64,000 nucleotides of DNA from contig NZ_JAPNTZ010000019.1 of the NCBI RefSeq assembly GCF_026626335.1, positions 1 to 64,000 of the forward strand, read 5' to 3'. Of the stretch, positions 1 through 64,000 are shown piece after piece. Source of the stretch: Paractinoplanes pyxinae (GTDB lineage Bacteria; Actinomycetota; Actinomycetes; Mycobacteriales; Micromonosporaceae). Numbering within the stretch: position 1 is the first letter of the stretch; each line of letters starts with the position of its first letter. The notes under the pieces are model-generated. The model was not told the origin of the DNA. It worked only from the letters and a program-made list of their open reading frames with translations, and did no database searches. The translations under genes and the position numbers were made by a program.

Positions 1-283
1 CGCCAAGGCGGTGGACGCCGGTGTCCGCAATTTTGATGTCGCCATTACCGCGTTGCGGCACATCGCTGAATTGGTAGCGGCCGCTGACCATGCGACACGC
101 GAGATCGAGCTGTCGACGCAGCAGCAGAGCACCGCGGTCGAGCAGGTCAACATCGCGGCCTCGGATACGGCCAGGGTCACCCGTGAGACGGAGTCCAGCG
201 TTGTCCAGACGAGGCAATCGGCGAATCACCTGTCAGCGTTGTCGGACGATCTTCAGGAGCTGATCGGCTCCGGCAAACGGTGA
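1..283 (+). CDS. Methyl-accepting chemotaxis protein, C-terminal fragment (cut by window edge)
   Basis: The reading frame enters from the left edge at base 2 and ends at TGA 281-283, so only about 93 C-terminal residues are visible. They contain a Gln/Ser/Ala-rich amphipathic helix around STQQQSTAVEQVNIAASDTA, followed by a helix ending DLQELIGSGKR. This is the descending arm of the cytoplasmic coiled-coil hairpin of chemoreceptors, which signals to CheA/CheW. No CheR-binding pentapeptide is present at the C-terminus. Sensor and membrane segments lie outside the window. The next gene is convergent and ends 10 bp away. Confidence 0.75.
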   Translation, partial: AKAVDAGVRNFDVAITALRHIAELVAAADHATREIELSTQQQSTAVEQVNIAASDTARVTRETESSVVQTRQSANHLSALSDDLQELIGSGKR

Positions 284-292
284 GTGGGCTTG

Positions 293-910
293 TTAAGCCG
301 GCGCCGATGGCGTGGTGGTGGGGCGCAGAAGCTGCATCAGTACCTCGGCCAGCGTCTTGGCGGAGGCTTGCGGCGATGCGGAAGGAAGGACGATGTGGCT
401 GACGGTCAGCCGCACGATCGACTCGGCTGCCAGCGCGGCAGAGACGTCGTTCAGCTCAGGCGCGACGGCCGCGATCCAATCGCTGACAACCTGCCCAGCC
501 ATGTCCAGGACGGCTGAGCGAGTCGTCAGGAAGGGCAGAAGTTCATCGGCTTCTTTGCCGGGGCTGCTGAGAATACTTCGTACCAGCGGGTTGGCGGAGG
601 CGTCGGTCAGTACAGCCGTGATAGTGGCTTGGGCTGCTGCTCGAAGGTCGGCCCCATGAGCGTAGAGCTCTTTGCGGACGACATCGACGAAGCGCTCAAT
701 TTCCGAGATGGCGATCGACTCGGCGAGGCCGGCGCGGTTGCCGAATTCGTTGTAGACGGTCTGCCGGCTGACGCCGACAGCGTCTGCCACATCAACCACC
801 CGGACTGCGCCCCACCCTTGAGTAACGGCCAGTTCGCGGGCGGCCGCGATTAAAGACGCACGCAGCCGACCATGGTTGGCCTCACGATAGTCCAGCGGGG
901 TGTTTCCCAT
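293..910 (-). CDS. TetR/AcrR family transcriptional regulator
   Basis: The 205-residue protein has the usual TetR length. An N-terminal helix-turn-helix lies at about residues 17-62, with the recognition segment VADAVGVSRQTVYNEFGNRA. The alpha-helical C-terminal half would bind a ligand and dimerise. Effector and targets cannot be read from the sequence. The ATG start at 910 leaves 239 bp to the next gene upstream, which contains a perfect 10-3-10 palindrome. Confidence 0.9.
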   Translation of the reverse strand: MGNTPLDYREANHGRLRASLIAAARELAVTQGWGAVRVVDVADAVGVSRQTVYNEFGNRAGLAESIAISEIERFVDVVRKELYAHGADLRAAAQATITAVLTDASANPLVRSILSSPGKEADELLPFLTTRSAVLDMAGQVVSDWIAAVAPELNDVSAALAAESIVRLTVSHIVLPSASPQASAKTLAEVLMQLLRPTTTPSAPA

Positions 911-992
911 GATTTTCAGAGCTTAGCGGCACTGTGGTGGACGGCCGGCGCGCATTACCTTGGGCGGCATCTGGGGCGACGCGCCGACCGCC

Positions 993-1015
993 TGCCCGAT
1001 CGCGACGATCGGGCA
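993..1015. promoter_or_regulatory. Perfect inverted repeat, 10-bp arms with 3-bp loop
   Basis: The arms are TGCCCGATCG and CGATCGGGCA around CGA. The site lies 83 bp upstream of the TetR gene start (910) and 134 bp past the diguanylate cyclase stop (1150). It could be a terminator for the cyclase, though no T-tract follows, or an operator for the TetR protein. The sequence alone does not decide. Confidence 0.45.
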
Positions 1016-1149
1016 GCTCCTCGCCAGATCGGGGGCGGTGATCCGTCGAGCAGGTCCGCGCTCGATGCGTCAGCCGGTGCCACGGGAGCTTTACACCGAG
1101 CGCTTACCCGTCAAGCATGTTTACACATCTCCGCTCTATGTCAAGCTGC

Positions 1150-2286
1150 TCACCTAGTGCTCTGCTGCTGCCCACGGGCCAGCGGTTGCCCATCGAACCT
1201 GTTCGCGTAAGGCTTGGCGGCGTACATATGCAGGTCTGCCTCCCTCATCAGCATGTCCAGCCCGGCGTCCGGGCTGACAGTCCCGACCGCGTGACCGATG
1301 GTCGCACCAACCACCGCTACGTCGTCGCCGATGGTGATCGGCCTGCCAATCACCTCCTGAATGCGAGACATCGCAGAGGGAGCGGCGTCGGCGTCGGCGC
1401 CCGGCAGGAGAACCAAGAATTCGTCGCCTCCCAGCCGCATTGCCATGTCACCGTCGCGCATGCAGGCGTGCAGTCGCCGGCCTACTTCCTGCAGCACAGT
1501 GTCACCGGCGGCGTGTCCCAGCGTGTCGTTGACGTTCTTGAAGCCGTTGAGGTCGATCAGCAGGACCGCGAGGGCCTGGCCCACGTGCCGCTGGGCGAAC
1601 TCGGCCAGCTGGGCACGGTTGGGCAGGCCGGTGAGACTGTCGTGTGTGAGCTGCTCGTACAACAGTCGCCGCGTCATGTGCAGCTCTGTCAGCTGACGAG
1701 CGAACGCACTGGACTGGGTACCGGTCACCAGCGCGACCATCAGGTGGACACTGAGCGCGAAGACCGTGTCAGCCGGCGTTGCCGCCGGGTCCGTCGCCAG
1801 AAGTATCCAGGCATAACCAGCTGAATTGATGACCCAGACGGCGAGCGCGCCGGCCAGACCGTGCCGAATGGCCGCAACAACCAGGGGAACGACAAGTGCG
1901 GGCCATGAACCCTGGTCTCCGTGCACAACGAGCAGCCCGACGACCGTCATGACCACCGCCGAGTCGAGCACTACCTGCGCGGCGCTCCACCACGGGTACC
2001 AGCGGCTCGACGGGCGCGACCAGTTGATCGCAGAAAGCGCACAAGCAACTATCATCACCGGGATAGCGGCAGCACATACCGGCCTGAGATGGGCGGGAAG
2101 AACCTCAGCGGCCGGAAAGGCCCACCCCAGCAGGTAACACGCGGTGCCGACAACACCGAGCCCACGCGCCAGGAGAGCACACAGCTCGATCGCCCGGCGC
2201 CGACGTCGCAGCGATGCATCTCCGAGCCCGACCCCCAGTACCGCCACGGTGTCCCGACGACGCATCGATCTGCTCACTCCTGCCAC
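1150..2286 (-). CDS. Membrane-bound diguanylate cyclase (GGDEF domain)
   Basis: The 378-residue protein would make cyclic di-GMP from two GTP. Residues 35-190 are strongly hydrophobic and form about six membrane segments without a recognisable sensor domain. A short linker leads to a GGDEF domain starting at DSLTGLPNR (about 216). The catalytic motif GGDEF is intact at 286-290. The inhibitory I-site RxxD (RDGD, 277-280) sits exactly five residues before it, so product feedback inhibition is expected. No EAL domain follows. The start is uncertain: GTG at 2286 gives the length used here, but ATG at 2265 sits downstream of an AGGAG. Confidence 0.92.
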   Translation of the reverse strand: MAGVSRSMRRRDTVAVLGVGLGDASLRRRRRAIELCALLARGLGVVGTACYLLGWAFPAAEVLPAHLRPVCAAAIPVMIVACALSAINWSRPSSRWYPWWSAAQVVLDSAVVMTVVGLLVVHGDQGSWPALVVPLVVAAIRHGLAGALAVWVINSAGYAWILLATDPAATPADTVFALSVHLMVALVTGTQSSAFARQLTELHMTRRLLYEQLTHDSLTGLPNRAQLAEFAQRHVGQALAVLLIDLNGFKNVNDTLGHAAGDTVLQEVGRRLHACMRDGDMAMRLGGDEFLVLLPGADADAAPSAMSRIQEVIGRPITIGDDVAVVGATIGHAVGTVSPDAGLDMLMREADLHMYAAKPYANRFDGQPLARGQQQSTR

Positions 2287-2643
2287 ATCAGCGCACTAAC
2301 GACCTGCCATGTTGCGCTTACCGACACGCCATTGATCGGTGTACCGTGCAGCCCCGTTCGCTGGTGCCGGCGCTGCCAGCACCGCCAAGTCGGGCATCCC
2401 GTCCCGCCGAACCCTGTCTCCACCCGGCGAGCGGTATGCCTTCTAAGTGGCGCTGCTGCCACATACTTTCTTCTCTTCGGGCGGTTGGCCGGCCTGCTGA
2501 ACGTCAGGATATGTACAGGCGCGCGCCGGCGTGGTCAGCCCGCGCATCTTTGTGCAGCTCGCTGTACCGTTACGAAGCGAACTGCTTTCCTTCGGGCGTG
2601 CCGTTACGACTCAATACAGCTGTCGGTGCGAGGAGGAAATGAT

Positions 2644-3180
2644 ATGCCGGACGGGAATGCTCGCGCCGTCGACATCAGTTTCCTCGAATCGATCCTGTTG
2701 CACCTTCCGGTGGCGGTCAGTGTCTTCGATCGCGACCTACGCTACGTACTGGCCAACAGCCGGGCAGCGCTACTCGACGGGGTCGCCGTCGCTGCTCATC
2801 TGGGGCGGCACTTGGTGGATGTGCTACCCGACCTGCCCGCGTCACTGCCAGTTGCCCATCGCGAGGTGATCGCTACCTGCGTCCCGCTTCTCGACCTCGA
2901 TGTCGTTACGGCGACACCTGGGCGAGCGCACCCACGCCGTTTCCTGGGTAACTACTATCCGGTCTTCGACGGCGCCGCGGCGTTGCCGACCGGCATCGTC
3001 ACGATGTTTGATGAGGTCACTGATCCGGCAAGCCCTGCAGGTCTGGAGGAGCTGACCGCGGAACGTGCGGCCCCGTCTGCAGCTGCTCGAAATTTTGAGT
3101 CCGGTTTAAGGCTGCGGGACGTCGCCACATCAGCAGTGCACGGGTATCGGGGCGGGTCTCCTCCGCGTCAGACGCGCTGA
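2644..3180 (+). CDS. Single PAS-domain protein
   Basis: The start is ATG 2644, preceded by the strong ribosome binding site AGGAGGAAA. The 178-residue protein begins with a PAS fold (about residues 10-130): FLESILLHLPVAVSVFDRDLRYVLAN, then a core ending in FLGNYYPVFDGAA and PTGIVTMFDEV. After that comes about 45 residues of weakly structured sequence and no kinase, GGDEF, phosphatase or HTH output domain. It may be a stand-alone sensor or a kinase/phosphatase gene that lost its 3' part. It is divergent from the diguanylate cyclase. The 357-bp gap between them (2287-2643) holds nothing else I recognise. Confidence 0.75.
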   Translation: MPDGNARAVDISFLESILLHLPVAVSVFDRDLRYVLANSRAALLDGVAVAAHLGRHLVDVLPDLPASLPVAHREVIATCVPLLDLDVVTATPGRAHPRRFLGNYYPVFDGAAALPTGIVTMFDEVTDPASPAGLEELTAERAAPSAAARNFESGLRLRDVATSAVHGYRGGSPPRQTR

Positions 3181-3390
3181 GGGCCGCGGTTGTGCTCTCC
3201 GGGCGACCCTCAGCGCGGGCCTGAACAAGATCATAATCTAAGTTGTCTGTACGAGCGACGACTTCGCAAAAAAGCAGCAGGCTGATCTACTTCTCCTGAT
3301 TGCGAATGTTGCATCGATCAGCAGCTCGCTTCTTCGTCGCTGTCGCCTTTGAGTTCGCCGTAGCCGATCGATCGATGCAGAAAGCATGTC

Positions 3391-4545
3391 CTGGGACCGT
3401 TCGCTAGCAATGGGTACGGACAGTACACCAATTCCGACGGCGTCAGGGCCGCCGCCGAGTGCGGTCCGTTGATCGACAACGATGAGCTCCCCGGCTGGTC
3501 GCACGCCGCCGTCTCGCCGCGCGACACGGCCGAGGGCCGGGTGCGGGGCAATCACCTGCACCACAACCGCCAGACCGGTCTCGACTACGGCATTGAGCTC
3601 GAGCGTGACACAAGCGCGGTCATCGAGGACAACCGATTCGAGCACGCCATCGCCGCCACGGGCATCAGGACCCAGCAGTACGACGCTCGCCTCAACACCG
3701 TGAGCAGCAACCCCGCCCGGCATAGCTTCGACATGCACGGTGAGCACGAGGCACTGGCGAACAATCAGCCGTACGCCGGCGCCGTTATCCACATCGACCA
3801 CAACGCTTCCGGCGACACCACACAGAAAGCTGTCGTCATCCGTGGCCAGCCGGCCACGGTCGCGACGGTGACCGGCAAACTGCTTCGCCCGCGCCACCCC
3901 GGCTCTCTCGGTCGAGCAAAATCAGCCCTATCCGGACGCACCGCTGGGCAACTGGTCGTTTCGGCGAACACCTACAGCACCGCACCGGCCAACTGCTCCC
4001 CTGGCAGCCGTCACGTCAGCTGGTAATGTCGTCCGACGGCACCACAGCATGGACGGCGTTGGCGTCGTACACGTTCGACGTCTCCGAGGTCGGCTTCGGC
4101 GACCTCAACTGCGACGATCGCACCGACGTTTCTTGAACCACCGGGCATCGGTGGTACTCCTCACCCGGAGGCACGGGACCGCTCGTGCCCGGCGCACAAT
4201 CCGGTGAACAGCTGGCGCAGCTGCGATTCAGTGACTTCGACGGCGACGGGCGGACCGACGTCTTCAGTTCCCCCAACGGCCGCTGGCGATACTCATCCGC
4301 CGGCGCGGCCGGCTGGGCGGACCTCGCCTCAGCTTCAGAGCAACTGACTGCCCTGCATTTCGGCGATTTCGACGGCCGGACCGATGTCTTCAGTGTCGCC
4401 GAACACCAGTGGCCTTACTCGTCCGGCAGACGGACCGCGTGGCAGAACTTGGCCAGCTCCGGTTGCCCCCGTCCGGTCTGTATGTGGCCGGCGACTTCAC
4501 CGGTGACGGCAGGTCCAACGTATTAGACAGCCGATGCGGGACGTG
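3391..4545 (+). pseudogene. Decayed right-handed beta-helix / FG-GAP (VCBS) repeat surface protein
   Basis: Three plus-strand frames together give one coherent protein. Bases 3391-4026 encode parallel beta-helix-like sequence (for example GNHLHHNRQTGLDYGIELER and VIEDNRFEHAIAATGI). After a frame change near 4025, FG-GAP-type units follow: GFGDLNCDDRTDVS, FSDFDGDGRTDVFSS, FGDFDGRTDVFS. They are broken by an in-frame TGA at 4134-4136. A third frame near 4475 gives VAGDFTGDGRSNVLD. Units recur about every 39 residues with a WRYSS motif. No start or signal peptide is visible. The intact family is secreted or surface-associated. At least two frameshifts and one stop make this a remnant. Confidence 0.6.
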
Positions 4546-4758
4546 GCGCCGACGATTCAGCCTACCTAGGACGACGCAGCGCGTCCTTGTCTTCGGGAAG
4601 CCGTTGTCCGTCGCAGGTGACCGCCTCTGGTGTCGGCGGCCCCGCCTGCCCCAGAGTGGAAGCACGAAGCCCACTAGCCGAGGAGCGCCCATGCCTTTGA
4701 TCGTCCCTGGTCCGCGAACGGCCGCGGTCACCGGCCGCCCGGCGACGCGAGTCGCCCG

Positions 4759-5422
4759 GTGATCGCCCGGATCTGGCGCGGCGTGGTGCGCGCCGACACG
4801 CTCGCCGCGTACGCGCAGTATGTCGACGAGACCGGCGTCTCCCAGTACCGGCGCACCCGGGGCAACCGCAGCGCTGCACATCCTCACCCGTGAGCTGGAC
4901 GACGGCACGGCCGAGATCTTGGCGTTGAGCACCTGGGACGGCTGGGCTGAGCTGCGCCGCTTCACCGGCGACGACGTGGACGCCATGGTGCTCTACCCGC
5001 AGGACGAGAAGTATCTGGTCGGCGAGCCGCAGCTGAACCACTACGACGTCACGCCGGGCCCCGGCTCGGTGCGTGCGGCGGCGGCGGCGGCGGCGGCATT
5101 CTCGGCCCATCGGTTCGCCGACGCGTACCCGGCGCTGGCTACAGACGTCACCTGGGTGGTCCAGGGTTCCGAGACCCGGCACGGCCGCGACGCGGTGCGG
5201 GCCTTGTGTGAGCAGACGCTGGCCGACCTCGCCGGCACCCGCACCGAGTTCCTGAGATTCGTCACGATCGCCGACGGCGACCGCGTCGCCGTGGACACCC
5301 TGGTCCGCTACACCGACCCCGACGGCGGCGTGACGGACGTGGCGTCGTGCGATGTGTACGAGTTCCGCGACGGCGCCCTGGCCACCATCACCTCCTATTT
5401 CGCCGAGCGCCCGCCGGCCTGA
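4759..5422 (+). CDS. Antibiotic-biosynthesis-monooxygenase-like / SnoaL-like fusion, apparently frameshifted
   Basis: A GTG at 4759 opens MIARIWRGVVRADTLAAYAQ, the usual beginning of small dimeric ABM-fold proteins, but this frame stops after about 44 residues. The rest continues in the +1 frame, which is open from ATG 4820: TAALHILTRELDDGTAEILA, then WDGWAELRRFTGDDVDAMV. The shift point is near 4865. From about base 5090 an alanine run links to a SnoaL/NTF2-like domain (FADAYPALATDVTWVVQG to VYEFRDGALATITSYF). If only the second frame is translated, the product is 200 residues with an incomplete first domain. A true frameshift mutation or a base-calling error would both explain this. Confidence 0.6.
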
Positions 5423-5488
5423 TCTCTGCGCGCTCGTAGGGCAAACTGGACCGCGACACTTTCGCCGTCTTTCCGGACGTGGGCGTTC

Positions 5489-5896
5489 ATGGTCGAGCCC
5501 CTCATCACCTCCGTGTCGCCTGCCGACGTCACCGCCACCGTCGCCGCCGTGGACATGGCGCTGCGCCGGCGCGCCATCACGGTGTTCGCCACCATCGATC
5601 ACGCGGCCGGCGCCCGCGCGGCCGGACTGGCCCTGGCCGACGAGGTGGTGATCGTCTTCGGCAATGCGGCGGTAGGCACCCCTCTGATGCGCCGGGACCC
5701 CCGTATCGGCATCGAGCTGCCCCTGCGGCTGCTGGTCTGGGACGACGCCGGCGCCACCCGGATCGGCTACCTCGACCCGGTCCGGATGGCCGGTCCGTAC
5801 GCGACCGACGGCGTGACCGAGACGCTGGAGCGCATGCGAGGCATCCTCGCCGCCGTGGTGACGGAGGCCGTTGCCGCTCTGACCGCCACGCCCTGA
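5489..5896 (+). CDS. DUF302 family protein
   Basis: The 135-residue protein matches DUF302 in length and layout. It has the early stretch ITVFATIDHAAGARAAGLAL, the core strand VVIVFGNAAVGTPLMRRDP, and the segment IELPLRLLVWDD followed by IGYLDP. The family is widespread, folds as a small alpha/beta domain and has no settled function. I see no signal peptide. It stands alone, 66 bp after the ABM/SnoaL gene. Confidence 0.85.
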   Translation: MVEPLITSVSPADVTATVAAVDMALRRRAITVFATIDHAAGARAAGLALADEVVIVFGNAAVGTPLMRRDPRIGIELPLRLLVWDDAGATRIGYLDPVRMAGPYATDGVTETLERMRGILAAVVTEAVAALTATP

Positions 5897-5939
5897 ATCT
5901 TGGCCTCAGTTCCGGCGGCCGGGAACCGATAGCAGTGAC

Positions 5940-6221
5940 GTGGCGACCTACGCTGTCCGCAAGGTGTGGATCGGTTACAGCGCTATCGGCATCGTGCTGA
6001 CGGTTGTGCGGACCATCGTCCCCGAAGGGTCGCTCGGCGCGGGGTTGGTGACCTACTGCTATCCGGTGCTGACCGTCGCCGCCATCGGGCTCGGTGTCCG
6101 GTTCCACCGACCCGCGTGGACGCTGCCGTGGATCCTGCTGCTGGTCATGAGCGTCGCCGGCGGCGCCGGCAACATGGTCATGTGCGCTGTTTGCTCTCGC
6201 CTGCTCCAGGGCCACAGCTGA
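5940..6221 (+). CDS. Truncated membrane protein fragment
   Basis: The 93-residue frame starts with GTG. It encodes an N-terminal basic residue followed by about three hydrophobic segments (IGYSAIGIVLTVV, GLVTYCYPVLTVAAIGLGV, WTLPWILLLVMSVAGGAG). It then runs antisense into a methyltransferase fragment from about base 6180 to its stop. The start resembles multi-span N-termini of actinobacterial signalling proteins, but no output domain survives. I read it as the 5' end of a larger gene cut at the 6180 junction. The family cannot be named. Confidence 0.45.
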   Translation: MATYAVRKVWIGYSAIGIVLTVVRTIVPEGSLGAGLVTYCYPVLTVAAIGLGVRFHRPAWTLPWILLLVMSVAGGAGNMVMCAVCSRLLQGHS

Positions 6222-6511
6222 GATGTCCACCCCGACCAAGCGTGCACCAGTACGTTGAGCGACACCGATGCCGTACCCGCCACGCCCACAGGCGACGTCG
6301 AACAGCAGGCCGTCCGGTGCCAGACGCAGCCCTTCAGCCACTTCGGCCAGGCCTTGCCAGACCAGGGCGCCGGCATCTCCCAGCTCGGCCGGTATCCCAT
6401 GGCGCGGGCCATGATCGCGTCACGAGTAGGCGAGGCAATCACGTCCGCGTACCACTGGTCGAAATACTCGCTGTCGAGCTCTACCGGCGCAGCTGGCTTC
6501 TCTGCTGGCAT
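6180..6511 (-). pseudogene. Class I SAM-dependent methyltransferase, truncated and frameshifted
   Basis: The minus strand from ATG 6511 reads MPAEKPAAPVELDSEYFDQ and WYADVIASPTRDAIMARAMG. It then changes frame near 6393 to AEGLRLAPDGLLFDVACGRG and VGVDISAVALEQARANSAH. These are the pre-Rossmann helix, motif I (DVACGRGGYG) and motif II (VGVDIS) of a methyltransferase. Similarity stops at about 6180, where the opposite-strand membrane fragment ends too. The C-terminal two thirds are missing, so it cannot be functional. Confidence 0.6.
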
Positions 6512-6535
6512 GGCGACACCGTATAGGTTGGATTC

Positions 6536-7417
6536 ATGACTCCCCTCGGCGTGTTTCTGCGGGCTCGCCGTGAGCTGACCAGCCCCGAGGCGGCCGGGGT
6601 GAAGTCGGCGGGGCGGCGGCGGACGCCGGGGCTGCGTCGTGAGGAGGTCGCGCGGCTGGCCGGGGTCAGCACCGACTACTACACGCGGCTCGAGCAGGGG
6701 CGGGAAAGGCATCCCTCCCGCCAGGTCTTGGACGCGATTGCTCGTACGTTGGGACTAGATCCGGAGGAGGCGGCGCACCTGCATCGGTTGGCTCGCGACG
6801 ATCGTGAGAGTGCCCGGCGGGCGATCCGCGAGACGGTGCGGCCGAGCCTGCTGCGGCTGATGGACGGCTGGCCGCACACTCCTGCCCTGATAGTCGACCG
6901 CCGCATGGACATGCTGGCCGGCAACCGGCCGGGGCGCGCCCTGTTCGCGCCCGTGTTCGAGCTGGACGAGCCCAATCTGGTGACGTTCGTGTTCCTCGAG
7001 CCGGACGCCCGTTCCTTCTATCCGGATTGGGACGAGGTCGCCCGCTCCAGTCTGGGGGCGTTGCGCGCGGCGGCGGGCGAGCTGCCCGGCGACGAGCGGC
7101 TGGAAGAGCTGATCGGCGAGCTCTCCGCCAGCGCGGAGTTCGGGCGTCTGTGGGGCCGTCACGACGTACGCGGGAAATCTCACGAGGCGAAGCGGCTGCA
7201 CCACCCCGAGGCCGGCGAGCTGGCCCTCACCTACGACTCGTTCACCGTCGACGGCGCGGCGGGCCAGCAGCTCATCGTCTATCAGGCCGAGCCGGCCAGC
7301 GCCTCGGCCGAAGCGCTGGCCCGCCTGGGATCCGCTCAGGGCCGCAAAGCCAGCTTGCCGACGGAGGCGCGCGATTCCATCTCGGCCAGCACCTTGGGAC
7401 CGTCGGCCAGCGAGTGA
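6536..7417 (+). CDS. XRE family regulator with MmyB-like ligand-binding domain
   Basis: The 293-residue protein has an HTH_31-type DNA-binding domain at residues 5-70 (GLRREEVARLAGVSTDYYTR, then LEQG). An MmyB-like, PAS-related domain follows at about 110-265 (TPALIVDRRMDMLAGN, VTFVFLEPDARSFYPDW, RGKSHEAKRLHHPEAGELAL). Such proteins usually control a neighbouring oxidoreductase or SDR gene. The last 27 codons run antisense into the quinone oxidoreductase gene, an 82-bp overlap. The normal family end is near residue 267, so the stop may have been lost and read-through fixed. Confidence 0.9.
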   Translation: MTPLGVFLRARRELTSPEAAGVKSAGRRRTPGLRREEVARLAGVSTDYYTRLEQGRERHPSRQVLDAIARTLGLDPEEAAHLHRLARDDRESARRAIRETVRPSLLRLMDGWPHTPALIVDRRMDMLAGNRPGRALFAPVFELDEPNLVTFVFLEPDARSFYPDWDEVARSSLGALRAAAGELPGDERLEELIGELSASAEFGRLWGRHDVRGKSHEAKRLHHPEAGELALTYDSFTVDGAAGQQLIVYQAEPASASAEALARLGSAQGRKASLPTEARDSISASTLGPSASE

Positions 7418-8316
7418 ACGGCCGGCCGAGCCGGGGACAATACGCCGGCCGCGATGAGCCCAAACATCTCGCCCATGAGCTCGCCGAAGAGGTGCGGCGC
7501 GGCCTGGATCAGGACGCCGATGTTAAGGCCGATGACGTGGATCTGGTGCTGGTACACGAGTTCCTGGTTGGTGATCGCGGCCTCGCCGCCGGCCAGGCCG
7601 TAGACGACGACGCGGCCGGTGACCCGCTTGGCCGCGGCCAGACTCCCCGCCAGACCGGCGCCGCCGGCCGACTCCAGCACCAGGTCGGCGCCGGCGCCGC
7701 CGGTCAGCAGCAGCACTTCGGCAGCCAGACCGGGCGCCTGAGAGTCGAGGACGTGGTCCGCGCCCGCGTCCCGCACCACGTCGTGCTTCTCGGGCGACGC
7801 GGCAGCGATCATCGTGGCGCCGTAGTGCTTGGCCATCCGTACCGCCGGCTGGCCGGTCCCGCCCGCGGCCGCCTGGATCAGCACCGTCTGCCCGGCGCGG
7901 ATCTCGCCCAGCGGTCTGAGCGCGGCCAGCGCGGTCGGCCAGTTCACGACCAGGCCCAGCGCCTGCTCGTCGGTCCAGCCGGGCGGCACGGGAACGGCGG
8001 CCGCCGCGGGCAGCAGCATGTAATCGGCGAACGCTCCCCCGGCGACCCGGGCGCCGATGACATGAGCGCCGGGACGCGGTTCGCTGACTCCGGCGCCGAC
8101 GGCGACGACCTCGCCGGCGCCCTCGATGCCGGCCACGTACGGCGGTTGCGGGCCGCCGGCGAACAGGCCGCGCGACTGGGAGATGTCGACGAAGTTGACC
8201 CCGGCCGCGACGACCCGGGTCAGCACCTCCCCCCGGCCCGGGCTCGGCTCGGGGGCGTCGTTGACCAGGCGCAGGTCGCGCGGTCCGTTCAGGGATGTCT
8301 GTCGCAGGGCACGCAT
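7336..8316 (-). CDS. Zinc-independent quinone oxidoreductase / MDR-superfamily alcohol dehydrogenase
   Basis: The start ATG 8316 (MRALRQTSLNGPRDL) has GAGGAAG upstream and gives 326 residues, the typical length. A GroES-like domain spans about 25-110 (GEVLTRVVAAGVNFVDI, YVAGIEGAGEVVAVG). The Rossmann NADPH-binding domain carries QAAAGGTGQPAVRMAKHYGA, matching the AxxGGVG-type loop. The structural-zinc cysteines of classical alcohol dehydrogenases are absent, which supports quinone reductase activity. It is convergent and overlapping with the XRE gene. The ECF sigma gene upstream starts at 9326 and ends 41 bp before this start, so co-transcription is possible. Confidence 0.9.
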   Translation of the reverse strand: MRALRQTSLNGPRDLRLVNDAPEPSPGRGEVLTRVVAAGVNFVDISQSRGLFAGGPQPPYVAGIEGAGEVVAVGAGVSEPRPGAHVIGARVAGGAFADYMLLPAAAAVPVPPGWTDEQALGLVVNWPTALAALRPLGEIRAGQTVLIQAAAGGTGQPAVRMAKHYGATMIAAASPEKHDVVRDAGADHVLDSQAPGLAAEVLLLTGGAGADLVLESAGGAGLAGSLAAAKRVTGRVVVYGLAGGEAAITNQELVYQHQIHVIGLNIGVLIQAAPHLFGELMGEMFGLIAAGVLSPARPAVHSLADGPKVLAEMESRASVGKLALRP

Positions 8317-8357
8317 CGGCGCTCGCTTCCTCGGCTGGATGGTCGCGGGTCGACCAC

Positions 8358-9326
8358 CTACAACCGGGCAGACCCTCCGATGCCGGCAAAGGGAGCGGTC
8401 AGCAGCGACGGATCTCCGAACGAGGTGATCCGGCTGATGCCGGCCTCGGTGACGGTCAGGACGCAAACGCCGTACGGCTGATAGGTCCCCTGCTCGTCCC
8501 GGAGGTACACCGCCGCCGCGGGCTGCCCGTTCGCGCTGGTGGCCGACAGGCGCCAGTCCCCCGGCGAACCCAGAAGATGATCGCGCAGGAACGGTACGCA
8601 GACCTCGCGGCCGCGGAACCAGGTGCGCAGCGGCGTCGCCTCCAACGTGACGTCGGTCAGCAGCAGGCGTTCCAGCGCAGCCGCGTCAGCGTTCTCGAAC
8701 GCCGCGATGTACTGGTCGAGCAGCGCCCGGGCCTGCGGCGCGCTCGGTTCGGTGATCTCGCCGTCGGCCAGGGCCAGCTCGTCGAACCGGGCCCGGGCCC
8801 GCCGCAGCGCGCTCTTGACCGACGCCGTCGTCGTGCCGAGCATGTCCGCGACCTCGGCGGCCGGGAAGGCCAGCACCTCCCGCAGCAGCAACACCGCTCG
8901 CTGCCGCGGCGGGAGGTATTGCAAGCTGGCCACGAGAGCCAGTCGCACGCCCTCCCGCGCGGCCACGACGGCCGCGGGATCGGCCGGCACCAACGCGTCC
9001 GGCACGGGTTGCAGCCAGCGCACCTCGGGGCCGGCCGGTCTCAGCGGCGCGCCGGGATCCGGCTCGGGATCGCCGAGATCGGACGGCAGGACGCGACGGC
9101 TCCGCTTGCCGAGCTCGGTCAGGCACCGGTTGGTGGCGATCCGGTACAGCCACGTGCGCACCGACGAACGGCCTTCGAATCCGTCGTACGACTGCCAAGC
9201 CCGCAGATAGGTCTCTTGCACCACGTCCTCGGCGTCGTGGACCGAGCCGAGCATGCGATAGCAGTGCGCCAGCAGCTCACGCCGGAACGGCTCGGTGGCC
9301 GCCCCGAATCCCCCGTCGTCGGACAC
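8358..9326 (-). CDS. ECF sigma-70 factor with C-terminal SnoaL-like domain (SigG/TIGR02960-like)
   Basis: The protein is 322 residues. Region 2 is FRRELLAHCYRMLGSVHDAE with DVVQETYLRAW. Region 4 is LPPRQRAVLLLREVLAFPAA followed by a VKSALRRAR helix. The linker holds WLQPVPDAL. From about residue 200 a SnoaL/NTF2-like domain follows (LLDQYIAAFENADAAALERL to RITSFGDPSLL). In this ECF group the appended domain regulates sigma activity, and no anti-sigma gene is adjacent, as here. A second member of the same group lies at 12179-13057. Confidence 0.9.
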   Translation of the reverse strand: MSDDGGFGAATEPFRRELLAHCYRMLGSVHDAEDVVQETYLRAWQSYDGFEGRSSVRTWLYRIATNRCLTELGKRSRRVLPSDLGDPEPDPGAPLRPAGPEVRWLQPVPDALVPADPAAVVAAREGVRLALVASLQYLPPRQRAVLLLREVLAFPAAEVADMLGTTTASVKSALRRARARFDELALADGEITEPSAPQARALLDQYIAAFENADAAALERLLLTDVTLEATPLRTWFRGREVCVPFLRDHLLGSPGDWRLSATSANGQPAAAVYLRDEQGTYQPYGVCVLTVTEAGISRITSFGDPSLLTAPFAGIGGSARL

Positions 9327-9341
9327 CCGTCCAGAGTGCCA

Positions 9342-9779
9342 TCAATGCCAATTACTGATCTGTACGTCGTCAGGGGCGGGCGCGCCGCGGCCGGTCTCCA
9401 CGAGTGACTTGAGGCTGAGCAGGTAGGAAGCCCACTTCGTGGAGCAGTGGTTCATGAATTCGACGGGCTCCTTCCAGCCCTGGTGCTCGAACAGGACGAT
9501 CGTGTAGTCGCCGTCCTGGCGCAGCCTGAAGTCGATGGTGGTGCCGATCCACTCCTCGGGGCCCTCGGCCACGCGCCAGCGCACGTGTTCGCCCGGGCGC
9601 GTCTCCAGGACTTCCATGTCGAAGCCGCCGACGGGTGGGAAACGGAATTGGAGTACCCCGTCGGCCTCCTTCGTGTCTTTCGTCCACCAGGCAGCCAGGC
9701 CGTCCACAGTGGTCAAAGCGTCGTAGACCTGCTGCGGGGTCGCGTCCTTGACGCCGATGCGGTGCAGGATGTCAGGCAT
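9342..9779 (-). CDS. SRPBCC / AHSA1-domain protein
   Basis: This 145-residue Activator-of-Hsp90-ATPase-homology fold protein has TPQQVYDALTTVDGLAAWWT at the start, the central GEHVRWRVAEGPEEWIGTTI, and a C-terminal helix TKWASYLLSLKSLVETGRG. The fold is a hydrophobic-cavity lipid or ligand binder, and its ligand is unknown. It is the last gene of a tightly coupled minus-strand trio. Its ATG at 9779 overlaps the ArsR gene end by 8 bp. Confidence 0.88.
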   Translation of the reverse strand: MPDILHRIGVKDATPQQVYDALTTVDGLAAWWTKDTKEADGVLQFRFPPVGGFDMEVLETRPGEHVRWRVAEGPEEWIGTTIDFRLRQDGDYTIVLFEHQGWKEPVEFMNHCSTKWASYLLSLKSLVETGRGAPAPDDVQISNWH

Positions 9780-10116
9780 TGTTGTTCCTTTCGGTCTGGA
9801 TGGTTTCGGCGATGCGCTTGATGCGGCGCAGGCGGGCGTCCCACTCGGCGCCGACCGCGGCCAGCTGGGTCACGGCGCGTTCGAGCTGGGTGTCGTCGAC
9901 CTGGTAGCGCTTCTCGCGGCCGGTGGGGGCGGCGCGGATCAGGCCGACGCGGTCGAGCACGGTCAGGTGCTTGGCGATCGCCTGACGGGTCACGGGCAGG
10001 TGCCGGCTCAGCGTGGTGGCGGTGCCGGGGCCGCCGGACAGCAGCAGGTCGAGCATCCGGCGGCGGGTCGGGTCGCCGATGGCCGACCACAGGTCGTCGT
10101 CGACGGCGGTGGTCAC
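9772..10116 (-). CDS. ArsR/SmtB family transcriptional regulator
   Basis: A GTG start at 10116 gives 114 residues. The winged helix runs from LWSAIGDPTRRRMLDLLLSG through LSRHLPVTRQAIAKHLTVLD to the wing GREKRYQVDD. No metal-binding Cys cluster is visible, so it belongs to the ArsR group typically paired with SRPBCC proteins rather than the arsenic sensors. It overlaps the upstream SRPBCC stop by GTGA (4 bp) and the downstream SRPBCC start by 8 bp, so the three are translationally coupled. Two 15-bp operator-like repeats lie ahead of the operon. Confidence 0.9.
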   Translation of the reverse strand: MTTAVDDDLWSAIGDPTRRRMLDLLLSGGPGTATTLSRHLPVTRQAIAKHLTVLDRVGLIRAAPTGREKRYQVDDTQLERAVTQLAAVGAEWDARLRRIKRIAETIQTERNNNA

Positions 10117-10538
10117 GGCCGGACCCGCAGGGTGGCGACGTAGGGTGCGATGCGCGGCAGGAAGTAGTTCCAGCCGTTGACGTGGTCGCGGCGCGTCTCC
10201 TCCTCGCGGAATCCGGTCTCGGTGAGCTTGAGGACGGTGCCGGCGCCGGACGGGGTCAGCTCGAAGGTGACGAACAGCGAGTTGCCGGGGGTGGCGGCCT
10301 CGCCGGCGGGGTGCGTCCAGCGGAACGAGAACGTGCGTGGGGGCTGCGCCTCGACGACGGTGAAGGCCTCCACCTTCGTACCGCCGAAGGAAATTTCGCC
10401 GGTCGACCCGGGGACCGGTTCGTAGTGCGCCTCGTCGGGCCACCACCGGCTCACGTGCTTGGGGTCGCTGACGACCTCGAACACCACCTCGGGCGAGGCC
10501 TCGATGTACAGCTCACGCTCTATCGACCCGATCTCCAT
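10113..10538 (-). CDS. SRPBCC domain protein (AHSA1-like), first gene of ArsR operon
   Basis: The 141-residue protein starts at ATG 10538 behind GGAGGAG. The START/AHSA1-like fold is seen as IERELYIEASPEVVFEVVSD, HVSRWWPDEA, the FSFRWTHP strand and the C-terminal helix HVNGWNYFLPRIAPYV. It heads the operon SRPBCC-ArsR-SRPBCC. The ArsR protein probably represses this promoter, because one palindrome (10555-10569) sits just upstream of its ribosome binding site. Confidence 0.88.
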   Translation of the reverse strand: MEIGSIERELYIEASPEVVFEVVSDPKHVSRWWPDEAHYEPVPGSTGEISFGGTKVEAFTVVEAQPPRTFSFRWTHPAGEAATPGNSLFVTFELTPSGAGTVLKLTETGFREEETRRDHVNGWNYFLPRIAPYVATLRVRP

Positions 10539-10554
10539 GCCCGCTCCTCCAAGT

Positions 10555-10614
10555 GCAACCTTTGGTTGCGTACGACACTAGCGGCCGCCGCGGATGCGCG
10601 CAACCAAAGGTTGC
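10555..10614. promoter_or_regulatory. Paired 15-bp operator-like palindromes in divergent ArsR-operon/RidA promoter
   Basis: GCAACCTTTGGTTGC (10555-10569) and its exact reverse complement GCAACCAAAGGTTGC (10600-10614) lie 45 bp apart, centre to centre. Each is itself an inverted repeat (CAACC-N3-GGTTG). They fill the space between the start of the SRPBCC-ArsR-SRPBCC operon (10538) and the RidA gene (10673), so one repressor could silence both directions. A third, different palindrome, TGTTCCGGGAACA, follows at 10621-10633. The ArsR assignment is inference from position. Confidence 0.7.
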
Positions 10615-10672
10615 TTGACTGTGTTCCGGGAACACGGGTTGCACTGGGGGAAAGACGCGACAGGAGAACGAC

Positions 10673-11080
10673 ATGAGCGTGGAATTCCTGCACCCCGAAG
10701 GCATGCTGAAGCAGACCGACTACTCGCCGGTCGCCGTGGGAACCGGGACTCGGCTGATCCTGCTGGCCGGGCAGGCCGGCGTCACCCCCGACTTCCAGCC
10801 CGCCGCGCCCGATCTGGCCGGCCAGGTCGAGGCCGCGCTGCGCAACATCGTCGTCGGGGTGCGCGGCGCGGGCGGAAACGCCGGCGATCTGGCCCGGCTG
10901 ACCTTCTACATCGTGGACTGGTCGGTCGAGATGTGGGACGACGTGCTGACCGGCATCGCCCGCGTTCAGCAGGAGGAGGGGCTGCCCAAGCCGGCCCCAC
11001 CCATCACGATCATCGGCGTCCAGGCCCTGTTCACTCCGGACTTCGTGGTGGAGATCGAGGCTACCGCCGTCCTCAACTGA
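10673..11080 (+). CDS. RidA/YjgF/YER057c family protein
   Basis: The 135-residue protein starts at ATG 10673 behind AGGAG. Family marks are the N-terminal FLHPEGMLKQTDYSPVAVGT, GQAGVTPDFQP, the helix LAGQVEAALRNIVVGVRGAG, and the strand-helix LARLTFYIVDWSVEMW. The C-terminal part is PPITIIGVQALFTPDFVVEI. Canonical RidA imine hydrolases carry an arginine in the motif R-x-x-V near the C-terminus. Here the equivalent segment reads TPDFVVEIEA without an obvious Arg, so this is more likely a Rid subfamily of different activity. It is divergent from the ArsR operon. Confidence 0.85.
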   Translation: MSVEFLHPEGMLKQTDYSPVAVGTGTRLILLAGQAGVTPDFQPAAPDLAGQVEAALRNIVVGVRGAGGNAGDLARLTFYIVDWSVEMWDDVLTGIARVQQEEGLPKPAPPITIIGVQALFTPDFVVEIEATAVLN

Positions 11081-11099
11081 GTCCACACGGATGGAAGCG

Positions 11100-11543
11100 T
11101 CAGGCCGGGAGCCCGGGATCGTCGAGGACCGCGGGCAACGCCACGGTCAGCATCTTGGCCCGCACCGACCGCAGGAGCCGGCCCATGAAGAAGCCGCCGA
11201 CGCCGGTGAATCCGGTGTGCTCCCAGGTGAAGCGGGTGCCGCCGGCAATGGTCCGGAGGCGGTAGGCGACGAAGCTCGGCGCGGCTCCCTCGTCGCCGAC
11301 CCAGGAGTAGCGCAGCAGCGCCGGCGCGTCGACCTCGAGGACCTCGCAGTCGACGATTCCGCGCCAGCCCGCGACCGGCTTGGCGATGAAACGGAACTTC
11401 GTGCCCACGACCGGCGCGAAGCCCTCGGGGCGGCCGCCCTGGCCGGTCGTGGTCCAGCGCGGGACCAGCTCGGGGTCGGTCAGCACGCGCCAGACGCGCT
11501 CGATGGGATGCGGGTAGTCGCGGGTGATCCGGAACTCGCTCAT
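11100..11543 (-). CDS. SRPBCC / AHSA1-domain protein
   Basis: The 147-residue protein carries ITRDYPHPIERVWRVLTDPE, WTTTGQGGRPEGFAPVVGTK and a central ALLRYSWVGDEGAAPSF strand pair. The C-terminal helix VGGFFMGRLLRSVRAKMLTV is typical of the fold. It is divergently paired with a TetR gene across 54 bp that contains two palindromes. Regulation by that TetR protein is likely. Substrate or ligand is unknown. Confidence 0.87.
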   Translation of the reverse strand: MSEFRITRDYPHPIERVWRVLTDPELVPRWTTTGQGGRPEGFAPVVGTKFRFIAKPVAGWRGIVDCEVLEVDAPALLRYSWVGDEGAAPSFVAYRLRTIAGGTRFTWEHTGFTGVGGFFMGRLLRSVRAKMLTVALPAVLDDPGLPA

Positions 11544-11556
11544 CGCTGTCTCCTAT

Positions 11557-11587
11557 TTACTGTCACTGTAAAAATACTGTAGCAGTA
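11557..11587. promoter_or_regulatory. Operator-like palindromes between SRPBCC and TetR genes
   Basis: TTACTGTCACTGTAA (11557-11571, one mismatched pair) and TACTGTAGCAGTA (11575-11587, perfect 5-bp arms) share the core TACTG/CAGTA. The second ends 10 bp before the GTG start of the TetR gene (11598). Binding there would block both promoters. Assignment to the TetR protein rests on position and symmetry. Confidence 0.6.
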
Positions 11588-11597
11588 AGGTTGACCC

Positions 11598-12182
11598 GTG
11601 AGCCTGCGCGAGGACAAGAAGCGGCAGATGCGGCAGCACCTGTCCGACACGGCGACCCGGATGTTCCTGGAGCTCGGGTTCGACGGCGTACGGGTGGCCG
11701 AGGTGGCGCGGGCCTGCGGGGTGTCGGAGAAGACGGTGTTCAACTACTTCCCGACCAAAGAGGCGCTGCTGCTCGACCGGCTCGAAGGCACGGCCAAGGC
11801 CCTGCGAGAAGCGCTCGCGTCGACCGCGAACACGCCGATCGAGGCCGCGCTGCGTCTGCTCGACGCCGAGCTCGACGGGTTCGCCGGCGACCCGGAGGGC
11901 TACCGGCGCTTCGGCGAGCGGCTGCAGGCGGCGCCGTCGCTGCGGGCCTACCGCAACGACATGATGGACCGGTTCGTCGCCGTGGCGGCCGAGGCGCTGG
12001 CGACCCGCGACGGCGCCGACCCGGCCGATCCGGAACCGCAGATCATGGCGGCCGCCCTGCTCGGCCTGTGGCGCGTGCAGTACGAGAGCCTGCGCCGCCA
12101 TCCCGGCGAACCGGCGACGGTGCGCGCGCAGGTGCGGCGGGCCGCGGACGTGCTGCGTAACGGGCTGGAGAAACCGGGCTAG
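11598..12182 (+). CDS. TetR family transcriptional regulator
   Basis: The 194-residue protein starts with GTG 11598. The HTH at residues 8-55 reads MRQHLSDTATRMFLELGFDG, ARACGVSEKTVFNYFPTKEA. The C-terminal helical domain is of the general TetR_C type. It is divergent from an SRPBCC gene and convergent with an ECF sigma gene, whose stop codon it overlaps in the tetranucleotide CTAG (12179-12182). Confidence 0.92.
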   Translation: MSLREDKKRQMRQHLSDTATRMFLELGFDGVRVAEVARACGVSEKTVFNYFPTKEALLLDRLEGTAKALREALASTANTPIEAALRLLDAELDGFAGDPEGYRRFGERLQAAPSLRAYRNDMMDRFVAVAAEALATRDGADPADPEPQIMAAALLGLWRVQYESLRRHPGEPATVRAQVRRAADVLRNGLEKPG

Positions 12183-13057
12183 GGGGCCGACACGAAGGTC
12201 ACGCAGTGGCGGATCAGGCCGGCGCGCACGGTGAAGACCTGCAGCGAATGCGGCTTTCCGCCGACCGAGGCGGACAGCGCCGGGCTGCCATTGGCCGATG
12301 TGGGCGTCATGCGCCAGCCGGTTCCGCGCAGGGCGAAGACACGGCGCAGGAACTCGGCGTAGTGCTCGCGCCCGGCCAGCCACAGGTTCACCGGCGGCAT
12401 CTCCAGCGCGACGTCCTCGGCCAGCAACCGGGCCAGCGCCGGCACGTCGGCCGCCTCGAACGCCTTCAGGTAGCGCTCGACGACCATTCGCTCATCCGGG
12501 TCGACAGGTTCGCGCAATTCGCTCAGTACGGGGCCGGCTTCGCTCAATGTCGCGCGGGCCCGTTGCAGGCTGCTGTTCACCGACGCCACGCTGCTGTCCA
12601 GAATCTGCGCGACCTCGGCCGCCGAGAACTGCAGCACCTCGCGCAGCACGAGCGCGGCCCGCTGCCGGGCCGGCAGCAACTGCAGCGCCGCCACGAACGC
12701 CAGCCTCAGCCCGGCCCGCTGTTGCGCGGCGTCGGCCGGATCACCCAGCCGCACATCGGGGAACGGCTGCAGCCAGGGCACCTCGCGGCTGGGTGTGAGC
12801 GGCGCGTACGGGTCGTCGCCGGCCGCCCCGAGCCCGCTCGGCAACGGCCGGCGCGCCCGCCCTTCCAGCGCGGTCAGGCACACATTCGTGGCGATGCGGT
12901 GCAACCACGTACGCAAGGACGCCTTCTCCGCGTCGTAGCGGTCAGCCGACCGCCAAGCACGCAGCAACGTCTCTTGCACCAGGTCTTCCGCCTCGTCGAC
13001 GGAGCCGACCATCCGGTAGCAGTGCGCGAGCAACTCGCCGCGAAAACCGTCGAGCAT
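12179..13057 (-). CDS. ECF sigma-70 factor with C-terminal SnoaL-like domain (TIGR02960-like)
   Basis: Starting from ATG 13057 (GTG 13060 is equally possible) the protein has about 292 residues. Region 2 is FRGELLAHCYRMVGSVDEAE with DLVQETLLRAW. The linker has WLQPFPDVRL. Region 4 is LLPARQRAALVLREVLQFSA, and VNSSLQRARATL is its recognition helix. The SnoaL-like tail runs from VVERYLKAFEAADVPALARL to the C-terminus. It is a paralogue of the sigma factor at 8358-9326. It is divergent from the DHFR-like gene, which may be its target. Confidence 0.9.
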   Translation of the reverse strand: MLDGFRGELLAHCYRMVGSVDEAEDLVQETLLRAWRSADRYDAEKASLRTWLHRIATNVCLTALEGRARRPLPSGLGAAGDDPYAPLTPSREVPWLQPFPDVRLGDPADAAQQRAGLRLAFVAALQLLPARQRAALVLREVLQFSAAEVAQILDSSVASVNSSLQRARATLSEAGPVLSELREPVDPDERMVVERYLKAFEAADVPALARLLAEDVALEMPPVNLWLAGREHYAEFLRRVFALRGTGWRMTPTSANGSPALSASVGGKPHSLQVFTVRAGLIRHCVTFVSAP

Positions 13058-13129
13058 CACGCCGATGAGTCTGCCGCCGCCCGCCGGTAAGTAACAGACG
13101 ACAAGCCACCACGAGAAGGGACACCTCCC

Positions 13130-13678
13130 ATGGGCGAGGTCATCGTCATCCAGTTCGCCACGCTCGACGGCGTCGTCTCCGACCCCGACGGACGCTGGGG
13201 CACCGGGCATGGCGGCTGGGCGTTCAAGCACGGCGCGGGGCCGGTCAGCGGCGACAAGTTCCGCCTCGGTGAGCGAATGGACAAGGGTGTGCAACTTTAC
13301 GGCCGGCGCACCTGGGAACACTTCGCGCAACTATGGCCAACACGCGACACCGACTATGCGCGTTTGATGAACGGCGTGGAAAAGCGAATTGCGACGCGTA
13401 CGAAGGTGGACACCACCGCCTGGGCCAACTCGGCCGCCATCGCGGGCGACCCGCTGGCCTGGGTGGCCGACGAGCGGACCCGGCGCGACATCGTCGTGAT
13501 CGGCAGCCTGAGCCTGGTGCGGGCGCTGGCCGGCGCAGACCTGATCGACGAGTACCGCCTGGTCACGTTCCCAACCGTGGCCGGCGAAGGTGATCGGCTG
13601 CCGCTGACCGGCGATTTCCGGTTCACCGCCGCCGAAACAGCCGGCCCGACCACCTTCACTGTGCTGAGCCGCCATTGA
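13130..13678 (+). CDS. Dihydrofolate reductase / RibD C-terminal family protein
   Basis: The 182-residue protein begins MGEVIVIQFATLDGVVSDPD, the usual start of the RibD_C/YyaP-like group. Later it shows GVQLYGRRTWEHF, the NADP-binding stretch RDIVVIGSLSLVRALAGADL and DEYRLVTFPTVAGEGDRLP. These are NADPH-dependent reductase-fold proteins of mostly unknown substrate, not the housekeeping FolA. Its 3' end shares a 20-bp imperfect direct repeat with the sequence after it (13661-13680 and 13699-13718). Confidence 0.87.
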   Translation: MGEVIVIQFATLDGVVSDPDGRWGTGHGGWAFKHGAGPVSGDKFRLGERMDKGVQLYGRRTWEHFAQLWPTRDTDYARLMNGVEKRIATRTKVDTTAWANSAAIAGDPLAWVADERTRRDIVVIGSLSLVRALAGADLIDEYRLVTFPTVAGEGDRLPLTGDFRFTAAETAGPTTFTVLSRH

Positions 13679-13694
13679 GCCTTCGACCCGGCCT

Positions 13695-14879
13695 TCAGCG
13701 TGCTGGGCCGCCGTTGAGCTGCGGCAGGCGCTCGAGGACGGGGCGGCCGTCGGTCAGCACATCGCGAACGTGCAGCGCGTCGTCCAGGACGACCACGTCG
13801 GCGGCCTTGCCCGGGGTGAGGCTGCCGGTGCGGTCGGCCAGGCCGAGCAGGGCGGCCGGTGTGGTGGCGGCGGACCGCGCCACGCCGGCGACTGGCAGGC
13901 CGACGACCTGGATGGCGTGCCGCACCGCGGCGTCCATGGTGAGGGTGCTGCCGGCCAGGGTGCCGTCGGTCAGGCGGACGTCCCCGCCATCAGCGATGAC
14001 CGGCACCGGGCCCAGGAAGTAGCGGCCGTCGGTCATCCCGGCGGCGGGCGTCGCGTCGGTGATGAAGGCGATGCGATCGGGACCGGCGGCGTCCACCGCG
14101 ATGCGGACGGCGTCGTCGTGGACGTGCACCCCGTCGTTGATGATTTCGCAGGTCACCGCCGGGTTGGCCAGGGCCGCGCCGGCCGGCCCGGGATCGCGGT
14201 GGTGGAACTGGCGCATGGCGTTGAACAGGTGGGTGGCCAGCCGCGCGCCGCCGTCGAAGGCGTCCCGGGCTTGCACGTACGTCGCCTCGGTGTGCCCGAC
14301 GGCGACGATGGCGCCGGCGCCGACCACTTGGTCGAGCAGTTCCATGCCGCCGGGCAGTTCGGGCGCGAGCGTTACGACGCGGATGTGCCCGCGACCGGCG
14401 TCGAGCAGGCGCCGCAGCGCGTCCGGATCCGGCGGGAGCAGGAACTCGCTGTGATGCGAGCCGCGCTTGGCCGGGTTGAGAAACGGCCCCTCCAAATGGA
14501 TGCCGGCGATGCCCGGCTCCCCGGCGTCGATCAGGGTGGCGATGGTGCGTACGGCGGCGACCATCCGGTCCAGCCGGTCGGTGACGAGGCTGGCCAGCGT
14601 ACGGGTGGTGCCGTGCCGCCGGTGGAAGGCCACCGCCCGCCGGATCTCGTCGGGGTCGTCGGTGGTGATCTGCGCTCCCCCGCCGCCGTGCATGTGCAGG
14701 TCGACGAAGCCGGGAAACAGCCAGCCGCCCGCCAGGTCGACCACCCGCCCACCGGCCGGCGGGCGCCCGCGACCGACCGCCCTGATCATCCCGTCGGCCA
14801 TGCTCACCCACCCCGGTTCAAGGACGTCCGTGGGCGTGACGACGCGGCAGCCGGTCAGGGTGAGCACCGAGGCATTCAT
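13695..14879 (-). CDS. nagA: N-acetylglucosamine-6-phosphate deacetylase
   Basis: The 394-residue protein (start ATG 14879, MNASVLTLTGCRVVTP) would hydrolyse GlcNAc-6-phosphate to glucosamine-6-phosphate and acetate during amino-sugar recycling. Family marks are the metal-site motif FPGFVDLHMHGGGG, IHLEGPFLNPAKRGSH with the conserved Glu, VGHTEATY, THLFNAMRQFHHR, and the catalytic Asp in AFITDATPAAGM. The C-terminal GSLTPGKAADVVVLD is typical of amidohydrolases. It is divergent from a TetR gene across 38 bp that contain a 24-bp palindrome. A TetR partner is unusual, since nag genes in actinobacteria are generally under GntR or ROK regulators. Confidence 0.93.
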   Translation of the reverse strand: MNASVLTLTGCRVVTPTDVLEPGWVSMADGMIRAVGRGRPPAGGRVVDLAGGWLFPGFVDLHMHGGGGAQITTDDPDEIRRAVAFHRRHGTTRTLASLVTDRLDRMVAAVRTIATLIDAGEPGIAGIHLEGPFLNPAKRGSHHSEFLLPPDPDALRRLLDAGRGHIRVVTLAPELPGGMELLDQVVGAGAIVAVGHTEATYVQARDAFDGGARLATHLFNAMRQFHHRDPGPAGAALANPAVTCEIINDGVHVHDDAVRIAVDAAGPDRIAFITDATPAAGMTDGRYFLGPVPVIADGGDVRLTDGTLAGSTLTMDAAVRHAIQVVGLPVAGVARSAATTPAALLGLADRTGSLTPGKAADVVVLDDALHVRDVLTDGRPVLERLPQLNGGPAR

Positions 14880-14886
14880 GATTGCC

Positions 14887-14910
14887 ACCATACGTACTAG
14901 TAGGTATGGT
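14887..14910. promoter_or_regulatory. 24-bp near-perfect palindromic operator between nagA and TetR gene
   Basis: The left half is ACCATACGTACT and the right half AGTAGGTATGGT. Only one symmetrical pair of 12 is mismatched (positions 8/17). It starts 8 bp from the nagA start codon (14879) and ends 8 bp before the TetR start (14918), so it must overlap both transcription start regions. Autoregulation plus control of nagA by the adjacent TetR protein is the simplest reading. Confidence 0.75.
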
Positions 14911-14917
14911 CGCAATC

Positions 14918-15499
14918 ATGACAACCGCCAACGACGCCCGTACCCGGCTGGTCGAAAGCATGGCCGACCTGCTGTGGGAACGCGGTTACGTGGGCACCAG
15001 CCCGTCCGCCGTGCTCAACCGCGCGGGCGTCGGGCAGGGCAGCCTCTACCACCACTTCACCGGCAAGGCGGATCTGGCCGTGGCCGGCATCCACCGCAAC
15101 GCCGACACACTCACGCAGGCCGCACGCGAGGCGCTCGACGGCCCCGGCACCGCGTACGAACGACTCGAGCGGTTCCTGCTGCGCGACCGCGACGTGCTCC
15201 GCGGCTGCCGCATCGGCCGCATGACGCAGGATCCCGACGTGTTCACCGACGACCTTCTGCGCCAGCCGGTCGCCGAGGCGCTGGCCGGCGTCCGCAAGAC
15301 GATCGCCGCCGTGATCGAGCAGGGGCAGGCCCGGGGCGAGTTCGTACGCGGTCTCGCCCCCGATGATCTGGCCGCGACCATTCTCTCCACCCTTCAGGGC
15401 GGGTATGTGCTCGCGCGGGCCGAACTCGACGAGCAGCAGTTCCACGCGGCCGTCCGCGGTCTGCTGGCCCTGCTGCGGGGATCGGTGACCGCTCCGTGA
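14918..15499 (+). CDS. TetR family transcriptional regulator
   Basis: The 193-residue protein (ATG 14918) has an HTH at residues 7-55 with LLWERGYVGTSPSAVLNRAG and VGQGSLYHHFTGKADL. The C-terminal domain (DVLRGCRIGRMTQDPDVF) is of the TetR_C group whose members often sense electrophiles. It heads a plus-strand operon: it overlaps the cupin gene by GTGA, with DUF4865 and DUF4406-like genes following. nagA diverges upstream. Confidence 0.92.
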   Translation: MTTANDARTRLVESMADLLWERGYVGTSPSAVLNRAGVGQGSLYHHFTGKADLAVAGIHRNADTLTQAAREALDGPGTAYERLERFLLRDRDVLRGCRIGRMTQDPDVFTDDLLRQPVAEALAGVRKTIAAVIEQGQARGEFVRGLAPDDLAATILSTLQGGYVLARAELDEQQFHAAVRGLLALLRGSVTAP

Positions 15500-15834
15500 T
15501 CGTCACCCGGCAGCACCCGTCGAAGCCGGCGCCGGCCTCGATCATCGACGGGCCCGCACACTACGAGGCCCTGGCCGCCCCGTCGGCGCCTTCCCGCGTC
15601 GAGGCGCTGCACGTGCACTTCGCGGCGGGCAGCCGGACCCGCTGGCACACCCATCCGTACGGGCAGCTGCTGATCGTCACGTCCGGCGCGGGCTGGGTGC
15701 AGAGCCGCGGCCACGCCGCCGAACCCATCGCGGTGGGCGACGTCGTCCGCATCGGGGCCGGCGAGGAGCACTGGCACGGCGCCGCCGCCGGATCCGAGTT
15801 GTCCCATCTGGCCATCCAGGAGCAGGAGAACTGA
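15496..15834 (+). CDS. Cupin-domain protein
   Basis: The 112-residue protein is translationally coupled to the TetR gene by the overlap GTGA. The cupin metal motif is seen as RTRWHTHPYGQLLIVTSGAG followed by a second motif PIAVGDVVRIGAGEEHWHGA. Histidines in both motifs are intact, so metal binding is expected. Small cupins of this type (often called carboxymuconolactone or quercetinase-like) commonly sit beside TetR regulators and DUF4865 proteins. Substrate is unknown. Confidence 0.88.
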   Translation: MIVTRQHPSKPAPASIIDGPAHYEALAAPSAPSRVEALHVHFAAGSRTRWHTHPYGQLLIVTSGAGWVQSRGHAAEPIAVGDVVRIGAGEEHWHGAAAGSELSHLAIQEQEN

Positions 15835-15843
15835 GGAGCTTTC

Positions 15844-16464
15844 ATGCTCGCGATGCAGTACGAGATCACGCTTCCCGCCGACTACGACATGCGCATCATC
15901 CGCGATCGCGTCGCCGCGTCCGGTCATCGGCTCGACGACTACCCCGGGCTCGGTGTGAAGGCGTTCCTGATCCGGGAGCGTGGCGTCGACGGGGCCACCG
16001 CGAACCAGTACGCGCCGTTCTATCTCTGGGCTGACGCGGCTGGCGCGGCTTCCTTCCTCTGGTCGGGCGCCGGGTTCACCGCGATCCTGCGCGACTTCGG
16101 CCGGCCGGTCGTGCAGACCTGGATCGGAGGCACCGCCCATCAGGCGCCCGATGGGGCGGCGCCTGCTTATGCCGTACGACGGAAGACCTCGCTGCCCGGC
16201 GACGGTGACCCGGCCGAGATCGCCCGCACTGCTGACACCCGGCTCGCCCAGGCCGTGAGCACCGGCCAGGCTCAGCTGGGGGCGTACGGCATCGACCCGC
16301 GCACATGGGAACTCGTCACCTTTACCCTCCACCCGGAACATCCCGGCCCGGTTCCGGACGGGTCCGAGCTGTTCCAGGTGCTGCACGTCGCCGCGCCCGA
16401 ACGCCGGCATCTGCCCGAACGTGTCGAGAAACGCCTGTCCAACAAGGAGCACGCTGATGTCTGA
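15844..16464 (+). CDS. DUF4865 family protein
   Basis: The 206-residue protein begins MLAMQYEITLPADYDMRIIR and has the family pattern DDYPGLGVKAFLIRERG, NQYAPFYLWADAAGAASFLW, and FTAILRDFGRPVVQTWIGG. The family is found in actinobacteria and proteobacteria beside cupins and oxidoreductases. It resembles antibiotic-monooxygenase-fold proteins but has no established role. It follows the cupin by 9 bp and overlaps the next gene by 8 bp. Confidence 0.88.
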   Translation: MLAMQYEITLPADYDMRIIRDRVAASGHRLDDYPGLGVKAFLIRERGVDGATANQYAPFYLWADAAGAASFLWSGAGFTAILRDFGRPVVQTWIGGTAHQAPDGAAPAYAVRRKTSLPGDGDPAEIARTADTRLAQAVSTGQAQLGAYGIDPRTWELVTFTLHPEHPGPVPDGSELFQVLHVAAPERRHLPERVEKRLSNKEHADV

Positions 16465-17122
16465 CAGCTTGCTGATCCTGATCGCCGGCCCGTACGCGTC
16501 CGGAACCGGCGGCGACCCCGAGCTCATGCGGCAGAACCTCCGCCGGCTCGAGACCGCGGCCTGGCCCCTGTTCCGGGCCGGCCACCTGCCCATGATCGGC
16601 GAATGGGTCGCCCTGCCCGTGCTCGACAGCGCCGGCGCGACCGGCCCCACCGATCCGCTCGTCGAGCAGGTGCTCTATCCCACCGCCGCCCGCCTGCTGC
16701 AACGCTGCGACGCGGTCCTGCGCCTACCCGGCGAATCCCGCGGCGCCGACCAGGACGTGGCCATCGCCCGCGAGCGCGGCATCCCCGTCTACTACGCCCT
16801 TACCGACGTCCCCGGCGTTTCCGAAGTCTCTGGCGTTTCCGACGCCGCCCGCCACTCCGATCACTCCGGCTTTCTCAGCGCCGCCGGCCACTCTGACCGC
16901 CCCGGCGTTCCCGACGCCGCCAGCCACTCCGGCGTTCCCGGCGCCGCCAGCCACTCCGGCGTTCCCGGCGCCGCCAGCCACTCCGGCGTTCCCGGCGCCG
17001 CCAGCCACTCCGGCGATCCCGACGCCGCCAGCCACTCCGGCCGCCTCGGCGATCCCGACGCCGCCAGCCATTCCGGCCACGCCGAGGGTTATTCCGTCGG
17101 CGAAGGCTCGGCCGCGGGCTGA
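16457..17122 (+). CDS. DUF4406-like (nucleoside deoxyribosyltransferase fold) protein with repeat tail
   Basis: The start is ATG 16457 inside the DUF4865 end, giving 221 residues. Residues 1-120 are a DUF4406/deoxyribosyltransferase-like domain: LLILIAGPYASGTGGDPELM, PMIGEWVALPVLDS, RCDAVLRLPGESRGADQDVA, and GIPVYYALTDVPG. A normal member ends about there. The remaining 100 residues are a Ser/His/Gly/Ala-rich tail made of nine-residue units, consensus VPGAASHSG. Four DNA copies are almost identical and others are degenerate. The tail overlaps the 3' end of the convergent SDR gene by 34 bp. Repeat expansion after the domain is complete suggests a dispensable, disordered extension. Confidence 0.82.
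   Translation: MSDSLLILIAGPYASGTGGDPELMRQNLRRLETAAWPLFRAGHLPMIGEWVALPVLDSAGATGPTDPLVEQVLYPTAARLLQRCDAVLRLPGESRGADQDVAIARERGIPVYYALTDVPGVSEVSGVSDAARHSDHSGFLSAAGHSDRPGVPDAASHSGVPGAASHSGVPGAASHSGVPGAASHSGDPDAASHSGRLGDPDAASHSGHAEGYSVGEGSAAG
16816..17083 (+). repeat. 27-bp in-frame tandem repeat at the end of the DUF4406-like gene
   Basis: The unit encodes VPGAASHSG (DNA begins GTTCCCGGCGCCGCCAGCCA). Three consecutive copies from about 16930 are identical, flanked by copies with Asp in place of Gly and by degenerate copies upstream (VSDAARHSD, LSAAGHSDRPG). The array stays in frame throughout, and its period is a multiple of three. Confidence 0.85.
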
Positions 17123-18477
17123 CCATCGAGCAGCTTGAGTCGCGACTCGAGCGATGCCCGGATTCCGGCGACCGCGTCGGCGCCGACCGCCAGGCGAAGT
17201 GGCGGTTCCGGCATGGACACCACCTCGAGAACGGCGTCGGCCACCCGGTTCGCGTCGCCGAAGGCGGAGGCGGGCAGCTGCGAGAAGTCGCTCAGGAACT
17301 GGCCGACCGTCGGCTCGTACACCTCGTCGGGCGCCACCACGTGCAGCGAGGTGGCGAACTCGGTGGCGAACACGCCCGGCTCGACGATGGTGACGCGCGC
17401 TCCGGTGGGGGCGAGTTCCTGCGCGAGGGCCTCGCTGAACAGTTCGACGGCGGCCTTCGAGGCGGAGTAGAGGCCGGACGACGCCCACGCGAACTGACCG
17501 TTCAACGACGACATCTGCACGATTCGCCCTTTCGATGCGCGCAAGGCGGGCAGGGCCGCGCGCAAGACGCTCAAGTTCGCCAGCACATTGGTGTCGAACA
17601 ACTTGCGAGCTTGCGCATCGCTGATCTGCTCGACCGCCCCGAACAGCCCATAGCCGGCGTTGTTGACCAGCACGTCCAGCCCGCCCGCGGCATTGATCAC
17701 CTCGCTCAGAACCGCCTGCGCGTCCGGCGCCGTAACGTCCAGAACGACCGGAGTCAGGCGAGCGCCGCCGACGTAGTCCGCACCGCGCCGCTCCGCCTGA
17801 GCGTCGTTGTCCACCGCGCTCAACATGTTGGCGTTCTGCGCGATGTTGTCCGCCGCGCTCAACCCGTGCACGTTCCGCGCGATGCTGTCCGCCACGCTCA
17901 ATGTGTGCGCGTTCTGCGCGATGTTGTCCACCGCGCTCAACACTTGCGCGTTCCGCGCGATGCTGTCCGCCACGCTCAATGTGTGCGCGTTCTGCGCGAT
18001 GTTGTCCACCGCGCTCAACACTTGCGCGTTCTGCGCGATGTTGTCTGTCCCGCTCGACTCCTGCGCGTTCTGCGCGATGTTGTCTATCGCGCTCGACTCC
18101 TGCGCGTTCTGCGCGATGTTGTCTATCGCGCTCGACTCCTGCGCGTTCTGCGCGATGTTGTCCGCCGCGCTCAACTCGTGCACGTTCTGCGCGATGTTGT
18201 CCGCCGCGCTCAACTCGTGCACGTTCTGCGCGATGTTGTCCGCCGCGCTCAACCCGTGCGCGTTGTGCGCGATGTTGTCTGTCGCGCTCAACTCCTGCGC
18301 GTTCTGCGCGATGTTGTTCGGCTGGGCGGGGATCGTGCGGGCGAAGTCGGCCACGTCGGCCAGGCGGTCGGCGCGGCGGGCGACGGCGATGACGTGGGCG
18401 CCGCGGGCCAGGGCGCGCTCGGCGACCAGGCGGCCGAACCCTGAAGTGGCGCCGGTGATGAGCCAGGTCTCTGACAT
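17089..18477 (-). CDS. Short-chain dehydrogenase/reductase with a 13 x 13-residue repeat insertion
   Basis: Start ATG 18477 (MSETWLITGATSGFGRLVAE) gives 462 residues. Both halves of a classical SDR are intact: the nucleotide-binding TGATSGFG and HVIAVARR in residues 1-40, then after the insertion VVLDVTAPDAQAV, the NAG motif DVLVNNAGYGLFGAVEQ, the catalytic Ser in IVQMSSLNG, and the YxxxK pair in GLYSASKAAVELF. Residues 55-223 are thirteen head-to-tail copies of a 13-residue unit, consensus NIAQNAQELSAAD. The array is placed between helix alphaB and strand beta3. Removing it leaves 293 residues, the normal size. The gene is divergent from an XRE regulator, a common SDR arrangement. Substrate is unknown. 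Confidence 0.88.
   Translation of the reverse strand: MSETWLITGATSGFGRLVAERALARGAHVIAVARRADRLADVADFARTIPAQPNNIAQNAQELSATDNIAHNAHGLSAADNIAQNVHELSAADNIAQNVHELSAADNIAQNAQESSAIDNIAQNAQESSAIDNIAQNAQESSGTDNIAQNAQVLSAVDNIAQNAHTLSVADSIARNAQVLSAVDNIAQNAHTLSVADSIARNVHGLSAADNIAQNANMLSAVDNDAQAERRGADYVGGARLTPVVLDVTAPDAQAVLSEVINAAGGLDVLVNNAGYGLFGAVEQISDAQARKLFDTNVLANLSVLRAALPALRASKGRIVQMSSLNGQFAWASSGLYSASKAAVELFSEALAQELAPTGARVTIVEPGVFATEFATSLHVVAPDEVYEPTVGQFLSDFSQLPASAFGDANRVADAVLEVVSMPEPPLRLAVGADAVAGIRASLESRLKLLDGQPAAEPSPTE
17809..18315 (-). repeat. 39-bp coding tandem repeat (13 copies) inside the SDR gene
   Basis: Read on the minus strand, each 39-bp unit encodes one 13-residue block beginning NIAQ, NIAH or SIAR. 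Neighbouring copies are often identical: two VHELSAAD blocks, two QESSAID blocks, and the pair QVLSAVD/HTLSVAD-SIAR repeated as a 78-bp unit. That pattern points to expansion by slippage or unequal crossing over, in multiples of a codon. No interspersed spacers exist, so it is not a CRISPR array. Confidence 0.93.
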
Positions 18478-18544
18478 GGGTTTCTCCTTGCTTCGGATGT
18501 CGCTTCCATCCAGCCACGACGGGAAGCCGTCAGATGGCCTGGAA

Positions 18545-18563
18545 GTGGCCCTCTGAGGGCCAC
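18545..18563. promoter_or_regulatory. Perfect 9-1-9 palindrome between SDR and XRE genes
   Basis: GTGGCCCTCTGAGGGCCAC is a perfect inverted repeat around a single T. It lies 67 bp from the SDR start and 43 bp from the XRE start in the 129-bp divergent region. It is the probable operator of the adjacent XRE regulator, by position. Confidence 0.6.
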
Positions 18564-18606
18564 CCGATCCGTCGCCCCGGGCGGCGCGGGCGGGCACCAT
18601 GAAGAG

Positions 18607-19491
18607 GTGGCGCACAACGACGAACTGAGCAAGTTCCTGCGGGTACGGCGGGCCGCCCTCACACCCGAGGCGGCCGGTCTGCCGGCGCCGGGTGGGCGTC
18701 GCGTGCCGGGGCTGCGCCGCGACGAGCTGGCGCTGCTGGCCGGGGTGAGCGTCGACTACTACACGCGGCTCGAGCAGGGACGGCCGATCACGCCGTCCGA
18801 GGAAGTGCTGGACGCTCTCGCGACCGCGTTGCAGCTCGACCCGGCCGAGCGCGCCTACCTGCACACCGTCGGCCGGGCCTCACCGGCCCGGCGCCGGGCC
18901 ACGTCCAGGGCGCAGTCGGTGCGGCCCGGGCTGCTCGCCCTGATCGAGCAGCTGGGCGACACCCCGGCGTTCGTGCTGGGCCGGCGCACCGACGTGCTCG
19001 CGGCCAACGTGACCGCCCGGCGGCTGCTGGCCGACTTCGCCGCCATGCCGGCCCGGGAGCGCAACGCGGCCCGATGGCTGGTGCTCGACGAGGGCGCCCG
19101 GTCGCTGTTCGGCGACGACTGGGAACGGGTCGCGTCCGACATCACCGGAGTGCTGCGCATGGACGCCGCCCGGCACCCCGACGATCCCCGGACCGCCGAT
19201 CTGGTCGGCGAGCTGTCGATCAAGAGCCCGCACTTCCGCCGCTGGTGGGCCGGCCGCAAGGTCGTCGAGTTCGGCCAAGGCCACAAGACACTGCATCACC
19301 CGCTGGTCGGCGACCTGTCCCTGCGTACGGAGGCGATGACCTTCCCGGGCGACCCCGACCAGATGCTGATCGTCTTCCTGGCCGAGCCCGCGTCCCCCTC
19401 ACGGCACGCCCTCGACCTGCTCACGGCCTGGACCGCCACGGCCTCACCGCAGGCCGGCTCACGCGAGGCAGGCCGTCCGCACCGGAAGTGA
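18607..19491 (+). CDS. XRE family regulator with MmyB-like ligand-binding domain
   Basis: The 294-residue protein starts with GTG 18607. HTH at residues 8-72 (PGLRRDELALLAGVSVDYYT, LEQG). MmyB-like domain at about 105-275 (TPAFVLGRRTDVLAAN, WLVLDEGARSLFGDDWERVA, HKTLHHPLVGDLSLRTE). It is the second member of this family in the window. It probably controls the divergent SDR gene and itself through the palindrome at 18545-18563. Confidence 0.92.
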   Translation: MAHNDELSKFLRVRRAALTPEAAGLPAPGGRRVPGLRRDELALLAGVSVDYYTRLEQGRPITPSEEVLDALATALQLDPAERAYLHTVGRASPARRRATSRAQSVRPGLLALIEQLGDTPAFVLGRRTDVLAANVTARRLLADFAAMPARERNAARWLVLDEGARSLFGDDWERVASDITGVLRMDAARHPDDPRTADLVGELSIKSPHFRRWWAGRKVVEFGQGHKTLHHPLVGDLSLRTEAMTFPGDPDQMLIVFLAEPASPSRHALDLLTAWTATASPQAGSREAGRPHRK

Positions 19492-19575
19492 CGAATGGAC
19501 CATGCATGCTGGCGCCGATCCGCGACCTCTGCGGCGGCACAAACGGTCGGGATTGCACAGCAGCGGACGCGGCCT

Positions 19576-20178
19576 CTATCGCGGTTCGGGTTTGGCCTTC
19601 TGCGGATAGAACGACTCGTGGCGGGCCAGCATGGCGACGAACTCGGTGATCTTGCGTTCGCGGGTCTCGGCGCGCTTGACGGCGTTGAGGCGGTAGATCA
19701 GCGCGAAGCGGTTGCCCTTGGTCAGGACGTCGAACATGGCCTGCGCGGCCGGTTCGGCGGCGATGGCGGCCAACAGGTCAGCGGGCACCTCGGCCTCGGA
19801 GGGCGGAGCGTAGGCGGCCGCCCATCGCCCGTCCGCCTTCGCGGCCTCGACTGCGGCCCGGCCCGCGGGCAGCATCCGGCCCTGCTCCTCCAGCCGGCCC
19901 ACATGGGAGACGTTGCGCTGCGACCACGCGCCGCGGGGCCGGCGGGGCGTCAGGCGGATCCACGAGATCGACTCGTCGCCCTTGCGGGCCTGGCCGTCGA
20001 TCCAGCCGACGCACAGCGCCTCTTCGACCGCCTGCTGCCAGGTCAGCGTGGTGACCGTGCCGCCCTTGCGGCCCAGCGCGAGCCACACCCCGGACGAACT
20101 GCCATGGTTTTCCAGCAGCCACACCCGCAGCGCCTCGGCGTCGGCCACGACCAGTTCTTCCAACTCGCGATCCGCCAT
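19576..20178 (-). CDS. YdeI/OmpD-associated family protein
   Basis: From ATG 20178 the protein has 200 residues. It shows EALRVWLLENHGSSSGVWLA, the core QAVEEALCVGWIDGQARKGD with the family motif GWIDG, SISWIRLTPRRPRGAWSQRN, and the C-terminal helix FALIYRLNAVKRAETRERKI. The family is annotated as bacteriocin-protection or YdeI-like but has no proven activity in actinobacteria. I see no signal peptide. The 415 bp upstream hold a G/A-rich repeat and the operators of the next gene. Confidence 0.88.
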   Translation of the reverse strand: MADRELEELVVADAEALRVWLLENHGSSSGVWLALGRKGGTVTTLTWQQAVEEALCVGWIDGQARKGDESISWIRLTPRRPRGAWSQRNVSHVGRLEEQGRMLPAGRAAVEAAKADGRWAAAYAPPSEAEVPADLLAAIAAEPAAQAMFDVLTKGNRFALIYRLNAVKRAETRERKITEFVAMLARHESFYPQKAKPEPR

Positions 20179-20304
20179 GCCCGGCAGGCTAACGCCACCC
20201 TCCGACACTTTTGCGGTCCCGGCCGCCGCCCGGACCAGAATTGCGGTCGCTCGATATCGCGAGGAGCCGAGGGCCAGGCGATCGCCGGCCCGGCCAGGTC
20301 AACT

Positions 20305-20487
20305 CCCTCGCCGGGGTGGCGAGGCGGCGACGTGGCCGAGGTGGCGAGGCGGCGAGATGGCGACGTGGCCGAGGCCGAGGTGGCGACGTGGCGAGGCGGC
20401 GAGATGGCGACGTGACCAAGGCCGAGGTGGCGAGGCGGCGAAATCGCGACGTGGCCAAGGCCGAGGTGGCGACGTGGCCGAGGGCGT
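20305..20487. repeat. Degenerate G/A-rich direct repeats
   Basis: About 180 bp consist of imperfect copies built from GAGGTGGCGACGTGGC and GAGGCGGCGAGATGGCGACG, in shuffled order. The plus strand carries mostly G and A with interspersed C. No frame looks coded: the periods vary and there is no domain. It lies between the YdeI-like gene and the ClpX-type zinc-finger gene. Confidence 0.7.
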
Positions 20488-20530
20488 AGGACAGAGATGC
20501 GTACGGCGGAACCGACTTTCGCTTGTGGAT

Positions 20531-20570
20531 TGTCAGGTATAGCCTGACAAACGTCAGGAGTGACCTGACG
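20531..20570. promoter_or_regulatory. Two phased 19-bp palindromes upstream of the zinc-finger/HTH gene
   Basis: TGTCAGGTATAGCCTGACA (20531-20549) and CGTCAGGAGTGACCTGACG (20552-20570) are both perfect inverted repeats with 7-bp arms and 5-bp spacers. They share the core GTCAGG-N5-CCTGAC. Their centres are 21 bp apart, two helical turns, so two dimers would sit on the same DNA face. The second ends 23 bp before the GTG start at 20594. The spacer of the first could serve as part of a -10 region (TATAGC). They are strong candidates for cooperative operator sites. Confidence 0.8.
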
Positions 20571-20593
20571 AAGCGCCAGCGCAAGGAGGCACC

Positions 20594-20956
20594 GTGACGA
20601 CCACACTTTGTTGTTCGTTCTGCGCCAAGCCGAGTCAGGACGTCGAGAAGGTGATCGCCGGGCCCGGCGTCTACATCTGCAATGAGTGCGTCGGCCTGTG
20701 CAACGAAATCCTTCGCTCCCCCGAGGAAGATCCGCTTGAATCGGGTGCCCGCCTGTCGGTCTGGGAGCAGCGGATGACCGACGAGCAGATCCTCGATCAG
20801 CTGCCCCGCGTCGCGGCCGTTGCGGCTCAGACCGAGGCCAGCCTGCAACGGCTGGTGACCATCTTGCGGGAGCGCAAGGTGACGTGGGCGCGCATCGGCA
20901 CCGCCCTCCGGATCACCCGGCAGTCCGCCTGGGAGCGGTTCTCCGGCGAGGAGTAG
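20594..20956 (+). CDS. ClpX-type C4 zinc-finger protein with C-terminal HTH-like segment
   Basis: The 120-residue protein starts with GTG behind AAGGAGG. Residues 5-42 are the zinc-binding domain of ClpX ([20 protein letters not shown], then [14 protein letters not shown]) with all four cysteines. There is no AAA+ domain. The C-terminal 50 residues are helical and end in [20 protein letters not shown] followed by WERF, which looks like a helix-turn-helix. In ClpX the zinc domain dimerises and contacts substrates and adaptors. Here it may form the dimer of a small regulator. The two phased palindromes upstream suggest autoregulation. The convergent ligase gene ends 3 bp away. Confidence 0.82.
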
Positions 20957-20959
20957 CCG

Positions 20960-22144
20960 TCAGGCCGCGCCGGACGTGGCGGTGCGGACGTCGACCAGGT
21001 CGCCCAGGTGGACGCCGGCCTCTTCGAGCAGGCGCTGGACGGTGGCGATGACCAGGCCGTCGATCACGTTGTCGCCGTGAATCAGGCGGTAGAAATCCTG
21101 GCGATTGCGGCGTACGGCTTCCACGCGCCAGCGGCCGTCGGGGGTTTGCATCGCGCCGATCACCGTGCCCTGTGACGGCGGCGGGATGGGCTCCGGCGCG
21201 CGGCGGATCGAGGACGGGGCGCGGTCGGTGCGCAGGCCGCGCCAGGACGGGTGGCGCAGGCGGCCGTCGGGGGTCCAGTTGCGGAAGGCGACCTCGCCGA
21301 TCAGGCACGGCTCGACCCAGTGCGCGTGCCGGGCGTGTTCGCGCGGCACGCCTTCGACCGGCGGGGTCGCCCGCTTCAGCGCGGTCAGCTCCTTCTGCAG
21401 GTGGGTCAGGGCGGCGTCGCTGAAGCCGGTGCCCACGTGGCCGGCGAAGACCAGGCGGTCGCGCTCGTCGTGGACGGCCAGCAGCAGCGAGCCGATCGTG
21501 CCCGAGCGGCGGCCGGCGCCGGGCTTCCACCCGATGACCAGCACCTCTTGGGTCTTGATGAGCGGGACCTTGGTCCAGTCGGCCGAGCGTTTGCCGGGGC
21601 GGTATGGGGAGGCCAGCCGCTTGGCGACCACGCCTTCCATGCCGGCCAGCTCGGCCGCCTGCAGCACGGTGCGGCCGTCGACGTCGAGGAAGCGGACCGG
21701 CACCCGGACGTGTTCGCTGGCCAGGTCGAGGCCCGCCAGAATGTCGCGCCTGGTCGCGTACGGCTGGGAAGTCAGGTCTTGATCGTCGAGCTCGAGCAGG
21801 TCGAAGACGTAGAAGAGCACCGGCACGCTGGCCACCAGGGCCGGGCTGGGCAGCGACACGTGCATGCGTTGCTGCAGACGCGCGAACGACGGCCGATCGG
21901 TTTCGAGCGCGACCACCTCGCCGTCCAGCACCGCGCTGCGACCCGCCAGCAGCCCGGCCAGTTCGCCCAGCTCGGGATAGGTGCCGCTGATGTCGTTCAA
22001 ATTGCGTGAGTACGCCTCCACGCGCCCGTCGCGGACGTCGGTGATCGCGCGAACCCCGTCGTACTTGAACTCGAACGCCCAGCCCGGACCGGCCGGCAGA
22101 GCACCGGCGGCCGCGAGCATCGGGCTGATCATGCTTCCAGTCAT
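20960..22144 (-). CDS. ATP-dependent DNA ligase (LigD/LigC-like) with C-terminal extension
   Basis: About 394 residues from ATG 22144 (22150 or 22132 are alternatives). The nucleotidyltransferase core has the adenylated lysine in WAFEFKYDGVRA (Lys about 27), VLDGEVVALE, FYVFDLLELD, EGVVAKRLASPYRPGKRSAD and the motif V-like DWTKVPLIKTQE. The OB-fold domain follows (VGTGFSDAALTHLQKEL, and RVEAR-like VEPCLIGEVAFRNWTPDGRL). Beyond residue about 310 there is an extra 80-residue segment (TVIGAMQTPDGRWRVEAVRR) not expected in the core ligase. No polymerase or nuclease domain is attached, so it is a stand-alone ligase, perhaps for NHEJ or repair. Confidence 0.9.
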   Translation of the reverse strand: MTGSMISPMLAAAGALPAGPGWAFEFKYDGVRAITDVRDGRVEAYSRNLNDISGTYPELGELAGLLAGRSAVLDGEVVALETDRPSFARLQQRMHVSLPSPALVASVPVLFYVFDLLELDDQDLTSQPYATRRDILAGLDLASEHVRVPVRFLDVDGRTVLQAAELAGMEGVVAKRLASPYRPGKRSADWTKVPLIKTQEVLVIGWKPGAGRRSGTIGSLLLAVHDERDRLVFAGHVGTGFSDAALTHLQKELTALKRATPPVEGVPREHARHAHWVEPCLIGEVAFRNWTPDGRLRHPSWRGLRTDRAPSSIRRAPEPIPPPSQGTVIGAMQTPDGRWRVEAVRRNRQDFYRLIHGDNVIDGLVIATVQRLLEEAGVHLGDLVDVRTATSGAA

Positions 22145-22189
22145 GCGCACAAATCGCGCCGCGGCAACCGGTACGCGGAAAGATCACCT

Positions 22190-22207
22190 AACTACATCAC
22201 TGTAGTT
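22190..22207. promoter_or_regulatory. Perfect 7-4-7 palindrome between VOC and ligase genes
   Basis: AACTACATCACTGTAGTT overlaps the stop codon of the VOC gene (22197-22199) and lies 46 bp upstream of the ligase start. The arms resemble the ACTACA/TGTAGT half-sites of BlaI-type repressors, though the 4-bp spacer is longer than theirs. It may be an operator for the ligase gene or an intercistronic hairpin. Confidence 0.4.
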
Positions 22208-22586
22208 TTCCCAGTTCAGGGGCCCAGCCTGGCCGTGGGATGAGGCAGAACGGGTGGCCGGCGGGGTCGGCGAACACGTAGTCGCCCGGCAACGAGGTGG
22301 CGCCGAGCGCGAGCACTTCCGAGGCCGCGGCGGCCTGATCGTCGACCATCACGTCGTAGTGCATCTGCTGCGGGACGGCCGGATCGGGCCAGGTCGGCCG
22401 CGGCTGGCCGGGCGACCGTTGAAAGGCCAGCCCCGAGGTCGTGTCGTTGTCGGCGACGACCACGAAGTCGTCGTCCTGGTAGGTGATCGGCTTACCGAGC
22501 AGAGCGCTCCAGAAACGCGCGGAAACCGCCGGCTCCGCACAGTCGAAGATCAGGTGGTGCAGCCGCCCGATGGACACCGTAGTCAC
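22197..22586 (-). CDS. VOC-superfamily (glyoxalase/bleomycin-resistance-like) protein
   Basis: The 129-residue protein has two beta-alpha-beta-beta-beta modules: GRLHHLIFDCAEPAVSARFW with SALLGKPITYQ, and MHYDVMVDDQAAAASEVLAL with VFADPAGHPFCLIPR. Residues at metal positions (His in LHHLIFD, His in MHYDV) are partly kept. The group is close to the glyoxalase-like proteins with Trp-Pro-rich middle (PTWPDPAVPQQ). Substrate is unknown. The 250-bp gap upstream (22587-22838) holds only a 10-bp-stem hairpin at 22623-22653. Confidence 0.88.
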   Translation of the reverse strand: MTTVSIGRLHHLIFDCAEPAVSARFWSALLGKPITYQDDDFVVVADNDTTSGLAFQRSPGQPRPTWPDPAVPQQMHYDVMVDDQAAAASEVLALGATSLPGDYVFADPAGHPFCLIPRPGWAPELGKLQ

Positions 22587-22622
22587 CCCGTATCGGGTTG
22601 ATTGACATCTCAGCTGCGGGAA

Positions 22623-22653
22623 CCGCTCGACCAGCAGCGCGCCGGTCGAGCGG
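22623..22653. terminator. Hairpin with 10-bp stem, possible terminator of the I36-type gene
   Basis: CCGCTCGACC and GGTCGAGCGG pair around an 11-nt loop. The hairpin lies 186 bp past the stop of the minus-strand inhibitor gene and 37 bp ahead of the VOC gene. No T-tract follows. The assignment as terminator is tentative. Confidence 0.35.
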
Positions 22654-22838
22654 ATCCCGCCTTGGTTGACGTGCAGGCATCGGTGATCAGGCTAAAGAAT
22701 TTTGGTGATCGGCGACGCTCGCCCGGGACGTCGCACCGGGCCTGGGCCCCCGTTCGAGCGCTGTCCGGCGGGCTCCGGCTCGCCGAGGCTACCCGGACGA
22801 GAAGCGCCGCTGGTCAGAGGAGGCGCGGTCCGACCCGG

Positions 22839-23225
22839 TCAACAGAGCTTGACGTACCAGACCGCCGCGAAGTTGTAGACGGCGTTGTACTGGTCCGGCA
22901 CGGAATCAAGCACGACCCGGCGGTTGCGGTCGAGGAACCTGGCATGCGCGCCACCGGTCTGGTTGTTCAGCCACGAGCCGACGCCGTTCCACTGGGTCAA
23001 GCTGTAGGTTCCGCAGCGGTACAGCTGGAACTGTTTGCCTGACCAGTAGGAGCCGGTCCAGAGGCAGACGTAGCCGTCGTTGCAGAAGTAGCCGGCGGGC
23101 ACGCCGGCCACTCCGACGATGCCGGCGGCGTTGTTGTCGTTGGGGCCGGCCTGCGCGGCGGCCGGTGCGGCGACGGCGGCGATCGCGGCCGCGCACACCG
23201 CGGCCAAGGCGATGCGTAACTTCAT
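22839..23225 (-). CDS. Secreted peptidase-inhibitor family I36-like protein
   Basis: The start ATG 23225 has GAAGGAAA upstream and gives 128 residues. A signal peptide covers about residues 1-27 (MKLRIALAAVCAAAIAAVAA, cleavage after AAQA). The mature domain has the beta/gamma-crystallin-like pattern of I36/SMPI proteins: YFCNDGYVCLWTGSYWSGKQ, YRCGTYSLTQWNGVGSWLNN, and a final Cys at the C-terminus. Four cysteines could make two disulfides. In Streptomyces the family inhibits metalloproteinases, and that is not shown here. Confidence 0.85.
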   Translation of the reverse strand: MKLRIALAAVCAAAIAAVAAPAAAQAGPNDNNAAGIVGVAGVPAGYFCNDGYVCLWTGSYWSGKQFQLYRCGTYSLTQWNGVGSWLNNQTGGAHARFLDRNRRVVLDSVPDQYNAVYNFAAVWYVKLC

Positions 23226-23425
23226 GTGTTTCCTTCTTTCACGGCTTGCCTGATGGGGCTTGGCGGCGCGCGCGACCAGCAACACGACCCTGTCACCGGG
23301 GCCGGAAAGGTCACCAGGAAAAAGGCAGGCAATCCTTCGACGATGTCGGCCCGGGGAGGGGTAGCTTGCCCTTCTCCCCCGTCCGGGCCCGGACGCCATT
23401 GACCGACCTCAGTTAGTTTGGCGAG

Positions 23426-25651
23426 GTGACATCGACGGACATGGACGGCCTCGATGAAGATTTCCCATCATGGCTTCGACGCACCCGGGACACCCTGTTC
23501 ATCACCCAGGAAGCCCTGGCCGACGCCGCTGGGCTGTCGGTACGGACAATCCGTTACCTCGAAGCCGGCCGGACCCGACCGCGCCCGCACACCCGCCACG
23601 CCATCAACACGGCATTCGCGCGGCTCACCGCACCGAACGCGGTCGCCGGGCCCGACGGCATCCCGGCGCCGGCCCAGCTACCACTCGGGCATGGTGGATT
23701 CGTCGGACGCGAGCCCGTCCTGCACACCCTCGACGAGATCGTTACCGCGGCGCAGCACAGGCCCGCCGTCGCGGTGGTCACCGGCGGTCCGGGCATCGGC
23801 AAGACGGCTCTGGCCGTGCACTGGGCGCACCAGGCACGGCCACGATTCCCCGACGGCCAGCTCTTCGCCGACCTGCAGGGGTTCAACGCGGCCGCGGCCC
23901 GAGCCGAACCGGACGAGCTGGTGCGGGGCTTCCTCGAAGCGCTCGGAACGTCGGTCGAACGCATCCCCCGTAACACGACCGACTGCTACAACCTGTACCG
24001 GACAATGCTGGCTGGTCGACGGGTGCTGATCCTGCTGGACAACGCGGCCGAGGCCGGCCAGGTGCGTCCGCTGCTGCCCACCACGGGCGGCTCGATGGCC
24101 GTGGTGACGAGCCGTCACCACCTCACCGAATTGGTCGCCGGTGACGGTGCGGCACCCGTGCCGATAGGCCCGTGCACACCGGCCGAGGCCCGAGCGCTGC
24201 TGACGGCCCGGCTCGGCGCCGCCCGCCTGGCCACCGATCCACAGGCCGCCGCCGAGATCGTCCGGCTGTGCGCCGGCATGCCGCTGGCTCTCAGTGTGGT
24301 CGCCGCGCGAGCCGCCACCTATCCCGACATCGCGTTGGCCGAGGTGGTGGCCGACCTCAAGGACAGTGCCGCGGTGAACGTCACCGCCGATGTCCAGGCG
24401 GCGATGTCCTGGTCGTACGCGGCGCTCAGCGAACCGGCAGCCCGGATGTTCCGGATCCTCGGCCTGCACCCGCATCCCGAGATCACGGCCGAGGTCATGG
24501 CGTCGGTCGACCGGTGCGGAATCCGCACCGCGCGGGCGGCCCTCGACGAGCTCGCCGACGCCAACCTGTTGATCGAGCGCCGACCGGCGCGCTTCGTCAT
24601 GCACGACGTCATCCACGCCTACGCCGGTGACGTGGCCGGCGACAGCGTCGGCCCGGCCACCCGCAACGCGGTGCGACGGCGGCTGCATCAGTACTACGCC
24701 GCGGTCGCCGCGGCGGCCGTCGCGCTGATGTGCCCGCATCACCCGCTGGCCGGCCGAGATCACCTCGACGGTGCTGTGCTACCGGTGCTCGGTGATGCCC
24801 GCGACGCCGTCGCCGTTCTGTCCGCCGAACAGAATGTGCTGCACGACATCGTCCGCGACGCCGCCCACCGGGACGAGCCGGACATCCTGTGGCGCCTGGC
24901 CTCGTCGCTGTTCATCTTCAGCGATCGGCAGGGACGCTGGCGTACGCTACCTGCGCTCGCGCAGCACGCCGGCCGAGCCGCCCAGTTCGGCGACAGTCGC
25001 CGGCGTCTCGACGCCGAGCGGCTGTCCGCGCTGGCCCTCAGCCGCAACGGCGACCGGGAGGCAGCACGCCGGCGCCTCGAGACGGCCATCCAGCTCGCCG
25101 GCGACGCCGGCGAAGTTGCCGCCGTCGCCGCCTTCCACTTCGACCTGGGCATCCTTTACGACGCCGAGAATCGTCATGGCGAGTCGGCCCATCACTTCGA
25201 TGAATCCCTCGACGCCTATCGCCGTGCGGGCGATCCGGCCGGCGAGGCAGCCGCGCTCAACTCCACCGGGTGGGCACGGCTGCACCTCGGAGAGCTGGGA
25301 CTGGCACTCGACCACTGCCGCCGGGCGCTGGTCCTGCACGGCCTCACCGGCAACGTCCACGGAGAGGCCTCGACCCTGGACACGTACGCACTTGCCTTGC
25401 ACCGCAAAGGTGACGCCGAGCAGGCGGTCGACGCCTACCGGACCGCGCTCGAACTCATGCCCGCGGTCGGCGACCGGCATCTCGAGTCGACAATCCTCGA
25501 ACACCTCGGCGACGCCTGCGAATCAGCGGGCGATCTGGTCCACGCTCGTGCCGCCCGACACCAGGCATTGGCGATCCTCGACGACATCAACCCGGACGCA
25601 GCCCTTCGATTGCGCAGCCGGCTTCGCCAGTCGGCCTTGGAGGGCCGCTGA
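23426..25651 (+). CDS. XRE - NB-ARC - TPR transcriptional regulator
   Basis: The 741-residue protein starts with GTG. The HTH_3/XRE domain is at about 17-70 (ITQEALADAAGLSVRTIRYL, EAGRTRPRP). An NB-ARC/STAND ATPase follows, with Walker A GGPGIGKT at 120-127 and Walker B RRVLILLDNA. Next are a winged-helix-like part with MHDVIHAYAGD and a TPR region from about 500 to the end (RLSALALSRNGDREAARRRL, DYAL-like EHLGDACESAGDLVHARAAR). It resembles AfsR/SARP-type STAND proteins, but with XRE in place of the SARP domain. ATP binding with ligand sensing by the TPRs is inferred. Targets are not visible. Confidence 0.92.
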   Translation: MTSTDMDGLDEDFPSWLRRTRDTLFITQEALADAAGLSVRTIRYLEAGRTRPRPHTRHAINTAFARLTAPNAVAGPDGIPAPAQLPLGHGGFVGREPVLHTLDEIVTAAQHRPAVAVVTGGPGIGKTALAVHWAHQARPRFPDGQLFADLQGFNAAAARAEPDELVRGFLEALGTSVERIPRNTTDCYNLYRTMLAGRRVLILLDNAAEAGQVRPLLPTTGGSMAVVTSRHHLTELVAGDGAAPVPIGPCTPAEARALLTARLGAARLATDPQAAAEIVRLCAGMPLALSVVAARAATYPDIALAEVVADLKDSAAVNVTADVQAAMSWSYAALSEPAARMFRILGLHPHPEITAEVMASVDRCGIRTARAALDELADANLLIERRPARFVMHDVIHAYAGDVAGDSVGPATRNAVRRRLHQYYAAVAAAAVALMCPHHPLAGRDHLDGAVLPVLGDARDAVAVLSAEQNVLHDIVRDAAHRDEPDILWRLASSLFIFSDRQGRWRTLPALAQHAGRAAQFGDSRRRLDAERLSALALSRNGDREAARRRLETAIQLAGDAGEVAAVAAFHFDLGILYDAENRHGESAHHFDESLDAYRRAGDPAGEAAALNSTGWARLHLGELGLALDHCRRALVLHGLTGNVHGEASTLDTYALALHRKGDAEQAVDAYRTALELMPAVGDRHLESTILEHLGDACESAGDLVHARAARHQALAILDDINPDAALRLRSRLRQSALEGR

Positions 25652-25832
25652 CCGCCTCCGGCACGACCAGATTCGCCGACGCAGTCAACACTCGGCACGT
25701 CCGTGAACTGGACACCCGCACCGGCGGCGATGGCCAATCCGGAGAACGGAACTCGAGGAACCGCAAGCAGCAGACTGGGCCGGTCGCGGCGGTGGGGGCT
25801 CCATAGGCCCGGTCGCCCTCAACGAAGACGAC

Positions 25833-25967
25833 TCAAAACCGGCGGCGAACGAGCGCACGGATCTGCCGATGAGCGCATGCCTTGAGCATGGTGATGCCCC
25901 GCTCCTCCACTAGCACCTCGCCGAGCTTGGCCGGGTACCTGCCGTCGCGGTCCAGGATGAGGTACTA
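25833..25967 (-). pseudogene. Fragment of rve-type (DDE) transposase/integrase
   Basis: The minus strand encodes YLILDRDGRYPAKLGEVLVE then ERGITMLKACAHRQIRA before a stop at 25833. The LxxDRDGxYP motif with GI about 20 residues later is the second catalytic Asp region of the integrase core. Frames stop on both sides and no inverted repeats are visible. It marks the left side of the low-GC island. The rest of 25652-26022 shows nothing I can support. Confidence 0.45.
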
Positions 25968-26022
25968 GAGCCAGCGGCTGGCGTCGTCAGAAGAGGCTGT
26001 TTTGGCATGCGATTGACAGGGA

Positions 26023-27072
26023 CTAGGAGCCGTTCAAAGATCTGAGGTGCTCTTTGAACGGGTCGAGCTCGACGGCGTAATCATGCCGCCAGCGCGTAAG
26101 GTCCTCCTGCGTCACGCGATTTCCCAGGACGTTTGACAAATGTTCGATCAGGAACTGATCCGTTCGTTCAGCTTGGAAGACGACACTTTGCTGCGAGATT
26201 TCGAATTTGCGCAGGAATTCCAGTCGGAGAGTCTGATACAGGAAAGAATCGGCTGAGAAGCGGAACGCGGGCGGGAACTCGGCCGCACCGGAGGCTGGGT
26301 TGTGCAGCCATGTCAGAAAAAGCGCGTCATCGGTAAATTCGTAGCGATACACCGACGAATAATCGTCGTATACCATCTCGATCGGACAAATGTGTCGGCA
26401 GTCGAACAGTGCTGTGATCGCCATCGCCAAATGTGTGCGCACAAGGTCCTGCATCGCGGCGGGACTCAGTCCACTCATATGGGGCTGCGTGGACTGGTCG
26501 ACCGCTCGCTTCGCCACGGCTCGAGGGTTGGACGGATCCAAGATAATGACTTTGACTTGCTGGGGCTTATGAGCCACCGTCTGTAGCCGGGTGGCAAGGT
26601 ACCAGGCGCTTGGTCCCCGAAAACCGTACGACATGGTCCTCGTCATGCTCGTGGTCAGGTCTAGGTTGAAGTCACTCTGGAATCGGTGTGCGGCATTCGG
26701 GTTCGAGTAGGTGGCCGCAGGAATGAACATCGGCCCCAGCGCCGACACTTGTTGAACTAATGCAGCAGTGGCCTCGTTCATGGACTCGCGAATGTTGTCG
26801 TCGATGGAGCGCTGCTGCACTCTTTCCAGAAGAACCGTGAAAACAGTCGCGAATATTACGCTCGCTATCAGATTCAGGCCGATGGACGACAATATCGTTC
26901 CAGTACTCAGCTTGTCGTCCGCCAAGACAAGTCCCACGCCGACCAGAATGGTTGTCAATACCGCTGTCGCTGATGCGTAGTTAATCAGCGCTTGCCGGAG
27001 CTTCTTCTGATCGGCGATAGTTTCAGTACCCCTTCTCCCCGCATGTCGAGAGATGACTCGACCTCCCTCCAT
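26023..27072 (-). CDS. Two-TM membrane protein with unrecognised cytoplasmic domain
   Basis: The 349-residue protein has clearly lower GC than its neighbours. Two transmembrane helices lie near the N-terminus (ASATAVLTTILVGVGLVLA and GLNLIASVIFATVFTVLLER). A large soluble part follows. It contains QVKVIILDPSNPRAVAKRAV, ICPIEMVYDDYSSVYRYEFT and DALFLTWLHNPASGA. These segments recall the DUF5919/PLD-like pattern (a strand with LDP, later Y-x-S-x-Y-R and a hydrophobic strand), but I cannot claim membership. It stands alone between mobile-element debris and may be accessory or defence cargo. No known function. Confidence 0.75.
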   Translation of the reverse strand: MEGGRVISRHAGRRGTETIADQKKLRQALINYASATAVLTTILVGVGLVLADDKLSTGTILSSIGLNLIASVIFATVFTVLLERVQQRSIDDNIRESMNEATAALVQQVSALGPMFIPAATYSNPNAAHRFQSDFNLDLTTSMTRTMSYGFRGPSAWYLATRLQTVAHKPQQVKVIILDPSNPRAVAKRAVDQSTQPHMSGLSPAAMQDLVRTHLAMAITALFDCRHICPIEMVYDDYSSVYRYEFTDDALFLTWLHNPASGAAEFPPAFRFSADSFLYQTLRLEFLRKFEISQQSVVFQAERTDQFLIEHLSNVLGNRVTQEDLTRWRHDYAVELDPFKEHLRSLNGS

Positions 27073-27539
27073 GTGCGTCAGCGGCTCCAGCCTATGGAGC
27101 GCACGCTCATTTCTCTAGAGGGGGTGTTCACGCCCCGCCCGTCGACACACCCGGGCCTTGTCCCCGGGTGCTGTTCGAGTCATGCTTCGCGCGCCGGGTC
27201 GTGAGGCTCGCGGCCGATTATTGGCTACGCAGGTGTCGCGCGTATGGGACCCGCCCCGTCCGGGCACCGCGGGCATCGCCGAACCGGCGCAGGTCCTTAG
27301 CTTCATTCGCAAGCAGGCGAGGGCACCTTCAGATCCCACGATTAGGATCAGTGCGCGGATTTGCCGCCGACAAGGCGCGGTCGGGTGCCCGCCGACGCGA
27401 TCAAGAGCACGAGGCCGGGAGTCCGGCGCGGACGAGTGCATCCTGATCTGGACGCGTCAATCGGCGCGTCTGCGGTGTCGGCCGCTCGTCACCGCTGTCG
27501 TTTCGTCCTGCCAGCCGTGCGACCTGCCGAAGTGCACGT

Positions 27540-27899
27540 TCACCGACCGGTACGTCGGGAGCCGGGTCGTCGACCGTTACGCGCAGGCCGGGAACTGCGG
27601 GGTCGGGTCGGTTGATCAGCCGGTCCGTCAACGGCACCAGGGCTGGAAAACGACACCGTAGGCGCTGCGGGACGCGACGACGTTAGTGGCGGCCAGTGCG
27701 ACGCCGTGAACTGGGTCCCAGTGACCGGCAGGGCGGGCGTAATCTGGTCGAGCAGGCGTTGCGCTGTACTGGCGTCGATCTCGCGGCCGGCGCTGAGGCG
27801 AACGCCGGCCGCGGTCGCCAGGTCCCAGATATCGTCGCTGGTGAAAACATCAGCTGCGAGAGCATTCAGCCGCCGCGCGAACTCCTGGACACTGATCAA
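27540..27899 (-). CDS. Small hypothetical protein
   Basis: A TTG start at 27899 would give 119 residues. The first 60 look like natural helical protein (VQEFARRLNALAADVFTSDD, IWDLATAAGVRLSAGREIDA, STAQRLLDQITPALP). The last half is Pro/Arg/Ser-rich, low in structure, and may be a shifted or decayed end. No family recognised and no ribosome binding site seen. The 467 bp before it (27073-27539) show no supported gene on either strand. Confidence 0.4.
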   Translation of the reverse strand: MISVQEFARRLNALAADVFTSDDIWDLATAAGVRLSAGREIDASTAQRLLDQITPALPVTGTQFTASHWPPLTSSRPAAPTVSFSSPGAVDGPADQPTRPRSSRPARNGRRPGSRRTGR

Positions 27900-27986
27900 T
27901 TTGCAGTCCCATCGTCGGATTGTTGATCCACCGTAGCCCGCCTCCGGTCGGTGGTCCCCGCGCCCACCGTCCGGGCCGCTGGTGAA

Positions 27987-28346
27987 TTACCGGTGTGCCG
28001 TCCCCGGCCACCAATAGACGAAGGTCGTGATCTCCACCAGCCACGCAGCGGACTCGAACTCAACGCCCGGGACGGCCTTTCCGTAGTTCGGGTGCACCGG
28101 CCGCTCACGCTGACGCAGGCCGAGTGCCGCCCACGCAGACGCTCAGTCCTGGATCACAGACGGCAGTTCCTCAAAGGGAAGCGTCACGGCAGCGATGATC
28201 CTTCCCGCGGCGCCGAGCGCATCCCGATTAACCTGATCCTTGAGGCATGGCGGCCCGAGACGCCCGGACAGCACGCCTCGCGTGACCCGTGGTCTGCCAC
28301 CGGGCCTATCCATAGCCCTCACCGGACGGACGCCTCCGTGCATCAT
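27987..28346 (-). pseudogene. Possible decayed gene, minus strand
   Basis: One minus-strand frame reads LKDQVNRDALGAAGRIIAAV and TLPFEELPSVIQD, meets a TGA at 28143-28145, and continues in the same frame with VHPNYGKAVPGVEFESAAWL and VEITTFVYW to a stop at 27987. The sequence on both sides looks like protein rather than chance. No family is recognised. A short immunity-type or hypothetical protein with a premature stop would fit. Confidence 0.25.
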
Positions 28347-28444
28347 CCGTCATGCCGGCGGACGGCGCCGACACGCGGACATGCCGATGAGAGCGCGTTC
28401 GATGCTGCCGGGTTGGCCTTACCCTCGCGTTCGTGGACAAGCGC

Positions 28445-28893
28445 ATGTGGCAGCAGCGTTCCGACGTCTCTCTGGTCATCCGGATCGACTTCGCCCGCCC
28501 GTAGGAATGGACAGAGACCCAAGCCGCGATCGTTGAGCCACAGACGGAAGAAGGCTTCGCTACGATCGTTGAGTTCATCGATGATCGTGCCTACGAAGGG
28601 ATCACGCCGTCGCAGCTCCTGAAGATGGTGTCCTCAGACTCAGACAATGCCGTAGCCTTCCTCGTCGACGCGAAGGCACTGGCCCACCCTGACCAGCCGA
28701 TCCTGGTAGTCAACCTCTACGACTACGTTGAAGGCCTGACGGACCAGGGCAAGGGGCCGCAGTACGGCACCACTTTCCGAGTCGTCCCATCCGAAATGTG
28801 GCCCCTTTAGAACAACCTGACCATTTCGAACATGGATTGGAAGAATTTGCCGTCAACGCGTTTGGCGACGGCATCTTCCGCGGCTTCGAGTGA
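28445..28893 (+). pseudogene. DUF6924-like protein, broken by two stops and a frameshift
   Basis: From ATG 28445 one frame reads MWQQRSDVSLVIRIDFARP, a TAG at 28502-28504, then EWTETQAAIVEPQTEEGFAT, VEFIDDRAYEGITPSQLLKM, PDQPILVVNLYDYVEG and GTTFRVVPSEMWPL. A second TAG is at 28808-28810. It continues NNLTISNMDW, shifts frame near 28840, and ends EEFAVNAFGDGIFRGFE at TGA 28893. The order of strands (IRTDF, VEFVDD, LVVDL, TFRVVP, NNLSIANMDF, GVFRGF) is that of DUF6924 proteins, whose role is unknown. Three lesions make a functional product unlikely. Confidence 0.6.
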
Positions 28894-29163
28894 ACCAAGG
28901 TCGTACGTGCCAGATCCCCGGGCAGGGCGGCTGATGTCCGGTCGCGCCGAAAAGGGTGCGTCGACAGGTCGGCGATGCCGCCGAGCGGAATGAGCATCCG
29001 GCCCCCGGTGCGGCAAGAGCAGAGCTTATTCGCCCCACCTGAGGGCGGGCTGGACATCGACGCGGCCCATTGCGCCCGTTTTGTGATATTTATATGCGCA
29101 TGCCTATCGGTTCGATCTCCGATAATCCTTTTGCCTTCTGGTCAACCACGGCACCATCGATGA

Positions 29164-30570
29164 GTGTCCAGTCGCGAAGGTCGTGAGCAGCAGGCGCCTG
29201 TTACCCGCGTCGCCCCTGCGTCATCAGAACTGACTCCGTTGCCAACCAAACGGCTCGGGATACGCATCGGCCGACCCCGACAGAAGACTGCAACGAACAG
29301 GTCGCCCGGACACAGAATTCTTAAGATGTTGGTCAGTCCAGGATTCGTCCTTACTGTCTCATCTTTGTCGGTAGCGATCGTCGGCGGTTCGTCCATTTGG
29401 TCGATCGTGTCCGAGCGCAACGGCCCACAAAGCCCCATCTCCTATGACGCATCCAACCCCACCGTATTGGTAAGACTGTCACTGGAGGCAATGAAGCCGG
29501 ATGGTTCGCCGCCGACGGCTGCAGCGGAAATTTCGCTCATCCTAAGCGGTTTCAAGCAGCCTCCCTTGGACTCGACTGAAGAGTCCTCGGCCACGCTATC
29601 CGGGATCGGAGACACGAAGACCTTCGATCTGTTATATGACGAAACTAATGACGAATACTATTCAACCGACAGTCAGAGCGATGAATTCAAGCTATCCTTG
29701 GGTGTACCCCCCAACTATCCGTTCGATTACTATAGATTCTGGCTGGAACCGGAGGTGCAGCTAGAAGGGCCGATCAGTGAAAATCTTCCGAAGCGGAGAC
29801 TCTTTCTGCTTTGGGTTACCAATGAAGACATAGGGTCGACTTGGGAAATTGATCGCAGGTCTTTTAGCTTTGAAGAATCCGAAGAATCGATCGTGAGCGA
29901 CGCTGAATCGACGTATGGGTTGCATGAGCAGATCAATTTGACGTTCGAGCGTCCAGTGCCACACCTCATCTTTATATTCTCCGTGGCCCTATTGCCGCTG
30001 CTCATTGCGTTAGTCCTGTTGAGCCGCCGACTCAACCCTTCGGTGGCAGCGAGCGACAATACCAGCCCTTTGGAGTTGGCGTCGGCAGCGTTGGCTTTGT
30101 TGGCGCTTCGCCAGGTGCTGGTGCCAAGTGACATCCGCGGCTTTACGCTATTGGACCGCGTTCTAGCCTTTGAGTTGACGCTTGTCATAGCAATTGCTGC
30201 TTCTAGCCATCTATGGAAAAAGCTCGACTCGTTGCCACGGACTGCTCACCCACCTGCCCGTAGCGCACCCGCAAGCGCTCGGAACGGCGACGCCGATGCA
30301 ACAGGACGCTGCGCGTTTAGATACGACAGCAGATCCAACGGCTCGAATGCATCCGATCCTGATCCTAGTGCGGAATGGTGGACGACGACAGATGTCGCGA
30401 CCTTTCTAAGTGTACGCCCAGCCACTGTGAGCAGATACCGCGGAGAGGGCCGAATGCCATCGCCAGAGAATACGAATGCCGACTCATGGGCATGGAGGCC
30501 GGCCACGATCATCGAATGGAACGACGCTCGGCGGCGCTCCCGCGCCAACTCACGCAAGCGCGATGACTGA
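29164..30570 (+). CDS. DUF4436-like membrane protein fused to a C-terminal HTH
   Basis: The 468-residue protein (GTG 29164) is lower in GC than its neighbours. A transmembrane helix near residue 60-78 (GFVLTVSSLSVAIVGG) is followed by an exported region of beta character (PTVLVRLSLEAMKPDGSPPT, VPPNYPFDYYRFWLEPEVQL, RRLFLLWVTNEDIGSTWEID). Next come about three more membrane helices (PHLIFIFSVALLPLLIALVL, SAALALLALRQVLVP, VLAFELTLVIAIAASS). The YPFDYY signature and topology fit DUF4436. The last 70 residues read WWTTTDVATFLSVRPATVSR and YRGEGRMPSPENTNADSWAW, a MerR/excisionase-like winged HTH. A membrane-tethered regulator is implied. I know of no characterised example. Confidence 0.75.
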   Translation: MSSREGREQQAPVTRVAPASSELTPLPTKRLGIRIGRPRQKTATNRSPGHRILKMLVSPGFVLTVSSLSVAIVGGSSIWSIVSERNGPQSPISYDASNPTVLVRLSLEAMKPDGSPPTAAAEISLILSGFKQPPLDSTEESSATLSGIGDTKTFDLLYDETNDEYYSTDSQSDEFKLSLGVPPNYPFDYYRFWLEPEVQLEGPISENLPKRRLFLLWVTNEDIGSTWEIDRRSFSFEESEESIVSDAESTYGLHEQINLTFERPVPHLIFIFSVALLPLLIALVLLSRRLNPSVAASDNTSPLELASAALALLALRQVLVPSDIRGFTLLDRVLAFELTLVIAIAASSHLWKKLDSLPRTAHPPARSAPASARNGDADATGRCAFRYDSRSNGSNASDPDPSAEWWTTTDVATFLSVRPATVSRYRGEGRMPSPENTNADSWAWRPATIIEWNDARRRSRANSRKRDD

Positions 30571-30798
30571 ATCGAGCCGCGCCTTTCGACAGAGACCGCA
30601 CCTTGCCTTCAGCGCGTAAGATGCGACTCGCGTCAGTTCGGTTTGTTCACTCTTTGGCGGCGACAACAGCTGCAATATTTGCGCCCAGTGACGGCGTCAG
30701 AGTAAGCCTCTCATCTCACAAAGCACATATCCAGGATCGGCGTCTAATGACGCCAGATGACTTACTCATCTGCCGCGGTCCGGGCGCTCAGAACGCGG

Positions 30799-31341
30799 TT
30801 ACCAGGTTCGACGCACGGTTGCCTTGCTGCCCGTCACCAGACTCGCTGGCGGGACGTCATCGGCGACGATCGAGCCGGCGGCTACAACGGCATCGCGGCC
30901 GATGCTGACGCCCGGAAGTATCATCGCGCCGGCGCCGATCCACACGTTGTCGGCCACGTCGATGGGTGCGCCGGTCAGCCATCCCCGTCGGTGTTCCGGA
31001 TCCACTGGATGGCCGACGGTGATGAACGTGGCCTTGGGGCCGACCATCACCCGGTCGCCTAGCCGGATGCCGGCATAGTCGAGGAACGTGCAGTTCTGGT
31101 TGATGAACACGCGCTCACCGAGCTCCAACCGGAGGCCATGGTCGGTGTAGAACGGGGGATAAATCGTGGCCTTGGCCGGCAGCGGTCGGCCGAGGATTTG
31201 CTCAAACAACGCAGCTTTGCCGGCTTCGTCGTCGAAGGGCAGGACATTCAGCCGGGACGTAAGCTCGGTCGTTCGCACGACCCGCTCGATCATGGCCTGG
31301 TACTCCGTGCTGTGGATACGCATGAGACGGTCCCTGGACAT
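30799..31341 (-). CDS. Sugar O-acetyltransferase (NodL/LacA/Maa type)
   Basis: The 180-residue protein is a left-handed beta-helix hexapeptide-repeat acetyltransferase. It shows the N-terminal maltose-acetyltransferase-like part (FEQILGRPLPAKATIYPPFY), GERVFINQNCTFLDYAGIRL, the catalytic His in ATFITVGHPVDPEHRRG and hexapeptides DNVWIGAGAMILPGVSIGRD, AVVAAGSIVADDVPP. It transfers acetyl from acetyl-CoA to a sugar hydroxyl, and the physiological acceptor is unknown. The family is normally about 185-200 residues, so this one is complete or slightly short at the N-terminus. The gaps on either side (30571-30798 and 31342-31569) hold nothing supported. Confidence 0.9.
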   Translation of the reverse strand: MSRDRLMRIHSTEYQAMIERVVRTTELTSRLNVLPFDDEAGKAALFEQILGRPLPAKATIYPPFYTDHGLRLELGERVFINQNCTFLDYAGIRLGDRVMVGPKATFITVGHPVDPEHRRGWLTGAPIDVADNVWIGAGAMILPGVSIGRDAVVAAGSIVADDVPPASLVTGSKATVRRTW

Positions 31342-31569
31342 CCCACGATCCTTGCAGGTGTGGCGATGGCCCCATCAGACGCCCTGAGCGTCGGAGGGTG
31401 CGGTCTTTCCTCGACCCTGGCGTCAGTCCGACGCACTCTCATGCCACGTCGAGGGCGCTGGCGCTCTTGGCGGCGGTAACGCACCGTGAGTTATGACCGC
31501 CTCTTCTGTTTCCGCGTTAGGGCCCGGCCGAGGTTTACCCGGGCGGCGCGTGAATCGCTCGGCGGGTTG

Positions 31570-31953
31570 CTAGTCCCCGACCGGGCGTTCTCCGGGCTCG
31601 GACATGTCAGCGCCCGCGTCGACGCAAGCCTGGCGCATCGTCTCGGCGTTCGGGGCGTTGCGGATGGCTTCGGTCTTGGCTTCGTCGGCCCGCTGCTTGG
31701 CGTCTTCAAACCGCCCCATGCCACCGGCCAGGAACGCGTCGAGGAAGCTGCACGCGGTCCCGCCGTAGTGGTCGGCCGCTTGCAGCGCCTTGTCCCGTTC
31801 GATAGCGGTGCTATTGCTGGCGCCAGCACCGAACGAGACGATGCCGCCGGCGATCAGGGCGACGATGACGGCAAACAGCACGGCCAGCGCGCCCACAATG
31901 GCCAGCACGACGGCGGACAGAGGTACGCGGCGACGGGTGTCAGTGGCGCCCAT
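31570..31953 (-). CDS. Single-TM hypothetical protein
   Basis: The 127-residue protein has an N-terminal basic stretch, one transmembrane helix (AVVLAIVGALAVLFAVIVAL) and an outside domain with two cysteines (HYGGTACSFLDAF and ETMRQACVDAGADM) that could form a disulfide. No family recognised. Membrane-anchored extracytoplasmic protein by topology. Confidence 0.7.
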   Translation of the reverse strand: MGATDTRRRVPLSAVVLAIVGALAVLFAVIVALIAGGIVSFGAGASNSTAIERDKALQAADHYGGTACSFLDAFLAGGMGRFEDAKQRADEAKTEAIRNAPNAETMRQACVDAGADMSEPGERPVGD

Positions 31954-32196
31954 GTCCCGGACAACGAGCGAGCGCGGCCACCGGGGACGGTGACCGCGCT
32001 CTATCTGCCTGTTCGGTCAGTTACTCCCGGCCGCGGCGTCGTACCGATGACGGCCGCCGGGTGAGCTCGCCGCCTCGAGCCGCGGGGCGACGTACAGCAG
32101 CGTCGCCCTGACCTGACGGGCAAGACGTCGCCCGGCCCAGGCGGCAATCCGCCTGGACCGGGGCCCAGCTGTCGTCCCTCTCACCAGAGGTCACCT

Positions 32197-32599
32197 GTGC
32201 TCGTCCGTCGCGTCCTTGCCGCCGCTGTGCTCGTCGGCTCGCTCGCCACCTGCGGCTCATGAGACCATCGAAACCGCGATGGTGCTCTCACTCTCCGGCG
32301 CCTGTCTCGGCGACCGGGCAGTGGTCGCGAAGGGCGCGGCGATGGCCGACCGCTTGGAACGACCGCACCATGTGTACGCAGCCGGGACATGCGATCCGGC
32401 CTGCGAGTTCTCGCCGCTGGCCTCCGCTCTGGGCAACTGGATCAGTCGCACGGCCGATGTCCCGCGCACCTCCTGGCAGCAGGAAGGCCTCTGTCAGGGC
32501 TACTTGTGCGCCGGGCCCGGCTCCGACGACGCCGCGCTGCAGGAAATCTACGTCGCGCTCTCCTGCGACCGGCCGGGCTGTGGATCCGAGATTCCCTAG
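32197..32599 (+). pseudogene. Secreted/lipoprotein gene with frameshift after the signal peptide
   Basis: GTG 32197, behind AGAGG, opens MLVRRVLAAAVLVGSLATCG followed by S and TGA: a complete signal peptide with a lipobox-like end that stops at once. The +1 frame continues HETIETAMVLSLSGACLGDR, PHHVYAAGTCDPACEFSPLA, QQEGLCQGYLCAGPGSD and ALSCDRPGCGSEIP to 32599. The mature part is Cys-rich (about eight Cys), as expected for an exported protein. One inserted or lost base near 32258 separates the two parts. No family recognised. Confidence 0.5.
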
Positions 32600-32744
32600 A
32601 TTCTCTGACGATTTCCTCTCGCGCCGGACGTCAAGCTCATCTCGATCAAGGTCGGCACGGCCCGCTGACGGTCACCGCTCACCTCTGAATTGTGTTGATC
32701 CGCGGTTCTACGCTGAGTGGGCAGTTAACACGAAACGGGGATCA

Positions 32745-33710
32745 ATGCGCGTTCAGCGTTACACGGCCGGCGTCATCGCCGGTGTCACCACTCTCACCGT
32801 GCTGGGCGGGTGCGCCGCGCAGCAGATCCAGGCCCTCGAGCCCAAGATCGAGCTGCGCAACGCCGCTCAGCAGCTGGCCGACGCCAAGCAGACCGGCGTC
32901 ACCGTCAAACTCACCGGCAACCCGGCCGACCTGGTCGCCGCGGCCGGCAAGGAAGCCGACGCCGCCACCGTGGCCCAGCTGTTCAACTCGTCGATCACCA
33001 TGACCACCGACAAGGGCGGCGACGGCGAAGCGGACGACAAGTCGAGCCTCGCGGTCACCGTGGACGGGGTCACCGGCACCGAGATCCGGTTCGTCGACGG
33101 CTCGCTGTTCCTGAAGGCGCCCGTAAACGAGCTGGCGGCCAAGTTCGGGGCCACCCCGGCCGACGTCAAGGAGCTCAGCGGCGGTGCGCCCGGCCTCGAC
33201 GCGCTCACGGCCGGCCAGTGGATCTCGGTCGACACGAAGAAGCTGCCGGGTGCGGCCGCCGCCACGGCCAAGCCGGACGCCGAGCAGCAGAAGATGCTGG
33301 CCGAGCTGACCACCAGCGCCACCAACCTGCTCGAGGGGGCCGACGTGGTCCGCGACAGCGCCGACGACAAGCACCTGATCGTGACGTCGTCCACGGCCAA
33401 GGGCTACGCCGAGGCCAAGCGCCTGGCCACGGCGGTCGAGCCGTCGCTGGCGTCGGAGTTCCCGGCCGCTCCGAAGAAGGACCAGCCGGTGGTCATCGAC
33501 CTGTGGCTGGACGGCGGCAAGTTCACCGCGGCCGAGGTCGACGTGCTGCAGTTCGTCGAGGGCGCCCAGGGCCGGGTAGCCGCCCGGCTCGAGTTCACCG
33601 ACGGCGCTGCGATCGACGCGCCGGCCGGGGCCACGCCGGTGGACCTCTCGGGTCTGCTCAAGTCCGGGGCCGCCATGCCCTATCTGGGCAGCACGCGGCC
33701 GTCCAACTGA
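32745..33710 (+). CDS. LprG/LppX-like lipoprotein
   Basis: The 321-residue protein starts at ATG 32745. A type II signal peptide ends in the lipobox LGGC at residues 20-23. The mature part fits the LppX_LprAFG or DUF6612-like fold: IELRNAAQQLADAKQTGVTV, GVTGTEIRFVDGSLFLKAPV, GQWISVDTKKLPG, LVTSST-like segment HLIVTSSTAKGYAEAKRLAT, and PVVIDLWLDGGKFTAAEVDV. In mycobacteria the fold carries lipids across the periplasm. Here cargo is unknown. A strong bidirectional hairpin follows the stop. Confidence 0.82.
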   Translation: MRVQRYTAGVIAGVTTLTVLGGCAAQQIQALEPKIELRNAAQQLADAKQTGVTVKLTGNPADLVAAAGKEADAATVAQLFNSSITMTTDKGGDGEADDKSSLAVTVDGVTGTEIRFVDGSLFLKAPVNELAAKFGATPADVKELSGGAPGLDALTAGQWISVDTKKLPGAAAATAKPDAEQQKMLAELTTSATNLLEGADVVRDSADDKHLIVTSSTAKGYAEAKRLATAVEPSLASEFPAAPKKDQPVVIDLWLDGGKFTAAEVDVLQFVEGAQGRVAARLEFTDGAAIDAPAGATPVDLSGLLKSGAAMPYLGSTRPSN

Positions 33711-33722
33711 GTGATCGAGCAG

Positions 33723-33755
33723 GAGCGGGTAGGGGCGGACTGCCCCTACCCGCTC
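33723..33755. terminator. Bidirectional hairpin between lipoprotein and fpg-like genes
   Basis: A perfect 14-bp stem, GAGCGGGTAGGGGC pairing with GCCCCTACCCGCTC, closes a 5-nt loop. It starts 12 bp after the lipoprotein stop and spans the stop codon of the convergent glycosylase gene (33746-33748). It would terminate both transcripts. Confidence 0.8.
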
Positions 33756-34555
33756 AAGGCCTGCTCCCGGCTGCACCACCAGCTCGTACGGCCGCCGACC
33801 GTGCTTTTGACCATGGGCGCGCCGTCACGGGGGCAGCGGCCGCCGGCCGTGCGGAACGGAATCACCTTCAGCGTGTGGACGCCGCCGTCGCGGATGGCCT
33901 CGCGCACGGCCGTACGGGTGGCGCGCAGCAGCCGATTGACGTCATCGGTGGTCAGTTTGTCGACGCGGCGGCCCGGGTTGATGCGCGCCGACCACAGGAT
34001 CTGATCGGCCAGCAGGTTGCCGATGCCGGCCACCGCCTCCTGATCGAGCAGGCGCGCCTTGACCGGGGCGGTGCCGAAGCCGAGCGCCGCCCGGAACCCG
34101 GCCGGGGTGATCGTGGCGGCGTCGGGCCCCAGGGCCTCGACGGGCGGGTCCAGGCGTACGCGACCCAGGCGCCGGGGGTCGACCAGCATCAGCCGGCCCC
34201 CGTCGGCGAAGGTCAGGGCGAACCGCGTCCACCGATAGTCACCGGGCAGGCGGCGCCCCTCCCAGTAGTCACCCCCGTCGACCTCGGAACCGTCCGGGTC
34301 GCCGATCACGATCTTGCCGGACATGCCGAGGTGGATGCCCAGCTCGGGCCCGTCCTCGCTGGTGTCGCACCACATGCTCTTACCCCGTCGATGGGCCGCG
34401 ACGAGCGTCCGCCCCATCAGCGCGTCCCTGATCTGCCCGGGAAGGTGCGGACGGCACACGTACGTGTCGGTGTCGTCCACCTCGACGATCTTCCGGCCGA
34501 GCCCGGACCGCTCGATCACCGCCCGCGCCGACTCGACTTCCGGCAGCTCCGGCAT
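33746..34555 (-). CDS. Fpg/Nei family DNA glycosylase with altered zinc finger
   Basis: The 269-residue protein would excise oxidised bases and nick the abasic site. The N-terminal catalytic MPELPEVESARAV is intact (Pro2, Glu3), as are the lysine loop (RRGKSMWCDT), the helix-two-turn-helix with GIGNLLADQILWSARINPGR and the VREAIRDGGV helix. The C-terminal zinc finger reads GGRCPRDGAPMVKSTVGGRT followed by SWWCSREQ. Cysteines 1 and 3 remain, but 2 and 4 are Asp and Glu, so ordinary Cys4 zinc binding looks lost. The start lies only 17 bp from the TnpB stop, so the IS insertion has probably replaced its upstream region. Confidence 0.9.
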   Translation of the reverse strand: MPELPEVESARAVIERSGLGRKIVEVDDTDTYVCRPHLPGQIRDALMGRTLVAAHRRGKSMWCDTSEDGPELGIHLGMSGKIVIGDPDGSEVDGGDYWEGRRLPGDYRWTRFALTFADGGRLMLVDPRRLGRVRLDPPVEALGPDAATITPAGFRAALGFGTAPVKARLLDQEAVAGIGNLLADQILWSARINPGRRVDKLTTDDVNRLLRATRTAVREAIRDGGVHTLKVIPFRTAGGRCPRDGAPMVKSTVGGRTSWWCSREQALSG

Positions 34556-34572
34556 GGTTCCTCCGTTACCTC

Positions 34573-35952
34573 TCAGTGCGCTTTGGTGAGCACACGGTTG
34601 GTAGTCCTGCCTTGCGGCGGGACGGTCCCGGTCTGACCGGCGGGTGCCGTGCCGGGTTCACGCTTCACTGCCACCTGCCCGCGTACGCGGGTCTTCTGGT
34701 CGGCTCCACGTGCTGCCACCGGGCCACTCCCGGCGGTGTCGTACTCGGCCGCGAGCGCGGCCAGGTTCAGGGAGGCGTTGTGGTCGCGGTCGATGACCAG
34801 ACCGCACGCCTGACACTGGTATTTACGCTCGTGCAGGGCCAGCTTGGCTCTCACCGTGCCGCAGCCCGAGCAGGTTTTTGAGGACGGATACCAGCGGTCG
34901 GCGATCAGTAGCCGTCCGCCGTTCCACGAGGTCTTGTACGCCAGTTGGCGGCGGATCTCGGCGAACCCGGCGTCGGCGATGTGCCAAGCCAGTCGCCGGT
35001 TGGCGAGCATGCCGGTGACGTTGAGGTCTTCCACCACGACCGTGCCTTGCTCGCGGGCGAGGCGGGTGGTGAGCTTGTGCAGGCTGTCGCGGCGCAGGTT
35101 CGCCACCCGCGCGTGCGCGCGGCCGAGGCGGGCCGCTGCTCGTTCCCACCGCTTCGAGGGTCGTCGTCCGGTACGCCGGTCGGGGCCGGTCTTACGAGAC
35201 AGCGCCCGGCCCAACGCGCGCAGGCGTTGCTGCGCGGCGACCTGGTGGCGGGGATTGTCGACCAGCTCGCCGGTGGACAACACGGCCAGGTGTTTGATTC
35301 CGACGTCCACGCCGACTACCGACTGCGGCCGGGTCGGGGTGCGCTCGGCTCGCTCGACCTCGACGGTGAACGACACGTGCCAGCGTCCGCCAGCACGCCG
35401 CACAGTCACGGACATGATCCGCGCCGTGCCGTTGTCCAGGCGGCGGCCGAGCTTGCGGGCCGACTCGTGCAACTTCAACCGGCCCAGCCGGGGCAGCACC
35501 ACGTGCATGCGGTCGGGCTCTACCCGGATCGCCCCGGTCGTGAACCGCACGGATGGTGTGGCGCGGCGGCGGGACTTGAACCGTGGAAAACCCAGCGGCC
35601 GCCCCGCCCGGGTGCCTTTGCGGGAGTCGGCCCAGTTCTTCAACCCGCGAGCCAGGGCGTCCAGGCCGGTGTTGAACGCCTCCTTGGACACATCGCTCCA
35701 CCACGGCGCGACGTCGGGTTTCGCGGTGTTCCACGCCTTGCGCAGCCCGGCGAGGGACCAGGGCAGCGGCGGCGTCAACTGCTCGTCCGGCACACCGTAG
35801 GAGCGTTCGGCGGTGCGCTGGTCCATGACGGCCTTGACCTTCGCGAGTGCCCAGTTGTGGGCGACACGGGCTGCTCCGGCATGCGCGAGCACGACGCGTT
35901 CCTGGACACAGGTGAGATCGAGGGCGAACCGGTACGCCTGGATCGTCTTCAC
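34573..35952 (-). CDS. tnpB: TnpB, RNA-guided nuclease of IS607-type element
   Basis: Start GTG 35952 overlaps the recombinase stop by 4 bp and gives 459 residues. The RuvC-like site is complete: Asp216 in VVGVDVGIKHLAV, Glu308 in TVVVEDLNVTGM and the last Asp in VIDRDHNASLNLA. A C4 zinc ribbon sits between them (CSGCGTVRAKLALHERK and YQCQACG). The N-terminal OrfB_IS605-like WED/REC part reads VKTIQAYRFALDLTCVQERV. TnpB proteins cut DNA using a guide RNA from the element's end (the omega/re RNA), here expected to overlap the 3' end near 34560-34700. An extra 40-residue tail with VRGQVAVKREPG follows the RuvC end. Confidence 0.93.
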   Translation of the reverse strand: MKTIQAYRFALDLTCVQERVVLAHAGAARVAHNWALAKVKAVMDQRTAERSYGVPDEQLTPPLPWSLAGLRKAWNTAKPDVAPWWSDVSKEAFNTGLDALARGLKNWADSRKGTRAGRPLGFPRFKSRRRATPSVRFTTGAIRVEPDRMHVVLPRLGRLKLHESARKLGRRLDNGTARIMSVTVRRAGGRWHVSFTVEVERAERTPTRPQSVVGVDVGIKHLAVLSTGELVDNPRHQVAAQQRLRALGRALSRKTGPDRRTGRRPSKRWERAAARLGRAHARVANLRRDSLHKLTTRLAREQGTVVVEDLNVTGMLANRRLAWHIADAGFAEIRRQLAYKTSWNGGRLLIADRWYPSSKTCSGCGTVRAKLALHERKYQCQACGLVIDRDHNASLNLAALAAEYDTAGSGPVAARGADQKTRVRGQVAVKREPGTAPAGQTGTVPPQGRTTNRVLTKAH

Positions 35953-36530
35953 GCCGAGCCGCTCTCGGTGGCGGCTTCGACGGCGCGGCGGGCACGGTTC
36001 GCGGCAGCACTGCGGCCGTACAGGCGGGCACACATCGACGTCAGGATCTCGGTCACATCGCGGACCAGGTCGTCATCGACCTCGGTCGGGTAGACGACGA
36101 GTAGACGCCGGCCCTGCGCGGTCAGGGCGGCCTCGACGTACTCGGCACCGAACCGGGCGAACCGGTCCCGGTGCTCGACCACGATGGTCGTCACAGCGGG
36201 GTCGCGAAGCAGGGCGAGGAACTTCTTCAGGTTTCCGTCGAGCGCCGATCCGACCTCGGTCACCACCCGGTCCACGCCGAGCTTCTGCCCGGTGGCCCAC
36301 ACAGTCACCCGGGCCACTTGCCGGTCAAGGTCCGTTTTCTGATCGGCTGACGACACCCGGGCGTAGACCACGGTCTGCCCGGATTCCGCCGTCGCGCCAG
36401 TGACCGGTTCGCCGACCATGATTAAGCGGCCGATCCGGTAGGTAGGAATGGGCAGCGATCCGGACTCGTAACGCCGACGTGCTGTCGCGTATGAGATCCC
36501 GGTAGCCGCTGCCCATTCCTTCAAGTTCAC
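35949..36530 (-). CDS. tnpA: IS607-family serine recombinase (TnpA)
   Basis: The 193-residue protein starts with GTG. An N-terminal MerR-like HTH (MNLKEWAAATGISYATARRR, YESGSLP) precedes a resolvase domain with the catalytic serine in VVYARVSSADQKTDLDRQVA, GSALDGNLKKFLALLRD and TTIVVEHRDRFARFGAEYVE. The order HTH then catalytic domain is specific to IS607. Length and motifs indicate a functional transposase that moves the element through a serine-linked intermediate. Confidence 0.93.
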   Translation of the reverse strand: MNLKEWAAATGISYATARRRYESGSLPIPTYRIGRLIMVGEPVTGATAESGQTVVYARVSSADQKTDLDRQVARVTVWATGQKLGVDRVVTEVGSALDGNLKKFLALLRDPAVTTIVVEHRDRFARFGAEYVEAALTAQGRRLLVVYPTEVDDDLVRDVTEILTSMCARLYGRSAAANRARRAVEAATESGSA

Positions 36531-36634
36531 AACGCCGATTATAGCTGACTATTGAGTACTACTGACGACTGGGGCGCCAATAGCTAGCCACCCCGGCGCA
36601 CCCGCATACCTTGCTCATCGAACATGCCCTGAGC

Positions 36635-36732
36635 TCAGGCGGAGCAACCTCCGGTGCGCTGGACGGCGACGATCGCGATGTCGTCGGCCTTTTGCTCGTG
36701 ACCAAACGTCGCCATGACGGTGGCGGCGCACA
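36635..36732 (-). pseudogene. Duplicated 3' end of a SpoIIE-type phosphatase gene
   Basis: These 98 bases match 38991-39088, the last 98 bases of the intact phosphatase gene, with only three differences by my count. Read on the minus strand they encode CAATVMATFGHEQKADDIAI and VAVQRTGGCSA before TGA. Similarity ends abruptly on both sides: the IS607 element lies to the left and the kinase gene to the right. It is a scrap of a second copy, or the product of a rearrangement. Confidence 0.8.
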
Positions 36733-36812
36733 TGTCTACCGATCCGGCCGGGCCGCGACAGCGCTGCCGCCACACAGAACGACGGCCAAGGCGCATGGTG
36801 GCCCCGGCGGCG

Positions 36813-38975
36813 TCACCCGCCCGTAGTCCGGCCGGCCGACGCGCGGGCGGTCGGCAGGGTGGCGACCAGCGTCGTCCCCTGACCGGGTGGGCTGTCGACG
36901 GTGAGGCTGCCGCCGAAGGCCTCGACCCGGTCGATGATGCCGACCAGGCCCGACCCGCGCGTACGGTCGGCTCCCCCGGCGCCGTCGTCGGTGATCGTCA
37001 AGGTCAGGGAGGTCTCGTGCACCGCCAGGGTGACGTCGGCGGCGGTGGCCCGGGCGTGTTTGGCCACGTTGGTCAGGGCCTCGGCCGCCACGTAGTAGCA
37101 GGCGACCTGGACGCTGTCGTCGACGCCCGGCCAGTGCGGCGGCAAGGTCAGCTCGACCGGCACCGGGCTGCGGGCGGAGAGGGCGCGCAGGGCCGCGGGC
37201 AGGTCACCCTCAGCGAGCACGGCCGGGTGCAGCCCGCGGGAGAGGTCGCGCAAATCGTCCAGGATCGAGTCGATCTCGTCGGCGGCGGCCGCGAAGTCCG
37301 GGGCGCCGAGGCGCAGTTCCAGGGCCAGGGAGACCAGACGCTGCTGGGCGCCGTCGTGCAGGTCGCGTTCGAAGCGGCGGCGGGCCTCGTCGGTGGCGGT
37401 CACGATGCGTTCGCGCGAGGCGCGCAGGTTATCCTCGGTCTCGACATTCCGGATGGATGTCGCGATCAAGTCGATGCAGTCGGTGACGGGCTGTACGACC
37501 AGGTCGGGCACGCGGCCGGACTGGGCCGAGGTGACGCTGAGCCAGCCCCAGTACCGGCCGCCGGCGAAGATCGGGCAGGCCACGGTGGACCGGGCGCCCG
37601 CCTCGCGGACGGCCTGCCCGCTGACACTGACCGCCTCGACGTAACTGTCCACCCGGACCGTACGGCGTTGTTCGCAGACCTGCCCGGCCGCGGTGTCCGG
37701 ATCGACCCGGCCGCGCAGGCCGACCGGGTGCAGCGCGGCCAGCATGCCCCGCCGGCCCAGGATGACCGCGGTGCCGTCGCCCTCGTACCGGCAGATCACG
37801 ACGTCCTCGACCGGCAGCAGCGCGATGAGCTCGTCGGTGACCGCCTGGCAGACGTCGGGCACCGGCGCCTGCTGGGCGACCAGGGTGGCGATGCGCCGCA
37901 CGGTGGCCTGCTCGTCGGCCAGGCGGCGTACCTCGGCCCCCGCGGCGGCGTTGGCCAGGGCCGTGCTGACCAGTTCGGCGAAGGCGACGACCCGCCGCTC
38001 GGTGTCCTGGGGCAGCACGATGCCGGTCGGGGAATGCACGACGACACCGCCCCAGATGCCGCCGCCGGTCAGCACCGGAGCCATCACCGACGTGTTGACC
38101 GACCACCGTGCCCGGAGCGTTTCGGCCAGTTCGCCGCCCATCCGGGACCAGTCGTCGATGCGTACGACCGGACGCTGACCGTCAATGAGCAGCGAGAGCC
38201 CCGATTCCGACAGCGGCCAGCGGGCCGAGATGGACTCGGGCGCGCCGTCGGCGGACCAGCCGGCGACGATCGTGACCACGTCGGGCGGGTCGAACCGGAT
38301 CATGGCGCTGCGGCTGGCCCGGCACAGCACGCCCAGCTCGGCCAGGACGCTCGCCCAGACGTCCTCGGGCTTGGCGCCGGCGGCGACCAGCGTGGCCACC
38401 CGGCGCAGGGCGGACTGCTCGTCGGCCAGCCGCTGCACCTGCTCGCGGTGTTGCGCGCTCGAGATGGCGGTCGCGGCCAGCGCGGCGAAGCCGGCCAGAC
38501 GGGTCTCGGTGTTCGCCGGCAGCGGCCGCGCCCGCTCGGAGACGACCGTGGCCGAGCCCCAGAGCCGGTCGTCGACGAAGATCGGCACGGCCACCACGGA
38601 TCGGGCGTCGATCTTGTTCAGGCGTTCGGCGATCGGCCCGACGTCGTCGCGCGGACCGTCCATGCGGGCCGGTCGGCCGGTCTCGTACACCCGGCGGTTG
38701 GCGCTGTCGCCGTGCAGCGGCAGGCTGATGCCGATCGGATGCGAGTCGTCGACCACGCGCCCCCACCCGGCGAGCAGGGTCAGGGCGCCGTCCGCCTCGA
38801 ACCGGCAGACACCGGAGCCCACGGTGAACGTCTCACCCGTCTCGGCGTCGGTGATGTGGGCCAGCTCCTCGGCCATCGCGTCGAACAGGACGTCGATGGA
38901 TCCGCTGGCCGCGAGCCGGCCCAGCCGGATCAACGCTTCCCGCTCGGCGTCCACCAGCCTGTCCACGACCCTCAC
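36813..38975 (-). CDS. Sensor histidine kinase, three GAF domains + HisKA_3 + HATPase_c
   Basis: The 720-residue soluble kinase has three GAF modules (about 15-175, 190-345, 360-500). Each is followed by the linker-like RRLADEQ-A-RR-A-LVA heptad stretch, seen twice. The phospho-acceptor His is in RRFERDLHDGAQQRLVSLAL (about residue 530), the NarL-type HisKA_3 box. The ATPase has YVAAEALTNVAKHARA (N box), TDDGAGGADRTRGSGLVGI (G1) and GQGTTLVATLP. No membrane segment and no adjacent response regulator, so the partner is elsewhere. The SpoIIE-type phosphatase gene upstream ends 15 bp away and is probably co-transcribed, with signals entering through GAF domains in both. Confidence 0.93.
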   Translation of the reverse strand: MRVVDRLVDAEREALIRLGRLAASGSIDVLFDAMAEELAHITDAETGETFTVGSGVCRFEADGALTLLAGWGRVVDDSHPIGISLPLHGDSANRRVYETGRPARMDGPRDDVGPIAERLNKIDARSVVAVPIFVDDRLWGSATVVSERARPLPANTETRLAGFAALAATAISSAQHREQVQRLADEQSALRRVATLVAAGAKPEDVWASVLAELGVLCRASRSAMIRFDPPDVVTIVAGWSADGAPESISARWPLSESGLSLLIDGQRPVVRIDDWSRMGGELAETLRARWSVNTSVMAPVLTGGGIWGGVVVHSPTGIVLPQDTERRVVAFAELVSTALANAAAGAEVRRLADEQATVRRIATLVAQQAPVPDVCQAVTDELIALLPVEDVVICRYEGDGTAVILGRRGMLAALHPVGLRGRVDPDTAAGQVCEQRRTVRVDSYVEAVSVSGQAVREAGARSTVACPIFAGGRYWGWLSVTSAQSGRVPDLVVQPVTDCIDLIATSIRNVETEDNLRASRERIVTATDEARRRFERDLHDGAQQRLVSLALELRLGAPDFAAAADEIDSILDDLRDLSRGLHPAVLAEGDLPAALRALSARSPVPVELTLPPHWPGVDDSVQVACYYVAAEALTNVAKHARATAADVTLAVHETSLTLTITDDGAGGADRTRGSGLVGIIDRVEAFGGSLTVDSPPGQGTTLVATLPTARASAGRTTGG

Positions 38976-38990
38976 TGTGCGCCCTGGCCG

Positions 38991-40220
38991 TCAGGCGGAG
39001 CAACCTCCGGTGCGCTGGACGGCGACGATCGCGATGTCGTCGGCCTTCTGCTCGTGACCGAACGTCGCCATGACGGTCGCGGCGCACACCTCGGGGTCGC
39101 CGGCCACCACCGTGTCGGTGAGCCGTTTGAGGCCGACGTCGATGACCTCGCCCCGCCGTTCGACCAGCCCGTCCGTGTACGACAGGAGCAGGCCGTCCGC
39201 GGGGAAGCCGATGACCGTGTCCCGGCGCGCCCGCGGGCGGCCGATGCCCAGCGGGGCGTCGATCGGCATCTCGACCAGCTCGCCCGGGCCGCCGGCCACG
39301 GCGAGCACCGGGCGCAGGTGGCCGGCCGACGAGATCCGCAACTCCGTCCGATCCGGGGCGATCATCACGTACAGGGCAGTGGTCAGACTGCCCGCCTCGA
39401 AATGCTCGACCTTGCGGTCGAGCAGGGCCAGCACCTCGGCCGGATCGTCGCTGATCAGCGAGTACGCGCGCAGGGCGCTGCGGACGCGGCCCATGACGAT
39501 CGCCGAGGCCAGGCCGTGCCCGGAGACGTCGCCGATGACCATGCCGACCCAGCCGGAGGGCAGCGTGAAGATGTCGTACCAGTCGCCGCCGATGCCGAAG
39601 TCGTGCCCCGGCACGTAACGGGCCGCGAACGTGAGCCCGGGCAGCTGCGGCAGCACGGGCGGCAGCAGGCTGCGCTGCAGGGCGAGGGCCGCCGCCTGAT
39701 CCAGTTTGCGCGACCGGATCTGGCCCGCGACGCTCGCACGGTCGGCCGCCAGCTCGAGCAGCCGGATGTCGTCGCGGGTGAACTGCCGGGGTGTGCAGGC
39801 GCCGACGTGCAGGACGCCGACCACCTCACCGGCGGCCAGGATCGGCACGCCGAGCAGGGACCGGACGCCCTTGACCAGCAGCGACGGGCTGACCACGGAG
39901 TCCTCGGTGACCTCGCTCAGAACCACCGGCCGGCGCTGCTGAGCCACCCCGCCCGCGAAGCCGTGCCCGACCGGGATGCGCAGGCCCTGGCGTACCTCTT
40001 GCTCCAGCCCCTTGGCCGCGGTGGCCACCAGCTGCTGCGAATGGGGGTCGAGCAGCAGGATCGTCGCGGTGTCGGCGTCCAGCAGGTCCCGGACGCGTTC
40101 CAGCAGCTCGTCGAGGAGGTCGGACACGTCGAGCCGGGACAGGGCGGCGTCGCTCACGGCTTCGAGCCGGCGAAGTCGCTCGCCGGCCGACAGCACGTCC
40201 TCGGACCCCACGAACTTCAC
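38991..40220 (-). CDS. GAF-domain PP2C/SpoIIE-type serine phosphatase
   Basis: A GTG at 40220 (VKFVGSEDVLSAGERLRRLE) gives 409 residues. A GAF domain at about 20-165 (LDADTATILLLDPHSQQLVA, RSLLGVPILAAGEVVGVLHV) leads to the PP2C-like phosphatase at about 190-405. Metal-site motifs are GIGGDWYDIFTLPSGW, VIGDVSGHGLASAIVMGR, LLLSYTDGLVERRGE and KADDIAIVAV. Such enzymes dephosphorylate anti-anti-sigma (STAS) proteins in partner-switching pathways. A STAS protein lies in this window at 47585. The kinase follows in the same direction. Confidence 0.92.
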   Translation of the reverse strand: MKFVGSEDVLSAGERLRRLEAVSDAALSRLDVSDLLDELLERVRDLLDADTATILLLDPHSQQLVATAAKGLEQEVRQGLRIPVGHGFAGGVAQQRRPVVLSEVTEDSVVSPSLLVKGVRSLLGVPILAAGEVVGVLHVGACTPRQFTRDDIRLLELAADRASVAGQIRSRKLDQAAALALQRSLLPPVLPQLPGLTFAARYVPGHDFGIGGDWYDIFTLPSGWVGMVIGDVSGHGLASAIVMGRVRSALRAYSLISDDPAEVLALLDRKVEHFEAGSLTTALYVMIAPDRTELRISSAGHLRPVLAVAGGPGELVEMPIDAPLGIGRPRARRDTVIGFPADGLLLSYTDGLVERRGEVIDVGLKRLTDTVVAGDPEVCAATVMATFGHEQKADDIAIVAVQRTGGCSA

Positions 40221-40275
40221 CCTAGTGCGCAAAGCCGCCGTTTCGGCGCGCGGTACACCCCCCGCGCGCTGTCGA

Positions 40276-40827
40276 TCAACCCGGCGAGTCCAGGAGCATC
40301 GCCGCCATGGTCCGCGCATGGTCGAGCGGTGCGACGTCGTCCAGCACCTGCGAGCGGGCCAGCGCGCCGTCGTGGAGCAGGGCCAGCATCTCACCCAGCC
40401 GGGGCGCGTCGGCCACGCCGAGCTCGGCCGCCAGCTCCGTGAAGAGGGACGCGACGCGCAGCTTGCTCTCCCGTGCCTGGTGATGCGGCGGGCTGGCCGG
40501 ATCCGGGTTCTCGACCGAGGCCGCGATGAACGGGCACGGCGCCACCGCTCCCGTGAAGGCCGGCGCCTCGAAGAAGGCGAGGATCCGCTCACGCGGGCCG
40601 GCCGTCGCGCCGGTGGCTAGCAGCCGGGCCTCCCGCTCGGTCAGATAGGCCGCCACCAGCGACGCCTTGTCCGGGAAGTGCTTGTAGAGAGTCCGTTTCG
40701 ACACCGGAGCACTCGCGGCCACGAGGTCCATGCCGGTCGCGCCGATCCCGTTCGCCCGGAAGAGCGACTCGGCGGCGGCCAGGATCCGCTCGCGAGAGCG
40801 CACGGCTTGCGGTCGAAGCGTTTCCAC
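40276..40827 (-). CDS. TetR family transcriptional regulator
   Basis: A GTG at 40827 gives 183 residues. HTH at about 10-58: RERILAAAESLFRANGIGAT, VSKRTLYKHFPDKASLVAAY. The C-terminal domain has a conserved CPFIAASVENPDP stretch seen in TetR repressors next to SDR genes. It is divergent from an SDR gene (40904), with two matching palindromes in the 76-bp gap, so it probably represses that gene and itself. Confidence 0.92.
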   Translation of the reverse strand: METLRPQAVRSRERILAAAESLFRANGIGATGMDLVAASAPVSKRTLYKHFPDKASLVAAYLTEREARLLATGATAGPRERILAFFEAPAFTGAVAPCPFIAASVENPDPASPPHHQARESKLRVASLFTELAAELGVADAPRLGEMLALLHDGALARSQVLDDVAPLDHARTMAAMLLDSPG

Positions 40828-40836
40828 GGCCCCAAC

Positions 40837-40880
40837 TATACGCCAGCGTTTACTTTTCAAAACATACACGCTAGCGTTTA
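40837..40880. promoter_or_regulatory. Two 16-bp operator-like palindromes between TetR and SDR genes
   Basis: TATACGCCAGCGTTTA (40837-40852) and TACACGCTAGCGTTTA (40865-40880) share the symmetric core ACGC-N2-GCGT with flanking TA. One symmetric position is mismatched in each. Centres are 28 bp apart. The first ends the leader of the TetR gene, and the second lies 23 bp before the SDR start. Confidence 0.7.
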
Positions 40881-40903
40881 CCTTCTACCGAAAGGGTGCA
40901 GCC

Positions 40904-41635
40904 ATGCTGAACGTCCTCATCACCGGCACGTCGCGCGGCATCGGGCGGGCCATCGCGAAGGAACTGACCGCCCGCGGCCATCGGGTGATCGCTACCGCCC
41001 GCAAACTCGAGACCCTCGACGGGCTCGACGTCGCCGCCAAGGTGCAGCTCGACGTCACCGACCAGGCCTCGGTCGACGCGGCGGTGGCGGCGGCCGGGCC
41101 GGTCGACGCCCTCGTCTCCAACGCCGGAACCACCGTGCGCGGCCCGGTCGAGACGGTGCCCCTCGACGCGGTGCGCGACGTGTTCGAACTGAACTACTTC
41201 GGCGCGCTGCGCGTGACGCAGGCGTTCCTGCCGGCGATGCGCGAACGCGGATTCGGCCGGCTGATCTACATTTCGAGCCTGCTGGGCCGCATCACCACAC
41301 CGCTGATGAGCACGTACTCCGGTTCCAAATGGGCCCTCGAGGCGCTGGTCGAGGCGGCCGCGGCGGAGACGGCGCAGTTCGGCGTCCGGGTCACGAGCCT
41401 GCAGCCCGGCGGGGTGGAATCCAGCGACTCGGCCGGCGCGGCTTTGGCTGCGGTCTATCTGACGGAGAACGACCCGTACCGGCCTTTGCTCGAGGCGGTG
41501 ACCCGGGCCCGCAAGGCGCCGGTGACCGCCGAGCAGGTCGCCACGGTTGTCGCCGACACTCTCGTCGACCCGAACCCGCCGCTCCGCATCCCCGTCGGCG
41601 CGGCGGCGCTCGAAGCCCTCGGCGCCCCGCGCTAG
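40904..41635 (+). CDS. Short-chain dehydrogenase/reductase
   Basis: The 243-residue protein starts at ATG 40904. It has the NAD(P)-binding VLITGTSRGIGRAIAKELTA, LDVTDQASV, the NAG motif VDALVSNAGTTVRG, the catalytic Ser in LIYISSLLGRI, and YxxxK as TYSGSKWALEALV. Arg in VIATARKLE favours NADP(H). Substrate is unknown. It is divergent from its probable TetR repressor, and its stop codon shares CTAG with the convergent S9 peptidase gene. Confidence 0.92.
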   Translation: MLNVLITGTSRGIGRAIAKELTARGHRVIATARKLETLDGLDVAAKVQLDVTDQASVDAAVAAAGPVDALVSNAGTTVRGPVETVPLDAVRDVFELNYFGALRVTQAFLPAMRERGFGRLIYISSLLGRITTPLMSTYSGSKWALEALVEAAAAETAQFGVRVTSLQPGGVESSDSAGAALAAVYLTENDPYRPLLEAVTRARKAPVTAEQVATVVADTLVDPNPPLRIPVGAAALEALGAPR

Positions 41636-43659
41636 CCCAACAGGGGCGGGCGCTGCCATTTCTCGCCGCGGACGTGGTGGTCCAGGAAGGCCAGCATCGT
41701 CGCGTGCCATACGGCGAGGTTGCCGGGTTTGGACACTATGTGTCCTTCGTCCGGGTAGTAGAGGAACTTGTGGCGGTCGCCGACCCGCGTGATCAGATCG
41801 CGCCACAGCCGCAGGCCCTCGCCGATCGGCACCCGGTAGTCGTTGTCGCCGTGAATGACCAGCATGGGCGTGGTGATGGCGCCGGCGGAGCGGTGCGGCG
41901 AGTTCGCTTCCAGCCGGTCCGGGGTGAGTTCGCGCAGCCAGTAGAAGGGGTGGTCGGTGGTCGTCATCATCTGATCGAGCGCCCACAACGAAGCGTGACT
42001 GACAATCGCGTCGAAGCGCTCTGTGTGACCAGCGATCCAATTCGCCATGTAACCACCGAACGAGGCGCCCACCACCGCCGTACGCGTGGCGTCGAGATCG
42101 GGACGGGCCAGGGCGGCGTCGGTGATCGTCATCAGGTCGGTGTACGGCGTCTCGCCCCACGCTCCCCAGCCGCGCTTGATGAAGTCGAGGCCGTAGCCGG
42201 TGGACAGCGCCGGGTCAGGCATCAGCACCGCATAACCGTGCGCGACGGCCAGCCACGGGTTCGACTGCCATTTCCAGACATTCCACGACATCATCGGACC
42301 GCCATGAACCCACAAAATCAACGGCGCCGGCGTCTCTGACAGGGGCAACGCGAGCCAGGCGCGCAACGGGCTTCCGTCGGCGGCTTGCGCTGTCACTTCT
42401 TCAAGCTTTCCCGGTACGAACGTCGGCGCGCACGGACTGGGCAGGAGTTCGATCTCGCCCGTGGGAATTGCCACCCGCACCGGGTGCGGCGCGCTCGCGA
42501 TCGTGTTGCGCAACGCGTAGACCCACCGCCCATCCGGCGCCACCCGCGGATCGGTGTAGGCGGCGTCATCCCCCGTGAGCCGACTAACCTCACCCGCCGC
42601 AACGTCAACCAGCCACAGCGGCGACCGCCCGTGGTCGTCAGCCGCCACAACCAGTGCCGTCCCATCCGGCGTCCACTGCGGGCTGTGCGGCCACCGATCC
42701 CACTCCGCGGTCACCGCCTCGACCGGCCCACCGCCCAGCGGCGCCAGCCCCACCCAGATGTCACCCGGGTCATCGACCGATCCCCACCGCCGTACGAGAA
42801 AAGCCACCCGAGACCCATCAGGCGACACCCGCGGCGACGTGAAGTCATGGCCTTCCTCGTCCGCAATCATCCGCCGCTCGCCCGTGGCCAGGTCGATCAC
42901 CGCAAGGGCCGACCGCTGCGCCCCACCCGCCACCCCCACCTGCCATGTCGCGACCACCGCGCGCCCGTCCGGGGTGATCTCCCAGTCCCCTTCGGTATCC
43001 AGCGCCCGCCCAACGTGCCCCGTCACGTCCCGCAGCCCACCCTCACCAACCGACCGCAACTCAGGCTCGCCGAGCGCGCCGGCGAACAGCCGCGGCCGCT
43101 TCGGTCCGAGGTCGTGATCCCACATCCGCACCGGGAACTCCTCGTGCAGAATCGCCGTGACCTCAGCCGTTTCACCCGAAGGCACCTCTGCCGACACCTC
43201 ATCCGGCTCTGAATCCGCAGCGGGTAGCCGCCGTTCACTCCTTCCTGAAGGGAGCACCATCGACCCGGCGACAAGCGCTCCCGACGCGCTGACCTGAACC
43301 CCGTGCATCCCGCCGGGCAAACTCGCAACGACGTAGGCGTCCCCGCCCGCCGCCGGCAGCAGCCACAACGCCTTGCCTTCGCCGCCACCCTCGGGGTCCG
43401 GCCGAGACGAGAGGAACAGCAGGTCACCGTCCGGCGTGAACCCCGCCCCCGACTCGCCCTCATCACTGCGCGTCAGCTGCCGGGCCGCCCGTTCCCCCGC
43501 CGGATCAACCTCCCACAGCGCCGTCCGACGCCGCCCGTTGTCGCCCTCCGAAGTCGAAACGCCCACGACCAGCCGCCGCCCATCCGGCGACAGCCACAGC
43601 CCCGCCATCCGAGGCAGACGAACGTACGCGAAGGGATCGTGAAAGGCGCCAGGGCTCAT
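41632..43659 (-). CDS. S9 family prolyl-oligopeptidase-like peptidase (copy 1)
   Basis: The 675-residue protein has an N-terminal beta-propeller (about 20-390) with TolB/PD40-like blades such as RVSPDGSRVAFLVRRW, WTPDGTALVVAADDHGRSPL and RVAPDGRWVYALRN. The C-terminal alpha/beta hydrolase has WVHGGPMMSWN, the nucleophile in VVGASFGGYMANW, Asp in VIHGDNDYRVPIGEG and His in YYPDEGHIVSK. No signal peptide, so it is a cytoplasmic peptidase for small peptides (acylaminoacyl or dipeptidyl type). A paralogue lies at 45545-47521 and shares a near-identical internal tract. Confidence 0.92.
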   Translation of the reverse strand: MSPGAFHDPFAYVRLPRMAGLWLSPDGRRLVVGVSTSEGDNGRRRTALWEVDPAGERAARQLTRSDEGESGAGFTPDGDLLFLSSRPDPEGGGEGKALWLLPAAGGDAYVVASLPGGMHGVQVSASGALVAGSMVLPSGRSERRLPAADSEPDEVSAEVPSGETAEVTAILHEEFPVRMWDHDLGPKRPRLFAGALGEPELRSVGEGGLRDVTGHVGRALDTEGDWEITPDGRAVVATWQVGVAGGAQRSALAVIDLATGERRMIADEEGHDFTSPRVSPDGSRVAFLVRRWGSVDDPGDIWVGLAPLGGGPVEAVTAEWDRWPHSPQWTPDGTALVVAADDHGRSPLWLVDVAAGEVSRLTGDDAAYTDPRVAPDGRWVYALRNTIASAPHPVRVAIPTGEIELLPSPCAPTFVPGKLEEVTAQAADGSPLRAWLALPLSETPAPLILWVHGGPMMSWNVWKWQSNPWLAVAHGYAVLMPDPALSTGYGLDFIKRGWGAWGETPYTDLMTITDAALARPDLDATRTAVVGASFGGYMANWIAGHTERFDAIVSHASLWALDQMMTTTDHPFYWLRELTPDRLEANSPHRSAGAITTPMLVIHGDNDYRVPIGEGLRLWRDLITRVGDRHKFLYYPDEGHIVSKPGNLAVWHATMLAFLDHHVRGEKWQRPPLLG

Positions 43660-43679
43660 CCAAATCTTTCTATCACCGC

Positions 43680-43885
43680 CGCGCCCTCACCGCCCGCACC
43701 CGCATCGCCGCGCCCACACCGCCGGCACGCCGCGCCCGACACCGCCCGCACCTGCACCGCCGCGCCTGCACCGCCCGCACCGCCGCGCCCGAGACCGCGC
43801 GCACTCGCACTGCCCGCACCGCCGCGCCCGACACCGCGCGCGCCCGCACCGTCGCGCCCGCAGATCGCGCCCGCACCGCCGTCGC
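43680..43885. repeat. C-rich minisatellite 1 (CACCGCCGCGCC-like units)
   Basis: About 200 bp upstream of the S9 gene consist of irregular copies of ACCGCCCGCACC and GCCGCGCCCGACACCGCGCG. The plus strand is nearly free of A and T runs. No reading frame encodes recognisable protein. It abuts the IS3 remnant. Confidence 0.7.
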
Positions 43886-43919
43886 GCACCCACCTGAACC
43901 GCGTCGGGTTGGTGCTGGC

Positions 43920-44242
43920 TGGTTGAGTTGGGTTGGCGCTTCGACGATCTGTGATCCGGCCGGGGTGGAGCAGGGTTTCGCAGGCGCCTGGTGGCAGGTT
44001 GGCGCCGCCGCTGTGTAGACGGCGGTGGTTGTACCAGTCGACGTATACCAAGGTGGGAGTCTCGACCTGGTCGCAGATCTTCCACGAGCCTCGCGGTTTG
44101 ATCAGTTCGATGAGCAGCGTCTCCGCGGCGCCGACGCCCACCTTCTCCACCACCGCGACGATCGCGGCGTACTCCGACTCCTAACTCGGCCATGCCTCGG
44201 CGACCATTCGCATCGCCCGCTCACGAGGTTCCGCGGGGTACG
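43920..44242 (-). pseudogene. IS3-family transposase remnant: OrfA start fused to OrfB end
   Basis: The minus strand reads YPAEPRERAMRMVAEAWPS, TAG at 44181-44183, then ESEYAAIVAVVEKVGVGAAE and TL. This is the N-terminal part of an IS3 OrfA. It joins directly to LIELIKPRGSWKICDQVETP and VYVDWYNHRRLHSGGANLPP, the C-terminal end of the OrfB integrase. In intact IS3 elements these parts are about 1 kb apart and in different frames, so the middle was deleted. A premature stop adds to the decay. It lies between two C-rich repeat tracts. Confidence 0.75.
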
Positions 44243-44309
44243 GCGAAGGGCTTGACCTAGCTCGATCCTCCAAAGATCGACCGATGCCAGACCCGGGCGG
44301 TTAACACCA

Positions 44310-44580
44310 CCGCGCGCTCACCAGCGCATGTCCGCCACCCGCACACCTACCGCCGCGCACCCACCACCGCACGTCCACCACCGCGCACTCAGCACCGCGC
44401 GTCCGCTACCGCACGCTCACCGTCGCGCATTACCGCCGCTCCTCCATCACCGCGCACGCACCATGGCTCGCCCAACGCCGCGCACGCACCATCGCTCGCC
44501 CAGCGCCGCTCACTCACCGGCGTAACTCCACCACCGCGCACCACCAGCGCTCGTCCACCCGCGCAGCCACCCCCGCACCC
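44310..44580. repeat. C-rich minisatellite 2 (CACCACCGCGCA-like units)
   Basis: About 270 bp of irregular direct repeats built on CCACCGCGCACCCACCACCG with variants such as GCACCATGGCTCGCCCAACG and GCACCATCGCTCGCCCAGCG. No coding signal. It ends 10 bp before the -35 box of the aldo/keto reductase promoter. Confidence 0.7.
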
Positions 44581-44589
44581 TGCCGGTGC

Positions 44590-44620
44590 TTGACTTCGAG
44601 TGCTCTCGAAGGTCGATCAT
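44590..44620 (+). promoter_or_regulatory. MerR-type promoter of the aldo/keto reductase gene
   Basis: A -35 box TTGACT (44590-44595) is followed by a 19-bp spacer and a -10-like GATCAT (44615-44620). The spacer carries the perfect palindrome CTTCGAGTGCTCTCGAAG (44594-44611, 7-4-7). A 19-bp spacer with a dyad between the boxes is the hallmark of MerR-activated promoters. No MerR gene is adjacent. Confidence 0.75.
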
Positions 44621-44627
44621 CGCCGGC

Positions 44628-45548
44628 ATGACGGAGATCGTGTTGGGTGCCATGTTGTTCGGTACGCGCATCAATGAACAAGAATCGTTCGCTTTGCTTG
44701 ACCGCTTTGTTGAGCGTGGCGGCCGTTGGATCGACACCGCCAACAACTACGCGTTCTGGCTGCACCCGTCGGGGCTGGGTGGGCACAGCGAACAAGTGAT
44801 CGGCCGGTGGCTGGCCGCTCGCCCGGGAATGCGCGACCGTGTCCGTATCAGCACGAAGGTGGGCGCCGAACCGACCGACCCTGCGCGCGGGCTGGACGCC
44901 ATGGAAGGGCTGTCGGCGCCGGTCATCCGCTCAGCCCTAATCGGCAGCCTGCGCCGGCTCGGCACTGACCATGTGGACATGTACTGGGCGCACGTCGAGG
45001 ACCGTTCGGTGCCGCTGGCCGAGACGGTGGGCGCCTTCAGCGACCTGGCCGCCGAGGGGCTGACCGCGCGGTTGGGCGCCTCGAACACTCCCGCCTGGCG
45101 AGTCGAGCAGGCACGCGCACTAAGCGACAACAAATGGACAGCCTTGCAACTGCGGCACTCCTACCTGCAACCCCGGCCGGGCGCCGCCCTCGAATCGTGG
45201 TCGCATCGGCAGGTGTTCCCGGAAACGCTCGACTACGCGCGGACGTGCGGGCTCGACCTGTGGACGTACTCGCCGCTCATCAACGGCGCCTACGGCCGCG
45301 CCGACCGGCCGCTCGAGGAGGCGTACGCGCACCCGGGAACCGAACGGCGACTCGCCGCACTCACCGCGACCGCCGACGAGCTCGGCGCCACCCAGAACCA
45401 AGTAGTGCTGGCGTGGCTGCTCGGCGGCGACCCCGCGGTGCTACCGATCGTCGGCGCCAGCACCCCGGAACGGCTCGACGAGGTGCTGGCCGCCCGCGAC
45501 CTGAAACTCGACCCCGAGCAGCGCCGGCGTCTGGACGAGGCGAACTAG
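44628..45548 (+). CDS. Aldo/keto reductase
   Basis: ATG 44628 gives 306 residues of a (beta/alpha)8 NADPH-dependent reductase. Marks are GAMLFGTRINEQESFALLDR, WIDTANNYAFW with the catalytic Asp and Tyr, RISTKVGAEPTDPARGLD with the Lys, DHVDMYWAHVEDRSVPL with the His, RLGASNTPAWRVEQA and the NADP-binding end PIVGASTPERLDEVLAA. Substrate unknown. The MerR-type promoter suggests inducible expression. It is convergent with the second S9 peptidase and shares CTAG at the stop codons. Confidence 0.92.
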   Translation: MTEIVLGAMLFGTRINEQESFALLDRFVERGGRWIDTANNYAFWLHPSGLGGHSEQVIGRWLAARPGMRDRVRISTKVGAEPTDPARGLDAMEGLSAPVIRSALIGSLRRLGTDHVDMYWAHVEDRSVPLAETVGAFSDLAAEGLTARLGASNTPAWRVEQARALSDNKWTALQLRHSYLQPRPGAALESWSHRQVFPETLDYARTCGLDLWTYSPLINGAYGRADRPLEEAYAHPGTERRLAALTATADELGATQNQVVLAWLLGGDPAVLPIVGASTPERLDEVLAARDLKLDPEQRRRLDEAN

Positions 45549-47521
45549 CCGAGCGATTCCGGCCGGCGCCACTCTTTGCCGAGCACGTGGTGGTCGAGGA
45601 ACGCGAACACCGTCTCGTACCAGACCTTGGCGTTGCCGGGCTTGAGCACCCAATGGTTCTCGTCGGGGAAGTACAGGAACTTGTGCTTGCCCTCGGAGCG
45701 GGACAGCAGGTCCCACCACAGCCGCAACGCTTCGCCGATCGGCACCCGATAGTCCTTGTCGCCGTGGATCACCAGCATGGGCGTGGTGATGGCGTCGGCG
45801 AAGCGGTGCGGCGAGTTGGCCTCCAGCCGGTCGGGGGTCAGCTCGCGCAGCCAGTAGAAGGCCATGTCGGTCGTGCTCATCATCTGGTCGAGCGCCCACA
45901 GCGAGGCGTGCGTGACGATCGCGTCGAAGCGGTCGGTGTGCCCGGCCACCCAGTTGGCCATGTAGCCGCCGAACGAGCCACCCATGGCGGCCGTGCGTGT
46001 GGCGTCGAGGTCGGGCCGTTCCAGCGCCGCGTCGGTGATCGTCATCAGGTCGGTGTACGGCTTGTCGCCCCAGTTGCCCCAGCCCCGCTTGATGAAGTCG
46101 AGGCCGTAGCCGGTCGACAGCGCCGGGTCGGGCATCAGCACCGCGTACCCACGCGCCACCAGGTGCCACGGGTTCCACCGCCATGACCACACGTTGTACG
46201 ACCCGAGCGGTCCGCCGTGAATCCACAACACCAGCGGCGCCGGCCCGTCGGCGTCGGAGGGCAACGCGAGCCAGGCGCGCAACGGGCTTCCGTCGGCGGC
46301 TTGCGCTGTCACTTCTTCGAGCTTTCCCGGTACGAACGTAGGCGCGCACGGACTGGGCAGGAGTTCGATCTCGCCTGTGGGAATTGCCACCCGCACCGGA
46401 TGCGGCGCGCTCGCGATCGTGTTGCGCAACGCGTAGACCCACCGCCCGTCCGGCGCCACCCGCAGATCGGTGTACGCCGCGTCGTCCGACGTGAGCCGGC
46501 TGACCTCACCGGAAGCGACCTCGACCCGCCACAGCGGCGACCGCCCGTTGTCGTCGGCCGCCACGATCAGTGCTGTGCCGTCCGGGGTCCACCGCGGCTC
46601 GTGCGGCCACCGGTCCCATGCGGCGGTCACCGGCTCGACCGGGCCGCCCTTCACCGGCGCCACGGCCAGCCACACGTCACCCGGGTCGTCGGGTGAGGAG
46701 TTCCGCCGTACGAGAAAAGCCACCCGCGACCCGTCGGGCGACACCCGCGGCGAGTTGTAGTCGTGGCTGTCATCGCCTGCGATCTCGCGGCGTTCACCGG
46801 TCGCGAGGTCGATCACGACGATCGTCGAGCGTTCCGAACCGCCGGCCTCGGACACGATCCAGGCGGCGACGGCACTGCGCCCGTCCGGGGTGATCTCCCA
46901 GTCCCCTTCGGTGTCCAGAGCCCGTCCGGCATGCCCTGTCACGTCCCGCAGCTCGGGCTCGGGCAGCGAGCCGGTGAACAGCCGCGGCCTGTCCGGCCCG
47001 AGGTCGTGGTCCCAGTAGCGCACCGGGTAGCCCTCGTGCAGGACGGCCGAGATGCCGGCCTTCTTGCGCTGCTCGCGCACCGAGTCGTCGCCCGAGGGCA
47101 GCACCGCCGACCCGGCGATCACCGTGCCGTCCGGGCTGACCCGCACACCGTGGACGCCGCCGGGCAACTTGGCGATCACCCGCGGCTCCCCGCCGCCCGC
47201 CGGCAGCAGCCACAGCGCCGCCTTCGCGTCCTCGTCGTCGTCGGTGTCGTCGGGCGACGGCCGGGACGAGGTGAACAGCAGGTCACCCTCTCCAGTGAAG
47301 GCGGCCGCCGATTCGCCCTTCACGCTGCGGGTCAGACGCCGGGCGGGCTGCTCCCCGGCCGGGTCGACCTGCCACAGCGCGGTGGCGTAGCGGGCGTTCT
47401 TCTTGTCCGGCGTACCCACGCCGACCACGAGCCGGCGGCCGTCCGGCGACAGCCACAACCCGGCCAGGCGGGGCAGGCGGACGTACGCGTCGAGGTCGGT
47501 GAAAGGATCGACACCACTCAT
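45545..47521 (-). CDS. S9 family prolyl-oligopeptidase-like peptidase (copy 2)
   Basis: The 658-residue paralogue of 41632-43659 has the same layout. The propeller is seen as RVSPDGSRVAFLVRRNSSPD and ALWLLPAGGGEPRVIAKLPG. The hydrolase has LWIHGGPLGSYN, the nucleophile in AMGGSFGGYMANW, Asp in VIHGDKDYRVPIGEA and His in YFPDENHWVLK. A tract around 46260-46466 is nearly identical in DNA to 42344-42550, while the rest differs much more. The N-terminus (MSGVDPFTDLDAYVRLPRLA) is equally leaderless. Confidence 0.92.
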   Translation of the reverse strand: MSGVDPFTDLDAYVRLPRLAGLWLSPDGRRLVVGVGTPDKKNARYATALWQVDPAGEQPARRLTRSVKGESAAAFTGEGDLLFTSSRPSPDDTDDDEDAKAALWLLPAGGGEPRVIAKLPGGVHGVRVSPDGTVIAGSAVLPSGDDSVREQRKKAGISAVLHEGYPVRYWDHDLGPDRPRLFTGSLPEPELRDVTGHAGRALDTEGDWEITPDGRSAVAAWIVSEAGGSERSTIVVIDLATGERREIAGDDSHDYNSPRVSPDGSRVAFLVRRNSSPDDPGDVWLAVAPVKGGPVEPVTAAWDRWPHEPRWTPDGTALIVAADDNGRSPLWRVEVASGEVSRLTSDDAAYTDLRVAPDGRWVYALRNTIASAPHPVRVAIPTGEIELLPSPCAPTFVPGKLEEVTAQAADGSPLRAWLALPSDADGPAPLVLWIHGGPLGSYNVWSWRWNPWHLVARGYAVLMPDPALSTGYGLDFIKRGWGNWGDKPYTDLMTITDAALERPDLDATRTAAMGGSFGGYMANWVAGHTDRFDAIVTHASLWALDQMMSTTDMAFYWLRELTPDRLEANSPHRFADAITTPMLVIHGDKDYRVPIGEALRLWWDLLSRSEGKHKFLYFPDENHWVLKPGNAKVWYETVFAFLDHHVLGKEWRRPESLG

Positions 47522-47584
47522 CGGCCCTTTCTACCACCGCGCGGCCGCCGGCATGGGGACGCCATTTGTGGGAATGCGGCGCCG

Positions 47585-47899
47585 ATGCTCGTCCACACGT
47601 ACGCGATCTCCGACGGCTCGGTGCACCTGTCCGTCGTGGGCGAGATCGACATCGCCACCGTCGAGGACTTCGAGGAAGCGCTGGCCCGGGCGATCGCGAT
47701 CGACGGCGCGCCGCGCGTGGTCGTCGACTTCAGCGAGGTCACGTTCTGCGACTCGTCCGGCCTGGCCGCCCTGGACCGCTGCTGCGAGCAGGCCTCCCAC
47801 CGCGGCCTGCAGTTGCGGCTGGTCCGCCCCCAGCGCGGAGTCCGCCGCCTGCTCGAGCTGACCGGACTGCTGGAGGCCCTGACCCGCCCGGACATATAG
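47585..47899 (+). CDS. STAS-domain protein (anti-sigma factor antagonist)
   Basis: The 104-residue protein is a single STAS domain. It shows LSVVGEIDIATVEDFEEALA, VVVDFSEVTFCDSSGLAALD with the phosphorylatable Ser in CDSSG, and LVRPQRGVRRLLELTGLLEA. Anti-anti-sigma factors are phosphorylated by an anti-sigma kinase and reset by SpoIIE-type phosphatases, one of which is encoded at 38991-40220. No kinase is adjacent. It is divergent from the S9 gene. Confidence 0.92.
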   Translation: MLVHTYAISDGSVHLSVVGEIDIATVEDFEEALARAIAIDGAPRVVVDFSEVTFCDSSGLAALDRCCEQASHRGLQLRLVRPQRGVRRLLELTGLLEALTRPDI

Positions 47900-47936
47900 T
47901 CACGCTTGGATGCCCGCCGCTGCCGGGAGGACGACC

Positions 47937-48731
47937 GTGGCCGAACTCAACGTCGACGTGCCGCACACCGCGCGGATCTGGAACTACTGGCTGGGCGGCA
48001 CCGACAACTACGCCGCCGACCGCGCGGTGGGCGACCAGGTGCGCGATTTTCTGCCCGACATCGTCGCGTCGGCCCGGGCCGACCGGGCGTTCCTGCAACG
48101 AGCCGTACGGCATCTGGTGGCCGAAGCCGGCATCCGGCAGTTCCTCGACATCGGCGCCGGCCTGCCGACCGCGCACAACACGCACGAGGTGGCTCAGGCG
48201 ATCGCGCCCGAGTGCCGGGTGGTCTACGCCGACAACGACCCGCTCGTGCTGGCCCACGCACGCACCCTGCTGACCAGCACCGCCGAGGGCCGGACGGACT
48301 ACATCGACGCCGACGCCCGGGACACCGGCACGATTCTGCGCCTGGCCCGCCATACGCTCGACTTCGACCGGCCGATCGCGGTGCTCCTGCTCGGCGTGCT
48401 CAACTTCATCGGCGATGACGACGAGGCGCAGGGCGTGGTCAGCCGCCTCACCGCCGCCGTGCCGACCGGCAGCTATCTGGCCGTCGCGCATCCGACCATC
48501 GAGGTCAAGCCGGAGGAGTCGGCCGCCGCGGCCCGGCAGTGGAACGCCACCGCCACCCCGCCGATCACGTTGCGTCGCCGAGCCGACCTGGAACGCTGGT
48601 TCGAGGGTCACGACCTGCTCGAGCCGGGCGTCGTCACCTGCACCAAGTGGCGTCCCGGCCCCGGCGACCCGACCGGCGACGTCTACCAGTTCTGCGGGGT
48701 GGCGGCCGTCGCCCATCGGACGAATCGGTAG
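47937..48731 (+). CDS. SAM-dependent methyltransferase, PF04672 (formerly DUF574) family
   Basis: GTG 47937 has GGGAGG seven bases upstream (ATG 47910 has none) and gives 264 residues. The family start VPHTARIWNYWLGGTDNYAA is diagnostic, followed by the SAM motif QFLDIGAGLPTAHNTHEVAQ, VVYADNDPLVLAHARTLL and IAVLLLGVLNFI. The last third is YLAVAHPTIEV and a Cys-containing end. The family is expanded in actinobacteria, with substrates mostly unknown. Confidence 0.92.
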   Translation: MAELNVDVPHTARIWNYWLGGTDNYAADRAVGDQVRDFLPDIVASARADRAFLQRAVRHLVAEAGIRQFLDIGAGLPTAHNTHEVAQAIAPECRVVYADNDPLVLAHARTLLTSTAEGRTDYIDADARDTGTILRLARHTLDFDRPIAVLLLGVLNFIGDDDEAQGVVSRLTAAVPTGSYLAVAHPTIEVKPEESAAAARQWNATATPPITLRRRADLERWFEGHDLLEPGVVTCTKWRPGPGDPTGDVYQFCGVAAVAHRTNR

Positions 48732-48764
48732 TCACGCCCGGCTCGGTGACTCAAAGTAAGAAGG

Positions 48765-49331
48765 GTGTCACCCGACCCACGTCGCCGGTCCCGGCTCAAC
48801 CCGCTGCTCGCGGTCCTGTTCGCGGGCGTAGCGGTGGTTGTGCTGTTCTTCGCCGGCGTCGCCGCCCAGCAGCTCAACAGCAAGCAACCGGTCGCCGCTG
48901 CCGAGCCCACGTCGAAGGCGCCTCCCCCACCGCCCGGACTCGGTGACAAGGTGCGCGACGGCAAGTTCGAGTTCGTGGTCTCCAAGGTCGACTGCGCCCA
49001 CCGCAGCGTCGGCCCGGAACACCTCCAGCGCACCGCCAAGGGCAAGTTCTGCCTGGTACGCCTGTCGGTGCGCAACATCGCCGACGGCGCCCGCTACTTC
49101 CTGGGCCACGCCCAGAAGGCGTACGACGCCGAGGGCACTGCCTACGGCGACGACGCCCTGGCCGGCGTCTACGCCAACCGCGACACCCAGACGTTCCTGG
49201 AAAAGCTGGACCCCGGCGAACGCGTGAGCGGCAACCTGGTCTTCGACGTGCCTCGCCAAGTCAAGCTGGTCCGCCTGGAACTGCACGACTCTCCGCTGTC
49301 CCGCGGCGCCAAGGTCTCTCTCAAGTCCTAG
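48765..49331 (+). CDS. DUF4352-domain secreted/membrane-anchored protein
   Basis: GTG 48765 gives 188 residues. An N-terminal helix (LLAVLFAGVAVVVLFFAGVA) anchors it, a Pro-rich linker follows (SKAPPPPPGLG), and the outside domain is a Telomeric-repeat/immunoprotective-like DUF4352 beta-sandwich. It carries FVVSKVDCAHRSVG, CLVRLSVRNIADGARYFLGH, GTAYGDDALAGVYAN and GNLVFDVPRQVKLVRLELHD. Two cysteines probably pair. Function unknown. It shares its stop in CTAG with the convergent MarR gene. Confidence 0.85.
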   Translation: MSPDPRRRSRLNPLLAVLFAGVAVVVLFFAGVAAQQLNSKQPVAAAEPTSKAPPPPPGLGDKVRDGKFEFVVSKVDCAHRSVGPEHLQRTAKGKFCLVRLSVRNIADGARYFLGHAQKAYDAEGTAYGDDALAGVYANRDTQTFLEKLDPGERVSGNLVFDVPRQVKLVRLELHDSPLSRGAKVSLKS

Positions 49332-49765
49332 ACGCTGTCGATGGCGTTCTGGGCTCGCACCAACCGCTCCATGAGCACGATCAACGTCTCGACGTCCTCG
49401 TCGGGCCAGCCGGCGGTCAGCCGGCCGAGCACGTCGTCCTGCCACGCGTGCGCTTGCCGCAGCAGTTCCTCGCCGGCCGCGGTGGTGCTGACCGCCGACG
49501 CCGCCCCGACCCGGCCCGGCACCCTGCGGACGACCAGTCCTCGCTGCTCGGCCCCGGTAACCATCCGGCTCGCCCCGGACTGATCCAGCCCCAGCTCCCG
49601 CGCGACGTCGTTGACGGAGGTCGGCTGCCGCTGCCCGGCGAGCGTGTGCACCGCCTCGACCACCATGACGTCGCGTCCCCGTTGCCCGTCCGCCCCGAGC
49701 CCGGCGCCGGTCCACCGCCGCGACCAGAACCGTACGAACCCGAACAGGGCCTGTCCCCGCGCCAC
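49328..49765 (-). CDS. MarR family transcriptional regulator
   Basis: I place the start at GTG 49765 because AGGGGAGG lies five bases upstream. ATG 49786 would put the palindromic operator directly against the start codon. The 145-residue protein has VEAVHTLAGQRQPTSVNDVA, ELGLDQSGASRMVTGAEQRG as the winged helix, then a wing with RVPGRVGAASAVSTTAAG. The C-terminal helix is DVETLIVLMERLVRAQ. It is divergent from a SnoaL-like gene that it probably controls. Confidence 0.9.
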   Translation of the reverse strand: MARGQALFGFVRFWSRRWTGAGLGADGQRGRDVMVVEAVHTLAGQRQPTSVNDVARELGLDQSGASRMVTGAEQRGLVVRRVPGRVGAASAVSTTAAGEELLRQAHAWQDDVLGRLTAGWPDEDVETLIVLMERLVRAQNAIDSV

Positions 49766-49786
49766 CCGGCCTCCCCTTGACTCCAT

Positions 49787-49805
49787 CGTATGCGCATCGC
49801 ATACG
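49787..49805. promoter_or_regulatory. Perfect 8-3-8 palindrome between MarR and SnoaL-like genes
   Basis: CGTATGCGCATCGCATACG is a perfect inverted repeat, 21 bp upstream of the proposed MarR start and 8 bp before the SnoaL-like start at 49814. A further half-like GACGCATACGC follows at about 49819-49829. It is the likely MarR operator for both directions. Confidence 0.7.
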
Positions 49806-49813
49806 CTCGTCGC

Positions 49814-50209
49814 ATGCAAGACGCATACGCAGAGGATGCCACGCTGGAGGACCTGATCAACGCCTGGCACGAGGCCGTCAACCGTCGCGACCTGGATGCC
49901 GCGCGAGCCTTGGTGACCGACCCGGTCGAAGTGTCCGGCCCGCGGGGCACGCACAGCATCACGCCGCAGGAGTTCGCTGACTGGATCGTCACTTCCGGGA
50001 TCCGGCTGCGCCCGCTGTCGGCGCATCCGGTCGACGCCGCCACGATGGTCGTCGAGCAGGCGGCGACCTGGCCCGGCAGCGACGCCGAAACGACGGTGGC
50101 CACCCTGTTCCGGGCCCGCAACGGAGCTCTGACGACGATCCGCCGCTTCGTATCGCTGCCCGAGGCCCTGCACGCCGCGTCGCCGCCGGAACCCGGCCGT
50201 CCGGGGTGA
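49814..50209 (+). CDS. SnoaL-like / NTF2-fold protein
   Basis: About 131 residues from ATG 49814 (ATG 49790 lies inside the palindrome). NTF2-like pattern: LEDLINAWHEAVNRRDLDAA, VTDPVEVSGPRGTHSITPQE, then AATMVVEQAATWPGSDAET and FRARNGALTTIRRF. The fold serves as cyclase, isomerase or binding domain, and function is unassigned. It is probably repressed by the divergent MarR protein. Confidence 0.82.
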   Translation: MQDAYAEDATLEDLINAWHEAVNRRDLDAARALVTDPVEVSGPRGTHSITPQEFADWIVTSGIRLRPLSAHPVDAATMVVEQAATWPGSDAETTVATLFRARNGALTTIRRFVSLPEALHAASPPEPGRPG

Positions 50210-50222
50210 CGTCCAAGCCGGC

Positions 50223-50924
50223 ATGCTCAAACGCCGGATCGTCCTCGTAGTCAGCCTGGCCTTCGTGGTCCTCGCCTCGGTGGTGGCCGTCGCGGTCGCG
50301 GCCGGGAGGCCCGAGCCGGCGTGCGCGTGCAGCGTCGAACCCAACTTGCGGGGGCCGGCTCAAGACGCGGCCGTACGTTTCGAGGGCGTGGTCCGGCGGG
50401 GCGATGTGCCCGGCGCGTGGACGCTGCTGACCGATGAGGCGCGATCCCGGTACGGCAATCTGGCCCGGTTCCGGCCCGTCTTCGATCGTCTGGGCCGGGC
50501 GCTGCGCGAAGCCGATGCGCCTCGGTGGCTCGCGGTGGACGAGGAGGCGCGGTATGACCGGCCGAGCCCGGTCGTGGTGGTCGGCTTCTCGACGGGCCCG
50601 GCCCGGCTGGTCTGGCCGCTGCTGGTGCTCACGCCGCTCGGCCGGATCGGCGACGAGCGCATCGATCCGGAGCCGCGGGCCCTGCGGCTGACCGCGGTCC
50701 GAGACGGGGACGGCGTACGGGTCAAGCTCGCCGACGGCGACCCGGAGCGGACCACCTTCGTGGCGATCGACAGCGCCGGACGGGACACGCGCCCCGGCCG
50801 CCGGCCCGTGGCCGAGGGCGTCGACCGGCTGACCTGGAGCATCCCGCCGACGGGCCCGATCCTTGCCATAGCCATCGAGAGAGGCCCGTCCGGCCCGCGC
50901 ATCGGGTTCGGATCGACGCCGTAA
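50223..50924 (+). CDS. Hypothetical exported protein
   Basis: The 233-residue protein has an N-terminal hydrophobic segment (IVLVVSLAFVVLASVVAVAV) and then ACACSVEPNLRGPAQDA. The body has an NTF2-like beginning (AAVRFEGVVRRGDVPGAWTL, LTDEARSRYGN) and later strands PSPVVVVGFSTGPARLVWPL and RLTAVRDGDGVRVKLADGD. No family recognised with confidence. It follows the SnoaL-like gene by 13 bp and precedes the APH-like gene by 10 bp, so the three may be one operon. Confidence 0.75.
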   Translation: MLKRRIVLVVSLAFVVLASVVAVAVAAGRPEPACACSVEPNLRGPAQDAAVRFEGVVRRGDVPGAWTLLTDEARSRYGNLARFRPVFDRLGRALREADAPRWLAVDEEARYDRPSPVVVVGFSTGPARLVWPLLVLTPLGRIGDERIDPEPRALRLTAVRDGDGVRVKLADGDPERTTFVAIDSAGRDTRPGRRPVAEGVDRLTWSIPPTGPILAIAIERGPSGPRIGFGSTP

Positions 50925-50934
50925 ACTGCTGCGA

Positions 50935-51666
50935 ATGGGGTGGGAAGCGCTCGCGCAGTGGGGTGACGACGCCGTTCGCGTGGAGCCGCTGACCGGTGGT
51001 GTGGCCAACGACGTGTGGTGCGTCCGCGTCGGCGGCCAACTGGCGGTCGGTCGTCTCGGCCGCCGCAGCGACGCCGACCTCGCTTGGGAGACTGACCTTC
51101 TCGCGTACCTGGACCGGGAAGGCCTGACCGTGCCGGTGCCGATCCCGGCCCGGGACGGCCGACTGTTCGCCGACGGCCTGGTGGTCATGACCTACGTGGA
51201 GGGCGGGCCGCCCGAGACCCCGGCCGACTGGCGTCGCGTGGCGGACACACTCCGCGAACTGCACCGCCTGACCCGGGACTACCCGCAGCGCCCGGGCTGG
51301 CGTTCGTCGACCGACCTGCTGCACGCCGAGACCGGCACGAAGGTCGACCTGACCGAGATGCCCGCCGAGGGCGTGGCCCGCTGCCGGGCGGCGTGGGCCC
51401 GGCTGGCCGGGCGCGAGACCCGCGTCGTGCACGGCGACCCCAACCCCCGCAACATCCGCCTGACCGCGGAGAGGGTCGCGCTGATCGACTGGGACGAGTC
51501 CCACGTCGACGTCCCCGACCTCGACCTGGTGCTGCCCGGCAACGCCGCCGGCTTCGACGTCGACGCCTACGACATCGCCGCCCAAGCGTCGGCCGCCTGG
51601 GAGGCCGCCGTCTGCTGGGACGACGACTACTCCCGCAAACGCCTGGCCGAGGTCCGGCCCCTTTAA
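50935..51666 (+). CDS. Phosphotransferase (APH/choline-kinase-like)
   Basis: The 243-residue protein has an N-terminal part VEPLTGGVANDVWCVRVGGQ, the hinge VVMTYVEGGPPETPAD, and the catalytic loop RVVHGDPNPRNIRLTAERVA with the metal-site ALIDWDESHVDVPDLDLV. These are the Brenner-type HGD and D motifs of aminoglycoside phosphotransferase relatives. The usual lysine in the small lobe is not obvious, since the segment reads QLAVGRLGRRSD. Substrate unknown. Its TAA overlaps the convergent SnoaL-like stop in TTAA. Confidence 0.85.
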   Translation: MGWEALAQWGDDAVRVEPLTGGVANDVWCVRVGGQLAVGRLGRRSDADLAWETDLLAYLDREGLTVPVPIPARDGRLFADGLVVMTYVEGGPPETPADWRRVADTLRELHRLTRDYPQRPGWRSSTDLLHAETGTKVDLTEMPAEGVARCRAAWARLAGRETRVVHGDPNPRNIRLTAERVALIDWDESHVDVPDLDLVLPGNAAGFDVDAYDIAAQASAAWEAAVCWDDDYSRKRLAEVRPL

Positions 51667-52025
51667 GAAGGCGGCTCTTGGGTGATCTTGCCGTACACGT
51701 CCTTGGCGACGATCCGCCCATCGCTCACCCGGTAGAGATCCAGCCCGCGCAGAACCGTGCCGTCCTCGGCCGGCGCCCACTGCCACTCGCACACCACCCG
51801 GTCGCCCGCCGCGAACACGGGCCCGAGGACAGGCCCCTCACCGGGACCGATCTGGTCGGCGAAAACGGCTGTCACCTCGTCCCGGCCACTAACGACAACC
51901 GCCGGCCCGTCCCAGGCGTTCGGGCAGTACAAGACATCGTCGGCCAGGCACGCCGACACCGCCGCCAGGTCACCCGCGGCCCACGCCGCGTTGAAGCGTT
52001 CGATCAGCTCTCGTGCGTCCGTCAC
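51663..52025 (-). CDS. SnoaL-like / nuclear transport factor 2 family protein
   Basis: GTG 52025 overlaps the upstream methyltransferase stop by GTGA and gives 120 residues. Pattern: ARELIERFNAAWAAGDLAAV, SACLADDVLYCPNAWDGPAV, GDRVVCEWQWAPAEDG and GLDLYRVSDGRIVAKDVYGK. It is a typical small NTF2-like protein. Coupling to a methyltransferase suggests a shared pathway, which is not identified. Confidence 0.87.
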   Translation of the reverse strand: MTDARELIERFNAAWAAGDLAAVSACLADDVLYCPNAWDGPAVVVSGRDEVTAVFADQIGPGEGPVLGPVFAAGDRVVCEWQWAPAEDGTVLRGLDLYRVSDGRIVAKDVYGKITQEPPS

Positions 52026-52792
52026 GCCGACACCGGCAATACGGCTTTGACGACGTAGTAGGCGGGCAGCGCGCTCGCGGCCTCGCCCAGGCCGGCGTAG
52101 AGGGCGGGCTCGGGCGCCTCGAAGAACTCGTCGAGGTGGAGGCCGGCCCGGATCAGCGCCATCACGACGTCGCTCACCGGCCAGACGAAGGTGGTGAAGC
52201 GGGGCGCGTCCGGTTCGCCGCGGGCGCCCTCGGGGAGTTTGGCGTCGTCCTGGCCGGTGGCCGGGCGGCCGCGGCCGAAGTAGTCGCCGACCACCGCCAG
52301 GCGGTCTTCGGCGCGGACGGACAGCGCCTCCCAGGCCGGGTGGTGGTCGCACAGCAGCAGGGCACCGCCGGGGCGGAGGCGGGCGGCGACCATGGCGGCG
52401 AGGGCGTCCAGGTCGGGCACCCAGCAGATGGCGCCCCAGCTCAGGTAGATCAGGTCGAGGTCGACGAGGTCGTCCGGCGGGTGGAGCATGTCGGCCTGGC
52501 GGAAGTCAGCCTCGATCCCGGCCTCGGCCGCCCGGGCTATCGCCTTCGCGACGGCCACGTCGGACAGGTCGACACCGGTCGCTCGTGCGCCCAGAATGGC
52601 CCAGGACAGCACCTCATCGCCGTACGAGCAAGCCAGCTGAACCACCCGCCGGCCCGCCACGTCGCCGGCCAGCCGCACCTCGAAGTCGGCCAGGACGATT
52701 TCGCCCGCCCGCAGCCGCTCGACGGCGACGCCCGAGCGCCGGGGCGCGATGAGGTTCCAGCCGGCGCGGTTGGCCTCGACCCGTTCATCCAC
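52022..52792 (-). CDS. Class I SAM-dependent methyltransferase
   Basis: GTG 52792 (or TTG 52801) gives about 256 residues. The start VEANRAGWNLIAP is a common pre-domain helix. SAM motif I-like is VVQLACSYGDEVLSWAILGA, then TGVDLSDVAVAKAIARA, DFRQADMLHPPDD and LDLIYLSWGAICWVPDLDAL. Motif I has CSYG where most enzymes have CGxG, as seen in this subfamily. Substrate unknown. The upstream HAD gene ends at 52814. The 15-bp sequence TTGATCGCTGTGGAT occurs twice here, 27 bp apart. Confidence 0.87.
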   Translation of the reverse strand: MDERVEANRAGWNLIAPRRSGVAVERLRAGEIVLADFEVRLAGDVAGRRVVQLACSYGDEVLSWAILGARATGVDLSDVAVAKAIARAAEAGIEADFRQADMLHPPDDLVDLDLIYLSWGAICWVPDLDALAAMVAARLRPGGALLLCDHHPAWEALSVRAEDRLAVVGDYFGRGRPATGQDDAKLPEGARGEPDAPRFTTFVWPVSDVVMALIRAGLHLDEFFEAPEPALYAGLGEAASALPAYYVVKAVLPVSA

Positions 52793-52813
52793 AGCGATCA
52801 AAATAGCGACCCG

Positions 52814-53590
52814 TTATCCACAGCGATCAAGGTACCGGGCGAAGCCGTCGTCCTCGACCGACGCCGTCCGGTCGGTGGCGGCCGCCAGGACCTCGGGCGG
52901 GGCGTCGGCCATCGCCACCGAACGGCCGACCACCGAGAACATCGCCGTGTCGATCGGCATGTCGCCGAAGGCGATCGCCCGTTCGGGGGCCACCCCGAGC
53001 GTCCGCAGGGCGTGCAGCACCCCGCTCGCCTTGTCGACCGAGGCCGCCGTCACCTCCACGAACCGGGATCCGGCGCGGTGCAGGCCCAGCGTCGTCAGGC
53101 CGGCCAGCTCGGCCATCAGCTTCACCGCGTCCCAGCCCTCGTGGCCGACGACCATCGCGCACGGCTGCATCTCGCCCAGCGCCTGCACCACCGACACCGG
53201 ACCTTTGTGGACGGACGGCCGCATCGCCTGGTAGGCCGCCGTCATCCGCCATTCGGAGCCGTCGAAGGCGGCCCAGCCGGCCGTCGGCAGCCGCCGCGCG
53301 AGCGTTTCGGTCAGGCCGGTCACCGCGTCGCGGGGCATCGGCTCGCGCCAGGCGATCGTCCGCGTGGCCGGCACGTACCCGAGGGCGCCGCTGCAGCAGA
53401 CGGCGAAGTCCAAGGTCGGCGCCAGCTCCGACAGGGCCAGCACCCCGTTCGGCGTACGGGCGGTGGCGGCGACCAGCGGCACACCACGCTCGCCGAGAGC
53501 CCGGGCGGCCCGCAGCGTGGCCTCGCTGACCGAGCCGTCGCGCCGGACCACCGTACCGTCGAGATCTGTCACGACCGCTTCGAACGCCAC
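52814..53590 (-). CDS. HAD-superfamily phosphatase, Cof type
   Basis: The 258-residue protein has HAD motif I VVTDLDGTVVRRDGSVSEAT with both Asp, motif II VAATARTPNGV, a Cof-type C2 cap (AWREPMPRDAVTGLTETLAR), Lys in SVDKASGVLHALRTLG and motif IV IAFGDMPIDTAMFSVVGRSV. Cof-like enzymes hydrolyse sugar or cofactor phosphates. The specific substrate cannot be predicted. It is divergent from the two-component operon. Confidence 0.9.
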   Translation of the reverse strand: MAFEAVVTDLDGTVVRRDGSVSEATLRAARALGERGVPLVAATARTPNGVLALSELAPTLDFAVCCSGALGYVPATRTIAWREPMPRDAVTGLTETLARRLPTAGWAAFDGSEWRMTAAYQAMRPSVHKGPVSVVQALGEMQPCAMVVGHEGWDAVKLMAELAGLTTLGLHRAGSRFVEVTAASVDKASGVLHALRTLGVAPERAIAFGDMPIDTAMFSVVGRSVAMADAPPEVLAAATDRTASVEDDGFARYLDRCG

Positions 53591-53650
53591 CGCCGAAATC
53601 TATACATTGCCCGAACATAAAGCTGCCCCGGGAGCGGGCAGAATGGGCCG

Positions 53651-54331
53651 GTGACACAGAAGGGGCTGGTGCTGGTCGTCGAGGACGAGCGGCCCATCGC
53701 CGACCTGTTGCGGCTCTATCTGAGCCGGGACGGGTTCGGGGTGCACGTCGAGCACGACGGGGCGGCCGGGCTGGCTGCGGCCCGCAGGATGCGGCCCGTG
53801 GCCTGCGTCCTGGACATCGCCCTGCCCTCGATGGAAGGCACCGAGATCTGCCGCCGGCTGCGCGAGGACGGCGACTGGACGCCAGTGGTGTTCCTGACCG
53901 CGCGCGACGACGAGGTCGACCGGATCCTCGGGCTCGAGCTGGGCGGCGACGACTACATGACCAAGCCGTTCAGCCCGCGGGAGCTGGTGGCCCGCGTGCG
54001 GGCGCTGCTGCGGCGGGCGGCCGGTCCGGGTGAGGGCGAGCGGGTTCGTACGCTGGGCCCGCTCACCCTCGACCCGGCGCGCCGCTCGGCCGGCGTCGAC
54101 GGGCGCCCGCTCGTGCTCACCCCCACCGAGTTCGACCTGCTCGGCCACCTGCTGCGCCGCCCGGGCCGGGTCTTCACGCGCGAGGAGCTGCTGGCCGCCG
54201 TCTGGGGTTACGCCTCGCACGCGGGCACCCGCACCGTCGACGTGCACGTGGCCCAGCTGCGAGCCAAGCTGGGCGACGCGGCCGGCCTGATCCGCACCGT
54301 GCGCGGCGTCGGATACACCGCCGATGCCTAA
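53651..54331 (+). CDS. OmpR/PhoB-family response regulator
   Basis: GTG 53651 gives 226 residues. The receiver domain has VLVVEDERPIADLLRLYLSR, the phospho-Asp in VACVLDIALPSMEGT, Thr in VVFLTARDD and Lys in DDYMTKPFSPREL. The winged-helix output (LTPTEFDLLGHLLRRPGRVF, TRTVDVHVAQLRAKLGDAAG) follows. The histidine kinase gene starts inside its end (8-bp overlap), forming one operon that probably also includes the secreted protein at 55688. Confidence 0.94.
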   Translation: MTQKGLVLVVEDERPIADLLRLYLSRDGFGVHVEHDGAAGLAAARRMRPVACVLDIALPSMEGTEICRRLREDGDWTPVVFLTARDDEVDRILGLELGGDDYMTKPFSPRELVARVRALLRRAAGPGEGERVRTLGPLTLDPARRSAGVDGRPLVLTPTEFDLLGHLLRRPGRVFTREELLAAVWGYASHAGTRTVDVHVAQLRAKLGDAAGLIRTVRGVGYTADA

Positions 54332-55652
54332 AACTCTCACCGGCCGGGCCGTCCTGGTCACGGCGGCCACCGCCGTCATCGCCGTCATCGTGACCGCGCT
54401 GGTGGCGCTGCCCATCGCCGTACGCTCGGCCAACAACACGGCCCGGGCCGACCTGGCCGACAAGTCGGCGATCGCCGTCGAGCTGCTGACCACCGAGCGG
54501 TTCGCGGCCCGGCAGCGGATCGTCGCCCGGCTGCGTGACGACGGCATCTCGGTCTATCTCGTCCGGCGGGGTGTGGCCGACCGGGCCGGGCTGCCGCGGC
54601 GGGTCCTCGACCAGATCGCCGCCGGTTCGGCCGTGGACACCCGCGGCGTCGTCGCCGGCGAGTCCGTGTTCATCGCCGGGCGGCCGCTGACCGGCAACGA
54701 CGCCGGGGTCGTGCTGACCCGGGCCGCCTCGTCGGGGACGGCCGGGCAGGTGCTCGGCGGGGTGTGGGTGGCGCTGCTGGCCGGGCTGCTCGGCGGCATC
54801 GGCGCGGGCGCGCTGCTGGCCCGGTTCATCGCGCGGCCGCTGCGGCAGGCGGCCCTGGCGGCGGGCCGGATGTCGGCCGGCGACCGGTCGGTGCGGCTGG
54901 CCGTGCGCCCACCGGTCGAGGCGGCCGAGCTGGCGGCCGCCCTCAACCAGCTCGGCGCGGCCCTGCAGCGCAGCGAGGGCCGCGAGCGTGAGTTCCTGCT
55001 GTCGGTCTCGCACGAGCTGCGGACGCCCCTGGCCACGATCCGGGGCTACGCCGAGGCCCTGGCCGACGACGTGGTGCCGGCCGAGCAGGCCGGCGAGACC
55101 ATCCTGCGCGAGTCCGAACGTCTGGACCGGCTCATCTCCGACCTGCTGGCCCTGTCCCGGCTCGAGGCCGACGACCTGCCCGTCACCGTCGTCCCGGTCG
55201 ACCTGAACGAGCTGGTCGACGCGGCGGCGCAGGCCTGGCTCCCCCGCTACGGCCCGCATCTGCGCACCGAGCTGCCGCCCGATCCGGTCGTCGTCGACAC
55301 CGATCCCGACCGGATCCGCCAGGTGATCGACGGCTTGTGCGAGAACGCGTTGCGGGTGGTTCCCGACGGTACGCCGCTGGTGCTGGCCGTCCGCGCGGGC
55401 GAGCAGGGCGGCGTGGTCGAGGTGCGCGACGGCGGTCCCGGCTTCACCGACGAGGACCTGGAGGTCGCCTTCCAGCGGGGCGCCCTGCGGCAGCGTTATC
55501 GGCACGAGCGCAAGACCGGCAGCGGGCTCGGCCTGGCCCTGGCGGCACGGCTGGTGACCCGGCTGGGCGGCACGATCGCGGCCGGGCACGCGCCCGAGGG
55601 CGGCGCCATGTTCACGGTCACGCTGCCTTACACAGCCCGAACAAAACCCTGA
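54324..55652 (+). CDS. Sensor histidine kinase (HAMP-HisKA-HATPase_c)
   Basis: The 442-residue kinase has two membrane helices (AVLVTAATAVIAVIVTALVA and about 150-175, VWVALLAGLLGGIGAGALLA) bracketing a 110-residue extracytoplasmic sensor. HAMP follows (FIARPLRQAALAAGRMSAGD), then the phospho-His in EFLLSVSHELRTPLATIRGY, the N box LCENALRVVPDG, the G1 box VEVRDGGPGFTDED and G2 KTGSGLGLALAARL. It is the partner of the overlapping response regulator. The signal is unknown. Confidence 0.94.
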   Translation: MPKTLTGRAVLVTAATAVIAVIVTALVALPIAVRSANNTARADLADKSAIAVELLTTERFAARQRIVARLRDDGISVYLVRRGVADRAGLPRRVLDQIAAGSAVDTRGVVAGESVFIAGRPLTGNDAGVVLTRAASSGTAGQVLGGVWVALLAGLLGGIGAGALLARFIARPLRQAALAAGRMSAGDRSVRLAVRPPVEAAELAAALNQLGAALQRSEGREREFLLSVSHELRTPLATIRGYAEALADDVVPAEQAGETILRESERLDRLISDLLALSRLEADDLPVTVVPVDLNELVDAAAQAWLPRYGPHLRTELPPDPVVVDTDPDRIRQVIDGLCENALRVVPDGTPLVLAVRAGEQGGVVEVRDGGPGFTDEDLEVAFQRGALRQRYRHERKTGSGLGLALAARLVTRLGGTIAAGHAPEGGAMFTVTLPYTARTKP

Positions 55653-55687
55653 CCCGTTCCGCGTACGCCGGGACGAGGCTTCGACCC

Positions 55688-56116
55688 ATGACACGTACGC
55701 GAATGACTTTGACCCTGACCGCTCTGGGCCTCACCGGCGTGGTGGCCGCGGTCGCCGTGGGGGCAGCCGTCGCGACTCCGGCCGACGCCGCCGCCGACGA
55801 GAAGCAGGCCCTGGCCGCGATGGACGCCGCCGGCCACAAGCCGGCCCGCGCCTACCTGCGCAAGAACACCCTGCACGGCGAGGTCGCCGTGAAGGGCAAG
55901 GACGGCACCCGCACGATCGTCGTCCAGCGCGGCACGGTCACCGCCACCGACGACAAGACCCTGAGCGTCAAGTCCACCGACGGCTTCACCCTCACCTGGA
56001 CGAAGGGCGACAAGCTCAAGGTCAAGGGCACCCTGAAGACCGGCGCCCAGGTCGGCGTGGCCGGCCGCAAGGACGGCGACGCCACCGTGGCCCGCCTGGT
56101 CCGCGTCGCTTCCTGA
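55688..56116 (+). CDS. Secreted DUF5666-like protein
   Basis: ATG 55688 gives 142 residues. A signal peptide spans about residues 1-36 (MTRTRMTLTLTALGLTGVVA, cleavage after ADA). The rest is HGEVAVKGKDGTRTIVVQRG, TATDDKTLSVKSTDGFTLTW and GDKLKVKGTLKTGAQVGVAG, the beta-strand pattern of DUF5666 or OB-like periplasmic domains. It lies 35 bp after the kinase gene and may be its output or co-sensor. Such small exported proteins commonly sit beside two-component systems in this phylum. Confidence 0.82.
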   Translation: MTRTRMTLTLTALGLTGVVAAVAVGAAVATPADAAADEKQALAAMDAAGHKPARAYLRKNTLHGEVAVKGKDGTRTIVVQRGTVTATDDKTLSVKSTDGFTLTWTKGDKLKVKGTLKTGAQVGVAGRKDGDATVARLVRVAS

Positions 56117-56120
56117 CAGC

Positions 56121-56819
56121 TCAGCCCAGAACGGGAAACGCCGGAGCCGCCGACCGCTGCGCGGCATCCGGGGTGATCCGTCCCGCGCCGAGCAGCACCG
56201 CCAGCTCGTCCGGCCAGCTTCCCGGCACCTCGCCGCCGGCCAGCGCCTCGACCGTCCGGCGGGCCAGGCGCAGGGCCGCCGGCGCGGGCGCACCGATCCG
56301 CAGGTCGAGGTGGTGGATCGCCAGTTCGACGGCCCAGGTGGCCAGGAAGTCGCCGGTGGACAGGACATGGCCCTGGAAGCGCACGGCGCCCGCTTCGAGC
56401 CGCGTCACCGCCGACCGGACGCCGTCCGCAGTCGGCAGCAGATGCCGCACGGCGCCGGTCGGCCGGCGATAGGCGGCGCCCACGAGCCGGACGAAGCGGA
56501 TGCCGTCGGTGGGGCCGGCGTCCTCGTCGGTGGCCGGCGGCGTGGCCCGCCAGTAGGACGCGGCGTCGGTGCCGGCCGCTTCGGCGGCCGGGGTCACCAG
56601 GCCCAGAAGCATCTCCTGCAGGCCCATGTGCACGTGGACGACCACATCACCGGCGGTCCAGCCGGCACACCGGCTGGCGGCGAGCAGGTCCTGGTCGCTC
56701 GCGCCCCGGACGCAGCCGGTGAAGGAGTCGAGCGCGTCCAGGAAGGCCTGCCGCGCCTCGTCGTGGTCGACGTGCATGGCCCCGCTCAGGTCGGCGGCGA
56801 CGAACGGCTTGCCGGTCAT
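56121..56819 (-). CDS. Mycothiol-dependent maleylpyruvate isomerase-like (DinB fold) protein
   Basis: ATG 56819 has GGGAGG four bases upstream and gives 232 residues. A MDMPI_N-type four-helix bundle is seen as DEARQAFLDALDSFTGCVRG, CAGWTAGDVVVHVHMGLQEM, and the late metal-site-like ATWAVELAIHHLDLRIGAPA with two His. The C-terminal part (LAGGEVPGSWPDELAVLLGA) is an SCP2-like or linker domain. Enzymes of this group use mycothiol, the thiol of actinobacteria. Exact reaction unknown. The WD40-like gene lies upstream, 15 bp away. Confidence 0.85.
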   Translation of the reverse strand: MTGKPFVAADLSGAMHVDHDEARQAFLDALDSFTGCVRGASDQDLLAASRCAGWTAGDVVVHVHMGLQEMLLGLVTPAAEAAGTDAASYWRATPPATDEDAGPTDGIRFVRLVGAAYRRPTGAVRHLLPTADGVRSAVTRLEAGAVRFQGHVLSTGDFLATWAVELAIHHLDLRIGAPAPAALRLARRTVEALAGGEVPGSWPDELAVLLGAGRITPDAAQRSAAPAFPVLG

Positions 56820-56834
56820 GGATCCTCCCTGTGG

Positions 56835-58508
56835 TCAGGACATGGTGGCGGTCAGGCTGCCGTCCTCGCCGCCGATTGCCCGTACGGTTCTCCCGTCCGC
56901 CAGGATCGCGGTCACACCCCGCGGCGAGGGCTCGGCGCCGGCCGGCTCGCCGGTGACGGCGTGCCAGCGGCGCACCTCGCCGTCGTCGTCGACCGACACC
57001 AGAACGCCGGACTCGAACGACAGCCCCATCACCCAATACTCGCCGACCTCCAGCGCGTCGCCGATCTGCTCGCCGGTCACGGCGTTCCACCGGAGGATCC
57101 GCCGGTCCTCGCCGCCCGAGGCGAGCAGCACCGTCCCGTCCTCGAGCGTGGTGAGCGCGACCGCGAGCACCTGCGCCTTCGAGACCTTCAACGGCCGCCG
57201 CAGCGGCTCGCCGGTCTCGGCGTCGACCACCTGCACCAGCCCGTCGTCGGTGCCGCCGGCGAAGAACGGCCGCCCGTCCGGCCACGTCCCGTTCGCGACG
57301 GTCCAGACCAGCGTCTCGTCGTCCGGGTCGAGCGGCTCCAGGTCGCCGGTCAGCGGCTCGAAGCGCAGGATCCCCTCATGGGTGCCGGTGGCCGCCATCA
57401 GCCGGCCGTCCGGCAGCCGGGCCGCGGCCAGGCCGTAGCACGTGGGGGCCAGGGCGGACGGATCACCGGCCGGTTCCCCGGTGGCCGCGTCCCAGCAGCG
57501 CGCGCCGTCTTGCCCGGCCGAGACGAAAAGGCCGGGCACCGCTATCAGCTTCTGGACCTTCGCCGGGTGGCCGGCCACGTCGCCGCCGACCGGCCGCCCG
57601 GCCAGGTCCCATCGGCGTACGGAACCCTGCTCGTCACCGACGACGCAGAGCGGGCCCGACGCGGACGGCACAACGGCCGGCGCGGTGACGCGGGAACGAC
57701 CGACCAGCAACGCTTCGGCCTGCCACGAGGCCAGATCCCACCGCCAGAGCGTGGCCGACTGGTCGACCGAGAACAGCAGCCGCCCGTCCGGGGACGCCGC
57801 GAGACCGCCCTCGTTCATCCCGTGCGACGTCTGCGGCAGCGCTTCCAGAGGCTCGCCGCCGGTCGCGTCCCAGCGCCGGATCGGTCCGTGAAACTCCTGC
57901 CCGACCAGCACGTCTTCCTCCGGCAGGTGCAGCAGCGCCACCACCGGCCGCTCGTGCCCGCCGAGCGGCTTCCCCAACGGCTCACCCGACACCGCGTCCC
58001 ACAGCCGCAGGGTCCCGTCGTTCTCGCTGGTCGCCACGACCGTACGACCGTCGGCCCGCCGCCACGCGGCCAGCGCCAGCAGCCGGCCCAGGCTGCCCGT
58101 CCACCACGGCCCGACCGGCTCCCCGGTTGCGATGTCCCACCGGGTCAGCGATCCCGTCGTCTCGGCCACCAGCAGCGGCCCGGCCACCGCCATCACCCCG
58201 AGCCCACCGCTGGGCAGGAACGAGGACGGCGCCCGCAACCGCTCGCCCACCTCGGCCCCGGTCCCGCGGTCGAACCGCCGCACGGTCGTGCCGTCCGAGC
58301 AGACGACCAGCGAGCCCGCCACCGCGAGGAAGGTGGCCCGATCCGGCCCGGCCACGGCGAAGCCGCCCGGCGCCCCCGAAACGGCGTCCCACGACCGGAT
58401 CATCCCGTCGCCGCCCGAGGTGAGGATCAGCCCGTCCGCGCCGGCCACCGCCCGTACCGGCGCGCGGTGCGCCACCGGGACCCGCCAGCCCCGCTCAACC
58501 GAAATCAT
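56835..58508 (-). CDS. WD40-like beta-propeller protein, 12 repeats
   Basis: The 557-residue protein consists of about twelve 40-45 residue units with the pattern R-x-W-D-A-x-T-G-E-P. Examples are IRSWDAVSGAPGG, LTRWDIATGEPVGPWW, LRLWDAVSGEPLGKPLGGHE, RRWDLAGRPVGGDVAGH and LRWNAVTGEQIGDALEVGE. Twelve blades fit two six-bladed or one double propeller. No signal peptide, kinase or effector domain, so it would be a cytosolic scaffold. Many actinobacterial WD40 proteins carry an N-terminal kinase or STAND domain; this one begins directly with repeats. It overlaps the LuxR remnant by 14 bp. Confidence 0.88.
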   Translation of the reverse strand: MISVERGWRVPVAHRAPVRAVAGADGLILTSGGDGMIRSWDAVSGAPGGFAVAGPDRATFLAVAGSLVVCSDGTTVRRFDRGTGAEVGERLRAPSSFLPSGGLGVMAVAGPLLVAETTGSLTRWDIATGEPVGPWWTGSLGRLLALAAWRRADGRTVVATSENDGTLRLWDAVSGEPLGKPLGGHERPVVALLHLPEEDVLVGQEFHGPIRRWDATGGEPLEALPQTSHGMNEGGLAASPDGRLLFSVDQSATLWRWDLASWQAEALLVGRSRVTAPAVVPSASGPLCVVGDEQGSVRRWDLAGRPVGGDVAGHPAKVQKLIAVPGLFVSAGQDGARCWDAATGEPAGDPSALAPTCYGLAAARLPDGRLMAATGTHEGILRFEPLTGDLEPLDPDDETLVWTVANGTWPDGRPFFAGGTDDGLVQVVDAETGEPLRRPLKVSKAQVLAVALTTLEDGTVLLASGGEDRRILRWNAVTGEQIGDALEVGEYWVMGLSFESGVLVSVDDDGEVRRWHAVTGEPAGAEPSPRGVTAILADGRTVRAIGGEDGSLTATMS

Positions 58509-60312
58509 GCGAGGAAGCTACGCCAGGATCGCGCGGCAGGGCGTCCCGTAAATGCCGGCGCGAGGTCACGCCGAGTTTGGTGTAGATCTTGCCCAGGTGC
58601 CACTCGACCGTGCGGGGGCTCAGGAACAGCCGCTCGCCGACCTCCTGGTTCGAGAAGCCGGATCGTACGAGAACCGCGATCTGCCTTTCCTGAGCGGTCA
58701 GCTCGTCGCGGACCGCGGCCGTGACCGTGCGCCGGCGGACGACCTCGCCGGTGGCCGCCAGCTCCCGCCGGGCCCGGCACCGGGCCAGCGTGCCCCGCGC
58801 CCAGTCGGTGTCGCACGGCCCGGCCGACTCGGTCAGCCGCTCCAGCGCCTCGCGGGCCACCGCGATCTCGCCCACCCGCACCGCCGCCTCGACGAGCTCG
58901 GGCAGCGCCCGGTCGGCCACCCACAGCACGGGCATCCCGGCCGAGATCCGCGCCGCGGTCATCGCCTGCTCGAAGCGGCCCAACCCGTTGTACAGCACCG
59001 CGACCGACCACTGCGAGATCGTCACGCCCAGCGCCTCGCCGCTCGCCTCGGCCTGGGCAATCGTGCGCGCCAGCAGTTCCGGCGCCTCCGGATCACGGCC
59101 GCGCAGGGCGGTCAGGCGCAACCGCACGTACGGCGAGATCGGCAGCCCCAACGCGGTCGCCATCGCCTCGGCTGCGACGGCCCCGACCGCCGCCAGGTCG
59201 CCCGTGAACGAGGCCGACATGCCGGCCGCGGTCAGGTCGAGCGGCAGATGGGCCAGCGCGCCGGCCGGCAGCTCGGCCATCAACTCCGCCGCCTGCCGCA
59301 GGATCCGCACGGCGTCCGCCCGGCGGCCGATCACCATCTCGCCGTAGCCCGCGAGCACCAGGTCGAGCGCGCGCGGCGACCCCTCGTCGCCGGCGTCGCG
59401 CCGGGCCAGGTCGGCGAAGCGGCGCGCGGTCTCGATGTCGCCCGCCTGCAGGGTGGCCTCGGCCGCGGCCAGCGCGCGCATGATCCGGCGTGGGGCGTCG
59501 AGGGTCAGCTGCACCGACCGCTGCAGGAACGCGGCCGCGGCGGCCCGCCCGCCCCGCGCCTGGGCCCGTCCGGCCGAGCGTTCCAGCTCGACCGCCACCT
59601 CCTCGTCCGGGCCGGGCGCGGCCGCCGCCCGGTGCCAGGCCCGGCGGTCGGGGTCGGTGAACTCGTCGGTGACCTCGGCCAGGGCCAGGTGCACGGCCCG
59701 GCGGTGGCGCGGCTCGGCCGCCGACCGCACGAGGGGGTGCCGGAACGTCACCTGCTCGCGGATCGACAGCAGCCCGTCGGTGCCCTCGGCCAGCGCGGCG
59801 GCCGGGGGATGCCGAGCCGCTCGGCCGCCGCCCACACCAGGGCCGGGTCGCCCAGGGGTTCGGCCGCGGCGATCAGCACCAGCAGACGGGTCGGCTCGGG
59901 CAGGCCGGCCATCCGCTCCAGGAAGCTCTGCTCGATCCGGCCGGGCCGGGTGTCGCCCGTCCGCAGCAGACCGAGACCGCCGGCCATCTGGGTCAGCGAC
60001 AGTCCGCGCGGCAGCTCGACCAGGGCGAGCGGGTTGCCGCGGGTCTCGGCCACGATCCGGTCGCGGATGGGCCGCTCGAGCGAGGTGTGGGTCAGCGAGT
60101 TCAGCAGCGCGTGGGCGTCGGCGTCGCGCAGCCCGGCGATCTCGAGGCCGGGCAGCACCTCTTCGCGCTCGCGGGTGGCGAACAGCAGGGCGACCGACTC
60201 GGCCAGCAGCCGGCGGGCCACAAAGGTCAGGGTCTGGGCGGACGCCTGATCCAGCCACTGGGCGTCGTCGATCACGCACAGCAGCGGCGCCTCCTCGGAC
60301 GCCTCGGAGAGC
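58495..60312 (-). pseudogene. LuxR-family STAND regulator, N-terminally truncated and frameshifted
   Basis: Two frames make one protein. Bases 60312-59806 encode LSEASEEAPLLCVIDDAQWL (Walker B) and FVARRLLAESVALLFATRER to AAEPLGDPALVWAAAERLGI. After a one-base shift at the GGGGG run 59805-59809, the frame to 58495 gives AALAEGTDGLLSIREQVTFR, TPR-like helices and the LuxR HTH (LTAQERQIAVLVRSGFSNQE, LFLSPRTVEWHLGKIYTKLG). The Walker A region, about 100-150 residues, is absent. The coding sequence begins directly at the MOSC gene stop (60314), with no start codon in place. Loss of the ATP-binding end and the shift indicate an inactive gene. Confidence 0.7.
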
Positions 60313-60313
60313 C

Positions 60314-62014
60314 CTAAAGGTCCAGCACGATGTCGCCGTCCGGGCGGGACGAGCAGATCAGCACGTTGCCCTCGGCCGGCGGGTCGACCGGCTCGGTGGT
60401 GTAGGCGACCGCGCCCGCCAGCAGGCCCGACTCGCAGTTGTGGCACACGCCGACCCGGCACGACCAGCGGACCGGGACGTCGCACGCCTCGGCCAGGTCG
60501 AGCAGGCTGCCCGCGTCGTCCGGCCAGGGCACGCTCAGGTCGCTGCGGGCGAACGACACCGCGGGGCCGGTGCCCGGTTCACCGGCCGGCGGGTGCGGCG
60601 GGCGGGCCGGCTGGGCGGCGATGCCGGGGGTCAGGCCGGCCTGGGAGCCGAAGATCTCGGTGTGCACGCGGGTTCCGGCCAGCGCGGCGGTCATGTCGGC
60701 GAGGAAGCTGGTGGGACCGCACAGGTAGGCGTCAGCGTCGGTCGGCAGGTTGAGGTCCCGCAACCGGTCCGGGGTCAGGCGATTGCCGAGCTCCGGCGGG
60801 GAAGGGTGGCTGTAGAAGACGTACGAGCGGGAATTCGGCAATTGCGCCAGCAGGGCTTGTGCCTCGGCCGCGAACGGCTGCTCGTCGCGGTTACGCGCGG
60901 CCTGCAGCCACCACACCTCACGCGCCGACTTCTGATCGGCCAGGGCGTGCAGCATGGCCAGCACGGGAGTCGCCCCGACACCGCCGCTGATCAGCAGCAC
61001 CGGCCCCTCGCCCGGGGTCAGCACGAACGTCCCCCGGGGCGCGGCCGCGTCGATCAGATCGCCGGTGCGGACGTTCGTGCGCAGGTAGGCGCCGGCCCGG
61101 CCGTGCGGCTCCAGCTTCACGCTGATCCGATAGTCCGGCCCGCCGGGCTGACCGGACAGTGAGTAACTGCGGACAAGGCCACTTCCCAGCCGTACGGTGA
61201 GAAACTGGCCCGGCTGCGCGGCGGGCAGCCGTGCGCCCTCCGGATCGGCCAGCCGCAGCGACACGATCGTCGAGCTCTCACGCTCGACGGCGGACACCCG
61301 CAACGCCCGGAACCCGGCCCAGGCCGGCGGGGGCGAGGCGGCGACCAGGCCCGCGTTGCCGCTCGCGGACGCCGGCTCGTCGAGCATCGCCCGGAACGAG
61401 CCCTGCCAGCCCGGGCTGAGGGCGGGGATCCGCAACGCCTGCTCGATCCGCTCGCGCGGGTGCCCGGGCAGGTACAGCAGCGCGTCCACGTCGGCCACGG
61501 TCAACGCCTCGGGCCCGTCGGCGACCTTGATGATCTCGTCGCCGGCCCGCACCTCGCCCTCCTCGAGCACCCGGAAGTAGAAGCCGGGCCGGTGGTGCTG
61601 CACGAGCAAGGACGGCATCCGCGGCTCGTCCATCCGGATCCCGACCCGGTAGCAGGTGACGCGGGGCTGGGTCACCTCGAACAGCGCGGCGCCGATCCGG
61701 TAGCGGTCGCCGACCCGCACCTCGTCGTCGGCCAGCCCGTCGACCGTGAAGTTCTCGCCGAACTGCCCCGGCACGAAGTCGTCCCGGCCGAGAAACTTCT
61801 GCCAATACCGGTACGAGTCGAGCTGGTACACGAAGACGGCCCGCATCTCGCCGCCGTGGCCGCCCAGGTCGCCCTGCCCGTCCCCGTCGAGGTTCAGGCG
61901 CCGCGCCATCGTGGGCCCGTCGACCGGCGACTTCCAGATTCCGGTGTGCACGGTTCGCCCGCGCCACTGCACGTCCTCGGGCAGGCCGACGTTGACCGAC
62001 CGAAGCGTGCCCAC
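60314..62014 (-). CDS. MOSC domain - FAD/NAD(P) reductase - [2Fe-2S] ferredoxin fusion
   Basis: GTG 62014 (MGTLRSVNVGLPEDVQWRGR) gives 566 residues. The MOSC domain (1-165) has GGHGGEMRAVFVYQLDSYRY, FGENFTVDGLADDEVRVGDR and the conserved Cys in VTQPRVTCYRVGIRMDEP. A ferredoxin-reductase module follows (about 240-450): RSYSLSGQPGGPDYRISVKL, LLISGGVGATPVLAMLHALA and DAYLCGPTSFLADMTAAL. The C-terminal plant-type ferredoxin has SCRVGVCHNCESG and a fourth Cys in LICSSRP. MOSC proteins of the YiiM/mARC kind use a molybdenum cofactor to reduce N-hydroxylated compounds, and the fused modules would supply electrons from NAD(P)H. Confidence 0.93.
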   Translation of the reverse strand: MGTLRSVNVGLPEDVQWRGRTVHTGIWKSPVDGPTMARRLNLDGDGQGDLGGHGGEMRAVFVYQLDSYRYWQKFLGRDDFVPGQFGENFTVDGLADDEVRVGDRYRIGAALFEVTQPRVTCYRVGIRMDEPRMPSLLVQHHRPGFYFRVLEEGEVRAGDEIIKVADGPEALTVADVDALLYLPGHPRERIEQALRIPALSPGWQGSFRAMLDEPASASGNAGLVAASPPPAWAGFRALRVSAVERESSTIVSLRLADPEGARLPAAQPGQFLTVRLGSGLVRSYSLSGQPGGPDYRISVKLEPHGRAGAYLRTNVRTGDLIDAAAPRGTFVLTPGEGPVLLISGGVGATPVLAMLHALADQKSAREVWWLQAARNRDEQPFAAEAQALLAQLPNSRSYVFYSHPSPPELGNRLTPDRLRDLNLPTDADAYLCGPTSFLADMTAALAGTRVHTEIFGSQAGLTPGIAAQPARPPHPPAGEPGTGPAVSFARSDLSVPWPDDAGSLLDLAEACDVPVRWSCRVGVCHNCESGLLAGAVAYTTEPVDPPAEGNVLICSSRPDGDIVLDL

Positions 62015-62204
62015 TCCCCTGTCGTCCACCCGGCTGATAATGTCACGAACGGCGGGGCCCACCGCCCAACCTCCTCGGCCGTCCCCGACGCGCGGCCTGT
62101 GACGGAGGCAAAGGGACTTCTTGTCTCGGGTCGCTGTCCGTTGTTCGCTGGTTCCGGACGTCATGGTCGCGCGGGGGATCGACGCACGGGACAGCGGAGG
62201 GCCG

Positions 62205-63194
62205 ATGACAGCCAACAGGAACCTCAAACGCCGGGTACGCGCGCGTGCCGCCAAGACCGGCGAGTCCTACACCGCTGCGCTGAGGCATTTCCGCACGGCT
62301 TCTCGAGGAGAACCGATGCGACTGTCTGTCGCCCAGACCACCGTCCAGCCCGACCCGGCCGACACCGCCGCGCTCAAGGAGTGCGGCCGCCGGATCCGCG
62401 CCCTGATGCGCGAGGCCCGCGAGGCCGGGGCCCGGCTGCTGCACCTGCCCGAGGGGGCACTGAGCTGCCCCGACAAGAGGATCATGTCCACCACCGGCCC
62501 CGACGACATCGGCCCGGCCGACTGGGACCGGGCCGACTGGACCACGCTGGCCGAGGAACTGCAGGCCATTGCGCAGCTGGCCGGCGAACTGCGGCTGTGG
62601 ACGGTAGTGGGCTCGATCCACCCGCTGACCCCGCCCCGCCGCCCGCACCTGAGCCTGTACGTCGTCTCCGACCACGGCGAGGTCGTCACCCGCTACGACG
62701 AGCGGCTGCTGTCGAACACCAAGGTCAGCCACATGTACACGCCGGGCTCGGCCCCGATCACCTTCACCGTCGACGGCGTCCGGTTCGGCTGCGCCATGGG
62801 CATGGAGGCGGCCTACCCCGAGATCTTCCTGGAGTACGAGCGCCTCGACGTCGACTGCGTGCTGTTCTCGACCCACGGCCCCGGCACGCCGGTCAACAAC
62901 GGCCCGTTCGCCCTGCAGGCCCAGGCGCTGGCCGCCGCCAACAGCTACTGGGTCAGCTACGCGGGCACGGCCCAGGACGCCCCGAACGCCCCCTCCGGCC
63001 TCGTCACCCCCGACGGCGACTGGCTGACCCGCTGCCCGCCCGAACCCACGGCGGCCCTGGCCACCGCCGACCTCGACCTGACCCCCGAGAACCACGCCCG
63101 CCGCTGGCGCCGCAGGGCCCGGAGCGGCCTCTACACCCAGTTCCAGGCCCCCGACGACCCCCGCAGCACCGACCGCGCGAGCCGGACAGCATGA
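62205..63194 (+). CDS. Carbon-nitrogen hydrolase (nitrilase)-like protein, catalytic Cys apparently missing
   Basis: ATG 62205 has GGAGGG upstream and gives 329 residues. Residues 1-35 (MTANRNLKRRVRARAAKTGE) are a basic leader with a ribbon-helix-helix look. From MRLSVAQTTVQPD the nitrilase fold runs with the catalytic Glu in ARLLHLPEGALSCPD and the Lys region VTRYDERLLSNTKVSHMYTP. The nucleophile region reads VRFGCAMGMEAAYPEIFLEY. By spacing to the AYPE motif the Cys position (normally C-M/Y-E/D-x-x-x-P-E) holds Gly, with a Cys only three residues earlier. Either it is a pseudoenzyme or the neighbouring Cys substitutes. Confidence 0.85.
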   Translation: MTANRNLKRRVRARAAKTGESYTAALRHFRTASRGEPMRLSVAQTTVQPDPADTAALKECGRRIRALMREAREAGARLLHLPEGALSCPDKRIMSTTGPDDIGPADWDRADWTTLAEELQAIAQLAGELRLWTVVGSIHPLTPPRRPHLSLYVVSDHGEVVTRYDERLLSNTKVSHMYTPGSAPITFTVDGVRFGCAMGMEAAYPEIFLEYERLDVDCVLFSTHGPGTPVNNGPFALQAQALAAANSYWVSYAGTAQDAPNAPSGLVTPDGDWLTRCPPEPTAALATADLDLTPENHARRWRRRARSGLYTQFQAPDDPRSTDRASRTA

Positions 63195-63218
63195 CCCTGG
63201 TCATCTGAGCTGAGGGCG

Positions 63219-63253
63219 TGTGCCGGCCCGCTGCCACGTTGCGGGCCGGCACA
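63219..63253. terminator. Bidirectional hairpin between nitrilase-like and monooxygenase genes
   Basis: TGTGCCGGCCCGC pairs perfectly with GCGGGCCGGCACA (13 bp) around a 9-nt loop. It lies 24 bp past the nitrilase-like stop and 3 bp past the monooxygenase stop (63257). No T-run follows, as is usual for actinobacterial terminators. Confidence 0.85.
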
Positions 63254-63256
63254 GTC

Positions 63257-64000
63257 TCAGGCGTCCTCGAGGACGGGCCGGCGGGTGCGCAGGCGGGCGA
63301 TCAGAGCCGGCGTCACGCCGCGGTAGGCGGAGGGGTCGACCGGGTTGAGCCAGTGCGAGGCCCGTACGCGCCTGCTGATGTTCAGGTCGAGGTCGTCGAG
63401 CACCTCGTCCACGTTCTTCAGCGAGAACGGGATGATTTTGGCGCCCCGGCAGTGGTGGCGGTCGGTAGCCTCGTCCATGAAGGCGAGCTGGTCGCGCACC
63501 TGGGCCCGCATCGCGTCGGGAGTGGGCAGGGGCACGGCGCCGGCCAGGTGGGCGGTGATCCAGACGGCGGCCATCTCCGCGTTGAGCGGGCTGAAGAACG
63601 ACGAGTTGTAGCCGTTGAAGTAGAGGCCGTCGACGCCGAGCGGCAGGATCTGCCGGTACAGCTGGAAGTTGCCGCGCTCGTCGAGAAGCTGCCGCTGCAC
63701 GGTTTCGTCGAGGAACGGCACGCCCTGCTGGAAACCGGTGGCGCACACGATCAGATCGGCGGGCAGCACCGTGCCGTCGGAGAGCTCGGCCCGGCCCGCG
63801 CTCAGACGGACGACGGTGGTGTCCCGGCGTACGCGAATGGCGCCTTTTTCCACGCCCTCGAAGAAGCCCTCGGTGGCCAGCCCGATCGCGCCTTTGACGA
63901 TGCCCTCCATCGTGCCGCGGGGCACCAGATCCAGTTGCTCGAGCTTGAACTGGCGCACGGACACCGAACCGACCGAGTTGAGCATGCTCCGGCGCATGGG
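63257..64000 (-). CDS. Flavin-containing monooxygenase, C-terminal part (cut by window edge)
   Basis: The frame runs off the right edge, and about 248 C-terminal residues are visible. They contain the second half of the FAD/NADPH core: RVRRDTTVVRLSAGRAELSD, the hallmark DLIVCATGFQQGVPFLDETV and GVDGLYFNGYNSSFFSPLN. The C-terminal helices read AHLAGAVPLPTPDAMRAQVR. ATGFQ plus the late GYN segment fit class B monooxygenases (FMO or N-hydroxylase type). The FAD-binding GxGxxG lies outside the window. Confidence 0.88.
   Translation of the reverse strand, partial: PMRRSMLNSVGSVSVRQFKLEQLDLVPRGTMEGIVKGAIGLATEGFFEGVEKGAIRVRRDTTVVRLSAGRAELSDGTVLPADLIVCATGFQQGVPFLDETVQRQLLDERGNFQLYRQILPLGVDGLYFNGYNSSFFSPLNAEMAAVWITAHLAGAVPLPTPDAMRAQVRDQLAFMDEATDRHHCRGAKIIPFSLKNVDEVLDDLDLNISRRVRASHWLNPVDPSAYRGVTPALIARLRTRRPVLEDA

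Follow-up and report, generated by a model that had tools for sequence, protein, structure and literature searches.

A tandem array of thirteen short units is encoded within the conserved domain of an SDR enzyme of Paractinoplanes pyxinae, raising the question of whether it is a module with a selected role in this protein or the product of a duplication process that the enzyme tolerates. The locus was analysed within a 64 kb stretch of contig NZ_JAPNTZ010000019.1, referred to as a whole as the window.

The interrupted SDR gene and its divergent regulator

The SDR gene (17089..18477, minus strand) encodes a 462 aa protein and runs from an ATG at 18477 to a stop codon at 17089-17091; the original prediction left the strand unstated, and the plus-strand frame over the same interval is not the gene. 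A Shine-Dalgarno sequence, AAGGAG (18484..18489, minus strand), is located 6 nt 5′ of the ATG. The protein matches the Pfam profile adh_short (PF00106) at 138.6 bits, and its top NCBIfam subfamily is NF006114 (PRK08263) at 220.9 bits, under the cut-off of 290 for that model. Classical SDR enzymes carry a TGxxxGxG cofactor motif and the catalytic motifs NNAG and Ser...YxxxK, and alignment bears out the original prediction that these are intact on either side of the array. The N-terminal part (residues 1-54; 18316..18477, minus strand) comprises beta1, the TGATSGFG loop (residues 8-15), alphaA, beta2, alphaB and an extra RTIPAQPN, with T8, G9, A10, G13 and G15 invariant in a seven-row alignment. 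The C-terminal part (residues 224-462; 17089..17808, minus strand) begins with an extra NDAQAERRGADYVGGA and continues from beta3 onward, carrying NNAG (272-275), S324 and YSASK (337-341), of which N272-G275, S324, Y337 and K341 are invariant in the same alignment. The protein departs from the family in that residues 55-223 split what would be one uninterrupted domain of ~250 residues, and a genome profile scan reads the gene as two places (profile positions 3-47 and 13-189). The presence of fold motifs on both sides of the insert indicates that SDR family membership survives the interruption. Core pN/pS values of 0.32 and 0.36 against the orthologues at loci L002 and L026, respectively, point to constraint on the enzyme, and we infer that its product is made and active.

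A gene encoding an MmyB-like regulator with MLTR_LBD and HTH_31 domains (18607..19491, plus strand; PF17765 at 198.9 bits) diverges from the SDR gene, and the ORF lists show it to be syntenic in L002 and L026. In actinomycetes, MmyB-like regulators have been described as paired with adjacent SDR or MDR genes (PMC3406030); the gene pair here is the same and is divergent, as in several of the described cases, whereas the portions of that report at hand make no mention of a repeat insert such as the one in this SDR. Between the two genes lies a perfect palindrome, TGGCCCT-CTG-AGGGCCA (18546..18562). One of its half-sites is invariant in four aligned relatives, where the other is partly conserved and placed ~15 bp further apart, marking the palindrome as a candidate operator whose spacing appears to have changed in the P. 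pyxinae lineage.

Structure and variation of the array

TRF and translation of the minus strand (window positions 18315..17809) resolve the array (17809..18315, minus strand) into thirteen 39-bp units encoding residues 55-223, each resembling NIAQNA[QH]ELSAAD, and alignment places them between alphaB and beta3 with no gap and no change of frame, all as the original prediction had it. The array scores 532 in TRF at period 39 (13.1 copies) and 700 when read as period 117, the top score of the 64 kb window, which against a best score of 702 in any other sampled set places the array far beyond chance. Ten distinct unit sequences are found among the 13 copies, and the flanks are continuous in frame. 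At the DNA level copy 3 matches copy 4 exactly, as 5 does 6 and 9 does 11, and between copies 8 and 10 two of 39 sites differ. The predicted duplication of one-unit and two-unit blocks is thus real and recent, and the array may, as proposed, still be expanding. The NIAQNA portion of the unit is mostly constant across copies, and the proposed consensus gives way at residue 7, which is Q in six copies, H in six and N in one. Head-to-tail units, a period divisible by three and a maintained frame identify the array as a coding (intragenic) minisatellite, as does its variation between relatives, five of which align without it. Proline is absent. The copies are free of stops in the SDR frame, as had been claimed; four of the five other frames are open too, so that openness by itself is weak proof.

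Variation among the copies looks neutral. Independent changes number 16 nonsynonymous and 3 synonymous, against an expected synonymous share of 24% (p = 0.59), and pairwise pN/pS among copies is 1.53. Third positions in the SDR frame are 95% GC, which, together with the constant NIAQNA portion, could reflect either constraint or recent copying. Pooled over 12 arrays chosen by hand, pN/pS between adjacent copies, which are non-independent, is 0.70 and so under 1. In frame +2 of the minus strand, 11 of the 19 changes are synonymous where 30% would be expected (p = 0.012 before six-frame correction). An overlapping gene in this frame was considered and set aside, as it is the SDR frame in which the flanking sequence codes and as the signal becomes weak once six frames are corrected for; these conservative changes are left unexplained by the neutral reading. 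Single-strand folding of the array DNA gives a z of -3.9 relative to shuffles that destroy the repeats, a result that fits slippage but falls short of proof.

An AlphaFold2 model of the 462-residue product was built from the window protein and six relatives (seven rows), the insert being without a homologue, and has a mean pLDDT of 68.2 and a pTM of 0.57. The core is mostly confident, with 18 of its 28 ten-residue blocks at 76-97 and ten below 70; residues 1-50 fall in blocks of 88-94, and values are also low in the substrate region (~371-410) and at the C-terminus. All blocks of the insert (residues 51-240) lie at 41-68 and are modelled as helices at 56-70, 77-140 and 146-230. Seven rows without a homologue of the insert support no closer reading of the array than probably helical or loosely ordered.

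The original prediction had suggested a solenoid or a polymerising or partner-binding arm, for which the model offers only long helices of low confidence. A selected structural arm, in which short helices would serve oligomerisation, scaffolding or partner binding, is in keeping with an array that is in frame, proline-free and stop-free, with the modelled helices at 77-140 and 146-230, and with the 95% GC3 of the array and the retained catalytic motifs. It is, however, unlikely in light of the low pLDDT of those helices (blocks 41-68), the neutral-looking copy changes, the existence of array-free orthologues, and the unrelated arrays in unrelated enzymes, described below, which suggest a general process. 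Searches with the unit also returned no convincing match: none among 72,556 plasmid records or 50,697 phage records, a best E of 0.31 (a ryanodine receptor) among PDB chains, and a best E of 0.0047 in PHROG, to a family of unknown function. A protein search with the array across 67 genomes of the genus matched three genomes; apart from the array, the three matches are to distinct repeats located in other genes. It is similarly improbable that the array has a selected function.

Orthologues and the origin of the array

Orthologues lacking any insertion had been named beforehand as one half of a result that would refute the prediction, and the insert is absent from all five relatives that could be aligned (L002, L026, L003, L027 and L028). 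Eleven loci were tried, of which six were left unaligned: L029 and L030 were without a suitable ORF and L004-L007 failed the cofactor-motif regex. Two of the insert-free proteins are syntenic orthologues of ~76% identity, one of 266 aa in genome G016 (L002) and one of 272 aa in Actinoplanes sp. TBRC 11911 (L026). Three more distant SDRs also lack the insert. In its rpoB reading frame, the P. pyxinae genome is 97.7% identical to TBRC 11911, 96.8% to G016 and 93.6% to a Micromonospora, over 927, 917 and 920 residues, respectively, which makes Actinoplanes its very probable genus. Removal of the array leaves the predicted 293 residues, but this is not the normal length, as the three orthologues with clear starts have 266, 272 and 275 aa; in alignment, ~15-20 non-repeat residues flanking the array are also extra.

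The array DNA is present once in the P. pyxinae genome. Ten SDR-like ORFs were collected by a narrow regex scan of the fetched loci, and the distance from cofactor loop to NNAG is 59-69 residues in nine of them and 256 in the array-bearing SDR; none of the other nine has an array at the alphaB-beta3 loop. For the P. pyxinae genome 123 adh_short places were listed, from 150 of 200 candidates scored and with some places covering part of the profile only; of these, this SDR alone is split by a large gap. The proposal of a special SDR module is not supported, given the orthologues without it, the lack of a homologue in the genus genomes, plasmids, phages and PDB chains searched, the neutral-looking variation, and the unrelated arrays of comparable unit length in other conserved enzymes and linkers of this genome.

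The array is instead probably a coding minisatellite, lineage-specific and near-neutral, that a tolerant loop of a classical SDR accommodates. In the P. pyxinae lineage, tandem duplication in 39-bp steps would have acted on a short coding segment of the alphaB-beta3 surface loop, with replication slippage or unequal recombination as the likeliest mechanism. Growth to 13 copies would have been possible because the 39-bp step is divisible by three, the units are stop-free in frame and the loop faces outward, and motif retention together with the AlphaFold core suggests that the Rossmann core can still fold. The product would be an SDR bearing a polar arm rich in Ala, Asn, Ser and Gln, under little or no sequence constraint and presumably tolerated, not selected, and the same process would yield in-frame arrays of unrelated sequence in the loops or linkers of other proteins, both in this genome and in relatives.

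A different reading is that the SDR is decaying, the array marking a dispensable enzyme whose frame has been kept by chance. The lineage-specific insert and neutral-looking changes agree with decay, and the 123 listed adh_short places permit redundancy, but we doubt this explanation given that motifs, Shine-Dalgarno sequence, divergent regulator and inter-gene palindrome are all intact, that 462 codons are stop-free, and that most of the nucleotide-binding core is modelled confidently. It is very improbable that the copy number, or the array itself, is an assembly artefact: the genome is a draft in 45 contigs and identical neighbouring units can collapse or expand, yet the ten distinct units and in-frame continuous flanks argue against this, as does the finding that minisatellites are no scarcer in the single-contig genomes of the relatives G016 and G029.

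Repeats are also found in frame within protein genes, as in this SDR, in the case of Rickettsia palindromic elements, which form one dispersed mobile family, whereas no common unit was found among the arrays described here. In a search for a shared DNA seed across 14 arrays (same strand), a single 9-mer recurred in three or more of them, but no 11-mer and no 13-mer did. PARCELs (PMC2996958), described in the text available from that report as 25-residue repeats with dyad symmetry that have probably spread horizontally and occur in ORFs without assigned functions, likewise consist of tandem repeat-coding DNA within ORFs, but the SDR unit has 13 residues and occupies one locus without sign of spread. 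A repeat-coding element akin to either, mobile or gained by horizontal transfer, could account for the ~15-20 extra non-repeat residues beside the array but is the least probable origin, given the single genomic copy, the plasmid and phage records without a match and the lack of an 11-mer shared by three or more of the 14 arrays.

Arrays in other proteins and genomes

Unrelated units of 10-18 residues interrupt other P. pyxinae proteins. Hosts were listed where the array scored 120 or more, each flank extended over 50 codons or longer and GC3-GC2 exceeded 0.25 or 0.22, and were assigned by eye and with Pfam after this coding-flank filter. An NRPS adenylation domain, spanned by PF00501, holds about thirteen 10-residue repeats just before its YTSGSTGKPKG motif (L113 7030-7428, plus strand), and the C-A linker of that protein holds a second array, also of 10-residue units. 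In a PPDK/Rph-like enzyme, 14-residue units lie within the ATP-binding PPDK_N domain (L116 13162-13426, minus strand), which is matched in two stretches; the top NCBIfam model is rifamycin phosphotransferase, below cut-off and over a segment only. A penicillin amidase spanned by PF01804 holds a 13-residue array, and a GGACT-like protein is likewise interrupted by an array. Arrays also lie in the linkers of a BTAD regulator and of an ABC ATPase pair, the latter with 17-residue units, and twice in an AAA_16 protein that appears LuxR-like by eye, while a helicase and a response-regulator linker were added as hosts from G016. Ordinary arrays are present as well, including RCC1 repeats and linkers rich in Gly/Asn or Pro/Thr. 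Extrapolated from 1.2 Mb, the four interrupted catalytic domains found in addition to the SDR would amount to tens per genome, a figure drawn from a non-random sample in which the amidase stretch (C1:460001-480000) was included with its array already known, biasing the host count.

Orthologues of three of these hosts were searched for in 40 genomes each, with E limits of 1e-40 (amidase), 1e-15 (GGACT) and 1e-100 (ABC). All six GGACT orthologues are without the insert, their flanks no more than 12 bp apart, and one of them (G002) has a stop within the N-terminal match. Six orthologues of the ABC pair (87-93% identity) were found, five of which have 12-93 bp at the site against ~200 codons in P. 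pyxinae; the sixth has 354 bp there, a linker of low complexity without any TRF array. Two of three amidase orthologues lack an insert, and the third (G001, L165 2319-2465) carries a 33-bp array of 4.5 copies with an unrelated 11-residue unit at the same site, as deduced from the offset between L165 and L168. Two unlike arrays at one site are predicted by a tolerant loop combined with a general duplication process, and this was seen once.

TRF on 1.2 Mb of P. pyxinae found 93 arrays with three or more copies, and 56 of these are strong (score at least 120), or ~47 strong arrays per Mb. The period is divisible by three in 44 of the 56 (p = 5e-12 against 1/3), an excess that mostly reflects arrays lying in genes. 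Samples of 400 kb each contained 25 strong arrays in G016 and 24 in G029; the latter belongs to a different family of the same taxonomic order, so the high density extends beyond Actinoplanes. The control is thin, consisting of one main Streptomyces genome and non-random stretches: contig C1 of Streptomyces NRRL F-5122, of equal GC, has 1 strong array in 420 kb (one-sided p = 8e-7), giving P. pyxinae a density ~20 times higher, and with 1 more in 108 kb of its other sampled contigs the pooled count is 2 in 528 kb, ~1/12 of the P. pyxinae density. No array with a score of at least 120 was found in some 62 kb of Actinacidiphila or 25 kb of other Streptomyces.

With slightly less than even confidence, we propose that a genome-wide process in Actinoplanes and some relatives keeps seeding in-frame arrays into enzyme surface loops independently and sometimes repeatedly at one site, which would leave tens of catalytic domains per genome with helical or disordered arms of de novo origin, a portion of them perhaps taken into service. 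Discussion of coding minisatellites in bacteria has mostly centred on proteins of the surface or of host interaction. The arrays here are dense and lie in metabolic enzymes, inside their catalytic folds, with insert-free orthologues for comparison, providing a natural experiment in how much foreign sequence folds tolerate and how new protein segments arise. As the profile scan reads the SDR as two partial matches, such genes may also be split or missed by automatic annotation. No description of minisatellites in Actinoplanes enzymes was found among the titles and abstract openings listed for open-licence papers. In Plasmodium, hydrophilic low-complexity inserts occupy surface loops of globular enzymes and are thought to be extruded with the fold unharmed (PMC2705789); judging from the text available from that report, these resemble the SDR array as lineage-specific hydrophilic repeats in variable loops of conserved proteins, but belong to a eukaryote and are asparagine-rich simple repeats, in contrast to the 30-54-bp units in the hosts of this GC-rich bacterium. 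By analogy, the SDR array may work like a low-complexity surface-loop insertion of this kind. Coding tandem repeats are also known from Legionella pneumophila Philadelphia, for which the accessible part of one report (PMC2639597) gives 26 intragenic repeats with copy number partly variable between strains; the arrays here differ in interrupting catalytic folds and number ~47 strong per Mb, a count not directly comparable as selection criteria differ.

The window itself contains a second coding minisatellite less than 1 kb from the SDR gene, a 27-bp repeat of ~9 residues per unit (16803-17074) that forms the end of the convergent neighbouring ORF (16421-17122, plus strand). A 39/47-bp repeat (20328-20483) lies just upstream of an OmdA-family gene (20208-19576, minus strand), and TRF detects further repeats at 43674-43881 and 44305-44565.
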